DNA of 64,000 nt from Platerodrilus igneus. Lineage: Eukaryota; Arthropoda; Insecta; Coleoptera; Lycidae. The notes under the pieces were generated by a model, which was not told the DNA's origin, searched no databases, and worked only from the letters and a program-made list of their open reading frames with translations. A program made the translations under genes and the position numbers. Within the stretch, counting starts at the first letter, position 1. Every line of letters begins with the position of its first letter. This document shows positions 1-64,000 of this stretch, in pieces. Location: the NCBI GenBank assembly GCA_036346225.1, contig JARFIW010000453.1, positions 4,898,001 to 4,962,000 of the forward strand, given 5' to 3'.

Positions 1-1000
1 TGTTTCGTGTAAGGTTAGCCCTGTTTGTGTTACTTTTCTGTAGTTGCTGAATGTTGTTATTGTTTTTGTCGTGGTTTTGACGTTTAGGTGATTATGCAAT
101 GGTTTTGTTCATATTTAAGTGTGAATTGGATTTTGGGGTTTATGTTGTTTAGTATTGTTAAAAGTGTGTTTGCGTTTTTATGGTTGTCGTAGAGGAAGAT
201 TAGACAGTCATCTACGTGTCTACACCATTTGTATATGTTTTTGTTGTTGGGTAGTGAGGTTTTTGTTGCTAGATTATCGACATAAATGACAACAAATAGA
301 AAAGAGAAGGTTACTACCCATTGCTAGTAGGCTTGGTTGTGAATTGTAGTTTTCGTTGAATAAGAAAAAGTCTTGTTGTGGCCATATTGTGAGTAAAGTT
401 ATGCAGCTGTCGGTGTCGGTGTTGTTTATGTTATTTTGTTTTAGCAGTTCTGCGATTAAGGGAACGGTTTTATAGGAGTCGAAGTTGCTGTATAAGTTAA
501 TGATGTCTGAGGAAAACAAGGGGTTGTTTGAGGAATTTTGATTTCTTGTAATTTATTAGTTGTTTTGAGTTCTTGTGTAGTTTGCTAGGTTGTTGAATAG
601 TTTTAAGAGGAAGTTTGATAGAATTGATGTAGAAGAATTAATAAATGAGACTACTAGTCTAATTGGGATGTTGTTTTGTGGATTTTTGATAGTTCATATA
701 GTATTGGTGTTCGTGGATTTCTTGGGATTAGTTATTTTGGAGCGTTATTTTGATCAGAAATGTTTTTTTGGAGTTTATTATGGTTTTGAAGTTGTTCTGA
801 AAGTTTGTTAGAGGGTTTTTGTTTACTTTGTTGAAAGAGTTATCTGTTAGAAATGTTTCGAAATTGTGTATATAATATTCTTTTCTTTTAGGATTACTAA
901 AAAGTTACTTTTATCAGCTCTTGATATGATTAGATTTTTTATTGTATTTAGACTTTTGTTAAATTCTTTTATGCGTGTGTTTTGGGCTTTCTTGAAATAA
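1..1000 (-). pseudogene. Penelope-like reverse transcriptase relic
   Basis: Read on the minus strand, scattered frames give a Penelope-type reverse transcriptase. They run from a segment resembling ITRADK..VIL (about 900-850), through an SSDIINLYSN palm-like motif near 500, to a LAMGS motif near 320 and an RHVDD-like catalytic segment near 215-240. The order matches the RT of Penelope-like elements. Several stops and frame changes interrupt it, and the C-terminal part runs off the window edge, so it is dead here. No GIY-YIG domain is visible in the part present. It differs in sequence from the Penelope-like copy at 40.5-41.8 kb, so it is probably another lineage. RT identity is fairly secure; lineage is not. 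Confidence 0.72.
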
Positions 1001-1437
1001 GATACAACCTATTTCATTGCGTAAATCGGTTTATGTTTTGCAGTTGATTTCTAATAGTTCGAAGGCAACGCCTATTTCGTTCGAGTAAAGTTTGAGATTG
1101 TGCACGTGACAGTACTCCTGCAATTTAATTTTATTATGTTGCTTGTTTTCTGATTTACTACCTTCGCCCGTAACTGAAAAACACGGGAAATGCTTTTGTA
1201 GCTAGTTTTCAATAAAGTAGAAGCCGTCCTCATTTGTACTATTTGTACTACCTCTTATAGAAGAGATTTCCTGGGACCAGTTTCTTTACTTTCACAGTTT
1301 ACAATGCACCTTTTCGGATTTGCAATATAGATAACAACACTACTCGTTTTTCTATTGGTATCTTCAACACGGAATAAACGGCTAACATCTGTAAGTACTT
1401 GCTGGTTGTAATGTTTCTTTGAGATATTTATAGCCAT
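1001..1437 (-). other. Unassigned minus-strand coding-like stretch
   Basis: Open segments continue on the minus strand upstream of the Penelope-like RT. The longest starts at an ATG at 1437 and runs to 1255 (60 residues, beginning MAINISKKHYNQQV). A second frame around 1040-1150 is also open. This could be the N-terminal part of the Penelope-like protein or a separate fragment. I do not recognise the sequence. Confidence 0.25.
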
Positions 1438-3170
1438 ATTTCATTTTAGTAATAAGGTTAGGTTATTTTTTTTAAGAAATATAATTATTAGATTAAGATT
1501 TAAGAAAGGATTACTTCTGTATCTTATATTGTATAAACTCAAAGGTTGTCAAATTCATTATGGCGGCTTTAAAGGTTAAAAATGATATCAGCAATTTAAC
1601 TTTGTATTCAAAGTTATTAGTTATATTATTCATTTGTTTCGATTAATAATGTATTACGCTGTCGCTTATCGCCATCGTCTGAACATGAAAACTTAATAGA
1701 CAAAATTGCACTCACTCAAGTAAATAAAAAGTTTCTTTCACCGGTTATAATTAACCTTACTGTAAATTAATTTTACATATATTTAGAAAGAGAAACCAAC
1801 GTAAGTAATTTCAACTTGTAATCTTAATTCATCCATCACAATTCTGCTGAAGATGCTTCAAATTATTTTATGAAGGAAAAACAAGTTTATAGAACACTTT
1901 GTAATTAACATCAAAGGAAATACGTGGGTAGGTTATTTAACCTTGCAGAATAAGTATCAGACTGACTCGAAGTAGTCAATAATGTTATGATAATACCCTA
2001 CCAGGTTGGTTGCTTTTAATTTTAGAGACATCTTGGTTTCCGTTAAATTAATAACTTTATGTTGAACAAAAGAATGTTGATTTAAAATATGTATCTAGTT
2101 TTTCCTTCGAAATTCCAGAAGTGAGCTATCAACAGGCAAAAATCATATCAAATATTTATTCTTAAAATTTCTAAACGTACACACAGTACGTTCTTATTGT
2201 TAGATTAAGAATTTATATAGTAACTTTATACGTGGAAATGTATTCAGTTAAGCTACGTAAATTTTAATATATTTCATTTTTAATATTTGCTTAAGTATGT
2301 CTATCATGTACTTCTAATAAGGACATCATTGTGTAAAATAGTTGAAAACGTAATCGTGTAATAGTGTAAGACTTTTTTATTGGTGTTTTTCACAACTAAG
2401 TGATGGTGATTGTTAGAAATATATAAGGTTTCCTCTTTTGACGATATTATGCGGTTTTATCGAAACTGAGCGTACACATGAAAGATAATACCCGACCTAT
2501 TATCTACAACAATAAACATTTGTATTCCATACTTCGTAACGTATGGTGGATGCACGGCCGTGTGCACCACATTTGCTGTTCGTACCTGTATTCCCTTGGC
2601 GGGGACTCCATTTTTTTGTGCTACTACATTGAAGACATTCTTTGCAAGTGTTGGGCAAGTGTTTACACTGTTTCGATTTATTGCATTTTTATTGTCGAAA
2701 TTGTAAAACCTCAGCATTTACTATTATTATTATCAATTTGGTTTTCACCATTTGCAAATCAGTTCACTCATCTATCGAAAATTTTCATATGATGAGCAAT
2801 CTGGAGAAAATCCCAATGCAGAATATTTTACATCCATTACTTATTAAACAGTGATAATTCCAGTTGTGTTGCAGTAAATTACATTGCAATTACTTATAGG
2901 CGTGATAAACATTCAGAAATTTAACATTTAATTTTGGAAACTATTCTATCATCTAGCAATTTTCAAGTTCGTGTATTAGTGTCCTTATCATAACGTTTAT
3001 TTCAGATTGGTTTTAACAATACTGTACTTAATGATTTTCCAGAATTTTAGGCCAGAATGCTTTCCTAATTTCAAGTTTGGCATCGTCCTGTTATTCTTTC
3101 TTGAGCTTTTCCCCAAAAACCCTTCGAGATTAAGTAGCGTCTAAGATACTTCTCGATTAAGACATATTTC
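1425..3170 (+). repeat. Unclassified dispersed repeat, copy 1
   Basis: This stretch matches two others in the window (45560-48300 and 56690-58300) in the same orientation and order. Shared landmarks include TTTCATTTTAGTAATA near the start, a CAAAGGTTGTCAAATT-like block, a TATTGGTGTTTTTC block near 2380, GGCGTGAT near 2900, and a block around 3050-3190 ending in GCATTC.GGGA. Copy 1 carries about 390 bp of extra sequence (about 2460-2850) absent from copy 3. No long reading frame is conserved between copies. It looks like an old non-autonomous transposon or degenerate element of about 1.6-1.8 kb. Confidence 0.65.
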
Positions 3171-3199
3171 ACGCACGATAGCATTCCGGGACTGAATAT

Positions 3200-3700
3200 C
3201 CGAGAATTAGGGTATATATTTACAAAACAATGGAAGGAGAATCGAGCTGTATCTATCAACAAAAAGCAGGGACTATGTTCGAGGGCAACAAGCATAGAAA
3301 CAAGAAAAAAATTATTGAAAGCATGTGTGGAGCACAGCACTGTACGTCTATAGAATATGGAGAGTAAGAGAAGCAGACAGGAAAAGCAAGAAGCCTTCTG
3401 GAATGTCATGCTTCAGATGTATGATGATGATAAAATGAGCAGACAAAGTTAATAACAAAGAGGTTATAGAAATAGTAAGAGAATAAAGAAAGGCAAGACA
3501 CGTTTTAAAGCATTTTTAGGGAATAGTGCGGGCCATAGTACAAGCAAATATAGGGAAAAAAGAGGTAGATGTAGACGTAGTTCAGACTATTACACGCAGA
3601 TAGTGAAAGATGGAGATTGTGGGAATTACAGGGAAATGTGGAGGTTAGCTTAGAATAAAAAATAATGGAAGTACGCGTCTGGTTTCTGGTTTTTGCAAAC
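3200..3700 (+). pseudogene. RTE-type LINE reverse-transcriptase tail, relic 1
   Basis: Plus-strand frames give the C-terminal end of a non-LTR retrotransposon protein. A SIETRKKLLKACV-like segment lies near 3290, and RGRCRRSSDYYTQIVKDGDC and EMWRLA segments lie at about 3560-3655. The same landmarks, better preserved, occur at 16861-17298. Stops and frame changes make it dead. It lies just upstream of the zinc-finger relic at 3690. Confidence 0.6.
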
Positions 3701-4445
3701 GTTTTTAATTGCGAGCCCTGTCACGTCTATTTTACTAGGAGGGATACCTTCAAGTGGCACCAAGTAAAACAGTATGGCACAAGCCCATCGCGGCTAAAGC
3801 GTTCAGTCAAACCAGTAACAGACAACATAAACTGCGAGTCGCGCGGTATTACCTTTGCGGGCGGCTCCGTGGTGTAATTGGTATGCGTGTGACTACTATG
3901 CTCAAGGTCCCGGGTTCAAATCCCGACACAGTCCGCTAGAAAAATGTTAGGCCAGCATTTTTCGCAAAAATACGCCCTCGTTCGGATGAGAGGTAAAATG
4001 GAAGTCCTGTGTGTGAGTGTTGTCACGCAAGTTAAAGATTCCTACTTTGCTTGCAACAGCAAGGGTTCGGCAAAAATTCAAAATTTCCAGGTAAAAAAAT
4101 TCGCTTCCTGTCCAATGTATAGTACCCTCGGGTGGAGCATTGGAAAAATCGATTTATTCGTTTAGTCGGCAAAAAATTGTAGGACCATACGGCTGTAAAG
4201 GTCATTGTGAACTTTATGGTGCGTACATCAAAACGAGTATTGGTCAGGAGACTACCGATGTAAAATCGTTTAACACAAAAAATGGATCAAAACACCTGGC
4301 AGCAATCTTCGAAACGACTACGAAAGCTTCTGCGAGGTAATGCGGCAAAAGTCAGAATAATTTAAGCACCTCGGGTCGAGATGGTCTTTGGAGAGTGTAC
4401 TTTACTTAGAAGTTAACCTTAATAAGTATTACCCGCTGTGAGGGT
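3690..4445 (+). pseudogene. Zinc-finger plus polymerase-head module, Polinton-type relic
   Basis: The first part encodes a C2H2 finger, FNCEPCHVYFTRRDTFKWH, whose last histidine is replaced by tyrosine (QVKQYG). It aligns with the finger in element A at 9370-9450, where the first cysteine is lost instead. From about 4190 to 4440 the frames resemble the module beside that finger in element A: HCELYGAYIKT, ETTDVKSFNTKN and VLYLEVNLNKYYPL-like segments. From memory this module forms the N-terminal part of polymerase-B-like proteins of insect Polinton-like elements. A tRNA-like sequence lies between the parts, and stops and frameshifts break the frame. No terminal repeats of this copy are visible. 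Confidence 0.6.
3855..3935 (+). ncRNA. tRNA-like sequence (pseudogene or SINE head)
   Basis: A box-A-like TGGTGTAATTGGTA is followed by a good box B, GGTTCAAATCC, and a near-complete T arm. The acceptor ends pair poorly and the T stem has a mismatch, so a working tRNA is unlikely. It interrupts the zinc-finger relic, consistent with a tRNA-derived retroposon or tRNA pseudogene. A related type, also with box B GGTTYAAGTCC, occurs twice near 52.9 and 53.3 kb. Confidence 0.45.
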
Positions 4446-4639
4446 TCAGTGGAATAAAGAAAAGAACCCTGCAATACCAAAATGAAAATTTAAATTTTAT
4501 ACTTAAATTATGTCAGCAAATTTCTATCTGTAAAAATATATATGTATGAAAATAGATGGTAAACGTACACTGTATATTTATTATTAAATAAAATTGTTTT
4601 AGAAGAATGTGTACTACTTTTTGCTTACGCCAAATTTTT

Positions 4640-5080
4640 TAAATCGAGTTGGTCTAAGGTTAAATTAATGATAGATTAAGACTTCGAAGAAAAATTAAAT
4701 CGGCATTACTATACACGATTAGAAACTGTTCATATATAAAAAAAGTTATAAAATTTGCGTTTGGTGGTTGTAAGGGTTGGTCCTAGATTAAAATTAGTGT
4801 CGGATTGGTACTCCAAGAAAATTGATGCATATCCGATGTCTTACGCGTTTAGAAAATGTTTATAAATGAAAAAGTTATAAAATTGGGGTTTGGGGGTTGT
4901 AACTTAGTTAGGGGTTGGTCCTAGAATAAAATTAATGTCGGGTTTGGACTTCCAAGAAAATTTTAAACCATCTAATACTTTACGCATTAAAGAAATGTTT
5001 ATAAATAAAAAGTTATAAAATCGGGGTTTGGGGGTTGTAACTCAATAAGGGTTGATCTTAAGATAAAAATTTAAGGTGAG
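4640..5080 (+). repeat. Tandem repeat, ~130-138 bp period
   Basis: The string AAAGTTATAAAATT/TC followed by GGGGTTTGGGGGTTGTAA recurs at 4742, 4871 and 5009 (spacing 129 and 138 bp). Each unit also carries a GGTTGGTCCTAGA-type block and a CCAAGAAAATT block. A further partial unit is visible before 4742. No coding potential was seen. Confidence 0.75.
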
Positions 5081-5356
5081 AACATGAAAGTCGTGCGGAA
5101 CCGTTAGGCACCGAGAGGTATCTCGAAAATTTTAGAGGTTGGGTTACCGATTTTTGGATTGGGCATGGTGGGGTTAAAATGATTTAAAAACAGTAAAGCT
5201 AACCTATGTTAACATGGTGGCGCTGCGGTGACAAAGTCCCGGAGCATCCTCCGGGTGGAGCTCTCTTTTCCTTATGGCGTTTTGTGGAGGCGGTGACGGT
5301 GGCGTTGTTTTCGGATCGGTGTCATCCTCTACTACTGTATGTCCGGGGAATAAATT
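5080..5356. other. Short intergenic stretch
   Basis: I see no gene. It includes a GC-richer patch (about 5215-5330) with a small inverted repeat around GTCCCGGAGCATCCTCCGGG. It may be the 5' part of the transposase relic that follows, but I could not define a terminal repeat. Confidence 0.3.
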
Positions 5357-5960
5357 TTGGATAGTGTTGAAGTAGACCCAAGAGTAAGCACCAGACGCTT
5401 AGGACTTGAACTAGAAGTTCTTAAAAGTATTGTTCACCACGTTTTAAAGGAACACTTATTGCACCCACACCACACGTTCAACAGGTACAAGATCTTTTGC
5501 CTATCGAGCTTGAGAGACGTCAAGTTTTCTATCAGTTTATTCAAAATCATAAAATTGAAAATGCATATTTCAATGTAAAATTTTATTTACAGACGAAGCT
5601 TCTTTTACAAGATCTTATATCACTAACATGAACATATTTATACTGTAAAAAATCTTCATGCAACTAAAGTGACTCACTATCAACATGAATTTAAGTCTGA
5701 ACTGATATTGTTGATAATTTTATTATTGACTTTGTTGTGATGCCAAATACAGACTTTCTACGGCAAACATTACAATGTGGTTCATGCACGATGGTGCTCC
5801 TCCACACTTTACTCAAACGGTTCGGTGTCATTTACATAAAGAATATTCGGATCAATAGATCTTACTTTAAAATCTGCGGTTTATTCGCCTGATATCCAAG
5901 AACAATTGCAAGACGAATCTTAAATGCAGTCAACTCTTTAAAATAATGCCCAAACAATGC
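5357..5960 (+). pseudogene. Tc1/mariner-superfamily transposase relic
   Basis: Frames in order give a helix-turn-helix stretch with STRRLGLELEVLKSIVHHV and LKEHLLHPHH, then LFTDEASFTR at about 5585 (the first catalytic aspartate region). MHDGAPPHF follows at about 5782 (the second aspartate), continuing as TVRCHLHKEYSD. The order and motifs fit an IS630-Tc1-mariner transposase. The segments lie in different frames with several stops and deletions, so it is inactive. The last acidic residue is not recognisable, so I cannot assign the DDD/DDE spacing class. Confidence 0.75.
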
Positions 5961-6066
5961 AAAATTGATTGTGATGGTCAAAAACTTGTACCGCGTTGTT
6001 AATTTGAAATAACAATAATAATATTTTTAAATATAATTATCTACTAATTTAGAAGTGGAGCGGTTT

Positions 6067-6072
6067 AATGAA
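6067..6072. repeat. Target site duplication of element A, left
   Basis: AATGAA directly precedes the element's first base and is repeated exactly at 10820-10825 after its last base. Confidence 0.85.
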
Positions 6073-6630
6073 AGTAGAGGATAATTGAGGATCCTGGAAC
6101 CTCTTTTCTACCAGCATCCTCATTTCCACGCACATCTGGACCAAATTTACATGTAAATTCCCATAAGGAGGGAAGTTAGGATGGGACACCCCCATATGAA
6201 CCATTTTGATTACGTCACACCCGCCTTATTTCCACCCACGAAATAAATCTTTCTCCACACTTCCACCCACGAGATAAATCTATCTTGTTTGGTGTCAATT
6301 AATATTAGATTTTTCTCAGATACCTGAATTTCTAGGAGTTTTTAGATAGCATCACCCCCCAGGGAACTTTCCCCATTTTAAGATGTTTTACCGGTAACAT
6401 TCTGAACCAAATAGTTTTCTTCGACTAATCATTTCATCTTTCGCGATAAATCTATCTTGTTTGGTATCAATTAATATTAGAATTTTCTCAGCTATCCGAA
6501 TTTCTAGGAATTGCTCAGATTGCATCATCCCCAGGGAAGTACCCTCATTTTAAGAATTTTTACCGGTAACTATTTTTGACCGTCCTTATAGATTTTTAAC
6601 CACGCGATACATCAAATTAGTCTAGAATTT
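6073..6630 (+). repeat. Element A left inverted arm, outer part
   Basis: This is the inverse complement of about 10275-10819, with indels. It includes the terminal AGTAGAGG, an ACATGTAAATT motif near 6150, and two copies of the subterminal block beginning ATAAATCTATCTTGTTTGG (about 6270 and 6445). The same block recurs in element B. Confidence 0.8.
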
Positions 6631-8375
6631 GTAACGTGCATTTTTGGTGGCCTAACATTTTTAGTCTACTTAATTCTTAAAATACATCGTTTTTGGATCG
6701 CGGTTTGTATAAAGTAAATACTTCCGCCTAGTTTTCAGATTGATATGCAAGTCGACTCGCCGGTATTAATTTTAAAAGATGGTTTAGTTGTAAATTGGAA
6801 TACTCGTAAAATTACTTTCCACTTGTCATTAATAAATAATCTCGCTGTAATTAATATGTGGATATACAGTCTAGGTAGGCGATCAGAAGTTGTACTAGTA
6901 GGATTAGATATAAACAAAAAAGGGTCGTGTTTTGTTCTTGCTTGGGAGATGTCAAAAATGAAGTGTAAGATACGGTTTTTCTGGTTGAATTAAGAGTGGT
7001 AGAGTTGGTGAAACTCGACGCACGTGTGTTCAAAGAACTTTCGACGTACGGCTTTAGTGCTTACGCGTGTCTACTAAACGTTTTTAGTCGTCTTATTATG
7101 AAAAAAAAGCTGTAGAACTAACTGTCGCGGAGTCGTAGTTGGTCTTTTGGTTCCGATATAGGAATTATGTTGAAGATACTGTTTCGTTCTGCTTTTAACT
7201 CGATGCACGCGGGTGTTAAGGACATGGTTACGGGCTCCCTTTAGTGATACATGTGCTTTACTTATTATGGCTTTTGTTGCTTGCTTTGTCTGGTGATATT
7301 TAAACTGTGACAGACTACCGGTATACAAAAGTAGTGGTTGAAGTTCCTCGCTGCTTTTTGTATGGTTATGCAACTAATATACCTAGTTCCTTCGCGTGAT
7401 AAGGTCCGCTGCTAACCCCAGTGAAATCAGTCAGTGTGATTAGGGTAAGTTGTGGTGAGTTCCATCAACACCCTGACAGTCTAGGGTGCAGTGCTTCGTT
7501 AGTGCCAGACATCGTGGATCCCACACTGCAATGGCAAGGAAGCGGTACTGAAGGACTTTGTGTAAGTTGCACTATTTCGTATTTGTTCTTACTGTAAATA
7601 TCTACCCGTTGTTTTTGCAATATTCCTTGTCGTTCTGATACCTTTTCCATAGACTTGCCCGCTATTTAATAACAAAAAAAAAAGAACAATCAACCATACT
7701 GAATGACTCAGAACAATTGTGCTTATCTACTTATTTATGTCTTTGCTAAAAATTTTACTAAATTACTTAGATTAATTATGTCTTACCTATTTATAAAGAA
7801 CAATCAACCATACTGAATGACTCAGAACAATTGTGCTTATCTACTTATTTATGTCTTTGCTAAAAATTTTACTAAATTACTTAGAGTAATTATGTCTTAC
7901 CTATTTATATTTTTTGTTACATTTTACCTGAATTATGTTTAATTGGTGTGTGATGAAACGTTTCTGCTACTCCCCAATATGGCCTCACTTTGTACTCAGA
8001 ATTTTTCTGTACTGCTATTACTGTTGTTAGATTATAGAGTTTATCTAAGCAGTTGCTCTTATTTATTCTATAAAGTACTGAACAATTTATACTTGATCCA
8101 TAGGCGATGCTTTTTCTCTGTTTCAGGTTTGCCGGACTAATTTGTTTTTCTTTCAGGTTTACTATTCTAATTTCTCTATGGCAGGTACTGGTACTAACTC
8201 CTGACAGCCGCGTCCCTTATAGATTGGTCTGCTTTCTACAACCCCCCCTACTCTCCGATTGAGCCCGGTCACTGTTTTTTTCTTAGATTTTTCTTTTGTT
8301 ACGCACGGCTACGAGCCAACGTGACATAACTTTGACGCACAACGTGGCGTCTACTAGAAATACATAACAAATTAT
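6631..8375. mobile_element. Insertion of unknown type within the left arm of A
   Basis: The arm sequence stops after TCTAGAATTT at 6630 and resumes at ACGCAGAATCCG at 8376. The right arm joins these two blocks directly, so about 1.75 kb was inserted or retained here. I found no clear terminal repeat or target duplication, and no recognisable protein. Longer open frames (6745-6993 plus; 7074-7373 and 7465-7650 minus) look random. A block TTCCTTCGCGTGATA near 7388 resembles the sequence just after the 5' LTR of the BEL element at 30537, hinting at an LTR-element fragment. Confidence 0.5.
7681..7908 (+). repeat. 114-bp tandem duplication
   Basis: Two near-identical units, 7681-7794 and 7795-7908, begin AAAGAACAATCAACCATACT. 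They differ at about one base, so the duplication is recent. It lies within the insertion in element A. Confidence 0.9.
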
Positions 8376-9325
8376 ACGCAGAATCCGAATCTGTAAACCC
8401 ATTTAAAATCGGGGCAACCCCTTACCGTTTTACACACATACCCTCTAGCGAGCATACCGCTACCGCACGACTACTCGCTTTTAATGTCATATACTTTCTA
8501 TCTTGTTTAGCTCATCTTTCAAGATAAATCTATCCTGTTTGGTATCAATTAATATTAGATTGTTCTCAGCTACCTGAATTTCTAGGAATTTTTTAGATAG
8601 CATCATCCCCCAGGGAGCTACCCTCATTTTAAGATTTTTTTACCAGCAGCGATTTCTGACCATCCTTACAAATTTTTTAGTCATGCGACACATTACTTTA
8701 GTCTAGAATTTCACGCAGAATCCGAATCTGTAAATAGATTTAAAATCTAACCACCCCTTACCGTTTTACACACATACCCTCTAAAATATAACTTTCCTGC
8801 AGCTCATACCTAAAAGAAAATCTAAAAACCATTCTTAAAACTTTTTATTACAGACAATTTTTACCAATACAGTTTAAATTTTGTAAACCACATTTCTAAA
8901 TACATATTCACAATTTTTATTCTTAACCTAGAACTCCTCACATCGGCTTGTACTTATTAATATTTATTTCTAAATAGAGCACCTTTTCCAAAGACCAACC
9001 GGACCCACAAGTTTCGAATTTCTCTGATTATGTTCTCATGGTTTCGCTTAAGACCTCGTACATATTTTCCAGATTACTAGTAGATGTTATAACCATATTT
9101 TTTGTGTTAAAAGATTTCACATCGGTAATCTTTTCTCCCATTTTTGTGTAGACGCTGTAGAGTTCGCAATTAACTTTTATTGCTATATGTTGTGTTCTTT
9201 TTTTATTAATTAATCGAATAAACCGCTCTTTCTATTTCCAATGAAACTCGGACACTCCATCGTCGACACTGGAGTTCTCTATGCGATAGCTAGCAATACG
9301 ATTGTTAAACGCCGTGCTAACCATC
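8376..9325 (+). repeat. Element A left inverted arm, inner part
   Basis: This closely matches the inverse complement of about 9665-10300. The arm extends inward to GTGCTAAC at about 9325. Around 8376-8450 it also carries an extra partial copy of the block seen at 8711-8790, so the arm contains internal tandem units. It holds the minus-strand copy of the polymerase-head module. Confidence 0.78.
8938..9310 (-). pseudogene. Polymerase-head module, left-arm copy
   Basis: The minus strand carries the mirror copy of the coding segment at 9684-10043. It has the same order of features: a segment aligned with ETTDVKFFNTKN, an LENMYEVL-like helix, and the LEININKYKPM end with a stop at the same place. 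Small differences from the right-arm copy exist. The gene ends abruptly where the full module would be expected to continue into a polymerase. As part of an inverted arm it is a copied fragment, not a working gene. Confidence 0.55.
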
Positions 9326-9332
9326 TTCGCCA

Positions 9333-9640
9333 ATGTCCATAGTTAAGCTTATACATCTGTCGACAGCAGAGTACTTAAACTATGGATCTTGCGGTATCGC
9401 TTTTACGAGAATGGGCAACTTACTGCGACACAAGGAAAAACAGCATGGTATGTCACTAAGCCGTAAACGTTCAGCTCCGCCAGCTGCTATAGGGTCTTGT
9501 ACTAAACAACCACAAATTATGTGTAAAGTATGCGATTTCGAAATGGAAAAGACTACGTATGCCGCACACTTGAGCAGCAACAGGCATAAAAATGCAACAG
9601 TTACCGCTACTGGCGAAGATGGTGTAGAAATGGTTATTAA
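9333..9640 (+). pseudogene. C2H2/U1-type zinc-finger segment in the centre of A
   Basis: An open plus-strand frame of 114 residues runs from an ATG at 9333 to 9677. Its last part lies in a hairpin and is probably not original. Residues 17-40 form a C2H2-like finger whose first cysteine is a tyrosine (NYGSCGIAFTRMGNLLRH, then H at the KEKQH end). Residues 69-91 form a second, intact C-x2-C...H-x5-H finger of the matrin/U1 type (CKVCDFEMEKTTYAAHLSSN, then RH). Such paired fingers precede the ELYG..IK module in related insect proteins as I remember them. Here the module follows directly (9684 on) in another frame. It could bind DNA, but one finger is broken. Confidence 0.55.
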
Positions 9641-9641
9641 A

Positions 9642-9683
9642 CGGTTATTAAACGATGTGCTAACGCACATCGTTTAATAACCG
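9642..9683. repeat. Perfect 19-bp hairpin at the junction of the arms
   Basis: CGGTTATTAAACGATGTGC (9642-9660) and its exact complement (9665-9683) are separated by only TAAC. The left-arm counterpart (about 9302-9320) differs at several bases, so this perfect pair is not simply the two arm ends. It looks like a foldback or template-switch scar. Confidence 0.9.
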
Positions 9684-10819
9684 TATGGCTAGTTATCGCA
9701 TAAAGAACGCCAGTGTCGGCGATGGAATGTCCGAATTTCTTTGAAAGCAGAAAGAGCGGTTTATTCAATTAATTAATGAAAAAAGAACACAACATACAGC
9801 AATAGAAGTTAATTGTGAACTCTACAGCGTCTACATAAAATGGGAGAAGAGACTACCGATGTGAAATTCTTTAACACAAAAAATATGGTTATAACATCTT
9901 CGAGTAATCTGGAAAATATGTACGAGGTCTTACGCGAAACAATGAGAACAAAATCAGAGAAATTCGAAACTTGTGGGTCCGGTTGGTCTTTGGAAAAGGT
10001 GCTCTATTTAGAAATAAATATTAATAAGTACAAGCCGATGTGAGGAGTTCTAGGTTAAGAATAAAAATTGTGAATATGTATTTAGAAATGTGGTATACAA
10101 AATTTAAACTGTATTAGTAAAAATTGTCTGTAATAAAAAGTTTTAAGAATAGTTTTTAGATTTTCTTTTAGGTATGAGCTGCAGGAAAGTTATAATTTAG
10201 AGGCTATGTGTGTAAAACGGTAAAGGGTGGTCGGATTTTAAATCTATTTACAGATTCGGATTCTGCGTGAAATTCTATACTAAATTGATATGTCAGGCGA
10301 CTAAAAAATTTATAAAGCTCCCTGGGGGATGATGCTATCTAAAAAATTCCTAAAAATTCAGATAGCTGAGCAAAAGCTAATATTAATTGATACCAAGCAA
10401 GATAGAGTTTTATCGCGAAAGATGAAATGGTTAGTCGAAGAAAACTATTTAGTTCAGAATGTTACCGGTAAAACATCTTAAAATCGGGGTAGCTCGGGGA
10501 TGCTATCTAAAAAGTCCTAGAAATTCAGGTAGCTGAGAAAAATCTAATATTAATTGACCAGAAACAACATAGATATATCTCGCAGGTGGAAATGTGGAGA
10601 AAGATTTATCTCGCGGGTGGAAAGAAGGCGGGTGTGACGTAATCAAAATGGTTGATATGCGGGTGTCTGAGCAAGGAAAAGAGCAAGGAAGGAGTCCCTC
10701 CTTGCTCCCCTCCTTGCTTCCCTCCTTATGGGAATTTACATGTAAATTTAGTCCAGATGTGTGTGGAAATGAGCATGCTGGTGGAAAAGAGGTTCCAGGA
10801 TCCCCAATTATCCTCTACT
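9665..10819 (-). repeat. Element A right inverted arm
   Basis: This is the inverse complement of the left arm, ending in CCTCTACT at 10819. It includes a local palindrome-rich stretch near 10670-10730 with alternating AGCAAGGA/TCCTTGCT blocks, which the left arm lacks. Confidence 0.8.
9684..10043 (+). pseudogene. Polymerase-head module, right-arm copy
   Basis: The plus frame reads ASYRIKNASVGDGMSEFL, a stop, then a segment with RFIQLINEKRTQH, VNCELYSVYIKWE and (from 9840) ETTDVKFFNTKN. It ends EKVLYLEININKYKPM and a stop at 10043. I associate this series with the conserved region between zinc fingers and the polymerase-B domain in insect Polinton-like proteins; the exact biochemical role is unknown to me. 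One internal stop and a missing C-terminal continuation make it non-functional. The same series occurs in the relic at 4190-4440. Confidence 0.55.
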
Positions 10820-10825
10820 AATGAA
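10820..10825. repeat. Target site duplication of element A, right
   Basis: AATGAA is an exact match to 6067-6072. Confidence 0.85.
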
Positions 10826-11205
10826 GTAACTTGCATAATAGGTAAGTTGGTCCAAATCGATCTATTTTGAGCCAAGGAATCTCTGTTCTCCGTTGTACAC
10901 GCATTTTCCAGATATCCTGTATATGCTTTTAATTTATTCTTCTTTTGAGTAATATATGTTTCCAAAACTTGGAATACATACAGTTATTATACAGAGTGTT
11001 GGTCATTGATTCTAAATAAGCAATGAACATCAGAAGTGAAATAAACAACCTTTGACATTAAATTAAATGTCGTTTATTTGTATTTTAACTATTTCAGAAG
11101 CATGATTTGGAGAAAATTAGATTAATATAATCTATATTTACTTAGCCTACATAAAAAAATGTGACCCTCATAACACTGATAATAAATGAACGGTTTGATA
11201 TAAAC
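10826..11205. other. Intergenic DNA upstream of P450 gene 1
   Basis: I see no gene or repeat. It probably contains the upstream regulatory region of the P450. Confidence 0.4.
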
Positions 11206-11215
11206 AACAAAGGAT
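11206..11215 (+). promoter_or_regulatory. AACAAAGGAT motif shared by the two P450 promoters
   Basis: AACAAAGGAT lies 71 bp before the P450 start at 11287. The identical string lies 64 bp before the start of the paralogue at 43566 (43492-43501). It may be a core-promoter or leader element kept since duplication. No factor is assigned. A near-palindromic GATATACGCGTAACGCATATC follows at about 11233. Confidence 0.35.
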
Positions 11216-11286
11216 GCTTTATTGCAGTTATGTGATATACGCGTAACGCATATCATAAACACTTCCTTTAGTCTTGAATAAAAACA

Positions 11287-12911
11287 ATGGTGGAGTGGTT
11301 TGACATAGTGGTCTTGATCTTAACATTAGTTGTTAGTTCATTAACCTATTTTAAGTGGAAATTTTCATACTGGCGTAGGAAACGCATACCTTATATCCAG
11401 CCTCAGGTTCCATTTGGAACGAGCGAAAATCCATTTAGAAGAAAATATAACAACGCATTGCTGGTGCAAAATCAGTACCGTTACTTCAAATCGTTGGGAT
11501 TTGATTATGGAGGACTTTATTTATTGGTTAGACCAAGTCTGCTGTTGGTGGATAGTGAGCTTATTAAAAATGTAATGTCAAAAGATTTTCAGTATTTCAC
11601 TGATCGAGGATTGTACTATAACGAAAGAGACGACCCACTCAGTGCCCATTTATTTAACCTAGAAGGCCAAAAATGGAGAAATTTAAGGGCTAAGTTAACA
11701 CCAACATTTACATCAGGCAGAATCAGGACAATGTTTCCTACTTTGGTAGCATGTGGGGAGCCGCTATACGAACCTGCAAATAATTTCTGTAATAAAAGAG
11801 AGGCAATTGATATAAAAGATCTTTTAACACGTTTCACAACTGACGTAATAGGTTCTTGTGCATTTGGTCTAGAATGCAATAGCTTTAAAAAACCAGAAGG
11901 CGATTTCTACAAATACGCACGAATGATTTTTACAGCATCATCCAAAGTTGGAGCTCTTAAATTCCTTGTTGCTAATACAAATCCGACACTTGGTAGATTC
12001 CTAAAGATAACGATTTCCAGATCTCAGACTAGAGATTTTTTTTTAAACATCGTAAAGGAAACAGTAAATTATAGAAAACAGTATAATATAGTTCGCAACG
12101 ACTTCATGCAACTGCTTATTGATTTAATGAATAATGACTCCACCGGAGAAGGTTTAACAATTGAACAAATGGCTGCACAAGCATTTGTATTCTTTATAGC
12201 GGGGTTTGAAACATCTTCTACAACTATGACTTTTTGCCTGTATGAACTTGCAATTAATCAAGAAGTTCAGAAAAAGGTTCGAGACGAAATTCATGCTATA
12301 TTGTCCAAATTTGAAGGAAATATTACCTACGACGCCATTATGGAAATGAAATATTTAAACAGCGTAATTGATGGTAATAAATATAAACTTAACTTTGCCA
12401 ACACAATTAAATACACTTGTTTTTGCAGAAACATTAAGAAAATATCCCGCTCTTCCACTGTTATCGCGAGTTTGCGTGCAAAATTATAAAATTCCTGACA
12501 CTGATATTACCATAGAAAAAGACACCCGGCTCATTATTCCCGTGTACGCTTTGCATCACGATGAAGAATATTTTACAGATCCTGAAAAGTTCGATCCTGA
12601 TAGATTCAATGACAACAATAAAGTTAATATAAAACCATTCACCTACATGCCATTTGGAGAAGGTCCACGCATCTGCATTGGTAAACTTTGTTTTGCTACA
12701 GGCTTTTTGTTTCTACACGTATGTTTCAGGCCTCAGATTTGGGTTATTACAAACAAAGGTTGGTTTGGTTGTATTACTGAGAAACTTTCACTTTCTGCTC
12801 AATGCCAAAACCAAATTCCCTATAGAATTTAACCGATTAAGTATTTTACTAGGCGCCCAAGGTGGAGTTTGGTTGGATATTGAAAAGATTGGTGATAAAG
12901 ACGCCATATAA
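11287..12911 (+). CDS. Cytochrome P450, CYP6-type (clan 3), gene 1
   Basis: Three exons: 11287-12373, 12429-12680 and 12730-12911, joined across GT-AG introns of 55 and 49 bp, both in phase 1. They give 506 residues, normal for the family. Residues 5-20 form a hydrophobic ER membrane anchor. P450 landmarks are all present: WxxxR in helix C (W130, R134), the AGFETS oxygen-activation motif (about 305-310), ExxR (E363, R366, split by intron 1), PDRF (about 419-422) and the heme loop PFGEGPRICIG with ligand Cys445. Reading through the introns would break the protein, which supports the splicing. The PTFTSG and DRGLYYNE segments are typical of CYP6. The likely role is NADPH-P450-reductase-dependent oxidation of plant chemicals or xenobiotics; the substrate cannot be read from sequence. 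No disabling change was seen. Confidence 0.93.
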
Positions 12912-12979
12912 ATATTATCATTTTATATGGTGTTTAAAAAAGTTGAATATTTTATTGATCATCAGGAACAAAAAGTCTT

Positions 12980-12985
12980 AATAAA
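12980..12985 (+). terminator. Likely polyadenylation signal of P450 gene 1
   Basis: AATAAA lies 69 bp after the stop codon and is the first canonical signal downstream. Confidence 0.5.
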
Positions 12986-15900
12986 CATAGTTCCGCAAAT
13001 AACTGTTTCGAAAATTGATTTCCTTTGGTATTTTAGTTAAATATTAAATGACACCCAAAACCATATTGTTTTGGAAATTAAATGTGAAATGTGAATTTAT
13101 TAAACTTTTACTTGTGAGGCTTTGTTTAAGAACATGTGAGAACTTGGGCGTGTGAGGGTTTGAATGCTGCACAAATTTCGTGTTAGAATTATAATGGAGA
13201 GTTGCTGTAACACTATTTTAATTATAGTGTACGTTGATATTTTATAAAACTTGGTGAAAATTATTTGCTGATACGGAATGCTTCAACATAACAACTACCA
13301 AACCCGATAAAAATACTCTTATCATATTTGCTCTTGAATTGTATTCTTTAACCCTTAAACTAAGAACCAGAACCCGTTTTTCTTTTGCTTTGAGGTTGCA
13401 ATATTTGTTAATTTTGTTTCAGTTCTGTCAGCTCATGAATAATTTTACAATTTAATGAGAATTTTTCCTGTAATAATGAAAAATTGTTACTAAAATTTCT
13501 TTTTGGCTATTTTATTTTTCTGAGGGTGGTTTTTGACTAGAATGTAATATAGCCAAACTGTGTTGCCAAAACAAATTTAAAAAGCTCGCGGACTAGGTTC
13601 GGGTCTATTCCTGCGTAGGCATGATGGGGGTTGGGGTTTTTTTTAAGATTGAACTTATCTGGGCATAAATTGGGGCGCCACTGCGTCAATAAAATTAACA
13701 AAAGAATAATCTTCTTAAGGATAGATACAGATAAGTTTTAAGGAATTTACTTAAGCCTGAATGTAGATATTCAGTAATATAATTTCCTTTCTTTTTACTT
13801 AATTATCCCAACCAGAATTGGATAAATCACTTGTTTCTCTTACTAGACTCTCAGAAATAAAACTATTACGATATTTGACTGATATGTAATGAAATTAGTT
13901 ACTCTCTTTTATATACAAAAAAATTTAAGAAAATATCATAAATACAATAGCAGGAAGTCGAATGCTGATAGAAATATTAAGTCGACAAAAAAATTTAACA
14001 GTTACTAATGGGTTAGGCCCGTCATAAAAAAATATCCAATATCTCACTACATTAAGTAAATGCTTCAACCAAAGATCTTTGTTTTCGGCTCACAAGAATT
14101 ATTTATAGATCAAACTTTAATCTTTCTAATGTTTTAGTGGCTTTTCTTCAAATTCAGGAATTATCTCATTATACAACTTATTTAAGAACATAAGTGTAAC
14201 TTGTTTAAATAAACATGTACCACTAGATATTTATCTAGCAGATGTTAGATCAACATGTTGTCCTTAACCACTATTTAATACTAGCAAATAACTACAAAAG
14301 TTTAAGCAGATCTTCTTATCTATACTAAATAAAACATAATTTAATTCAACAGGAAAGTTTTCATATTCAATTTTCAAAAATTTATTGTATTTTTCATATC
14401 GTTTAACCAATTATTTTTCTTCTAATAAGACAGTTTCTGACAAAATTTGCTTCTCGCGTGGATTGATGCTTGTTACAAAGAGGAATTGTATTCATCCTAG
14501 CTTGAAGATTCTTAGTGTTACAAAAAAATTACAAAACACCTGTTTGATTGCAGCCACGTGCATTTGTCGTTTCTTTAATACGAACAAACAGGATTCCCTC
14601 ATCAAAGGATAACCCACTTCCATTTACTATACTGTAATTCGAATTGATTTCTTATACCCATTATGATTTCTTAAACTATACCATCTGAAACTTGCTTGCG
14701 CTTTACAAATTTTGAGTTCACTTCAATACTCTGCTTTACTAAAAATAACTGTGTTTCTACACTTTAACTCAGGCAATACGCCTCTCCCAAGAGTGATATT
14801 TATCACTCCTCACACTCCTCACACCTTTTTAAAAGATAACGTGTTTGCTTTCTACATGCCACAACGAGAATACTTGTTTTTATATCGGACAAGCGCATCG
14901 AGCATCTTGCGCATGGCTGCGCGGATTCCGCATAACATATAGCAAATTCCAGATTGGCCTAAAACTAAAACATTACAAAATGGAATTTTATATAAATGCT
15001 GAAATGGCCGGTTTGCATGTTTTTTTATACAACCACTCCAAGAAAACAAGAAGCTTGCACTCTAAAGTGTTTTGCGTTCGTACACTTCCTCCCGATAAAT
15101 TGTTTTCGAAGCTTGTTACCCACTTTTCTTTCCCGCTTGGCGTCAATTATTGTGAGTATCAGTCCTCAGGCCAAATCGATAACAAATTCACAGTCGATGG
15201 TTTACCTAAAACCAGCAAAAGAAAGTGTCTATACAAAGCTAGACAAAGGTCCACCATACCTACGGCCCAATGTAGTGAGGTAACAAACCTGTAAATATGC
15301 AGCGACTTAGAAAGTAAAGTAAAAAATAAAAGATACAGAAGTGATAAGAGAGGGAAACGGTATATTTGTTGCTTTGTAGCAACCAGGTAGGAGAAAGAGA
15401 AGAAAGGGAATAGCATTGAGCAAAAGCTATAGGAAAACGATGGCTGGCGAAGCACTACTCGACCAACCAAAGTGTAGTCAGCAGCTCGATGTGATGAAAG
15501 GTTGTCTCGGGACTAAAACAGGTCCAACTGAGAAACAAATAAGAGCGAAATGAAGATAGAGATATATGAAAAAATAGAGTTCTAAAATAAACATCCTAGA
15601 AAAAGGGTAAAAAGTAGAGAATGTCCCTATTAGAACAGATCAGTCGGTAGAACCACCTAAAATATTAACGATAAGATAAGCTTTATTCCAACATTTTGAT
15701 AATTAAAAATAATCGGGCCCCAAATAAGACCTAAACAGTCAGTCTTCTTCCTACCGAACGCATACACTGCGATAACAAAATCTGGCAAAAGTAACACAAC
15801 CAACATAGATATAAACACACAGTAATTTCAAAAACGAATAACTACCATGGACACAGCAATAATTATACGACAGACAGTTAATCGAAAATAAAAGTAGAAA

Positions 15901-16860
15901 ACATCATCACAATAACGAAAAATATTGTAAACGACAAAGGCTATAGTCTCTTACAACACGAGTTACGTATCCTCCAATCTATATATGTACAAATAAATGG
16001 AATTTATTAGGAAATCACTAAGAAACTTAAGTTAGATGTAACATTGTAAATTCAAGGATAAATCAGAAAGGTTATTGAAAGTTCACAAGCAAGTTGTGAG
16101 AACGGATGTAATACATTGTATTCCAGACGTAAGCGATACTGCAGGTGCAGGTCACAGACGGTTAAGAAACCGCAATTACTTAGAAATTAAGATTGTTACA
16201 TTGTATACTAAATAGAATAAAGAAATAAGCAGACATGAGCTCTGCAAATTCCCACAGACATGTGAAGGGCAGGAACAACAAATTCCCCGATTGTCCCAGA
16301 TCAGTCAGTCAGTCTTGAGTATTTTAGCTTCAACATTGTTGTTTGCTTAGGCTACTCGCGCTCATTAATTCAATTATGAATTATTTCGACTTAGTATAAA
16401 TTATATTAGTTTGTCAAAATTCCATATTAAATATTAGTTTAAAAAATAAATTGTTACAAGAAGTTTTGGAAGAAGTTTTTAAAAAGACCGCTCCCAAAGC
16501 TCGAAACGTAACTCACCTTAAGTAAAAACAACAACGTCCCTATAATATACAACGATTGATTACAAAATTTGTAACAAATGATTGAAATATAAGCGAAAGA
16601 AAACAAATCGAATAAAAATTTCTTGTGTCGCAACTGTGAAAATCGACTTTTTACAACAGAGACTTAGGCCACGATTTTATATGTAACCAAAGAATAAAGC
16701 AACAATTTGGCATCAGCTAATAGAAGTCCTAAATATTCGTTGGGTTATTCAAACAAAGGAATGTCAACCACATTAAGAAAAATGTAGTGGGTCATGGAAT
16801 AATAACAAGATAGATGGAAATTTAAAAGAAATGTAATTATTTGAGAATAGGGAACAAACA
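12986..16860. other. AT-rich intergenic DNA, no gene recognised
   Basis: Open frames such as 14385-14612 and 14845-15294 have no recognisable domains and the composition looks random. A stretch near 15120-15150 (CTTTCCCGCTTGGCGTCAAT) recurs almost unchanged near 39000, suggesting an unclassified repeat. I found no LTRs or terminal repeats. Confidence 0.4.
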
Positions 16861-17298
16861 AACATAGAAACAAGGAAAAGATTGCTGAAAACATATGTGT
16901 GGAGCACAACACTGCACGGCTGTAAAACGTGGACAGTGGGAGAAGCGAACAGAAAAAAGGTAAAACCCTTTAAAGTGTGGTGCTACAGACATATAATGAA
17001 GATATCATAAATAAACAAAGTTACAAACAAAGAGGTTTCCAAAATGATAGGGGAAGAAAGAAATATCTGGAAAACAGTATAAAATAGGAGAGATAGGATG
17101 ATAGGACACATACTTAGGCATGAGGGAATAGTGCGTAATATATTACAAGAAAAGAAAGTAAAAAAGAGAGGTAGAGGTAGACCTAGATTAGACAATTGCA
17201 CACAGATAATGAAAGATGTAGGCTGTGGAAATTTCAGGAAAATGTGTAGATTAGCTCAGAATAGGAAACAATGGAGATACGCGTCCAATCAGTTCTAG
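16861..17298 (+). pseudogene. RTE-type LINE reverse-transcriptase tail, relic 2
   Basis: Plus-strand translation gives the C-terminal end of a non-LTR retrotransposon protein. Segments include NIETRKRLLKTYVWSTTLHG, GCKTWTVGEANRKK, a VTNKEV block, and RMIGHILRHEGIVRNIL. The final segment has RGRGRPRLDN, IMKDVGCGNF and LAQNRKQWRYAS, with a stop after 17298. Two stops lie upstream. The end region 17098-17298 is an uninterrupted frame of 66 residues. Only the last third of the ORF is present, as expected for a 5'-truncated LINE insertion. Confidence 0.75.
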
Positions 17299-17448
17299 GA
17301 CTGAGAGCCTGTTAATGATGAGGGAAGAATAAAAAAATGTTGCCATCAGGAATGAGGAATCTATCTTTTAGAACTGAATGAGTTGACAAGATTTGAAACA
17401 ATTCATGGTTTAATGATAACATCCATTTATATCTACCATAGAATAAGG

Positions 17449-17454
17449 CAAGGG
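17449..17454. repeat. Target site duplication of element B, left
   Basis: CAAGGG directly precedes the element and is repeated exactly at 26722-26727. Confidence 0.88.
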
Positions 17455-17702
17455 AGTAGGGTAAAATCAAGAAATCCAGAACCACATTTCCCCCAGAATC
17501 CCACATTTCCCCACACATCTGGACCAAAAAGTTTTCTTCGACTAACCATTTTTCATCTTTCGAGATAAATATCTTAAATTTTTCATCTTTCGAGACAAAT
17601 GAGCATCCTCATTTCCTCCCACATCTGAACCAAAAAGTTTTCTTCGACTAACATTTTTTTATCTTTCATCTGAACCAAATAGTTTTCTTCGTCTAGCCAA
17701 TG

Positions 17703-18666
17703 CATCTTTCGAGATAAACCTACCTTGTTTGGTATCAATTAATATTAGATTTTCTCAGCTACCCGAATCTCTAGGAATTTTCAGATAGCATCACCCCCAG
17801 GAGCTACCCCATTTTAAGATTTCTTACCTGTAGCGACTTTTGACCGTTCTTATAAACTTTTTTAGTCATGCGATACATTAAATTAGCTTAGAATTTTATG
17901 CACATCCCGAATCTGCAAACAGATTTGAAATCGGACCACGCCCTGCAAAGTTATACCCCTTTAAAGTCCTGATCTTCTAAATTTTACTCTTTGCTTTATA
18001 AGCAAAACTAACAAATAGTTTTCTTCGTCTAGCCAATGCATCTTTCGAGATAAACCTATCTTGTTTGGTATCAATCAATATTAGAATTTTCTCAGCTACC
18101 CGAATCTTTAGGAATTTTTTAGATTGCGCCATCCCCCAGAGAGCTACCCCCATTTTAAGATTTCTTACCTGCTGCGATTTCTGACAATCCTTAAACATTT
18201 TTTTAGTCATGCGATACATATTGTTAGTCTAAAATTTTACGCACAACCCGAATCTGCAAACAGATTTGAAATCGGTCTACTCCTTACAAAGTTACCCCTT
18301 TAAAGCTCCCAAACCTCTACATTTTACTCTTTGCTTTATAAGCAAAACTAACAAATACTTTTCTTTGTCTAGCCAATGCATCTTTCGAGATAAACCCATC
18401 TTGTCTGGTATCAATTAATATTAGAATTTTCTCAGCTACCCGAATCTTTAGGAATTTTTCAGCTATCATCACCCCCAAGGGAGCTACCCCAATTTTAAGA
18501 TTTCTTACCTGTAGCGACTTTTGAGCGTTCTTATAAACTTTTTTAGTCATGCGATACATTAAATTAGCTTAGAATTTTATGCACATCCCGAATCTGCAAA
18601 CAGATTTGAAATCGGACTACTCCTTACAAAGTTACCCCTTTAAAGCTCCCAAACCTCTACATTTTG
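17703..18666 (-). repeat. Three ~340-bp subterminal repeats, left arm
   Basis: Units begin CATCTTTCGAGATAAACC at 17703, 18038 and 18379 (spacing 335 and 341 bp). The third is cut short. On the minus strand units 2 and 3 each hold an open frame of 80 codons from MYRMTKK to AYKAKSK (17977-18219 and 18317-18559). Unit 1 has a shorter version. Degenerate copies of the same block lie in element A (6270, 6445, 8525, 10300-10600). The unit is therefore a family trait and may be a replication or protein-binding region. Whether the open frame is coding is unclear. Confidence 0.8.
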
Positions 18667-18889
18667 CTCGTCTATGACATATGCTTTAACCAACTATTTC
18701 CCTAGAAATCTAAAACCGCAAGGATTTTAGAAACGAGTTTTTTATAAGCCATAAGTGCTTAGTATTTAAAATCATTTTTTCAAACAGTAATGTGCTTTTC
18801 TCAGAATGTTGCAAAAACCCATGACTTAAAATTTTTTATGGTTTTAACATAATTACATGCACAATGCTAAATTGTTGGAAAATACATAG

Positions 18890-19005
18890 ACAAGGACAAA
18901 CTAATCGCTTTACAATTATGTGACGTATAGTGAAAGTAGCATAGAGGACAAACTAATTGCTTTACAATTATGTGACGTAAAGTGAAAGTAGCCTTTCTTT
19001 TTTAT
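18890..19005 (+). repeat. 57-bp tandem duplication in the left arm
   Basis: GGACAAACTAATCGCTTTAC starts a unit repeated directly at about 18952 with few changes. It is mirrored in the right arm (about 25168-25285), so the duplication predates or was copied with the arm. Confidence 0.75.
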
Positions 19006-19213
19006 TAATTAGCGGGTATATGATTTGAGAAATACAATAGATATGCTCGATGCTAATAGGAAAGTACGCTAAATGCAAGTCAATTAACAACAATTTAATA
19101 GTGTTTACTGACCTACCTTAATTGTTTGTACAAGGAAACACAATAAAATATATTCAAATATAGTAACTACCTTATTTATTTATGCCCCATGTGTAGCTTA
19201 CTGTACTATTAGG

Positions 19214-19433
19214 ACCAGGGTATGCAGACTTTAACACCTCCATCTCGCACGCTTTACACGGATGTTAGTTGTTTCGTACAAGACCCTTTAACAACTGTTG
19301 GAGTTGAACGTTTACTGCTTAATGACATACCGTGCTGTTTTTCCTTGTGTTGCTGTAAGCTATTCTTGTAAAAGCGATACTGCAAGACCCAGAGTTTAAG
19401 TACTTTGCTGCCGACGGATGTATAAGCTTAACC
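19214..19433 (-). pseudogene. Zinc-finger relic, left arm of B
   Basis: The minus strand aligns with the zinc-finger segment of element A: the AEYLNYGSCGIAFTR equivalent appears as AKYLNSGSCSIAFTR, then frameshifts. A CKACEMEV block corresponds to the second finger. It lacks intact histidines and is dead. Confidence 0.5.
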
Positions 19434-19700
19434 GGGGACGATGTTACACCACGACATTAAATGGCAGGCTTGAATATTTTTTTTGGAAACAATCGAAGAT
19501 TGCCGAAGACACTCGAAGAGTGCACAAACGCGGTCACTAAACCACAATTAATAATCGCCTTTATAGGTTTAACATTTCTACCATTACCAATGACTTTAAT
19601 TTCTTATTGGAGAATCCTTATTCTCCCACGCACTGTTGCGTAGCTGGATGCCCACCCTTTTGGGGATATATGCTCGTTATAGGTTGTAGCACCCGCGGTT

Positions 19701-19836
19701 TTACTTAACTACACTTCGTGAGATCCCTTTAATCTTTTTAATCGTGTCCTTCTCGCGCACAATACAGTAGGACTTAGCCTTACTACCTACAAATTCTAAC
19801 ACCAAGTCACCGTTAAACTCGTCTTTAAATTTCCCC
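19701..19836 (-). pseudogene. Polymerase-B C-terminal tail, left arm of B
   Basis: This is the mirror copy of 24335-24472. The segment reads GKFKDEFNGDLVLEFVGSKA then KSYCIV and a lysine-rich end. An extra C in the run near 19833 shifts the frame relative to the right-arm copy. Confidence 0.5.
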
Positions 19837-20029
19837 ACAACTTTTTGTTAACATGCGGTAAATTGTGTTTATTATTTGCGGGTACACCACTTTAAACTTA
19901 AAAATAAAACAGGATAGTTTAATACGTCTATTAATAATTTATGGTAATGTTGACGATACAAATATGTAAAACAAACTTTATCAAGAAAATATAATGTTTT
20001 AATAGAATACATACATGTATTGATAACAT

Positions 20030-20823
20030 CTATAAACCGCTGTGGTAACCAGAGTCTGGCGAATCTGGGATATCCAAATCTCTAAACATTTGCGCAACCG
20101 ATTGCCTTGCAGTTGCATCTTTTAAGTACTGAATGGGAAACATTTAATAAGTTCCAACACTGTCAAGTAATTTAAATTGCTGCAATCATTTGACAGAGAA
20201 ATACTGGCACTGCTCTCTCCCTCTAATAACGTTTGAACCCCTTCTTCCTCCGTCGTATTTCCACATACTTTTTTTATATCACCAACAAATTTTTCGTAAA
20301 ATTCTGGAAAGTTTCTACACCTTAACTCGGTCATTTTATAACAGATCAATTCTCGCAAATTTAATAGCTTGATGCACTCGTACGCAGGTAGCACAATAAC
20401 ATTCCCATCTTTCGTAATCTCCATATTATATAAATTCTCTTTTTCAAAATTGTTCAACAACCATATACTTCTATTAAAGGCTGTGCTCAGCCGCAATTTG
20501 AAATCTTGATCCAATTGTATGTCAACAACATCGTTTCCAGTAGTGAGACCATTTAATCGAGTGTTTAGCACGTCACGAGAAAATACGTTGATTTGAAATT
20601 CCACTTGAAAAGTACACAATTTCTTCCAATCGAAGTAAGAGAATGTTATCGTAGAATCAGCACACATACCACTACAGCAAATAACTTGGATGGCAGGTTG
20701 AAGACCACCATATAAATCAAAACCAACTTCTAATATATGGTGGTGATAATTTGAAGGAAATTCGCCTAACCTATAGGTTGACTTACCAACTAGTTGGTTG
20801 ATATTTAATTGCGGTACTCGCAC
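20030..20823 (-). pseudogene. Unknown Polinton-core protein, frameshifted near its end
   Basis: A minus-strand frame of 233 residues runs from ATG at 20823 to a stop at 20122. It is acidic to neutral, has no membrane segment, and ends with a serine-rich stretch then LNYLTVLELIKCFPFST. I do not recognise a domain. Just before the stop another frame takes over and stays open across the inner edge of the left arm, reading YLKDATARQSVAQMFRDLDI then PDSPDSGYHSGL, and stops at 20030. The length and composition suggest one gene with a single frameshift near 20130. Its tail lies inside the inverted arm. It could be a capsid-associated or accessory protein, but that is a guess from context. Confidence 0.5.
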
Positions 20824-22073
20824 ATCACTTGTAACGTTAACACAAAAAATCCATCTTTAATTTATAATTTTAATCAAACTCGACGATACTTTGACGACTA
20901 ATGCACTGGAACATGGCTCTCGCCTTTTATGCCGATGGTCGAGCGTGCGCAGCTCCTTATTATATTAGTTGGCGTTATATGCAAGTCTTGACTGGAAAAG
21001 TGACGTCTATAATTGTTTTATAGTGGGTTTTACCTGTATGTATTTAACCACCAACGCCATTTTAGAATTATTAAACAAAATTACTCTTAGCAGTATTTTT
21101 AATATACCATCGTGTAAGATTTCAATTATTATTGTGTTTTCCTCAGGTTCTCAAATCCTCGGAATTTTTTCAAATCGAATGACCCTTACTGATTTGCAGA
21201 ATAACCTTTGCAATCACCGTATATAATTCATCTTTAATCTATTTCTAAAACGTATCGCTCTGTCTTTTGAGATAAACCCCTGGTGTAACCTATAAATTAG
21301 TATAGATTTTTCCTGGGGAATTGAAATTAATTATCACGTCTTTTAAAATTAGTTCCAACAAAGACCTGTATATATTGTATTAATATTCAAAACCTATGAG
21401 CAAAACACCTTTGCATTTTTATTTAGATTTAGCTCGATAATAGAGTTAAACTCCAAAAATATTTATTAGTGGCTAGAATTGTTAAAATTTTCAATTAGTG
21501 AATCCACATACAAATGATTAAACCAAAAGGTATAATACATATATTAATTCTATACGGTGACTTAGAAAGTGGTTCGATAATCTATTTTAAATGTAGTTCA
21601 ACATAAGACGTATATTCTAAATAAATTTAGTGAAATGTATGATCATTAGCCTTGCATTGTTTATCGATGACGTCTGACTATTAATTTAATAAAAGCACTT
21701 TCCACAATTCTAGTTAATATACGGGAATACACATTCTATAATTTGATTTAAATTGGGTTAATGTAAGGACAAATTATACTTATACTTTCTCCTCAACGTA
21801 TTTAGGAAGTTTATATCAAATCTTCCGCACATTATACGCACTATGGAAGTTGACATGCAAAATCAGATATGCAAATTCGAGAACTTGCGTTTTATTTAAA
21901 TAAGAATTCTTTAGTGAAGATGTTGACATTTGATGGGAATTATATGATATTTACCAAAGGAACTTTAGAGCACTTTTAGGGTATCTCAGATCGTTCTCAA
22001 CCATGCTAATACTTTAAAAGAACTAACGGAAAAGGGTACTCCTAATATAGATCTGTTTCTGTTAGATGTCGCA
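20824..22073. other. AT-rich part of the element B core, no clear gene
   Basis: An 85-codon plus-strand frame (20969-21226) is hydrophobic and unlike any family I know. I regard it as chance in AT-rich DNA. Deletions of original Polinton genes probably account for this gap. Confidence 0.35.
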
Positions 22074-22280
22074 ATGGGAAGATATAATAGGAATGATGTC
22101 CTACAGAATCTCGCACATGATGTAATTAAAAGCAAATACAGTAATAGTGATATTGGGATCATATTATACGAATTTATAAGAACCTACCCAAGATTGTTTG
22201 AAAACAGTATTTGTAAACAAGTTGAGTATATGGAAGAATACAACAGGTTTCCATTCCACGCATTTACGAGCGATGTTTAA
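22074..22280 (+). CDS. Hypothetical 68-residue frame in the core of B
   Basis: ATG at 22074 gives 68 residues beginning MGRYNRNDVLQNLAHDVIKS and ending in FHAFTSDV. The frame is open upstream to a stop at 21966-21968, giving about 103 codons without an ATG. Charged helical composition makes it more protein-like than its surroundings. No domain was recognised. It lies on the strand opposite to the other core genes, which argues against it. Confidence 0.25.
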   Translation: MGRYNRNDVLQNLAHDVIKSKYSNSDIGIILYEFIRTYPRLFENSICKQVEYMEEYNRFPFHAFTSDV

Positions 22281-22663
22281 ATTTTAAGCCGAAGACTGAA
22301 AATTTTGTAACACTATTAATTACACTTTTGTTTTCTTATACGTTTCTAAATTGTTGTATTTCAACTACAGATATTAATAGATGTCAATAAAATTATGTTA
22401 TAGTTTTAAATAAAACAATTCTGATTAATAATTTTGTAAAACGTTTATAACACCCTTTTAAAAAAATAATACACATCTTTGTTATAATTCTTTTCATAAT
22501 TACTTAGATACCCATTTCAGTTACGTGGACATTTGAAAAATTAAACAATACCAATGTATGCTTAATATTTTAAAACATAAACAAGCTAATATATACAAAA
22601 ATAATTTCTAAATTCACATAATTCATTTCTTATGATAACAGTTGTGGTGGTTAAATTTTTATT

Positions 22664-22906
22664 CTAAAACTTACAATTTAGTATATATTCCATTTGAATA
22701 TCTGCCAACAGTTTTATAAACCCCATCTCCTCGATTATTTCCATAAAATCATCCAGATCCTCGGGCATTGATAACACTGCAGTACAGTGCTGTATTGCTT
22801 CCTCGTATGACTGACACATAAGACATTTTTCTCCTTCTATCGAAAAGCGTTGCCCACATTCTGCTTTTTTACTCGTAGAGCATTGCGAAATCTTCGAATA
22901 ACCTCT
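22664..22906 (-). pseudogene. Cysteine-containing small-protein relic
   Basis: A minus-strand frame reads AECGQRFSIEGEKCLMCQSY and EEAIQHCTAVLSMPEDLDDF, then a helical FMEIIEEMGF tail, and stops at 22664. The C...C-x2-C arrangement could bind zinc. No ATG begins this frame; an adjacent frame (about 22950-22880) reads KTLERLFEDFAMLYE and then stops, so a frameshift probably separates the N-terminal part. I do not recognise the family. Confidence 0.4.
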
Positions 22907-23251
22907 CCAAAGTCTTTATACATATTTGTTATATTGTCTCTTTGAACCGTACAATCAACAAATAATAACTTCTACGCGAACAGTCCTTTTATATGAGCTA
23001 CTCCTATTCGGATATGTACCGATTGCACCCGATTTGTGTGCACGCACGAAGCAACCGGTATGGAATGTATTCTATGAACAAAATCATTACATTTCTTAAG
23101 AAAAATGCTAAGGACTTTAAAAATAATTATAACTCTTGTTAGACCTCTAGTCTCTAGATAAACGTTATTATTTTAGGTTGTGTCACTGTTTTCTAAATCA
23201 ATTTCCTACATACTTTTTCCTAAACTATGCGTATCAATTGACGGTTATACC

Positions 23252-23597
23252 TTACTCCATAACCGACTTGTATATATTTTCGTCTTCGTCTCTAGCTAAC
23301 ACATCCGCATAGTAAAGATGGAACGGTTCTTCTGGAACGAGTTGCTTAATTTTCTTTATAGGTACGTCCATGTTTTCGACTTTAACCTTTGTTGTAGGTA
23401 TGGGATTTTTCGGTGATCGATTGCAACTGGGAAGCGGTTATTTGCAGTGGATCGATCAATTGTTTGTGCACCTCTTTGAATTTTTGCTGAGATGTAGCAT
23501 CTCCCTTTTTGTACGCTACAAACTTTTTTCGTGCAGCATCCTGCATAAGATGAAGACTGCGTTTATTCGCAATAAAATTCTTAACGTCCGTCATCAT
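23252..23597 (-). pseudogene. Small unknown protein downstream of the ATPase, frameshifted
   Basis: ATG at 23597 opens 71 residues (MMTDVKNFIANKRSLH..., with a lysine-rich helix and KQLIDPLQITA). Before its stop at 23382 the next frame opens and continues through MDVPIKKIKQLVPEEPFHLY to a stop at 23252. The two parts are probably one gene of about 115 residues. It starts 37 bp after the ATPase stop, as in an operon-like viral gene pair. From memory, proteins with a similar KK..K......P-L/I-..PL pattern follow ATPases in insect Polinton-like elements; this is not certain. Confidence 0.4.
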
Positions 23598-23634
23598 GAA
23601 ACTTTGGATGGGAACTAACTTTTTTTGAATAATA

Positions 23635-24055
23635 TCAAATATTTATATACTCGTCGAAATTCTTCCTATATCGACCATTATCCAAATCAAAATCTTTAAC
23701 AACAGTTATAAAATTATGTTTTGAGTCACCCCAACACTGTAAACACATTTCTTTAAATTTCGGATATATCATGTCACCACTTATATAATCCGAAAAGATA
23801 TGTCCGAGATTGGTTTCATCCTGTTTCCATATTGCGATTACATTGGCGTTATCTCTGAGTCTATGTTTTAAGGCACTAGCGTAAGTTTGACATAGATAGA
23901 ACGAATCTATTGCTTTATGTCGACCGAACGAGAAAAACTGAGTGATTTTACTTTGCTCGTTTGCAGGTATATCATCGAAAACCATAACTGAATCTTCTTT
24001 GGTATCTCCGGGTTCGATCAAATCATCGTAATTTTCAAACTCATGGTAACCAATT
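23635..24055 (-). pseudogene. FtsK/A32-type DNA-packaging ATPase, N-terminally truncated
   Basis: The minus-strand frame encodes about 139 residues of core sequence plus four from the arm (apparent ATG at 24066). It includes a Walker B-like SVMVFDDIP, then ITQFFSFGRHKAIDSFYLCQ and TYA. That motif run is typical of the packaging ATPases of Polintons, virophages and related DNA viruses. It ends in YRKNFDEYINI at 23635. The Walker A P-loop expected upstream is missing, because the frame meets the inner edge of the right arm at 24056. In life the protein would pump DNA into a capsid; here it cannot bind ATP normally. The residue run and position in a 6-bp-duplication element make the family assignment strong. 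Confidence 0.8.
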
Positions 24056-24334
24056 TGCAACTGCAAGGCAATCGGTTGCGCAAATGTTTAGAGATTTGGA
24101 TATCCCAGATTCGCCAGACTCTGGTTACCACAGCGGTTTATAGATGTTATCAATACATGTATGTATTCTATTAAAACATTATATTTTCTTGATAAAGTTT
24201 GTTTTTACATATTTGTATCGTCAACATTACCATAAATTATTAATAGACGTATTAAACTATCCTGTTTTTATTTTTAAGTTTAAAGTGGTGTACCCGCAAA
24301 TAATAAACACAATTTACCGCATGTTAACAAAAGT

Positions 24335-24472
24335 TGTGGGAAATTTAAAGACGAGTTTAACGGTGACTTGGTGTTAGAATTTGTAGGTAGTAAGGCTAAG
24401 TCCTACTGTATTGTGCGCGAGAAGGACACGATTAAAAAGATTAAAGGGATCTCACGAAGTGTAGTTAAGTAA
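24335..24472 (+). pseudogene. Polymerase-B C-terminal tail, right arm of B
   Basis: The plus frame reads CGKFKDEFNGDLVLEFVGSK, AKSYCIVREKDTIKKIKG and ends SRSVVK with TAA at 24470. The G-K-x-K-D-E...G...EFVG..AKSY pattern followed by KxxKG is what I recall from the extreme C-terminus of protein-primed polymerase-B proteins of Polintons and some viruses. Only this tail is present; the catalytic palm motifs are absent. Confidence 0.6.
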
Positions 24473-24529
24473 AACCGCGGGTGCTACAACCTATAACGAG
24501 CATATATCCCCAAAAGGGTGGGCATCCAG

Positions 24530-24712
24530 CTACGCAACAGTGCGTGGGAGAATAAGGATTCTCCAATAAGAAATTAAAGTCATTGGTAATGGTAGAAATG
24601 TTAAACCTATAAAGGCGATTATTAATTGTGGTTTAGTGACAGCGTTTGTGCACTCTTCGAGTGTCTTCGGCAATCTTCGATTGTTTCCAAAAAAAATATT
24701 CAAGCCTGCCAT
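24530..24712 (-). other. 60-codon frame identical in both arms
   Basis: A frame starting MAGLNIFFGNNRRLPKTLEE and ending ILILPRTVA is identical in translation at 19461-19643 (plus strand). Identity is expected because the arms are near-identical, so it says nothing about function. It has a hydrophobic C-terminal half and no known domain. It is probably chance. Confidence 0.2.
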
Positions 24713-24740
24713 TTAATGTCGTGGTGTAACATCGTCCCCG

Positions 24741-24960
24741 GTTAAGCTTATACATCCGTCGGCAGCAAAGTACTTAAACTCTGGGTCTTGCAGTATCGCT
24801 TTTACAAGAATAGCTTACAGCAACACAAGGAAAAACAGCACGGTATGTCATTAAGCAGTAAACGTTCAACTCAACAGTTGTTAAAGGGTCTTGTACGAAA
24901 CAACTAACATCCGTGTAAAGCGTGCGAGATGGAGGTGTTAAAGTCTGCATACCCTGGTCC
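24741..24960 (+). pseudogene. Zinc-finger relic, right arm of B
   Basis: This mirrors 19214-19433 and aligns with element A 9345-9560. A frameshift breaks the first finger. The second keeps only CKAC. Confidence 0.5.
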
Positions 24961-25508
24961 TAATAGTACAGTAAGCTACACATGGGGCATAAATAAATAA
25001 GGTAGTTACTATATTTGAATATATTTTATTGTGTTTCCTTGTACAAACAATTAAGGTAGGTCAGTAAACACTATTAAATTGTTGTTAATTGACTTGCATT
25101 TAGCGTACTTTCCTATTAGCATCGAGCATATCTATTGTATTTCTCAAATCATATACCCGCTAATTAATAAAAAAGAAAGGCTACTTTCACTTTACGTCAC
25201 ATAATTGTAAAGCAATTAGTTTGTCCTCTATGCTACTTTCACTATACGTCACATAATTGTAAAGCGATTAGTTTGTCCTTGTCTATGTATTTTCCAACAA
25301 TTTAGCATTGTGCATGTAATTATGTTAAAACCAGAAAAAATTTTAAGTCATGGGTTTTTGCAACATTCTGAGAAAAGCACATTACTGTTTGAAAAAATGA
25401 TTTTAAATACTAAGCACTTATGGCTTATAAAGAACTCGTTTCTAAAATCCTTGCGGTTTTAGATTTCTAGGGAAATAGTTGGTTAAAGCATATGTCATAG
25501 ACGAGCAA

Positions 25509-26472
25509 AATGTAGAGGTTTGGGAGCTTTAAAGGGGTAACTTTGTAAGGAGTAGTCCGATTTTAAATCTGTTTGCAGATTCGGGATGTGCATAAAATTC
25601 TAAGCTAATTTAATGTATCGCATGACTAAAAAAGTTTATAAGAACGCTCAAAAGTCGCTACAGGTAAGAAATCTTAAAATTGGGGTAGCTCCCTTGGGGG
25701 TGATGATAGCTGAAAAATTCCTAAAGATTCGGGTAGCTGAGAAAATTCTAATATTAATTGATACCAAACAAGATGGGTTTATCTCGAAAGATGCATTGGC
25801 TAGACAAAGAAAAGTATTTGTTAGTTTTGCTTATAAAGCAAAGAGTAAAATGTAGAGGTTTGGGAGCTTTAAAGGGTAACTTTGTAAGGAGTAGACCGAT
25901 TTCAAATCTGTTTGCAGATTCGGGTTGTGCGTAAAATTTTAGACTAACAAGATGTATCGCATGACTAAAAAAATGTTTAAGGATTGTCAGAAATCGCAGC
26001 AGGTAAAAAATCTTAAAATGGGGGTAGCTCTCTGGGGGATGGCGCAATCTAAAAAATTCCTAAAGATTCGGGTAGCTGAGAAAATTCTAATATTGATTGA
26101 TACCAAACAAGATAGGTTTATCTCGAAAGATGCATTGGCTAGACGAAGAAAACTATTTGTTAGTTTTGCTTATAAAGCAAAGAGTAAAATTTAGAAGATC
26201 AGGACTTTAAAGGGGTATAACTTTGCAGGGCGTGGTCCGATTTCAAATCTGTTTGCAGATTCGGGATGTGCATAAAATTCTAAGCTAATTTAATGTATCG
26301 CATGACTAAAAAAGTTTATAAGAACGGTCAAAAGTCGCTACAGGTAAGAAATCTTAAAATGGGGGTAGCTCCCTGGGGGGTGATGCTATCTGAAAAATTC
26401 CTAGAGATTCGGGTAGCTGAGAAAAATCTAATATTAATTGATACCAAACAAGGTAGGTTTATCTCGAAAGAT
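25509..26472 (+). repeat. Three ~340-bp subterminal repeats, right arm
   Basis: These mirror 17703-18666. Open frames at 25613-25855, 25952-26194 and 26293-26517 begin MYRMTKK. Copies within an arm differ from each other more than the matching copies of the two arms do. Confidence 0.8.
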
Positions 26473-26721
26473 GCATTGGCTAGACGAAGAAAACTATTTG
26501 GTTCAGATGAAAGATAAAAAATGGTTAGTCGAAGAAAACTTTTTGGTTCAGATGTGGGAGGAAATGAGGATGCTCATTTGTCTCGAAAGATGAAAAATTT
26601 AAGATATTTATCTCGAAAGATGAAAAATGGTTAGTCGAAGAAAGCTTTTTGGTCCAGATGTGTGGGGAAATGTGGGATTCTGGGGGAAATGTGGTTCTGG
26701 ATTTCTTGATTTTACCCTACT

Positions 26722-26727
26722 CAAGGG
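26722..26727. repeat. Target site duplication of element B, right
   Basis: CAAGGG is an exact match to 17449-17454. Confidence 0.88.
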
Positions 26728-26999
26728 TTATAAAATGAATTTACGTAGTAGTAAACAAAATGAAAGTTCAATGCAGTGTATATTTATGTAGGGAAGGTAA
26801 CGCCAAGAGAAAAAAACGGTTGAAATTAAGATAGAACAGAGAAAATATATTTAGCTAAAGATACAAACATAAGAGTGAGTACTATTCATTATGGACAAAC
26901 GAAAATGGTTTTTAATTTTTAATATATCAACGTTTGAATATTGTGGTTAATAAATTAATGGAGAAAATATGTTACATAATATAAATGTAGGAGTTATTT

Positions 27000-27520
27000 A
27001 GCAGAAAATTCTTTAATAGTATCAGATAGAATATGATTTTTCTTCCACACTTGTTCACCCAAGACAAAGAAAGTATCTCTTTTACGAAGGTTGTAATGAC
27101 TTTTACTTTTTTCATAAGCTTTGGATAAATTTCTTCTAGCAACGGGAAAGATAAAAGGTAACAGCTGTTGATCTTTGTAAAACCATAATAACTACCATCA
27201 ATTGGAGTAAAACGTTCAAAAACTAAAAACGAAGGTGAAAATTGAGTAGTTCATGCTTGAGGTACGTAATCTTTGTGCAATTTTAAATATATTTTTGTCC
27301 CATTTATTATAGTCGGATTCGATATAGATAGAGATAGCGGGAATAATTACACATTCAACACGTTCTGTGGGATTTATTTGCGGATGATATCTGGCATTAA
27401 ACCAAATTATTTTCTGAACGTCATAACTTTTTAAGAAATTTAGAAACCCTTTAGAAATTAACTGTGTATCGTTGTCACAAAAAATAATTTGAGGAATGCC
27501 AAATAAAAAAAATCTGAGGC
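27000..27520 (-). pseudogene. Ty3/gypsy integrase relic
   Basis: The minus frame from about 27520 gives GIPQIIFCDNDTQLISKGFL with the second core aspartate, then YHPQINPTERV with the catalytic glutamate. A WDKNIFKIAQRLRTSS helix follows. After a frameshift the C-terminal part reads YNLRKRDTFFVLGEQVW and ends FSAK with a stop near 27000. The first catalytic aspartate lies in the damaged region 27530-27900. Confidence 0.75.
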
Positions 27521-28099
27521 TCTAAGAATTTCATGATGACAGAAAATGTAGCTTTTGCTAAAGGATGAACGAAAACAAATTTGGAAAACCAAGCTGCTAA
27601 CTTCATTTCACAGTTTGATGATTAGGAGTAGATGTGGAGGACCCGCTTGTGATTTATGCTATTTGCGAACAACCAATAGGGTATTGGTTATCTTCCTTGA
27701 TCGAGGAAGTGGTCTTAATAAATCAAGAGAAATTAATTGACATGAATAAAATACTTTTTTAAACGTACCCCTCAAACCAGGTTGAGCTTCTTGGAACTTC
27801 TGTGTAAGTACTACAAATTTTACAATTTTTAATATATCGGCAAACAGACTACCTTAAGTAGGGCTAGTAATAAAAATCAGATATTTTCGTATAGTTTTTG
27901 TAACGCCCAAATGTGAGAAGATAGGATCGTCGTGAAACATTTTTAAAATTTCAGGTCTATTAGCGGTAGGCATAATTAATTTCCATTCAGGTAGGTTTGC
28001 AACTTTTGATGAGAAAAAGGTAACATGATGGGTGGCTTTCGAAATGTTCGGTAACTATTTTTACCATAATAGAATACCGGGAGTCCAATTATGAAGATT

Positions 28100-28398
28100 T
28101 AGGACAGCCATATTGCGAGAAAGAGTGTCAGGTATGATATTCAATTTTCCGGGTCTATGACGAGCAGTAAAAGTTAATTGTGAGATACGTACACTCCATC
28201 TGGTCAAGCGTCCAGCAGATTGCTTCAAATTGTTTAACCAGATAAGCGCGGTACAATCGGTAATGACTATAAACTGGGTTCCTTTGACATAACCTCTAGA
28301 TTTTTTAATTCCGAAACTTACTCCGATAAGCTCTCGTTCCGTAGCGGAATACTTTTGTTCAGAGGTAGTTGAAGTACGACTAGCATAAGCAATGGGGT
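28100..28398 (-). pseudogene. Ty3/gypsy RNase H segment
   Basis: An open minus frame of about 98 residues includes IAYASRTSTTSEQKYSATER, ELIGVSFGIKK, FIVITDCTALIWL with an RNase H aspartate, and RHRPGKLNIIPDTLSR with the typical H...D ending. It is uninterrupted here, although the element is dead elsewhere. Confidence 0.78.
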
Positions 28399-28884
28399 GT
28401 TACAAACTATCTTATTCTTGAAATAAAATAGCAGTGAAGCGTCAGTTAGAATACAAAATTTATCGTGAAATTAAAATAGAGGCAAAGATAATTAAAACTT
28501 ATATTTCTTCAATGGCTTTTTGTGCGTCGGAAGTCCAATCAATAGATTGCTCTTTCTTTTATTTTTAATTGGAGCGGTAATTGAGGTGGTAGATAAGTTA
28601 GATAGAAAAATGCGCTAAGAAGATATTTAAATTTAGCGTTTAATTAAGTGACGTTTTTAGGTGTTTTAAAATTGGTGATGGTATTTACTTGATTTGGGTT
28701 AGCTGGTAATATATTTTCATCCACAAGAAACCCTAGAAAAAAAGGAGAAACAGCATAAGTTACATTCTTCCCTTTTGACTTTAAAACCAATTTCACTTAA
28801 GCAATCAGCTACTTTATTTAAAGTTAAGGTATGTTCTTCGAAGGTATTAAATATAACTTAAACATCAAGATAAACGAAAGCACG

Positions 28885-29370
28885 ATCTTAGTGCAAAATT
28901 TGATTCAGTATCCTGTCCATGGTACGTTGAAGTGTTTGAGGGGCGTTAGATAAACCAAAGAGTAAAAAGTTAAATTCATGTAGACGTTTTCTTTGTACGC
29001 AAAAAGCAGTTTTTTGCCAGGAGGATTGCTGCAAAGGTATTTGATAAAAAGCTTGTTTAAGATCAATTGAAGATGTGTATTTAGCGTTACGTAGACGGCT
29101 TAACATGAAATCGGTACATAGTAAAGCGCAACTATCAGGAATTGTAACGGAATTTAATTTACGCCTATCAGAGAAATACAATATTCTCCATTTTTCTTTA
29201 CAACTAACAAAATAGTACAACTCTGGGGAGAAGAACTCGGGGAGATAACACTAGACTGAATCATTTTATCAATTTTGGTATATAAATTCTTTTGAAAAAC
29301 AGGCAATAAGGAATATTGATGTTGTTTTCGGCAGTCAAAATTTGATAAGATATAGTAATAACACATCCTA
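28885..29370 (-). pseudogene. Ty3/gypsy reverse transcriptase N-terminal half
   Basis: Minus frames give KIDKMIQSSVISPSSSPQS (about 29270), then YTSSIDLKQAFYQIPL and KTAFCVQ. They continue through FNFLLFGLSNAPQTLQRTMD and RILNQILH to a stop near 28888. The YxDD box would follow but is decayed (about 28880-28830). It is a clear gypsy-type RT with a frameshift near 29210. Confidence 0.8.
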
Positions 29371-30039
29371 GATCAGAAGTAGATAGTTTACGAAACGTAT
29401 CCCTAGTATTTTCTAAAGAAATGTCATTCGATAAGAAAAATTTTATTTGAAATTCCCAAAGAAATACAATCGTCTTGCTTGAGGCTGCTAGCCCGATGAA
29501 AACCAAAAAGTTTAATGATAAGTTAAAAAGATGGCAAAAATCAACTCCCAATAGAAAAGAATAAGCTATGGTAGATACAACTAAAAATATCAGCGATAAT
29601 CATAGTGGTATTTTGAGGTATTATATAAAATCAATTTTTTGTTTCATTAATTGACGTAAACCTGTAGAATTAATCAAAGAACAATTAAAACCGGTTTCTA
29701 ACAGTGCATTAATAAAGAAAAAGACAGTAGAGATAGGTCAGCGTGAAGGATTATCGAAAGGTTTAGTTTTAAGCTTTACAGAGGTATAAATTGGATGATG
29801 AAAAGCATATATGATTTTAACTAGTTTGACCATTTAAGTGGGGTTGTACGACATATTTCAGTGAAAGGAATAAAAATTTTCGTTGTAGGTAAATTAGTAG
29901 AAACAGGGTTGATGTTTTTTAATAACGAAGCTAAAGATAAGGTAGAATTTAAACTTAATTTGTGCGTCGATTTAGATTTCTTTTGTGCTGGTGGTGGACG
30001 ATTTTGTAAAGAAGGAACGCGTACACCCTGAAAAAAAGC

Positions 30040-30135
30040 GTCCTTTCAGTAGTTTTCCGAAATATTACAACGTGGGCATTTATTTTTCTATATATTAGGT
30101 GTTCTACAAGCATAACAAAAAATATTTCAAGGTTC
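30040..30135 (-). pseudogene. Second zinc knuckle of gypsy gag, left of the BEL insertion
   Basis: Just beyond the BEL target duplication the minus strand reads IFCYACRTPNI and, after a stop, KNKCPRCN, a CxxC...CxxC zinc-knuckle-like arrangement. It continues in the frame of the knuckle on the far side of the BEL element (36850-36915). Confidence 0.6.
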
Positions 30136-30140
30136 GGTAC
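30136..30140. repeat. BEL target site duplication, left
   Basis: GGTAC immediately before the 5' LTR matches 36845-36849. Confidence 0.88.
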
Positions 30141-30536
30141 TGTTTCGTATTAGTTAAAACTCAAACTATAGTGGATTTAAATTGTGCAGTGTGCTTGCGC
30201 CTCTTAAAATAAAACGCGTGCGACAGTGGTTTTGTGACGTTTATCGAGGACTCTTCTTTCGACCTAGTAACGGAACGGTTGTGCGTGACAAGCTATACCC
30301 AATAAAGTATAGTGCTTGCAACAGTGCATTCAACTGACTCCCCCGGGGGCATTCCAGCAACATTGAAGAGGACCACACGCCAAGGACAATATTGGTGAGT
30401 GAATTTATGCCTTCTGTTGTTTTTTACATGCATACAACTTTCGCATTTAAAGCTCGCGTTTTGTTCTACTTTGCCATACAGTCCACAAAACCTAATAAGA
30501 CGCGCCAGCACATTTATTTAAGTTAATTAGTAGACA
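30141..30536 (+). repeat. BEL 5' LTR
   Basis: The LTR begins TGTTTCGTATT and ends TTAGTAGACA (TG...CA). It matches the 3' LTR almost throughout. An AATAAAG near 30302 may serve as polyadenylation signal. The next bases, TTTGGTCCTTCTTCGCG, are where a tRNA primer-binding site is expected; TGGTCC would pair with a tRNA ending GGACCA. Confidence 0.92.
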
Positions 30537-31156
30537 TTTGGTCCTTCTTCGCGTGATAGAACCGTCCATGGTTATTAAATTAATTCATTTCGTTTTAGCT
30601 TGTATGTATGTAAAACTTCGATTAGCAATATTCGCATCATATTTCTATTTACTTATATATAAAAAATTCGATCAAGTTTATTAATTAGAAATCATTATTT
30701 GATTATAGATATATTACGATTTAGCAATAGTTTAGTTAGAGAGCTTTATTAATCATTTTACAGACATAGATTAAATAGTTCGTATAGAAAACCTGTTGCA
30801 AATGCTGGCTTCAAAGTTGTTCTATTGTATAATTTTGTATACCTGTCTAGTAGGTCACTCCCTTTGGCTTATGTACAGCTGCAAACAACATTCCAGTTTT
30901 ATCGTATACGTACCTGCTTTCCTAAGGGTTTATAACCACTAAATATTTTAGCTATATTTCTTGTTTGAATGACTAAACCCTTGGGGCATTTTATAAACCT
31001 TCTTGTTAAGGGTTGTCATTTTGTTTAAAATACAATAGGAAGCTTTAACTACTCATTTCGCATTGTACATTACAAATTGGGTAATGACTTTATTGGATCA
31101 TTTTCGGTGATTGAATTTACAATAAGATTATTGGCGGTCGTTGTTAATTGAAATAA
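30537..31156 (+). other. BEL 5' untranslated leader
   Basis: This lies between the primer-binding region and the first ATG of gag. It is AT-rich, with no recognisable gene. Confidence 0.6.
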
Positions 31157-33480
31157 TTGTCGTTTGTTTCTTCATACAAAATGTCTGACACAAATACTTC
31201 TGAAACTTTATTAAAGCTCTACGCTGCTAGGATTCATGAAATCTTCGAACTTTCTGAAAAGGCACAATACAATGATTCAGTACACAAGTTATTCAAATTG
31301 AAGTGTCGTATAGTGGAATCTATCTACAAGGATTTTACTGAAAAATATGTTACTGTATTTATAAACACAGAACCAGAATTGCAACCAGCTTTAGAGAATT
31401 TGTGTCGAAACGTAGATGACGAATATTATTCTATTCTTTTGATAGAGCAAGAAATATTTTCTGCTGAAGTGAAAACTCCGTCTGCGAATCACACAAGTCG
31501 ACAAGACAATAATTTTACACCTAGAGTAAAATTACCAAAAATTACTCTACCACGTTTTGATAATGACCCAAAAAACTTTAAGACTTTCAAGGATATGTTT
31601 GATGTTTCGATAGATAAACAACCGCATTTAACGGACATCGAAAAGCATTCCTACCTTCTTTCAAGCTTGTCGGGTGAATTATTGACATTGTTGCGGTCTA
31701 TTCCTCTTTGTCATGAAAATTACAAACTAGCATATGACACTTTATGTTCTAGATATAATAATAAACGTCTTTTGGCTAATCACCATTGGGGTTTAATAAA
31801 AAACTACCCGCCTATGCATGCGGAAAACGTAAAACAACTTCGAAATTTAATTGACTGTTTTGCAGAAAACTTATCGATTTTGGGATCATTACAATTTGAT
31901 GTTGAAAGTTGGGATTTCGTTCTTGTAGATCTTTTATTATGTAAACTCGATGAGGAAACTCGTAAACGATTCGAATTGCATTTCAATTCTACTGATGTGC
32001 CTACATTCAATTGCGTCAAAGACTTTTTGTCAAAACAATGTGTAGCCTTAGAGAATCTTGTCTCAAGCAAACAACCGAAAGTGCTTAAAGGTACTATTAA
32101 TAAACAAGGTCTCACTCGTTCGAATTCTGACTTGAAGCCTAGGACATTCTTAGCTGAGACTAACACTTCTAAGAACAATTCGTTCTCCTGCATCCTTTGC
32201 AAGGGAAATCATGTATTGTATTCGTGCGAGCAATTTCTTAAATTGTCTCCAAACAAGCGTCACGAGCAAGCCAAACATCTTCGGTTATGTTTGAACTGTC
32301 TTCGACCAAATCATAACATGTCGTCTTGTCCGTCAAAGGTTTCGTGCAGAACTTGCAATAAAAATCATCATACATTGTTACATTTTGTGCCGTCGATTGC
32401 TACGCCACCACCTTCTTCAACTCCAACTCGTGAAGAAAATTTGCAAACCAGTTCGTCTAATAATGCTACTTGTACTACAACAATTGGGTCTGAGGCGACA
32501 ACTTGTCTAGCTCTGCTACCCACGGTTTGTTTGGAAATTCTCGACAAGAGAAATCAACCTCAAATTATTCGTGCTCTAGTAGACACTGGGAGTCAAATTT
32601 CATTTATTACGGAGTCTTGTCGTAAGTCTATTGGTATATCGTCTCGTCCTTCTTCGATTCCTATTTCTGGCTTGGGCCAGACTTCACACCAAACGTTAGG
32701 TGTAATATCTGGAACAATTCGTCCCATTCAGGAATATGATTCAGTCCCGACGGACAACAATTTGAAAATAAACTTAATGGTCTTGCCGTCTATTTGCGGT
32801 AATCTTCCAAACAAGTATATTCAATCGTATTGGTCTCATTTGGAAAACATAAAACTCGCAGATGAAAACTGGAGACATCCCTCTCCAGTACAAATGTTAT
32901 TGGGCTCTGATGTTGCCAGTCGTATTTTGCTCGATGAGAAAATTGATGGCAAAGAAATTTCGCCTGTTGCTGTCAACACCATATTTGGTTACATGATATT
33001 TGGTACTGTCGATCCCATCTCAACCAATGTTATTCATTCGTTCTTTGTATCTATCGATCCTTGTATGGATATTGATCTTAAACATTTTTGGGAGCTTGAC
33101 GACATTCCATCGAAGAGTTTGTCGTCCCCGGAAGATAACCTTGCTCAACAATCTTTTGATAACTCGTTGCATCGGTTACCCAATGGTAGGTTCGGCGTGA
33201 GCCTCCCATTTAGAGAAAATGTTCGTGAGTTTCCGGACTCGAAATCTATTGCCATTAAACGTCTATTGTCACTAGAGCGTCGTCTCGAAACTAATCCAGA
33301 CTTGCGAAATTTTTATGTAGATTTCATGCGTGACTACGAAGCATCTGGTCACATGTCGCTTTTATCAACGCCTCCAGCTGACAATAATGCGTATTTTATT
33401 CCACACCATGCAGTGTTCAAACTAGAAAATAATAAACCTAAATTGAGAATTGTTTTGACGCTTCGGCTCGAGCTTCGAAT
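31157..33480 (+). pseudogene. BEL gag, zinc knuckles and aspartic protease
   Basis: A frame of 778 residues starts at 31157; a second ATG at 31181 (MSDTNTSETLL) may be the true start. Residues about 1-300 are a DUF1759-type gag with the KLPKITLPRFDNDPKNFKTF segment. Residues about 345-410 hold cysteine knuckles (CILCKGNH...C, CLNCLRPNHNMSSC, CRTCNKNHHTLLH). Residues about 455-640 are a retropepsin-like protease with ALVDTGSQISFIT. The N-terminal part of RT follows (HHAVFKLENNKPKLRIV). One missing base in the T run near 33452 shifts the frame and ends the protein at 33493. The RT continues in the next frame, so gag-pol was probably a single frame originally. Confidence 0.88.
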
Positions 33481-34075
33481 GGTATTTCATTGAATGATAC
33501 CTTACTCACTGGACCTAAGCTCCAGAATCATATTGTAAAAATACTTTTGGCATTTCATATTCCCAAGTTCGTTTTTGTCTGTGACATAAAACAAATGTAC
33601 AGGCAAATATTGATATCAGAAACGGATCGTTCTTATCAATTGATACAATGGCGATGGAATCCTTCAGAACCAATTTCAACCTATCAGTTGAACACAATTA
33701 CATATGGAGTTTCATCCGCTCCTTTTCTCGCCATTCGCACTATCTTACAACTAGCTGAACTAGGAGAAAATAGCTACCCATTGGCTGCTCATGCTTTGAG
33801 AAACAATTTGTATGTTGATGATGTATTGACTGGGTCGTCCACTCTCCAGGCAGCTCATGAACTAAAACGTCAACTCATCGACCTACTACGTGCTGGCTGC
33901 TTCGAACTACGCAAATGGGCTAGCAACAGTCCACTACTGTTAGAAGATATTCCTACTGAGTATCAACAAGTAAAACCAAGATTAGTCGCAAATGATCTTA
34001 ATTTTACCATAAAAGTGCTTGGTCTTCAGTGGCACTCGATACCTGATAATTTTCATTTAAAATGCAGTCTTTAGA
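33457..34075 (+). pseudogene. BEL reverse transcriptase
   Basis: The frame (ATG at 33490) gives LNDTLLTGPKLQ-type sequence, FVCDIKQMYRQI with the first palm aspartate, ITYGVSSAPFLAIR, and LYVDDVLTG, the catalytic YxDD box. It stops at 34072; RT-connection sequence (LSKRILLSTVARIYDPLGF) continues in another frame, showing a second frameshift near 34060. The palm motifs are intact. The break and the frameshift at 33452 prevent a full polyprotein. Confidence 0.88.
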
Positions 34076-34898
34076 AAATCGTCTTTCCAAGCGGATTTTA
34101 CTTTCGACAGTTGCTAGGATTTACGATCCTCTAGGATTTATTACACCAGTTACCTTTTTACTCAAACAACTCATTCAACAATTTTGGGTGCTGGGGTTGG
34201 ATTAAGACGATCCTCCTCCTGAATCTATTGTCTTATTTTGGAAAAAATTTGTTGCTGAATTTTCATATATTGATTCAATTCAAATTCCTCGTTATATCCC
34301 TATTGATGAAGCCTGTAGTATACAACTACATGGTTTTTGTGACGCGTCCGAGAAAGGATATTCGGCTATTGCATATTTTCGTTTAGTATTTCCGTCAGGA
34401 AAAATATCTGTTCACTTTGTTATGGCTAGATCAAAGGTCGCCCCTTTGAAATGTCTTTCTATACCCAAGCTAGAACTATGTGCTACCGTACTTTTGTCTA
34501 AATTAGTTCATTTTGTTAAAACTACTTATTCAAATGTAACCTTTGAAAAAATCTGTTGTTACACTGATTCTTTTGTCGCGTTGACTTGGATTAAGTCACC
34601 TACCTATCGTTTAAAAATGTTTGTAGCTAACCGTGTTAGTTACATCCAAGAACGTATTTCTCCCGAACAGTGGAGTTACATTAGTTCTTCAAACAACCCA
34701 TCTGATTGTGCTACCAGAGGTTTATTTCCTTCGGTATTGCCCGCGCATCCGCTATGGTGGGCAGGTCCTGAATTTTTGTCGTCTGAAGAAAATTGGCCTT
34801 TGCCAAAATTGTTCGTCCCTTCTCTGGAAGCATCTTCTGAGGAGAAACGCCTTACTTTGATTGTTACTGTAGAATCAACTTGGCTGGAAGACTTATAA
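34076..34898 (+). pseudogene. BEL RT-connection and RNase H region
   Basis: After a stop at about 34204 the frame gives LHGFCDASEKGYSAIAYF, SVHFVMARSKVAPLK, IPKLELCATVLLSKL, CYTDSFVALTWI and NPSDCATRGLFP, the Pao-family RNase H region with its acidic residues. It stops at 34896-34898 (TAA). The coding sense of the following DNA shows the stop is a mutation rather than the natural end. Confidence 0.85.
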
Positions 34899-34959
34899 AA
34901 CAAATTTTCGTCGTTACACAAAATTCAACGTATAGTCGCATATTGTCTGAGAATCTTTA

Positions 34960-36300
34960 ATGTTAGAAAAGCTACCATCAATTCGCTATTTTTATCGTCG
35001 GTGGAGCTTCACACTGCTCTTATGGTTATTGTCAAGGTGGTCCAATTTAGTTCACTTAGTTGAAATCGAAGTCGTTCGTCAAGGTGAGCCTTTGCCTAAA
35101 TATCTGCAACGTCTAGGCTTATTTCTTGATTCGAATGACATTTTAAGAGTAGGCGGGAGACTGATTCATTCCAATCTTCCAGATTCCGCAAAACATCCAG
35201 CGGTATTACCCAATAAACACCGTATAACAGATTTGTTGATTAAACAAGTGCACACACTTAATTTACATTCGGGAGTAAACACAACGATGTACTTGCTTCA
35301 AGAACGATTTTGGATCATCTCATCTCTTCGCGCAGTTCGTAGAATACTGTCTAAATGTTATCATTGTTATCGTCTTCGCCCTATTCCTGTCAGTCCAGTT
35401 ATGGGTGAATTGCCTTCATTTCGTGTTTCTCAAGCCAAGGCTTTTAGTTCCGTCGGCATCGATTTTGCCGGCCCTTTTACGATTAACATGCATCGTGCAA
35501 GAGGCACCAAGACTTGCAAGACATATCTTTGTGTGATTGTTTGTTTCGCCACTAAAGCTCTTCATTTGGAAGTCGTATCAGACTTGTCGACTGATGCCTT
35601 TATCGCTTGCCTTCGTCGTTTTATTGCTCGTCGTGGTCGGTGTCAACACATTTTCAGCGACTGCGGCACAAATTTCGTCGGCGCTAGTCGCTAACTTTTA
35701 AAGGATTTCCGACACTGTGCAGAATCGTTAGCCATTTCGTGGCATTTTAACCCCCGTCTACCCCTCACTTCGGAGGTATTTGGGAAAGCGCCGTTAAATC
35801 GGTGAAACCAAGTGCTCACGTACGAGGAGTTTCATAGTTTAATCACTCAGATTGAAGCATTGTTGAATTCAAGACCCTTGTGCAGCATAAGTTCGGATCC
35901 CAATGATCTTTCGTCACTGACACCAGGTTACTTTCTAACTTTAGAGCCCTTGACAGCACCTCCGGACCCAGACTTGTCTCATTTGAAAATCTCTAGACTC
36001 TCTCGTTGGCAGTTGATTCAAGCTATGCATCAAAGTTTTTGGGTTCGATGGCACAATGAGTATTTACACCAATTGTATCAACGTGGTCGGTGGTACAAGT
36101 CCAAGAGACTCGACGGCGTTGACATTGGTACTTTAGTGCTCATCAAAGAAGAGGGCGTTCCTCCTTTAAATTGGAAACTCGCCAGAATTGTAGAGCTTCA
36201 TCCTGGAAGCGATGGAGTACCTCGTGTAGCCACCGTAAAAACTTCACGAGGGAATTTGAAAAGACCAATGGTCAAATTATGCCCATTGCCGTCTCAATAA
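34960..36300 (+). pseudogene. BEL integrase, interrupted
   Basis: Frames at 34960-35694 and 35812-36300 give an HHCC-like N-terminal domain (VHTLNLHSGVNTT...CYHCYRLR). The core has VGIDFAGPF (first D), IFSDCGTNFVGA (second D) and IEALLNSRPL (catalytic E). The C-terminal DUF5641-like domain includes WVRWHNEYLHQLYQRGRW. The first frame joins the preceding coding sequence through a frameshift near 35050. A stop at 35692 and frame change between 35694 and 35812 break the core, so it is inactive. The final stop lies at 36298-36300. Confidence 0.88.
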
Positions 36301-36449
36301 TAAATATTAATTATTTTAGTGTTCTTTATTATAGTTTCGTAAGCATTATTATATTTATTTAGTTCTACATACATACAAGACTCGGTCAAAGTTAAATTTT
36401 CGTGTTAAGTTTAAAAAAAAATAGCCCAAAGCTATTTTGGTGGGCAGAA
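36301..36449 (+). other. BEL 3' untranslated region and polypurine tract
   Basis: The purine-rich GGTGGGCAGAA directly precedes the 3' LTR and is the likely plus-strand primer. A short inverted repeat, ATAGCCCAAAGCTAT, sits just before it. Confidence 0.6.
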
Positions 36450-36844
36450 TGTTTCGTATTAGTTAAAACTCAAACTATAGTGGATTTAAATTGTGCAGTG
36501 CGCTTGCGCCTCTTAAAATAAAACGCGTGCGAAAGTGGTTTTGTGACGTTTATCGAGGACTCTTCTTTCGACCTAGTAACGGGACGGTTGTGCGTGACAA
36601 GCTATACCCAATAAAGTATAGTGCTTGCAACAGTGCATTCAACTGACTCCCCCGGGGGCATTCCAGCAACATTGAAGAGGACCACACACCAAGGACAATA
36701 TTGGTGAGTGAATTTATGCCTTCTGTTTATTTTTACATGCATACAACTTTCGCATTTAAAGCTCGCGTTTTGTTCTACTTCGCCATACAGTCCCAAAACC
36801 TAATAAGACGCGCCAGCACATTTATTTAAGTTAATTAGTAGACA
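36450..36844 (+). repeat. BEL 3' LTR
   Basis: TGTTTCGTATT to TTAGTAGACA, 395 bp, nearly identical to 30141-30536 with a one-base deletion near 36793. Confidence 0.92.
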
Positions 36845-36849
36845 GGTAC
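36845..36849. repeat. BEL target site duplication, right
   Basis: GGTAC is an exact copy of 30136-30140. Confidence 0.88.
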
Positions 36850-36915
36850 AATTAGTTTAGGTATGATCAGCTTTTCAGCAATTCCAACAAGAAATGGAAT
36901 TAGTTCTCTCCGTAT
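36850..36915 (-). pseudogene. First zinc knuckle of gypsy gag, right of the BEL insertion
   Basis: The minus strand reads ISCWNC, a stop, then KADHT and a cysteine (TNC), the expected C-x2-C-x4-H-x4-C knuckle. The frame then reaches the BEL duplication and continues at 30135 on the other side. Confidence 0.6.
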
Positions 36916-37121
36916 TCATAATTGTAGAGAAAAAAATATTATAGAGTTACGGGAGAAATCGCTGCAGTAAGATACGTTTGATTGGGAAAGTTTTGCTTGG
37001 GATTTTCCTGAAGGATGAAATTTTACTTCTTGTAAAGAACGGCAAATGTCCTGAAGATAAGAGACAGAATCAATTGTTTGAAGAAGTAAATGCTCAGAAT
37101 AGTAGGCATTTAAATAACAGA

Positions 37122-37631
37122 TTAATTGGGTGAGAATTTTTGTTTTATCAAGTTTTTATTTAATAGGATAAATAATGTTTGTACTTCTACAATATAAAAT
37201 ACAACATTTTCATTTAAAGCTTGGAAACGAGCGCGAATTTGAGATAAAATTTTATGGTCATAATCAAAGGTAGCAAAACTTTTTTTTAAAAGCTCTACTA
37301 GTTCTGGCCTACTATGAAATTGGTGTCTAAGATTACGAAACCAAGCTAAGGGATTGTCAGAGAATAATTCAACAGTACTTTTGAATAGCTGTTCGTCAGT
37401 ACAATTTCTAGAAATGTTTAAATCATCAATCCTTTCGAGAAAGAAAGTTAAAGAAATTTTTGAGTTATTACCTGAAAAACTTAAATTCCATTTGTATACT
37501 GGTATGGGTTTACATACGTCATATTCTGCATGTAATGATAATTTATTTAAATTTAAAGCAGTTATAGGAATATTGGAAACGAGATCTAAATTTTCAAGTA
37601 CAAATTCTTCGTGAAGCAGTAGTTCTGACAT
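37122..37631 (-). pseudogene. Ty3/gypsy gag (capsid region)
   Basis: A frame of 169 residues starts MSELLLHEEF at 37631. It contains VYKWNLSFSGNNSKISLTFF and LERIDDL (capsid start), LFSDNPLAWFRNLRHQF, and a FDYDHKILSQIRARFQ segment, all typical of retrotransposon gag. It stops at 37122, while gag-like sequence continues in other frames toward 36850. The ATG and N-terminus are intact. The gene is separated from its pol by the BEL insertion. Confidence 0.82.
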
Positions 37632-39439
37632 GAACTCACTTTTAGTTTCTTTAGTTTCGTCAGAGTTTAAAAGAGATTATACATCAAGACGTTTTAAATA
37701 AAATAAACGTGAGCAAATTCGTAACAATTTAATTTTTGTAGGTGAAGGATCAGTGGAATATGCAACAAGTTTAATATTGTCATACGTCAAACGGCGAGTT
37801 CTAGGTTTTAATCAAAATTTAAAATCATGAAACGGGGAAGTGGTATACCTTCTTCTTAATCTTCTTTGGGAATTACGCCACTCATAGTTCTTAAAATCAT
37901 CTTTATTTACGTTTCGATCCATGAGCTAGGATCATTGTCAAAATAATAAAAACTTCAAGTTTGACATTTATATAGGTATACCTTCCTTTTCTTGAATAAG
38001 TACCGCTTTACGTTGTAGTCTGCGCTCATTTTGGATCTGCAGGTGGAATATTACTTGAAAAAAGTTCCCACAAAACTTCTTTTGTTTTTAAATGTAGGTA
38101 ATTCATGTTAGTGTCATAAATAATAAAAAGAATTAGGTTAAGGTTAGATATTATAGTTAATAGACACAGTTAGCTATATTTATTTATTAACTGAATGAGC
38201 CATTTTTACTTCTAGGTTTTTAGATATCAATTCATTTAATCAAAACAGATGGATAGTTGAAGTAGAAGAATTGGAGTATTTATCACAGAAAACGTCTGTT
38301 AGATAAAAAGTTACGAAGACAGTTAGATACATTTGGCCCTATTTCTAACAGATTAAATTTGATTTGCAGAAAATGAAATCTTTATGTTACTTAAGTTAGT
38401 GGAAATCACTAAACAGTGAATGTTTTAAAAGTTAATTACGAATATATATGCTAATAGACTTACCTATCAAGTTTTACTGTAAAAATAACCATTTTTTCAA
38501 GAACGCAAATTAGACAAAATACTGATATAAAATTCTGCTTCAAATATGAACAAATTTCGTTAAATATTCACAGAACTGCGATTTCAATTACACTATATTA
38601 AAACTCAATTCATTTTTAAAATATTTCAACAATACGCGTGCTCTCAGCACAAGGAAACCAGTCATTTTGTTATCTTATTAAGGCATTATGAAAGAGGTTA
38701 GGAAATGTATACAATGAGCCCCTAGAGTTGACAGAAACATTCTAAAATGTCAAATTCCATGAAGGTTTCAACGTTCTTCATGCAAAATTGACAGATGTTT
38801 TTAGTTCAGACGATAGAATTTGTACGTTGTTGGTTTAGACGAACTTCAGGACGAACATAAAATATGGATGATATTATACGTAAAAATTCCATTACTATGT
38901 GGAAAGAGCAAACTTTCACATTTGAATTACCAGAACATTAAAACATTATATCTGAAGAATCTGCACCTTTGTCAGAGCGCCAAACTGCTACCTCCTTATC
39001 TTTCCCGCTTGACGTCAATTATTATAATAACCCTAGTCGTAGTTTATTACGTAATTATTGTCTTTGTAGCTAACCATGTAAAAATAAGCCTACGTCCTAT
39101 CTGCCTGTTTTCAGGTGGATCCCCACGATATATTTAGATAATGAAACAGGTAAAGGATACGACAGGAACGCTTCTTTCTGAATTAATACGGACTCGCGTT
39201 CGATACCTCGATACTGTTCAATAGACGGTAATTAAGTCTCTTATTTTAAAATGCATCGTTCCCACGAGCTTGTTGGTATCCTCCTATACAACGCTTCTCA
39301 TGGTCAACCGCGCTTGCCACACGTCCCTTTAACTTGGGAAATGTTTGTTTGTCAGGTATACAGGCAATAAATTTGAGATTATTGTCCTCAGGTTCGTGGA
39401 AAGTTATAATATTAAACTTTACACGTAATAACTTAATTA
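37632..39439. other. Gypsy 5' flank and intergenic DNA
   Basis: It should contain the gypsy leader and 5' LTR, but I could not define LTR ends. A block near 38985-39040 (CTTTCCCGCTTGACGTCAAT) repeats the one at 15130. No other gene is visible. Confidence 0.35.
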
Positions 39440-39655
39440 AATTTAGGATAGAAAAAAATTTTTCCTTTTTTGGGATTTAAAATCCCCTAATCCTAATATT
39501 AAAATTAAACTTGATGCAGCCAAAAAATGCAACAAGCTGCGTCAACAATTAAATAAACTTGGTTGGTTTAATGTTAATAAATTTTCTAAGAAACCTATTA
39601 CTGCCACTAGCAAAAGCTGTTTTACTAATTGATGGATTTTGGTCTTTGCGCTAAA
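39440..39655 (+). pseudogene. Short unidentified coding relic
   Basis: A plus frame reads FWDLKSPNPNIKIKLDAAKK, CNKLRQQLNKLGWFNVNKFS and ends about 20 residues later at a stop near 39634. It is basic and helical. I suspect the N-terminal region of a retroelement protein, possibly Penelope-like, given the neighbour at 40540, but cannot confirm it. Confidence 0.3.
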
Positions 39656-40539
39656 AAGAAAAGTTCCTGTACTCTTGAATAATAATACTGCATTGTTATG
39701 AACATAACAAATTCAAATAGTAACACAAAATTATTTTTAATTATTCTTCCGCATAAAAAACATAAAATAAAATAGAGCAAGCAATACACTTTAAATAAAT
39801 TGCATTATTAAAAACTCCACGGACTTAAAATATCAGGAACAAAAATATTTCTTAAAACCCATCCCATGAAAGGCATATAATGGCATATTTAACTAACAAA
39901 GTATAATTTCATTATTAAATCTTTAGCTTATTATTCCAATTTATTAACTTTTTTTTTAATACCATAACTTTTGTTGCGTTTCCAGAAGCGTTTTCTTTTG
40001 AACTGTTTTGTCTCTTTTGTCAATGCAATTTTCAAGTATTGATTTTTTGCTCCAAGCATATCTTAATTATAAAATCATGGTTTTGTTGATTTCACTTTAC
40101 TGACACCCACAGCAATACCTGCAGCGGTTAATAGATATCTCTAAGCGATCAAACTTTCCTCTATAAAGTTTTCCACCAAAAAACAATCTTTGCTCACAAA
40201 AAAATGTTTATACAGTTGCATTTCTATAGAAAAAATGCATATTTTCTGTATCAACATATGAAGCTTGCACATTAATTATGCATACATTTGTATATAAGAA
40301 AAGCATTTATCAATTTTAGCTAATTTAGGAACCGTAGTAAGAAAATACACGGACAAGTTTATGGAATTTGGGTAGAATACGTTTAAGATGGGACTATTCA
40401 ATTATATTATTAAAATAAAATGCCAAATTAAATAATTAAATACCCAGTTCATTCTTCTACAACCAGTAATTAAAAACCGGGACTTCACCATATAGACATA
40501 CCAAATTAAAAAAATACCAACATACTCGTATTTTTCATT
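39656..40539. other. AT-rich intergenic DNA
   Basis: I see no gene, repeat or RNA here. Confidence 0.4.
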
Positions 40540-40586
40540 ATTAATATTTATGGTTCAGGATTGGGACCGTGTCATTTTATAAATTA

Positions 40587-40626
40587 AGGTTGACGTTTCG
40601 CCCACTTTTGTAACAGGTTTTATCAG
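40587..40626 (-). ncRNA. Degenerate hammerhead-ribozyme-like motif, left end
   Basis: The minus strand reads CTGATAA at 40626-40620 and GGCGAAACGTC at about 40602-40592. It matches the right-end motif but one core base is changed (CUGAUAA for CUGAUGA), so it is probably inactive. Confidence 0.45.
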
Positions 40627-40686
40627 GACAAGAAAAGAAAATAAGTACTAAAATAAAAATAAAAATAATAATATATGCATGGAGTC

Positions 40687-41115
40687 TTTGGAATCCATGG
40701 CTCTAGAATCCACAGACCTTAAACCAAAACTTGGCTCCGTTACGTAGATGACACTTTTGTAATCTGACCCCATGGACAACAAATGCTCAATAATTTTCTA
40801 GATCACATTAACAATCAACAAAAAGATATTAAGTTCACTATAGAAATTGAAAAGAACGGAACTCTGCCATTCCTTGACGTTCTGGTGGCGCGCCAACCTA
40901 TCGGACGACTCAGTCATTCCGTATATCGAAAATCCTACACACACAGACAGATACCTACATGCGTCGTCACAGCATCATCCATCACAAAAGTCATCGGTAA
41001 TCAACTCTTTAGTCCGCCGTGCAATTAAGATTTCACAACCAGAACATTCATCTAATGAATATATACACAGAGTAACAGACCGAATTGGCAAAATTCTACG
41101 TAAACACGACATCTA
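40687..41115 (+). pseudogene. Penelope-like RT, C-terminal half
   Basis: The frame begins with ESMALESTDLKPKLWLRYVD, including the YVDD catalytic box, then a stop (TGA at about 40765). It continues from 40783 with NNFLDHINNQQKDIKFTIEI and TLPFLDVLVARQ. A frameshift near 40950 leads to THTDRYLHASSQHHPSQKSS and VINSLVRRAIKIS, ending at the stop at 41114. The order is diagnostic of Penelope RT. The region before the palm is missing. Confidence 0.85.
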
Positions 41116-41194
41116 AACAATCCATAAACCCACTAATAAAATTTCACAAATATTACAACCCTCAAAAGATTCCGAAAACAGTATTAAAGCCCCA

Positions 41195-41527
41195 GGCATA
41201 TATAGTATACCTTGCAGCTGCTGTTTAGTATACATAGAAGAAAGAGGACGGTCAGTACAAACTAGACTAAACGAGCATAAGCGATGCCTAAGAACAAGCC
41301 AGTACAATCGCTCAGCGGTGGCCGAACACCAACATGAAACAGGCCATACCATTAACTTTGACAAGACGAAACTAATTGCCAGAATTCCATTTTTCTACAA
41401 CAGAAAAATCGAATCCGTAGAAATCACTAAAAATTCTAATAATCTAAACAAAGACAATGGCTACCACCTTTCTCCGATTTGGAAAACAAGCCTATGTTTT
41501 CAACAGCGGAACCGTGACGTTCACTGA
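41195..41527 (+). pseudogene. Penelope-like GIY-YIG endonuclease domain
   Basis: GIYSIPCSCCLVYI starts the domain at 41195 with the paired cysteines of Penelope endonucleases. The second signature is YIE instead of YIG. Then come RGRSVQTRLNEHKR, SAVAEHQHETGH, and KIESVEITKNSNNLNKDNGY with the conserved glutamate, ending HLSPIW. The frame is open through most of the domain. It would nick target DNA for reverse transcription. Confidence 0.85.
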
Positions 41528-41721
41528 TCCGCTACAACACTTCTCTCTATTCATGATCACTCGTGCATCAGCTATTTCGACACAAGAGACTTTTTGGCTT
41601 AAATGGGCTAGTGAGTCTGCTAGTCCAGAAGTAACTCTTTACACTTTAACTTGTCTACTTAATATTATCATTCTTCTCTTTATTATTATTTTTATTTTAT
41701 TACTTATTTTCTTTTCTTGTC

Positions 41722-41753
41722 CTGATGAAGCCCCTTAAAAAAGTGGCCGAAAC
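41722..41753 (+). ncRNA. Hammerhead-ribozyme-like motif, right end
   Basis: CTGATGA at 41722-41728 and GAAAC at 41749-41753 flank a short GCC...GGC stem with an A-rich loop. This is the core layout of a hammerhead. Penelope-like elements are known to encode such ribozymes in their terminal repeats. Stems I and III were not fully worked out. Confidence 0.55.
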
Positions 41754-41812
41754 TTTGACCTTAGTTTATAAAGTGACACGGTCCCAGCCCGGAACCGTAA
41801 ATATTTATAATG

Positions 41813-43491
41813 ACTGCGGTCGTTAAAGCCTCGGACAATATCATATTTTCCATGACTAATCATCCTACAAACGTGGATGTGAAAAAATTCCCATACATTG
41901 AAAAGAACCGAAATTATTATTAATCACTCAAACAGACCGAAAGTCAATAAATAATATAACTTAAGACGTATTGGGCCTACCCAATGACGCAGCTGTTAAT
42001 AGCACACAGCAACCATGGGAGTACCTAATATTTCCACGAACGAGAAACCCTTGACTCCCAACCGCAAGTTCAGTTCAAATTGGACAATCGTGCGAATAGT
42101 TGAAATTGGGGAATTCCCTAAAATAATATAGCTTATAAATACCGCCATCGCATAATACAAAGGGTAATTCGTTAATTCATTCGCACTGATTCAGATTCAA
42201 ATCGTTAAAGCTTTTAGAACCGCGATCATGGAGCAAATGAACCGGTTTTTAGTAATTCACGCAACGATAATTTTATAAATTCGGACTTCCAAGTGATAAA
42301 AAACTCCCGAAAGCAGTAATCGCGGAATTAAATAAATTTGCCGATATATTGTAAAAGTGTTTCTGTGTTGAATACTTTCCATCAACTCCAGTTGGATTAT
42401 GGATTGCAGACGCCTAGGTTTGTCTTGCTCTAGACAAGGTGACTACACCTTGTACTCAAACCAAAAACTGTAAGTGATAAAATTTTAACTGTCTACCTGC
42501 TCCATATTTTTTATGTATATTCCATTCTTTACACAAAAATTTATTAGTATTCAGAATTTTACGTTGGTGCACGCTGAAGAAAGTTAGAATGTAGTAAAAA
42601 CTGATACCACAAAATTGTAAACGTAGATATTGATAGATACCAGTCTAATTTGTTGGTTAATTAAACTAGAATGAATTGAAGACGTTTTTTCTTTTAAATT
42701 CCAGATATAACGCTCAATTTTTTACAAGATAGATATGAGCAATTAAAATGGCACAATAGTCTTTAAATTTTTAATAATTTTCAAAATTTTACCTTCAAAG
42801 ACTTATCCATAATCAATAAAAATTCTTTAAATTTCATATATAACAGTAATTTATATTTAAATTTTACAAATATATGCATACCATTACCTTTCTGTACTAA
42901 TAGGGGAACGTTCATTTTCTGACTTAAATTGATTAAAACGTATCTAAAAACAAACTTATCGTAATATCATTTGTTCGATTTATCATTAATCGCAACAAAG
43001 TATAGTATTTACGATAAATTGAATTATAAAAAGATTATTGATGAATTTGCTGCTATAAAAGCACGAAAAATTAATTATATGTTGGAACTAAGGCCTTAAG
43101 TTTTTATAAAGGTATACACTTTTTAAATAGATTCCATTTTGATACGAGATTTATTTTGCTTTTGTTTCGTGGATACTTCGCATTCTTTACCATTAATTTT
43201 TATATTTAGTTGTTTTTTATTGATATTTACATTGTTATTGTAATTCATATAAATTTTCTAGTTTGAGCAACTGCTTTTCTTGTCATAAACTGATTTAACT
43301 AAAAGAACACAATTTTAATTTATGCTTGGCGTGTATTTTACCTTGATTCGCCCCTGAACATCACCATATTTTGAATAGCACCTACCATTTAAAAATTAAT
43401 TTCACGATCAAAATTAAAATGGTTTATCTACGGGGAAATATCAAGTCTGACGCACACTTGTTGACTGATAAGAGCACTAATAACAAAGGAT
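41813..43491. other. Intergenic DNA upstream of P450 gene 2
   Basis: No gene recognised. Around 41940-42480 there is a less AT-rich block with TATAAAT at about 42134 and ordered promoter-like sequence, which could be a solo LTR, but I could not find paired ends. Confidence 0.3.
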
Positions 43492-43501
43492 TTTGATATC
43501 A
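43492..43501 (+). promoter_or_regulatory. AACAAAGGAT motif upstream of P450 gene 2
   Basis: It is the same ten bases as upstream of P450 gene 1, 64 bp before the ATG at 43566. A TATTTATCATATAG stretch follows at about 43526. Confidence 0.35.
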
Positions 43502-43565
43502 GTAATATAATTTCAGCGGTTCACTATTTATCATATAGTAGTAACCCTTGGGTCGTGTTTAAAAA

Positions 43566-45172
43566 ATGATTGGTTATTTTTATATATGCACAGTGATTGT
43601 TACAGTATTTGTTGTTTTGTTAACTTATTTTAAATGGAAATTCTTACATTGGCGTAATAAGGAAATTCCTTACATAGAACCAAGATTTCCTTTTGGAACA
43701 AACGAAAATCCATTCAAACGACAAGTGAATAGAGCAATTTGGTTCCAAAGGCAATACCATCACTTCAAATCATTAGGATGCAGATATGGTGGATTATATT
43801 TATTTCTTCGACCAGGATTTCTAGTAGTTGATACAAGATTTATAAGAAATGTGATGTCGAAAGACTTCCGGTACTTTACCGACAGGGGTCTCTACCACAA
43901 CGAAACAGATGACCCACTCAGCGCTAACTTATTTAACCTGGAAGGTGAGAAATGGAAAAATTTGCGCGCTAAATTAACGCCAACGTTCACAAGTGGTAAA
44001 ATTAAGAACATGTTTGCAACGTTAGTAGCTAGTGGAAATCCATTGTATGCAGCTGTAATAGACTACTGCCACAAAAAGGAACCAATTGATGCAAAAGACC
44101 TTTCAGCACGGTTTACTACCGACGTAATTGGATCATGTGCGTTTGGTTTAGAGTGCAACAGTTTTACAGAACCGGAAAGTGATTTCCGCAAGTATGGAAA
44201 AATGTTCTTTTCGGCATTATCCAAATTTCAACTTATAAAATTTATATTTGCATCTTCAAATCCTACACTGAGTAAACGATTAGGGATAACGATTTCAGAT
44301 CCCTTGCCTAAAAATTTCTTCTTGAATATTGTTAAAGAGACCTTACGGTACAGAAAACAGAACAACATAGCACGTAATGACTTTATGCAGCTGCTTATGA
44401 ACCTCATGGATGATGAGAGTGAACCAGGATTAACAGTTGAGCAAGTGGCAGCTCAAGCCTTCGTTTTCTTTATAGCTGGGTTTGAAACATCGTCCACAAC
44501 AATGACTTTTTGTCTTTGTGAACTTGCGGTTAATCAACAGATTCAAGAAAGGGTTCGAGATGAAATCAACTCGACATTATCCAAGTATAAGGGAAATATT
44601 ACTTATGAGGCCATGATGGAGATGAAATATTTAAACAATGTAATTGAAGGTACGGAATTTAAAACTGATTATTTATTAAACACCTACCGATATTTATCTT
44701 TACAGAAACGCTGAGAAAATATCCTCCATTTTCCTTTTTGTTTAGAGTATGCGTTAAAAATTACAAAATACCCGGTACAAACACTAATATAGAAAAAGGT
44801 ACCCGTGTCATTATTCCAGTGTATGGATTACACCACGACCCTGAATATTTTCCTGATCCAGAAAATTTTAATCCTGATAGGTTCAACGAAGAAAATAGAT
44901 CTAAAATAGTACCATTCACCTACATACCTTTTGGCGAAGGTCCACGTATTTGCATAGGTAAGATTTGTATACTATATCATCTGATTATTTTTATCAATAT
45001 TTTAGCCTCTAGGTTTGGACTATTGCAGACGAAAGTAGGCTTGGTTATATTACTAAGGAACTTTATCTTTCGGCTTAATGCTAAAACTAAATTTCCTATC
45101 GAATATGATCGATCGAGTTTTACTTTAACGGCCAAAACAGGTATCTGGTTGGATATAGAAAAAGTTATATAA
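43566..45172 (+). CDS. Cytochrome P450, CYP6-type (clan 3), gene 2
   Basis: Exons 43566-44649, 44706-44957 and 45006-45172 are joined across GT-AG introns of 56 and 48 bp at the same sites and phase (1) as in the gene at 11287. The product has 500 residues. An N-terminal anchor (about 5-20) is followed by WxxxR (W130, R134), AGFETS (about 304-309), ExxR (E362, R365), PDRF and the heme loop PFGEGPRICIA with Cys444. Splicing gives alanine after CI where the paralogue has glycine; this Gly-to-Ala change occurs in other P450 families, so the enzyme is probably still active. The PTFTSG and DRGLYHNE segments place it in CYP6. It is a duplicate of gene 1, very similar by eye along its length. The likely role is oxidative detoxification at the ER; the substrate is unknown. 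Confidence 0.93.
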
Positions 45173-45559
45173 ATTTAGAATACCGCTCAACACTATGCGT
45201 AATTAGTAAACTTAACTGTTTAAAAGTTACGTTAAGTCCTTAATAATATTTAACATAAGTCATTTAATATGTATTATGTTACTTAAATTAACTATATGTG
45301 ATTATTATATAATTGCTAACTCGTTTATTATGATACGTACAATACATTGCATTAAAACCACAATAAAATAATTGTTATTTACGATAACAGTAAGATAACG
45401 ACACTATTATCGCACGCAATATGGCGAAATAAAAATTCCGTTAAAAATTTTTTTTTTAAATTTTTTCACCCCCATCTTCATGTTGATAATCAAAATGGAC
45501 CTTTTTCTTTTGACGTCTAACAGTTTCCGGTAAATAAAGTGCGGTATCTGTTTCAAGAA
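45173..45559 (+). other. 3' flank of P450 gene 2
   Basis: AT-rich. The first AATAAA is at 45362, 190 bp after the stop, so the 3' UTR may be longer than that of gene 1. No other feature. Confidence 0.4.
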
Positions 45560-46240
45560 GATCAGCAATTTATGACGTTCCCTTAGAAATTCGTATAATC
45601 ACATTTCATTTTAATAGTTTCTGTATTAGTAAAGTCCACCAATAGGATTAGGTTACTCCCATTAAGAAATATAAATTTTAGGTTACTATAAATCTTAATC
45701 TAAGGTAAATTTAGTGTGTATCATATTTGATCCATATTCAAAGGTTGTTAAATTTATGTCAGTTTCTAAAGGTTAGAGGTGATGTTATCATTGTAATTAA
45801 TACAGCCGTGATTGTTGTTTTTGACTACAAAAGAATAATGGCGCCAGATAATCTCATCGTCTGAGCGCAAATACATTCTTATACAGTTTTGTGCTAACTC
45901 AAATAAATGTAAATCCCAATTTTGATTCTAGATCTACAATAAGTAAATATAGATTACGTAGGAGAAGACTACACAAGGTATGTTCATTTGATACACTTAA
46001 TCCATCCGTCCGAAGTTTTCCGAGGATGCCTAGAATGATTTTTGAAAGAGGAGATTCATTTTTCAAGGGGCACTTCTTTTTATAACATCCGTACCATCAA
46101 CATGTCGTTTTTAGTAGGTCAATGACCTTGACTAGAGGTTATCGAACAAGGCAGAGTAGCCTAAATATGCTTGGATAATTCCCTAACAAGTGATCCAGTT
46201 TCATTTTCAGGGTCACATTGGTTCCCGTAAATACAGCCCT
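45560..46240 (+). repeat. Unclassified dispersed repeat, copy 2, first part
   Basis: It matches 1425-2050 and 56690-57370, with landmarks CATTTCATTTTAATAGTTTC, CAAAGGTTGTTAAATT and ATCGTCTGAGCG, in the same order and orientation. It breaks off near 46240. Confidence 0.6.
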
Positions 46241-47849
46241 TGTATTGGAAGTAGCCATGTTGCGGTAGACGAAATCAATATCAACATTTAATGGAACAAT
46301 AATCAATCACCCGGGAAAAAACAATGAAAAGAAAGACTTCAGAAACTATACCGGAGTAATGTTTGTAGATAAACAATTATAACATAATGCATGAACTAAC
46401 TGAACGTGCCCATAGCACATATGTGTTTATATTAAGTTGCTACGTACCTAGATGTAGCCGGAAGAAACGTAAATATCAGGATAACTACCAGACGCGGAAA
46501 GTGGGGAGATTCACCTACATACCAAAAAAACAAAAAAAAGCACGTCACCCACGATTATCTATTAATAATAAGAATAAATAAAAGATTCTGTACAAACAAG
46601 CAAAAGAAATAAATTGAGCGTTACCATTTCAAAGCAAACAATTATGTGATACGAACAATTTGGTACTTTAGATACAAAGTGCGCATCTCGTATTTTACAC
46701 AAAATAAAACTAATCAGTAGAAAATAAACATGTGAGAGCTTTTGTCAAGCGTTTTTAAAATTGCACATAATACCTTTTGTAAAATAAAGTAATCAGTAGA
46801 TGAGAATTAACGTGTGAGAGTTTTTGTCAAACATTCTTTTAAATTGTACATAATACCGTTTGTAAAATAAACTAATCAGTAGAAAAGAATAAGCGTGTGA
46901 GAACTTATGTCAAACATTTTTAGCACACCTGTAGAGTGATAATATCGATTCGCAGCAACAAACAATAGTCCTACAGTGTCACGTTTCTTATCACGTAACT
47001 ACACTAAACACTGATAAAGAATATGCCCTTGATATAGACAAAAGAAAACAAGTAGTATACCTGTATGTGTCGGGATACTTAGCTTGCACGCTCTTGGGAA
47101 TATATCAGCACCGCATCGCCACGGTCGTCGGGATCTATTTACCCTGTTACCATAACGGCACTAGCGATCTACAGACAACGGCAGTTGATCTGTGGCAAAG
47201 AACAGTTGGGCCTACAAAAAAAGTACCAATTTGGCCTCCAGCTAAAAACTCCTACTTATCGAACAAAAAAACGTGCATCGTTCTTCAAGTACTAGAATGA
47301 GTAATGTAGAAAATATTTCAACGCACAAGCTGCAGAATCAAATTAAAAGTTGGTTCAAATAGCACGAGTTCAAACTGCAATCCTCGCGTTATCAAACCGC
47401 AATTAGCAAACTGGAAAACACGCTATCAAATAATAGTAGGATCCATCGTTTCGACAAGTCGTTAGATGGAAAACACAAGAGAAAGCAATTATACGTTATC
47501 GGAATGTTTAATAAATTAACGGATACCTAAAACAAGGTATTGACTGTTTAATTTATCAAATAAATTTTCGTTTTAAAAGCAAAATGCCTTTGAGTTAAAA
47601 GTATGTTAAAGTGGGCTTATTCTGAATAGGTACACTATATAGGGTATTTCTGGAGAATTTAAGAATAGAAATAGAATTTATCCGAGCGGGTAATGACTTA
47701 ACCAGGGAAAAAGGGTATTTAATTTATGTTGAAAAATAAACGTAACAAAGTTTTTAATTAGTACATTTTTAGTATATATGATTTTGAATACTTGTCTAAG
47801 ACTGTATTATGCATTAGCATTGAAAACGTAAGTGTGCTATTTATTAAGT
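46241..47849. other. Sequence separating the two parts of repeat copy 2
   Basis: This includes the tandem array at 46690-46930 and a 77-codon plus frame (47067-47300, starting MSGYLACTLLGIYQ) of no known family. It may be an insertion into copy 2, but no ends were found. Confidence 0.3.
46690..46930 (+). repeat. Tandem repeat, three ~80-bp units
   Basis: TAATCAGTAG recurs at 46711, 46790 and 46873 (spacing 79 and 83 bp), each followed by a GTGTGAGA block and a GTCAA block. Confidence 0.8.
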
Positions 47850-48300
47850 TAGAAATAAGTCGTAAATAATTGTGTAAAGATATTTGTGTATGATTGGTTT
47901 TCCATTATTGTAACGGTGTAGTTAGAGTTTTGCCGCCTAGAGGCGTGATTGAGTATTTCAATTTATTTAACATTTGCTTTTAGGAATCTTCTTTGCAGTT
48001 AGCAGTCGTAAGTAGATCTACGTGTTTTTAGGTTTCATGCTTGTTTTAGGTTTAAGATAATATTGGTTTTAATAAATTTTCAAGTATATTTTAAGCCAGA
48101 ATCACGCTTCTGATCTCAGATTTTGGTACTCCCTTGTTAATCTTTCTAGGGTTTTTTCCTATCAATCCTGCGAGATTAGGTCGCGTCCAAAGTATTTCCC
48201 GATCAAGACAATATTTCATAGCCCATAGCATTCTGGAACCCTTTTCAAACACTTACACTACCCGTACCACTGAGTTAGTCGCCAACCAATCTTTCTCTTA
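47850..48300 (+). repeat. Unclassified dispersed repeat, copy 2, second part
   Basis: It matches 2880-3200 and 57840-58230: a GGCGTGATT block, then CAAATTTTGG/CAGATTTTGG near 48116, a CGAGATTAGGTCGCGTC block, and AGCATTCTGGAACCC followed by TTCAAACACTTACACTACCC. The last part is missing in copy 1. Confidence 0.6.
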
Positions 48301-48576
48301 GTACAGTCGAGGTTTACGGTATTTTACCGAAACGGAATATTTAATGGAGTACGTCAGCGAATTTTCTGTGAATTACCGTCTAGATATCCTGGGGGAAACT
48401 GTACGTAACAAATTTTTATAGCTTATTGAACAAATTGTTCGAAGTTGTCATTAGTTTGTTTTCGCTTGAAATACGCTATTATTTTATTCAATAGTTCCAA
48501 TCACTCCGTAATATTATTAGATATTTTTTGAAAGAGCTTACTATATTAATCTGAAACAGGATGTCATACCATATTA

Positions 48577-49200
48577 CTATAGAATATATAAATTTAAAAG
48601 TTTTAATTTTTTGCACAGACATGCTGCCTGGTAACGAGTTTTAACGCTTTTGCTGTTGTTATTTGACATCGTAATTAATGTTTTGTATATTGTTTCTAAA
48701 TTGTGCCCCAGAGGACGTACCGAATCTATTCTACTCTCCCATCGTGTGACAGATAATGGTTTCAATGTGAAGTTATTGATATGTTTCTTCAAAACATCCC
48801 ATTGTTGAGTTTAAGATGCAAACAATACGTAACTTCTTGTAAGATACAAAAAATCAACAGCTTCAAAATGTATATTAACTACATCATTTACGACCAAATT
48901 TAAACTGTAAGATGCGCATAGAACAAAAAGCACTCTGGTGTTAAAATATACAGAAAATTTGCAGCCTATTGTGATTCCCTTTCATGTGTGATTCATTGTC
49001 ATATCCCTGACTACGATATTTTTTGGATTTAAATTTAGAGATTCTAAATGTATATGAAATACATTTTAGTAGAACCATTTTCAACTAAAAATCGTCTTTC
49101 TAAATGTGAAAGCGGCTTTGGCCACTTACCTAAATCGTCATTTAACAGTTGTTTTAAAGCTTTCTTTCATCGAAGTCAACAATAATTTTTCTATAAAAGC
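48577..49200 (-). pseudogene. hAT-superfamily (ZMYM-like) transposase relic
   Basis: Minus frames in order give LGKWPKPLSHLERRFLVENG (about 49140), GYDNESHMKG, an SLNLVV-NDVVN-like block with aspartates, and QQWDVLKKHINNFTLKPLSV. TRWESRIDSVRPLGHNLETI (about 48745) and RYQAACLCKKLK follow. This series is typical of hAT transposases annotated as ZMYM- or TTF-type proteins. Frame changes occur between the blocks. The C-terminal dimerisation domain is not visible, and sequence to the left is the dispersed repeat. Confidence 0.75.
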
Positions 49201-50110
49201 AAGCAACCATATTTATAAAATTTTTGTAGTGAAGAAGGATAGATTATTAGTATTGTGTTTAAAAAAATTTTGAGGTATAATCTTAACTAGTTAATTTGTT
49301 TGGAAATTATTTTTTTGTGATAAAGTGACTAGGCTCTAATGTAGCCCTAGCCCTAAAATGCTATAAAGTGATTAAATTTTTAGATAGTGCGAGATCGTCG
49401 TTCCAATTCCAGTTTGCAGAGTCACAAGTAAGTATTATATTTCTATGTTTTGCTCGTTAAGGATTTTTTTTTCTTTTCGAACATTTCCGTATCTTATCTT
49501 CGGATTGTTTCTCATTATAGCTATTATTAAGTTACGGTGGCGTCCATTAAAAATTCTTTTATTATCGTATACCATCCTACGACTCTGACCCATAGCTTTG
49601 CTCTAAGTTAAAGAAGCTTAGCTGGCTGGAAGATCTCTTTAGAGGGTCCTATTATACTCAAGGCCATTTTCCATCCTTTTTACCCTGGGCTTAAACCTTA
49701 GACAGGAACCCCTCATAATTTATAGAGGCTCTGCCGCCTATAAGGTAGAGTAAAGACACTATAGAAAAAATATTGTAACAACATGCGGCATTCTTTGACA
49801 GCGGTATCTAATAGCTGCGCCTTTGTCGGTTGATAGCGGTTAAGGTTTCTAGACGTGCGGCAAATGAAATCTGATGTAATGTGCTGAAAATAACAAAGCC
49901 GCGATCAGGCGGCTTTGGTACAGTACTTTATACCGTTAAACAAGGAAATTATAATCGCAATTTGCACAATTTACATGCACTAATTAATTTTTCTTTTACG
50001 TTTCTTGTATTTGCAACAGTGGAAACAGCTCCACTTGTAGCAGGCTCATACTTTTATTAAAACCCACCATTTCCACCACTCCACTTACAAAATATTGCCG
50101 CCTTTCTGAT
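49201..50110. other. Probable 5' half of the hAT element, non-coding as preserved
   Basis: I see no readable transposase sequence here. GCCGCC/GGCGGC motifs at 49734, 49899 and 50095 fit the terminal region of such elements. Confidence 0.35.
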
Positions 50111-50161
50111 GTGCCGCCTATGTTTAGTGAACACACTTGTCACTAGTGTGGCTTGGCCCTG
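50110..50161 (-). repeat. hAT-like terminal sequence
   Basis: Read on the minus strand from 50161 the sequence is CAGGGCCAAGCCACAC, the CAGGG..-type start of hAT terminal repeats, upstream of the transposase relic in the same orientation. The opposite end was not found. Confidence 0.45.
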
Positions 50162-52796
50162 GGTCATGTAATTTTGTAATTTCTTGGACATGGTTATAGC
50201 TATTTCAGTTTTTTAATTTTCATCGTGTAAATGAGGTTCAAGTTCAATACCTAGAGAATTAAATATCAAACGTTTTGAATATAAAAAACCAAGGCCGTTT
50301 AGTTTACTCAAACACAATACTTTTTCTTGTTTTGCTTTTCCCACTATTTTCAAAAAAAAAAAAATAGTCAAAGAATGAACAAAATTAGAATATTCTAGTA
50401 GCAAGCAAATTTGCATAAAAAAGATATTTAAGAATATATATTTCTACATTTTGGATCAATGTTAATTTTCCATTTTCATTTTGAGATAACCGTCTCTATT
50501 GCAGCTGCAGGAAGAGACCAGTGGGTTTAAAACTCATGTTTTAACATTAAGCAGTAGGAAGATACTCTATAATTTTCGAAAGGTTAGTAGATAGTTTCCT
50601 ATAATTTTTAATATTTTGTTATAAACATTTTTGTAATATGTTTATTTTATTCTATTTCTACCACTAACCTAAGTTTACGCTCGCTAGTTTCAGTGCTAAT
50701 TGCTTATTTTTTTATTAACTTATTTCCCTGCCCGTTTATTTTCAAATCTATTCGTAATAGTCGTTTCACTTGTAATAACGAACCATAATCTTACTAAATT
50801 TTTACATCAGCCAGAATGCATATCAATGTATTAGGAAATTTTTCAAGGTTGTATGATAAACGAATATTTTGTCATTCCACTTAATTTTATCTGAAAAATA
50901 TTAATCGTCTTAATGTGTGCCACATTTATGTGACTCTAGATCAACATACTCAATGAGGAATACATATTACCTTTATATCTGCCAAAATTTTATACGTCAG
51001 CATAATATTTAAATTATTGTACATAAATTAATTTATATCTTAATACTATACAACGAAAAAGCAATAGATTTAATAGTAGTCCGCTAAGAGTACATGAAGT
51101 AGTAACCACAACAATGAGTTCAAATTTTAAAACTAATTGTACTTTGTTGTGACCCAAATGCATCGTATTATTCCGAGGGAACCTAGAAGTGTAGCCATAT
51201 AAAATTTTCTGGTTAGAGGTGTGGTGAGAAACAATAAACAATTAAAATTAGAAAATAAAAGAAATACATACCCCTGATTCTTGTACCCTGGTCGTTGTAG
51301 GTGGTGGGTTATGCTGTTGTTGGGAAGTCTCCGGAGTCACAGCTCGCGGAACTTATGCACTAACTTCAAAGATTAGTGCGTGCCTGTTCAAAGGCTTGTG
51401 TAAACCTGTTCTTTGCTTCTTTGTGTGCTACTATCCCTGAGTAAGTTCCACAGCTACAAACGATCGACAACACAGCACCGTCCACACAAAGTACACTGTT
51501 ACGACTTATGTTTATCAACGACAAAACATACCGCTTACCAAATTCACTGAATTTGAGGAATGAGGGTGTCAAGTTAGGTGAAGAACAATCACATAGGATT
51601 TGATCTTGCTGGAAAAGAAAAAAAACGAGTAAGCCACGGTGAGCAAATTTATCAACAGCAAAAAATTAAAAATGTAACTACATAAAAAGGTGCAATGTCA
51701 GTATCTAAATGTAAATATATACAACTGTGAAAAAAGGCAAAAAATAGAGTAACATACAGGGAGAGGTACTAATTTGACCAATGACCGCTTATTGGTACTT
51801 CAACGATACGTAAAATCGATCCGAGACAGGGAATGTATTTACCACCAGGCCTAACTTCTACTAAAGTGGTGGAAGTAGGTTGTATTTAATAAACACATTT
51901 GTTGTTATCAATTAACCTGTTGCCAATTTTAGAGTTCCGCTTACTCCTCTAGCTCGGAGTATGTAAATATTAATGGCTTCGACAAATACAAAAGTCTTGG
52001 TTGAGTTTTTGAAGAAGCTTCCACGATAGCTTCGACGAAAATCTGTTATTAGTATGGTCCTTATCCGAAGGTGCGGTAAGAGGCTCCATAGTTAATAAAT
52101 AGCCTGGTGTTCGACATTGGAAGTCATTTAGATCAGAACTTAAGGCGCAGAGATGGTTTAATTTAACACGGATTTAATTTAAGTCAGAATGTATAAAGCT
52201 CTTCACATGTAAGTTTTTGTTCACCGAATACTCGGACTAGATGCGTCTTTACCGGTTTAATCCCGTTTACTCATAAACTGTATAATTTGAGTAAGTATCG
52301 CTACACTTGCAACAACCCGAAAGTACTACATTGGGTTTAAACGCGAATAATTACGTGCTTCATATAAATCAGATTTCAAAATTAATTAATCGTTAAATAC
52401 AATTTATAAACTAAAACTAAAGTGAGGGTTTAAATAATGATGCCCATGGCATTAACTTTGGAGTGTGTTTGATCAACAATACACTAACAAAAAGTGGGCG
52501 GGGGGCAGATCCGTTACATGAATAGCAGCCCGATGGCTCTGCCTACCGGCGCGACCTGAAGGGTCGACCTAAAATTATCCAAATCTAACTAAATTACTAT
52601 TTACTAATGAATTCGAATTTTTAAGCACACGCCAAATTTATTAGTAACGAATCCAACTATTTGTTCCTATTCTATAAATTTACAATATCGTCTGCCCTAG
52701 TTTAAATAATTTATTCTAACTTCAGCCTAAATTCGTCCCAAACGTTCATTATCGTATCCTATCTGACATTCTAATTTCAATCTTCCTTTGTATATA
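50162..52796. other. Intergenic DNA, no gene recognised
   Basis: Minus frames at 50213-50416, 51014-51241 and 51366-51572 show no known domain. A GC-rich patch at about 52495-52570 (GTGGGCGGGGGGCAGATCC) looks like transposon sequence but is unclassified. Confidence 0.35.
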
Positions 52797-53098
52797 ATTG
52801 ACAAAAATGCTAAAGGTAATTGAAAATTAGGTTTATGTATAGTTGTGTACACAATTTAGATTTGTAAATTTTTCAATTGTCGTCATTGGTTTCGGTGGCG
52901 TAATTGAAAAACGCATGGTCTTAGAAAAACTAAGATACAGGTTTAAGTCCTGTCCAAGATCTTACATTTTTTTTCTTTCAATTACTAGCTCGATTTGAAA
53001 TGATCATTTGGGCTTTGCATAAAAGTCTAAGTTATTATTTCATTTTATTCACTGTAATGCGATAGTATTTATCAACTTACCTTATGTAATTAACTATC
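52797..53098 (+). repeat. tRNA-like repeat unit 1
   Basis: This ~300-bp unit is repeated at 53201-53500. It contains a tRNA-like core at about 52888-52962: box A-like TGGCGTAATTG, a stem-loop CTTAG-AAAAA-CTAAG, and box B-like GGTTTAAGTCC. The flanks are AT-rich and shared by both units. It is a tRNA-derived SINE or tRNA pseudogene rather than a working tRNA. Confidence 0.6.
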
Positions 53099-53200
53099 TA
53101 AAATATTTATATATTTAATACTTGGCTTATAGCCGTAATTTTGAGCATCGCTTCCTGTCTATAACTGACATAAGTCAAAAACTTGACAATGTCAGATATG

Positions 53201-53500
53201 ATTGACAAAAATGCCAAACGTAATTGAAAGTTATGTTTATGTATAGTTGTGTACACGATTTAAATTCGTAAATTTCCAAATTGTCGTCATCGGCCTCGGT
53301 GGCATTATTGGTAAACGCATGGTTCCGGCAAAACCAGAATACAGGTTCAAGTCCTGTCCAAGACCTTATATTTTCTATCTTTCAATTACTAGCTCGATTA
53401 GAAATGATCATTTGGGCTTTGCATAAAAGTCCAAGTTATTATTTCATTTTATTAATTGTAATACGGTAGTATTTATCAACTTACCTTGTGTAATAACTAC
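53201..53500 (+). repeat. tRNA-like repeat unit 2
   Basis: This second unit lies 404 bp after the first. The core at about 53292-53366 has box B GGTTCAAGTCC and an anticodon-like stem TGGTT/AACCA with a 7-nt loop CCGGCAA. The base at position 33 is C rather than the near-universal T. The acceptor stem (GGCCTCG with CAAGACC) pairs only partly. Confidence 0.6.
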
Positions 53501-55970
53501 CTAATATATGAAGTTCTAGGATCTGTTATACTCGAACATCATCGTTAAGCGCCATAATTCTATGCATTACGCTCTGTAAAAAGCCCCACGTTTGGGTCGA
53601 TATTTTTGTTACAAAGTTCACCAGGATGACTCGAGAGCAACACCATTGGGTTGTCATGAATTCTGCGAATCTTACCTCAGATGCTCCGCTCCAATACTAT
53701 AAATATTATAAATCTACCTAAGCAGCTTACCTGGACTGCTGAAAATCAAAACTTCACATAACTGCAACTTTGCTGCAATCTGAAAACTTCTTCCCTATAA
53801 TCTTATCAAAAAAACGTAACTACCAAAATTGATCACATTCTATTAACACAAAAAAAATAATTACTACTTCCAAAACCTTTTCAACTACAACGGTTCACAT
53901 ATATAAAATTACATATTCTTGATTAGGAAACAATTCATTTTCAAAAATGTTGTTAGATCAAAATTTTCTCATTACACAAATACCCTATTTAAAGTAAGTG
54001 GGCTAACCTCATACCTGACTTTAACCCCTGTCTTAATATGAGTTCACAGTAAAACCCTATAAACCATGTGTTCAAAATTATAGCACTGCAACAACAAAAA
54101 CTCCCCTTTACTATGTACATAAACAGCCTTTATATCATTAATTTAATATCCCTCTCTACATACACATATTTTCATTTAATTATAAAGTTCAATAAATTCT
54201 TAAGTCCATAGACTTCATAAAAATGCACTCAAAAGGCACAAATATCAAAACACATCAAATAAACTCAACAACAATGTTCTTATAAAAATCAGTTACCTAA
54301 AAACCATCACACCGCATGCATCTGCAATCCAGCCATCGATGATGTTGCCCTCGATAATGACTATAAGTTATGGAACCGCTCCCAAGTTGAGTCACACCAT
54401 TCCTGCTAGCACGCAGCTATCCAAATCTCTCCAATTAACCATTGATAATGCATCCAAACTTCCTAAACTCCTCTACTGTTCCATATACGATCAGCAAATC
54501 ACTACTCGATGCATTCACAATCGCTAATCAATCTTAAGACGCCTTGCAAGTCCCAACAACGAAAGTAACAGTAATCTGTACTTACATGACTTTGATACGG
54601 TTCGCTTTTTATTTCTAAACGTACTTCATGATTTTCTAAACGACAAGTATTACAGCACACCAACTTGTGTGTAATTATAAATAACAACTTTTTAAAAGCA
54701 CTCAATAATATTGACTATTACTTGTATTAACGTCGAAGACAAGCGAAGAAAGGAAGCGAGCTTCTCACCATCTCCTAGGTGTTTATATAGACCAAAAGTA
54801 CCCCCCTGTTGTTTAATTTTCTCACAATTCCACCCCACATAAACAAGCTTTTTCGGTAACTTCCTAACCATTGCCACACAATCGTCTTTTAAAATCCCGG
54901 AATTTTGACGCCCGAACACAACAAATTACCGCGAAAGTAACTTCTAACCGTCCAACGGCTGTTCCGCTTCCCGAAACTAGCCTCAACTGACATCAATTCT
55001 TATTAGATTCACGCCCCACATGTAAGACGAACTTAGCATCATCTCTCTCTACCCCACAGACGAACATTTTCCTTTTTATGCTTCGTTTACGAATCCCACT
55101 CACATATGCACCCTCTCTTAATCTCAATTACCTTTCCCAAATTTTTCTCCCCATTTAAATCGATATCTTATACAAACATCTTCTAACTCACTCTTCCTTA
55201 TAGACTCGAATCTATCCTTGTTCCCTCGTTAGTTACCAAGTCTAACCGACGCCTTCTCCCTCTTTTATATGCAAATACCAACCTGTCCTTGTTTTCATAT
55301 CGCTCCCTGCCTGCTTTAACGTCCACTTGCATTCGTAGAAAATATTGATTTTCTTATGAGATTGTCGACAACGCGCCCCATCCTTGAAAATAAATCGTTA
55401 CCCAGAACGTGCCTATCGTAACCGTCGAGTTTCGTTTATCGAAAACACTTTCATACTCAGAAACTATCTCTTTCTACCAATCTCAAGTTTTTAAATTCTA
55501 TCTTATGCTAAATTCTACCCAATAATATTTACATATGCTAAACGATATTAAATAAATGTTTCTACTTCACTAAAATTATGCCTGTAAAATTACTGATCTT
55601 ATGCTAAAGTAAAATGAAAAAGTTTTTTAACTATTATACGCTGAATAAACTATAATTAAAGCTGTATCCTTACACTGTACACTAATAAATCAATCTTTAC
55701 GATGAATACCTAACATTAATTGTTTCTGCTCCCTAAATATTATGAAATTTCCTTGAAAATAAGTGCAAAGCCAAAACTGAAATACAATTAACTCTAAAAT
55801 TCCTACTCTAAATTAATTAATCGTTACCCTGGATTTCTAAGACACCTATTTAACTTCTTAATAAGTGGTATTTACACATTTAACTTTTTAATAGATGGCA
55901 TTTATACATGCTAGCCTACCCTAAATTGTCTAATGATCTATCTAACTAATTCTAACCTACAAATTACATA
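53501..55970. other. Intergenic DNA, no gene recognised
   Basis: The plus strand from about 53.6 to 55.9 kb is richer in C than its surroundings. Short frames such as 54502-54705 and 54692-54919 (minus) have no recognised domain. It could be an unclassified element; no ends were found. Confidence 0.35.
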
Positions 55971-55971
55971 G

Positions 55972-55972
<1 letters not shown>

Positions 55973-56014
<42 letters not shown>
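55973..56014. repeat. (AT)n microsatellite
   Basis: An uninterrupted AT dinucleotide run of about 21 units, ending in ATACTGTG. Confidence 0.95.
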
Positions 56015-56015
<1 letters not shown>

Positions 56016-56449
56016 TGTGACCAGAAGCAGGCAAAACGTGAAACAAAACAAATCAAGCAACAGAACAATAATATATATAAATATACATACAGGTATAAAA
56101 TGTAAATACATAATAAAGCAGATAATAAAACATAGAATAGCAAAGAAGCATTCCTTAAATTATCAGGTGCACTCGCACAAGAATTATGTCAGCTATCGCC
56201 ATCACACTAAAACGTGCTCGTTCAAAATTAACTTTAAAATGTACTTATAATACAAATCAATGCTTATGCGAGTACAGTCGTCACAATATTTATAAATACC
56301 TCGAGTATAAATTTTTCCAGGATCCGAAGATCTGGTTGTCTACCTACACCTAATTATCTCTTACTGCTAAGGGGAGATGGATATGCACTAAATTTGCTGG
56401 CGATCACAATCACTATAACTTCTTATAAACCACCGTAGTGCGAGGTGCA

Positions 56450-56665
56450 AGGTGGATTAAACGACCAATGAATTTTTCTACGGCTACTGTGCTATGCAGA
56501 TAACTAGTAAGTTGACGATTGCTACGGACAAAATTGGTACCACAATCACTAAATATTTGTGAATAACGTCCTCAACGTACTATAAATTTTCGCAAAGCAT
56601 CTACATCCGCTGACAAATATGACGCTAATTCAATGTGCGTTGCGTAAGTGGCAAAACAAACAAAT
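56450..56665 (-). pseudogene. BEL/Pao integrase core relic
   Basis: The minus frame reads VCFATYATHIELASYLSADV, then a stop after FIVR. It continues GRYSQIFSDCGTNFVRSNRQ LTSYL. This aligns with the core of the BEL integrase at 35550-35690 (VCFATKALHLEVVSDLS and IFSDCGTNFVGAS) but is clearly diverged, so it comes from a different, older BEL element. Only this piece is visible. Confidence 0.75.
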
Positions 56666-56689
56666 ATACAAAAGTGTGTCTTAAAAGTG

Positions 56690-58300
56690 GCAACATTCCT
56701 TTGAAATGTTTATAGTGATATTTTATTTTAATAGTTTCTGTATTGGTAAATCTCACTAATAGGATTAGAGTTGTTTCCTTTAAGAAATAATTCTAGTTTA
56801 CATGCATTCTTGATCTAAGGAAGGATTATTTTTGTTCATACTCAAAGGTTATCAAAATCATTATGACGCTTTTTAAAATTAAGAATCATATCAACATTAC
56901 TTTATACTTTAAAGTACTGCAGTTTTATGATTTATTTGTTTTGATTACCAATGTATAACGTTGACGCCTATGGTATCATCGTCTTGGAACGAAGAAAGTT
57001 CACACGCGAATTTATGCTGATGCGGGAAATAAAAAATCCCTTTGTCGGTACAAGTTAACGTTTAAAGAAAAAAGTTTTATATATGTTAGATAGATAAAAA
57101 GGACAAAAGTAATTTCAATTTACAGTCTTAATTTATTTGTCCTAATTCTGCCAAAGATAATCTCGGGTCATTTTATGAAGGGAAGGCTTTTTGTTGAACA
57201 CTTTGTAAAGACCATTGCAAGACAACATGCAAACTTGACTAGATACAGTTAACCTTTGAACAATAAGGTATCGAACTGATTAATGTGGTTAATCAATGAC
57301 GTTCGAAATAATACCCTAACAAAGTTGGTGATTTTTAATTTCAGAAATAATTGGTTCCCATAAATAGACAACTTTATGTTGGAAAAAGGCATGTTAATTA
57401 AACAATAAAATTTTCAACAAAGTCTCAAAAATCCTGTAAGATCTGGTCAGAAAAAAATTGAGTCCAGAATATTTTTGATTTTAGTGGTTTTCAAACGCAT
57501 CTACAGCCAAATTACTCCAGTTATTTATGAAAGAACTTCTGAAACTATAACCTACAATAACTGTAAATAATGAACATTTGTTTAACTGTATGAACTTAGA
57601 AGCATGTCCTCAATACATTCTTGTTATTAGTTTAAGAACTTAGAAGGTAATGTTGTTCGCAGAAAGCGTTTTTTTATTAAGCTAAGTAATTTTTGATATA
57701 TTTGGTGTTTCTGCTTAAAAATGTTTATATGTACTTGTGATGAAAAGCGAATTGTGTAATAAAGTAAAAACTTTTCTATATTGGTGTTTTTCGCATAAAA
57801 GTACTAGTTTCAGCCTTGATGACACAAAATATATGGCAAATACCTAGAGGCGTGATTAATTTATAGGTAATTTAGCATTTGATTTTGGAAACCTTCTTTT
57901 CAGCTAGCAGTTTTTAAATACCTATACTAGTGTCTCTATTGTTAACGTTCATTTTAGGTTGGTTTTAGCGTTACTGTACTCGATTATTCCTCGTGGGCAT
58001 TTTTGAACAGAATCGCTTTCCTGATTTCAAATTTTGGCATCCTCTTGTTATCCTTTCTGGAGATTTTCCTTAGAAGTCCGTATTTCGACATTAGGTGGCG
58101 TCAAAGATAATTTCTGATTAAGACTGGTATTTCCAACATGGTATTATTCTGGGACCCTCTTCAAACACTTACACCACCCTTCCCACTGAGTTTAGTTAGC
58201 AACCACTCTTGTTGCTACGGTCAATGTTATTGATACTTTATCAAAATACAACATTTTACAGGGGTACTTTACCGAAGTCTCTGTAGATAACCGGCTAGAT
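56690..58300 (+). repeat. Unclassified dispersed repeat, copy 3
   Basis: This appears the most complete copy. It aligns with copies 1 and 2 from TTTTATTTTAATAGTTTCTG to CAACCACTCTTGTTGC without the large insertions they carry. It begins directly beside the BEL integrase scrap. No conserved reading frame or clear terminal repeat was found. Confidence 0.65.
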
Positions 58301-59879
58301 TTTCTGGGCCGAAACTTCACATAACAGAGTCTTCGAGCCTTGCAGGCGACTGACTTTTAGTAACTAAAGAGTTTGGCTTGATAAACACATGTCTTGGGTA
58401 AGTTATCGAAAAGTGGCACTACCGGAATCGGCTTCGCACGAAAACATTAATAAGAAAACAGATTGGAGTTTTGACGGAAATAAGCAAAGAATTTTGGTGT
58501 ATCGAAAAAGCTGTGGTATTAACAACAGATGGTCATACTTTTCGTGAGTGGAGCGAATGATAAGTTTGGTTAATCGATGATGTTAATGTAATAATGCAGG
58601 AAATTTTTGGAATAAGAGAGTGAAGAATGCTTGAAGCAATCACCTACCGTTGATATATTTTGATCATCCAAAAGGGGGAGAAAGTTTAGGGAAGTTTTAA
58701 AAATTTTGATTCTATTTTGAGTAAACTAATTAATTTATCAAAGATTGCATTTTGAAAACACTGAACAACAATCATTAGTGCAAATATCTAATTCAATTTC
58801 CCCTGAGTATTGGGTATAAAAAATATATAAACATATGAAAAGCGAAAATGCTTTGAATTTTAAACGATTGTGTTTGGGTCTCTTTGCGCAACAACTAATA
58901 AGATTTTTCTTTCTGATATTACTTCAGCAGTTGAGGTCGACAGTGTTAGTTGTGGTAGCCACGTGTCCTGGATCGTAAAGCCATTAAGGCATTGCCCACC
59001 ATACGAGTATAACAGAACCGTGATTGGCATAAATCCTCTAGAAGCAGGATCAGCTGGATTATGTGAAGATTTAATGTGGAACTATCTGTTAGATACAATG
59101 ATTTCTTGGTTGTGACAAATATGTTTTGCATGTGCATGTTGAAGTGTGCAAGTGTGTTCTGTGTGCTCCTGCTTTAATACTAAATTTGTGTGGTAAAATT
59201 TGGATTTTGTGATTTGTAAAGTGACACAGATTCTGTAATTAGATGTGCTGAGTTGTTTGATACTATTTTCTGTACCATTAAACAATGGGCTGATTTGTTA
59301 TACTGCTACTACTGGAATATTGGTATAAGGTGTATTAATTTAATTTAAAATATTTATCAGTTCATTGCCTACATCTGTCAACTTGGAAAGCATAAATTGT
59401 TGGACAAATGCTTTCATTATTGACTACTTTGATATGTTTATAAATTGATATTTCCACCTAAAGAATAAAGATTTGTTTTATCTATCTATTATATTCGAAT
59501 TCCCATTAATCATCTTGTCAAAAAAGAAGTGGTTATTAAGTGTTCTTTTGGATTCATTATATTTAGTCTTATTTTCAAGAAGTTAACAATTTTCCTTTCA
59601 TTCATTTGGATATTAATAGATTCAAAACATTAATGTAATCCACTCCTTTGTTCTCTTATGTTTTGACGTCTGTGGTCCAGTGTTGTAAGTTGAATAAGTC
59701 ATTACAAAGCCCCTGTAGTGCGAAAATTAGTTTCATCCTTTACATGTAATTATCTCTTTATTCTTTGTCCAATTGTACTGTGATCCTTATGCCAGATAGT
59801 TTCGTTAAGTGCTGCCGTATAGCCTTGCAGTAACTATGTTTGTGTAAATTGCCGTTGTATCTATCATAAAAGTTGCATG
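58301..59879. other. Intergenic DNA, no gene recognised
   Basis: An 81-codon plus frame (58870-59115) has several cysteines but no known domain. A short open stretch near 58460-58555 (VLTEISKEFWCIEKAVVL) is not assigned. The right end may include the LINE 5' UTR. Confidence 0.35.
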
Positions 59880-60965
59880 GAAGTCAAGAAAGGTAAAAAG
59901 ACTTGACCAATATAGAGTTAAATGCAGTGACAAGAAAGTCATATTCACTTCAGATAACAAACCTACAAATCCAAATGATTTAGTTACTTCCCTACAAATG
60001 GAAAATGAAAACCTAAAAACGGAGTGCAAAATTAAGTAACAATGCAAAATCAGTGTCTCACTTCACAGCTGGATATATGTCGTGGGGCTGGCATCGATAT
60101 GGAACAATCGCTCATCAGAGAGCAACAGGAAAATAATCTACTACTAAAAGAATATACAAATAAAATAGAAAGCCTCGAAAGTTAAATTTTTAAAAACGCA
60201 ATTACAAAATATGCAAACTACGGACATTCCAACTATACCAAATAATTCAATGGAATTGGTATTAACTCCAACTAGAAGAATTGACACACCTAATGCAACT
60301 AGTAACAATATCATACCAGTGGATTTAGTCTTACATAATGCACTTGCTCCTCTATCTAGGATCAATGTTTCAAGTAAAACTAATCTATCTTCAGATGATG
60401 TAATCAATGTGATAGTAGTTCAAAAAAAATTCTAATTATCGGTGATAGTCATGTACGTGATCTAAATGTTTTATTTTACAAATTAGATTTAAGTTACAAA
60501 GTTACAACATATCTTAAACCCAATGCATCAGTACGCCAAATTGTTGATGGACTGGAGAGCACTATATAAGCAACCTTTCACGCAGAGATTTCATATTTTT
60601 TATTGGTGGAACAACTGATATAGATAGACATACCATCGCTCAAATTATTAACTCTTTCAAATATGTTATTTGCTTGTGTAAAAACACAAATTTGATACTC
60701 ATGGTCATTCCCTATAGATTCGATAATACTAAATAAAATCAGTTAATAGGTATATAAATATACTAAATAATAATAATTTAAATTTTACTGTGTATAATGT
60801 TAACCAGTACTTGAATTATTCTGACTATAAAAAATCCGGTTTGCACTTAAACAAGAATGATAAAATTAAACTAATTAAATTATTTGATAAAACTGTTCTT
60901 TCATTGTTTTCTGATGATTGTAAAATCTCTGTAAAAATTACACGCAGAATACATAATAATTTTTA
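59880..60965 (+). pseudogene. LINE ORF1 with SGNH/GDSL-esterase-like domain
   Basis: The first part (about 59940-60185) reads NPNDLVTSLQMENENLKTEC and EQQENNLLLKEYTNKIESLE, a likely coiled coil. From 60430 the frames give IIGDSHVRDLN (GDS-H block), FIGGTTDIDRH (a GGT-D block), and near 60840 SGLHLNKNDKIKL (a D/H-type ending). These are the ordered blocks of the SGNH esterase domain known in ORF1 of CR1/L2-type LINEs. At least three frame changes break it. Confidence 0.68.
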
Positions 60966-61051
60966 ATGTACGTTGACAATGAAGTATTTACTTCAACTAC
61001 TCATTCAAATGTTAATTTAATATATGCTAATATTAATAAACAATAAAAAAG

Positions 61052-61560
61052 TTGCACCCAAACCAAATGCATGACTTGCCTGGGTCTAACCTATCTATCC
61101 ATCATCAAAATATACAATGTATCAGAAACAAGATAGGGGAATTAGAATTTTTTTCAGTCAATAAGGAATTTCATGTTTTCAGCTTCATGGAACACTGGCT
61201 TAGTGAAATTGAAACATCAACATTCTACCTTGAGGAATACTACATAGCCTTCAATTTCTCAAGAGCTACAAAAATACATGGTGGCTCTTTTATCCTTTTA
61301 CAAAACATCCTTAGGGATAAGTACTGTGTACTCAATAAAGTAACTACTTTATTTCTAGAAATTAATTGTGAAATTTCAGCGATACTGATTCAATCTCTAA
61401 ACACAATCACAGTAATCATTTATTTACTGGTTCCCACTTGGGAACTTCAAAATATTTCTGGTCACCTTAAATAAATTATTCTAAATATATCGTGATCTAT
61501 GGAGATTTTAATATTTGGTTTAATCTGAATTATAGAAACGCTAAACTATTAACTGACCTT
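61052..61560 (+). pseudogene. LINE APE-type endonuclease
   Basis: ATG at 61052 opens 140 residues with SNLSIHHQNIQCIRNKIGEL, FHVFSFMEHWLSE (the acidic EHWL block) and HGGSFILLQN. A stop ends it at 61472. The next frame gives IYGDFNIWFNL, the GDFN catalytic block, at about 61497. The order matches the APE endonuclease domain. It is broken by at least one frameshift and is truncated before the SDH motif. Confidence 0.78.
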
Positions 61561-62469
61561 TGGTCAATCTATTCGACTAAACGTAACTGTTACTTTCGAA
61601 ACACAGCCCAATAACCGTCTTGATAATTTATTAACAAATTGTGGTTCCTATATGTATACTGAATACCCATAACACTTTTTTATCTTACCATTTGGGAATT
61701 CAGTTCCAAACCATTATAAGTAACAATATTTGCACACCACCTACAAAACTATTTCGTAATTTATCTGAAAGAAATAAGTTTATCTTCTATAGACAGTTAG
61801 AACAAGTAGAACGTAATGTCACTAGAGAAGATAAGATTCTTAATTTTAGTAAATTTCTTTCAACAATTAATAACATGTTTAAGGAATGCTTTCCATTGCA
61901 AGTTATCAATAATTCTAAAACTTATCAGAATCCATGGTTTTACAAAAACCTTTATGATATGTGCATGAAATGACAAGATTTGTGTGATACCTGGATACAA
62001 AATTCTACTACTGAGAATAAATTATTGGTGAATTATTTTAGATCACAATATCATCAAACCATAAAAATCTCAAAAATTAAATATAATTAGAAGAAAATAA
62101 AAAAGTCAAAACCCAGCTAACGCCAAATGGCAAATCATTAACCTAAAGAGATTAAACAACAAAATCAATACTGTCCCTGAACTGACTGCTAACAATTTTA
62201 ATAATTGCTTTACCTCTGTGTGGAAAAAATTATTGCACGGAATGATTTTAATGGTCATGACCACATGCTTAATCTAACTAATAAAGAGCAGCAGACTTAT
62301 AATACTTTCTCTTTTAAAACAGTTTCATATATTGATATTAGAAATATAATCGACTCTCTTAAAAATAGTGAATGCGGTGATGCTTACGAGTTTTACTCTG
62401 ATATAATAAAATTCTGTAAAAATATTTTAATTTAACCTATAACTAATTTAATAAATTCTTTCTTGAAAA

Positions 62470-63330
62470 CCACATTTTTTTCCAGACTGTTTAAAATTGG
62501 CAAAGGTAATACCCTTATTTAAAGCTAGTGACCTAAATTACCTGTCCAATTATCGTCCAATTTCATTAGTGCCCATAATCTCTAAAATTTACAAGAAAGT
62601 TATCTGCAATCAAATTACAATACACTTCGAATTAAATAATATCTTCTGTATGGAACAATTTGGTTTTAGATTAAATAAGTCTACGGCTCGAGCTATTTTG
62701 GAACTTGTCATAGAAGTAAAGGCTAGTTTGAAAGAGGTGATTTTTGTATGGCTATTTTTCTAGATTTAAGCAACACCTTTGATTGTGTAAACCATGATAT
62801 CCTTTTAAAAAAATTGGCATATTATAAATTTGATCATAATAGCTGTTTGCTAATCAAATCCTATCTGAACAAACGACAACAATTTGTCACCCTTAACAAT
62901 AGTAATTCTGAGATTAAAAATATAAAATATGGTGTACCACAAGGTTCAATATTAGAACCATATATATTAATGATTTACCCTCATCTGTAACATTAACTAA
63001 CTCAATTATATTGCTGACGACACAACTTTTGTTAATTGCTCTAACTCAATGATCTTTTCAATAAACTAGCTATCACCCATTTCTCAGCTACCTCTTGGTT
63101 CACTTCTAATAAATTAAGTATTAATGATAAGTAACGTCAACAAATGTTATTTGCTTTAAAAAACCACTCTTGTATAAACCCTAAATATGTTAAATTTCTA
63201 GGTGTATGTGTTGATAGCTCCTTGAAATGGGATCAGCATATAAATGCAGTTGCATCTAAATTAAATAGCACCATTTTCTGTATTCGTAATTGAAAATACA
63301 ATGTCTCTATGAATATTGTTTAATTACATA
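62470..63330 (+). pseudogene. LINE reverse transcriptase
   Basis: Frames give AKVIPLFKASDLNYLSNYRP ISLVPIISK, then MEQFGFRLNKSTARAILELV. A second frame starting at 62748 gives MAIFLDLSNTFDCVNHDILL (first catalytic D) and YGVPQGSILEP. An ADDTTFVN block (the catalytic DD) lies in a third frame at about 63015, and KFLGVCVDSSLKWDQHI near 63200. All RT blocks are in the correct order, so only small lesions separate it from a working gene. Confidence 0.82.
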
Positions 63331-63450
63331 TTACTGGCTTTTTCAAAACCATCTTCTATCTGCTACTTTAGTTTGAGGAGACGACCCTCATACAAAAAGA
63401 TTGTTTGGACTACAACGTAAGGTAGTTAGAATTATGGCTCTAGAGCCGAT

Positions 63451-63768
63451 ATGCAGGTCCTATTTTTGCAATTTGGGATTCTTACATTTTCTTGTTTACA
63501 CATCTTAGAATGCCTGCTATTTATGCACAAATCGTGCAATTCACAACCAATAACCTTTCTTACACGTCATCGATATGATACAAGAAACAATAATCTCTAT
63601 GTTACATTTTGTAGATTACAAGTCTCGAGACACTCCTTTAATTACTATTCATACAAGTTCTTTAATTGTCTACCACAGATCACTAAATCATTGTCAAGGA
63701 ATGCCGTCAAAAATAAAATAAAAACCTTTTTGTTACACCAAAGTTTTACTCTTTTGAAGAATACATGA
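63451..63768 (+). pseudogene. LINE ORF2 C-terminal end
   Basis: A 105-codon frame includes HRYDTRNNNLYVTFCRLQVS, SFNYYSYKFFNCLPQ and VKNKIKTFLL. The RYxTRxxN...S..yxg...yN.LP pattern is typical of the C-terminal tail of CR1/Jockey-type proteins. It ends at a natural-looking stop. Confidence 0.7.
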
Positions 63769-64000
63769 ATTGCGATTTTAATGTTTACTTATTAACATAA
63801 GTTACTTATAATCATAAGTTATTTTTGTGTGTGCAAAGTTTAAACACATGTCAATCCAAGTTTTTATCTATAGACACATTTATTAAGACCTATATTGTAA
63901 ATTTGACCTATGCAAAAATTGTTTTATCTTAAAGCATTACCATTTCGAATGGACCTGCACCTTGGCGAAGTTCTAAATTACTAGAACAGGTGAAATGGCT
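63769..64000. other. Window edge: possible LINE 3' UTR
   Basis: No gene. This may contain the 3' end of the LINE. Confidence 0.3.

What the first reader, a model, noticed from the sequence alone, without database searches (positions are those of the whole stretch)
17449..26727. Polinton-like element with 6-bp target duplication and ~2.66-kb inverted arms
Seen directly: CAAGGG on both sides, AGTAGGG ends, near-identical inverted arms 17455-20117 and 24056-26721, and a core with a packaging-ATPase fragment. Known: Polintons/Mavericks make 6-bp duplications and carry an FtsK/A32-type ATPase and polymerase B. Arms this long that carry gene pieces and 340-bp repeats seem unusual. The near identity of the arms points to recent activity or ongoing homogenisation.
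Basis: partly seen in the sequence, partly recalled or inferred. Interest (0 to 1): 0.8.

Follow-up and report, generated by a model that had tools for sequence, protein, structure and literature searches.

The report
Palindromic Polinton-derived mobile element
A virus-like jumping element with relatives in the same genome that are built as large mirror-image DNAs around a shared central hairpin sequence, most of the mapped copies having lost a different stretch beside that centre, which hints at an unusual copying cycle.

Summary
Observation confirmed: 17449-26727 is an insertion with a CAAGGG duplication and 2.66-kb inverted arms, 99.4% identical. It is Polinton/Maverick-derived: 6-bp duplications in 7 of 8 copies checked, A32 ATPase fragment, PolB C-terminus remnant, and terminal repeats related to one lying beside an uninterrupted 1036-codon PolB frame elsewhere in the genome.

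The arms are not ordinary terminal repeats. All 15 relatives first compared have inverted arms, 1.1-7 kb long where seen; in C280 and C722 they are nearly the whole element. A full arm (about 7.4 kb in C1029) ends at an exact central palindrome ('axis'), of which about 120 bp is 93% conserved in a subfamily with mostly different arms. In 17 of 25 axis-bearing loci mapped, one arm reaches the axis region and the other is missing from within 134 bp of it out to a point that differs in all 17. The window copy is a member that lost the axis.

Best explanation: a non-autonomous snap-back Polinton, moved in trans, whose palindrome is made (perhaps remade) by turning round at the axis hairpin; a deletion starting at the axis accompanies or follows insertion. 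Structure is shown; the copying cycle is inferred, and gene conversion in an old palindrome remains a serious rival.

The parts
17449..17454 (+). left copy of the 6-bp target duplication CAAGGG
26722..26727 (+). right copy of the 6-bp target duplication CAAGGG
17455..24055 (+). more complete arm: terminal repeat to inside the ATPase gene; about 6.6 kb of a ca 7.4-kb arm
   Evidence: matches one arm of C280, C581, C935 and (in two pieces) C1029 at about 98%; arm length from C1029 coordinates
24056..26721 (-). second arm, reduced to its outer 2.66 kb (inverse of 17455-20117, 99.4% identical)
24055..24056 (.). junction of the central deletion: ATPase coding sequence joined to arm position 20117 in reverse; the axis is lost here
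   Evidence: no axis match in the window
17676..18669 (+). 2.9 tandem copies of a 340-bp unit in the terminal repeat
25503..26500 (-). the same tandem repeat in the second arm
19701..19847 (-). remnant of the C-terminus of a Polinton PolB (48 aa)
   Evidence: 77-83% identical to PolB ORFs at C918, C1397 and C90, E 8.7e-24 to 3.0e-22; no Pfam match by itself
24326..24472 (+). inverted copy of the PolB remnant in the second arm (start approximate)
   Evidence: translation, arm alignment
20122..20856 (-). ORF of 244 aa of unknown function, present in other copies
   Evidence: no Pfam match, PHROGs only above 0.05, no homologue at E 0.001
23635..24055 (-). C-terminal part of the A32-type packaging ATPase; the N-terminal half, with a psq-type HTH in relatives, is deleted here

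Best explanation
The finding is a non-autonomous derivative of a Polinton/Maverick whose basic plan is a giant palindrome: two inverted copies of an arm of about 7.4 kb (terminal repeat, degraded PolB, unknown ORF, ATPase or other genes) meeting at a conserved axis palindrome of about 120-140 bp. It moves with the help of PolB-bearing relatives that have related ends (inferred). I infer that during strand-displacement, protein-primed copying, the displaced or nascent strand of one complete arm folds back at the axis hairpin and is copied back to its own end, which makes (perhaps remakes) a perfect palindrome with two usable ends. The palindrome inserts with a 6-bp duplication. The exposed axis is then cut, one arm is resected for 0.2 to 6 kb and the ends are joined, so copies carry their own deletions. 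In the window copy the deletion crossed the axis and left 2.66 kb of the second arm. Shown: family, palindromic plan, conserved axis, deletions that start near the axis and differ between copies, target duplications. Shown for some elements only: arms closest to each other. Inferred: fold-back priming, trans mobilisation, timing of the deletion.
For: Inverted arms in 15 of 15 elements compared (14 at 97.7-99.4%, one at 72%; some were picked because hits were paired). Neighbouring hits within 16 kb are all -/+: 16 pairs for the ATPase, 28 for the PolB N-terminus remnant, none +/- or same-strand (from the 150 rows each). 6-bp duplications in 7 of 8 copies; in the eighth one end was not located. 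Axis palindrome in C722 at 93% over about 120 bp although its arms mostly differ. Of 25 axis-bearing loci mapped, 17 resume at 17 different points, the missing part starting within 134 bp of the axis; counted on the 20 loci picked by ATPase alone this is 11 of 20. C855 arms are 98.5% alike but at most 92.5% like any other arm in region 18700-20000, support 1.000. A terminal repeat 84.8% identical to window 17467-17951 lies 0.4 kb from a 1036-codon PolB frame at C918. No pair among the first 55 of 115 PolB-domain rows.
Against: No perfect, undeleted palindrome was found. No integrase or capsid gene was located in the family, and the centre of a PolB-bearing copy was not read. The exact terminal motif was not found in the stretches next to the C918 and C90 PolB. 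Only best-scoring copies were examined. Arm likeness could come from gene conversion in an old palindrome. The arms of C385 and C453b, and the window's left arm, match other copies better than their own partner, and C394 and C1431 arms tie across elements; C325 arms are best matches by identity but not sisters in the tree. Some copies have arms only about 70% alike (C1298, L031, part of C976), which simple self-copying does not give. Eight of the 25 mapped loci are more complex.
Confidence: 0.55

Rival explanations
1. One ancient palindrome arose once and has spread since; arms are kept alike by gene conversion between them, and each insertion later lost one side of the unstable centre. No renewed fold-back copying is needed.
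For: Same axis in the sampled copies and in the C722 subfamily; arms are mutual best matches in only 5 of 10 elements; conversion in chromosomal palindromes and one-sided loss at a palindrome centre are known (recall).
Against: 17 of 17 clean junctions differ although many copies are 99-100% alike, so deleted copies were not templates of one another in their deleted form; an undeleted source must exist outside the sample or be remade.
Confidence: 0.33
2. An ordinary Polinton whose terminal inverted repeats grew to 2.66 kb by recombination.
For: TIR, 6-bp duplication, A32 ATPase.
Against: Relatives C280 and C722 have 7-kb arms covering almost the whole element and a central axis; the window's inner arm end is a junction inside two genes.
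Confidence: 0.05
3. Assembly or sequencing artefact (fold-back reads, unsplit adapters).
For: Such reads give inverted duplications (recall); raw reads were not available.
Against: Host flanks differ on the two sides in 7 of 7 elements tested, with 6-bp duplications in the same 7; arms carry differences; the axis recurs at many loci.
Confidence: 0.03
4. Another class of long-TIR transposon (Foldback, Galileo) that captured Polinton pieces.
For: Long internally repetitive TIRs resemble those described for Galileo (abstract start).
Against: 6-bp duplications, terminal repeat related to one beside a PolB frame.
Confidence: 0.02

Closest known systems
Polinton/Maverick (PMC4028283 and PMC6431247, passages seen)
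   Same: 6-bp duplications, terminal inverted repeats (these two defining features recalled), A32/FtsK-type ATPase, PolB (remnant here, uninterrupted frame beside a related terminal repeat)
   Different: 15-20 kb coding transposons in PMC4028283; this family is non-autonomous and palindromic with a conserved axis
Snapback subgenomes of adeno-associated virus (PMC8235507, passages seen)
   Same: Self-complementary molecules holding one end of a genome, symmetric or asymmetric, helper dependent
   Different: AAV is a hairpin-primed parvovirus; those are packaged molecules, these are integrated, multiplied copies with target duplications
Invertron plasmids such as pAL2-1 (PMC1864894, passages seen)
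   Same: Linear elements with terminal inverted repeats; long inverted repeats at integration tentatively ascribed to racquet or panhandle replication intermediates
   Different: There the inverted repeats are of flanking mitochondrial DNA, here they are the element itself
Galileo and Foldback elements (PMC3573991, abstract start in search listing only)
   Same: Long TIRs with internal repeats, structural variation among copies
   Different: P-type transposase; no PolB or A32 ATPase and another duplication length (recall)

Membership tests
Polinton/Maverick, non-autonomous derivative | 6-bp target-site duplication | tested here: met
   7 of 8 copies checked, window included; in C325 one end was not located
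Polinton/Maverick, non-autonomous derivative | terminal inverted repeats shared with a PolB-bearing copy of the genome | tested here: inconclusive
   related repeat beside PolB frames: L058 (C918) 84.8% over window 17467-17951, L059 (C90) 94% over 104 bp; the outermost bases and the other end of those elements were not matched or read
Polinton/Maverick, non-autonomous derivative | coding remnants of Polinton genes (PolB, A32 ATPase) | tested here: met
   the PolB pieces have no Pfam match by themselves
Polinton/Maverick, autonomous | intact protein-primed PolB in the element | tested here: not met
   only a 48-aa C-terminal remnant at 19701-19847 was found
Polinton/Maverick, autonomous | RVE-type integrase in the element | tested here: not met
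   no integrase match in the five core ORFs scanned; no whole-genome search for the integrase was run
Polinton/Maverick, autonomous | double-jelly-roll capsid and penton genes | tested here: inconclusive
   no family match for the five core ORFs; the 244-aa ORF model had pLDDT 32.8
Snapback / fold-back defective genome | two inverted copies of one genome end around a short centre | tested here: met
   15 of 15 elements compared have inverted arms; pair orientation
Snapback / fold-back defective genome | origin by fold-back priming during replication | not testable with these tools
   needs replicating molecules
Foldback / Galileo | own transposase family and other target duplication length (recall) | tested here: not met
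   6-bp duplication; no transposase match in the five core ORFs

The most novel reading that the evidence does not exclude
The axis is a working part, not a scar: the free form is a linear molecule with one protein-primed end (terminal repeat) and one hairpin end (axis), and integration uses its head-to-head dimer. The protein encoded next to the axis in a sister subfamily, whose predicted fold weakly resembles plasmid rolling-circle initiators, may act at that hairpin. This would be a mixed adenovirus-like and parvovirus-like replication cycle in an animal mobile element.
Probability: 0.2. Interest if true: 0.92.

Novelty: new variant of a known kind. Interest (0 to 1): 0.75.

Why it matters
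Polinton replication has not been observed directly as far as I know (recall). A family of near-identical palindromes with a conserved centre and distinct central deletions records what happens to such molecules and makes fold-back copying testable in natural DNA. It also gives a natural set of repair outcomes at a palindrome centre in what looks like an animal genome. As an untested thought, transcripts across such elements would be long hairpin RNAs matching Polinton genes.

Tried and rejected
Rejected: ordinary long TIRs; read artefact (flanks differ in 7 of 7); my early idea that each copy snapped back at a random place (the common axis fits better); reading the frequent 168-aa ATPase frame as a junction (in the one copy I looked at it looks like a frameshift).

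Never answered by the busy genome search: the arm interior as DNA, the core as DNA, the L010 PolB piece, the axis pattern, the empty-site query. So there is no genome-wide axis count and no empty-site test. The script timed out and was replaced; only waited.

Full report
Observation. The insertion 17449-26727 is real: a CAAGGG duplication on both sides, ends AGTAGGGTAAAATC, arms 17455-20117 and 24056-26721 with 15 substitutions and 9 gap openings in 2670 columns, and 340-bp repeats in both arms. The surrounding genome (G000, 2.71 Gb, 1723 contigs) is unnamed. The window also holds cytochrome P450 coding stretches and BEL/Pao retrotransposon pieces.

Family. The outer 1.2 kb gave 47 matches from 40 scored of 8853 first-look candidates. 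The ATPase fragment gave 150 matches from 150 scored of 11051. These candidate numbers are not copy numbers. Of eight copies whose ends I checked, seven have identical 6-bp duplications; in the eighth (C325) one end was not located. There are two end types, AGTAGGGTAAAATC and AGTAGAGTATAATT. The ATPase is complete in relative L016 (306 aa), with a psq-type helix-turn-helix and a Pox_A32 domain above the curated cut-offs, and 864 proteins of 1332 candidates match it at E 0.001. Window 19701-19847 is 77-83% identical to the C-terminus of PolB ORFs at C918, C1397 and C90, though Pfam does not recognise the piece alone. At C918 a repeat 84.8% identical to window 17467-17951 lies about 0.4 kb from an uninterrupted 1036-codon PolB frame; at C90 a 104-bp piece is 94% identical; the exact terminal motif was not found in either stretch. 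So this is Polinton-derived and non-autonomous; that these PolB-bearing copies mobilise it is inferred.

The palindromic plan. Comparing 15 elements with themselves, all 15 have inverted arms: 14 at 97.7-99.4%, C1298 at 72%. For several only part of the element was fetched, and C394, C385 and C1431 were fetched because their ATPase hits were paired. In C280 and C722 the arms are about 7.0 kb around centres of 0.6-0.9 kb; in C581, C935 and C855 they are 1.1-1.9 kb. Of the 12 centre stretches (three chosen as listed pairs), six showed clear self-inversion at 98.9% or more (L021, L022, L025, L026, L029, L032), and four more (L023, L024, L027 at 76%, L028) showed second-arm sequence when mapped. 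L031 has a diverged arm, L030 only a weak signal. Among the 150 listed ATPase hits all 16 close pairs are -/+; among the 150 listed hits of the PolB N-terminus remnant all 28 are -/+. Among the first 55 of 115 PolB-domain rows there is no pair; the other 60 rows, mostly shorter pieces, were left out of that count. Partners outside the lists are missed.

The axis. Many centres share an exact palindrome, with a GC-rich tip and AT-rich shoulders. Searched as DNA it gave 86 matches from 40 scored of 725 candidates, most sites on both strands. I fetched 12 of these sites. That they have the axis is by selection; what is informative is that 5 of 12 (L041, L043, L045, L046, L049) show flanking arms inverted at 98% or more within 1.5 kb, L048 at 80%, and in L038, L039, L042, L044 and L047 one side is arm sequence from elsewhere in outward orientation; L040 is unclear. 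About 120 bp of the axis is conserved at 93% in C722, whose arms otherwise align to the window's only in patches besides the terminal repeat. On the complete side the neighbouring gene is either the ATPase or a long ORF with 17 homologues among 1213 candidates, one named from the psyllid Cacopsylla melanoneura.

Junctions. One search found a half axis in 37 of 49 loci given. I mapped 25 of these 37 (the ATPase-type ones; L010, L037, L038, L040-L047 and L049 were left out) on the fullest arm of C1029 in two pieces, at most 3.5 kb each side of the axis. In 17 (L001, L002, L003, L005, L014, L015, L018, L019, L020, L021, L022, L025, L028, L029, L032, L036, L039) the second arm is missing from 0-134 bp beside the axis and resumes at 17 different distances, from 223 to 6319 bp. 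L001, L018 and L022 have lost some bases of the axis tip; L019 resumes inside the minisatellite, so its point is uncertain; C1029's own arm lacks part of the axis shoulder, so distances are rough by about 100 bp. The other eight (L008, L013, L017, L023, L030, L031, L035, L048) are more complex: diverged arms, minisatellite on both sides, or an insert. Requiring the axis favours junctions near it; on the 20 loci picked by ATPase (L013-L032) the clean near-axis junctions are 11 of 20, and four (L016, L024, L026, L027) gave no half-axis match, though L016 has a degenerate one. The window copy lost the axis, the start of the ATPase on one side and the second arm down to position 20117.

Arms within elements. 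Ten elements had both arms in one of two regions. In five (C280, C1397, C1029, C325, C855) the two arms are each other's best match; C394 and C1431 are identical within and between the two; in C385 and C453b both arms match other copies better, and WIN_L matches C325 (99.61%) better than WIN_R (99.46%). C855 is the clearest: 98.5% within, at most 92.5% to others in region 18700-20000, support 1.000, although its one arm in region 21900-23500 is 97.1% to C1029. In the trees C1397, C280 and C1029 pair with support 0.976, 0.966 (region 21900-23500) and 0.959 (region 18700-20000); C325 arms are not sisters.

Interpretation. The pattern fits self-complementary molecules made by fold-back copying at a hairpin, as in snapback subgenomes of AAV (PMC8235507, passages), and resembles the racquet or panhandle intermediates discussed for invertron plasmids (PMC1864894, passages). 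Whether the palindrome is remade each cycle, or comes from a surviving perfect source with conversion between arms, is open. Distinct junctions among nearly identical copies show only that deleted copies were not templates in their deleted form.

Limits.

Noticed in passing
window 31157-36300 (+): BEL/Pao-type retrotransposon pieces: DUF1759, aspartyl protease, RT, Peptidase_A17, integrase, DUF5641 (some below curated cut-offs).
   Followed up: no
window 11287-12489 and 43566-45172 (+): Cytochrome P450 coding stretches with long uninterrupted frames.
   Followed up: no
window 52889-52961 and 53293-53365 (+): Two tRNA-like genes (Ser AGA, Ala GGC) about 400 bp apart; not tested whether tRNAs or tRNA-derived repeats.
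   Followed up: no
window 7681-7909: Two tandem copies of a 114-bp unit, 99% matches.
   Followed up: no
L047:2-988, L049:377-1438, L045:1881-2807: Unnamed protein family encoded next to the axis in a sister subfamily, 17 homologues in the protein search; predicted fold weakly like rolling-circle initiators and TBP, at background level.
   Followed up: partly
L016, L031, L008: Elements whose two arms are only about 70% alike inside, so arms from two lineages seem combined.
   Followed up: partly
genome G000: PF03175 PolB: 115 matches from 87 scored of 6269 candidates, several with open frames over 1000 aa; the eight fetched differ widely.
   Followed up: partly
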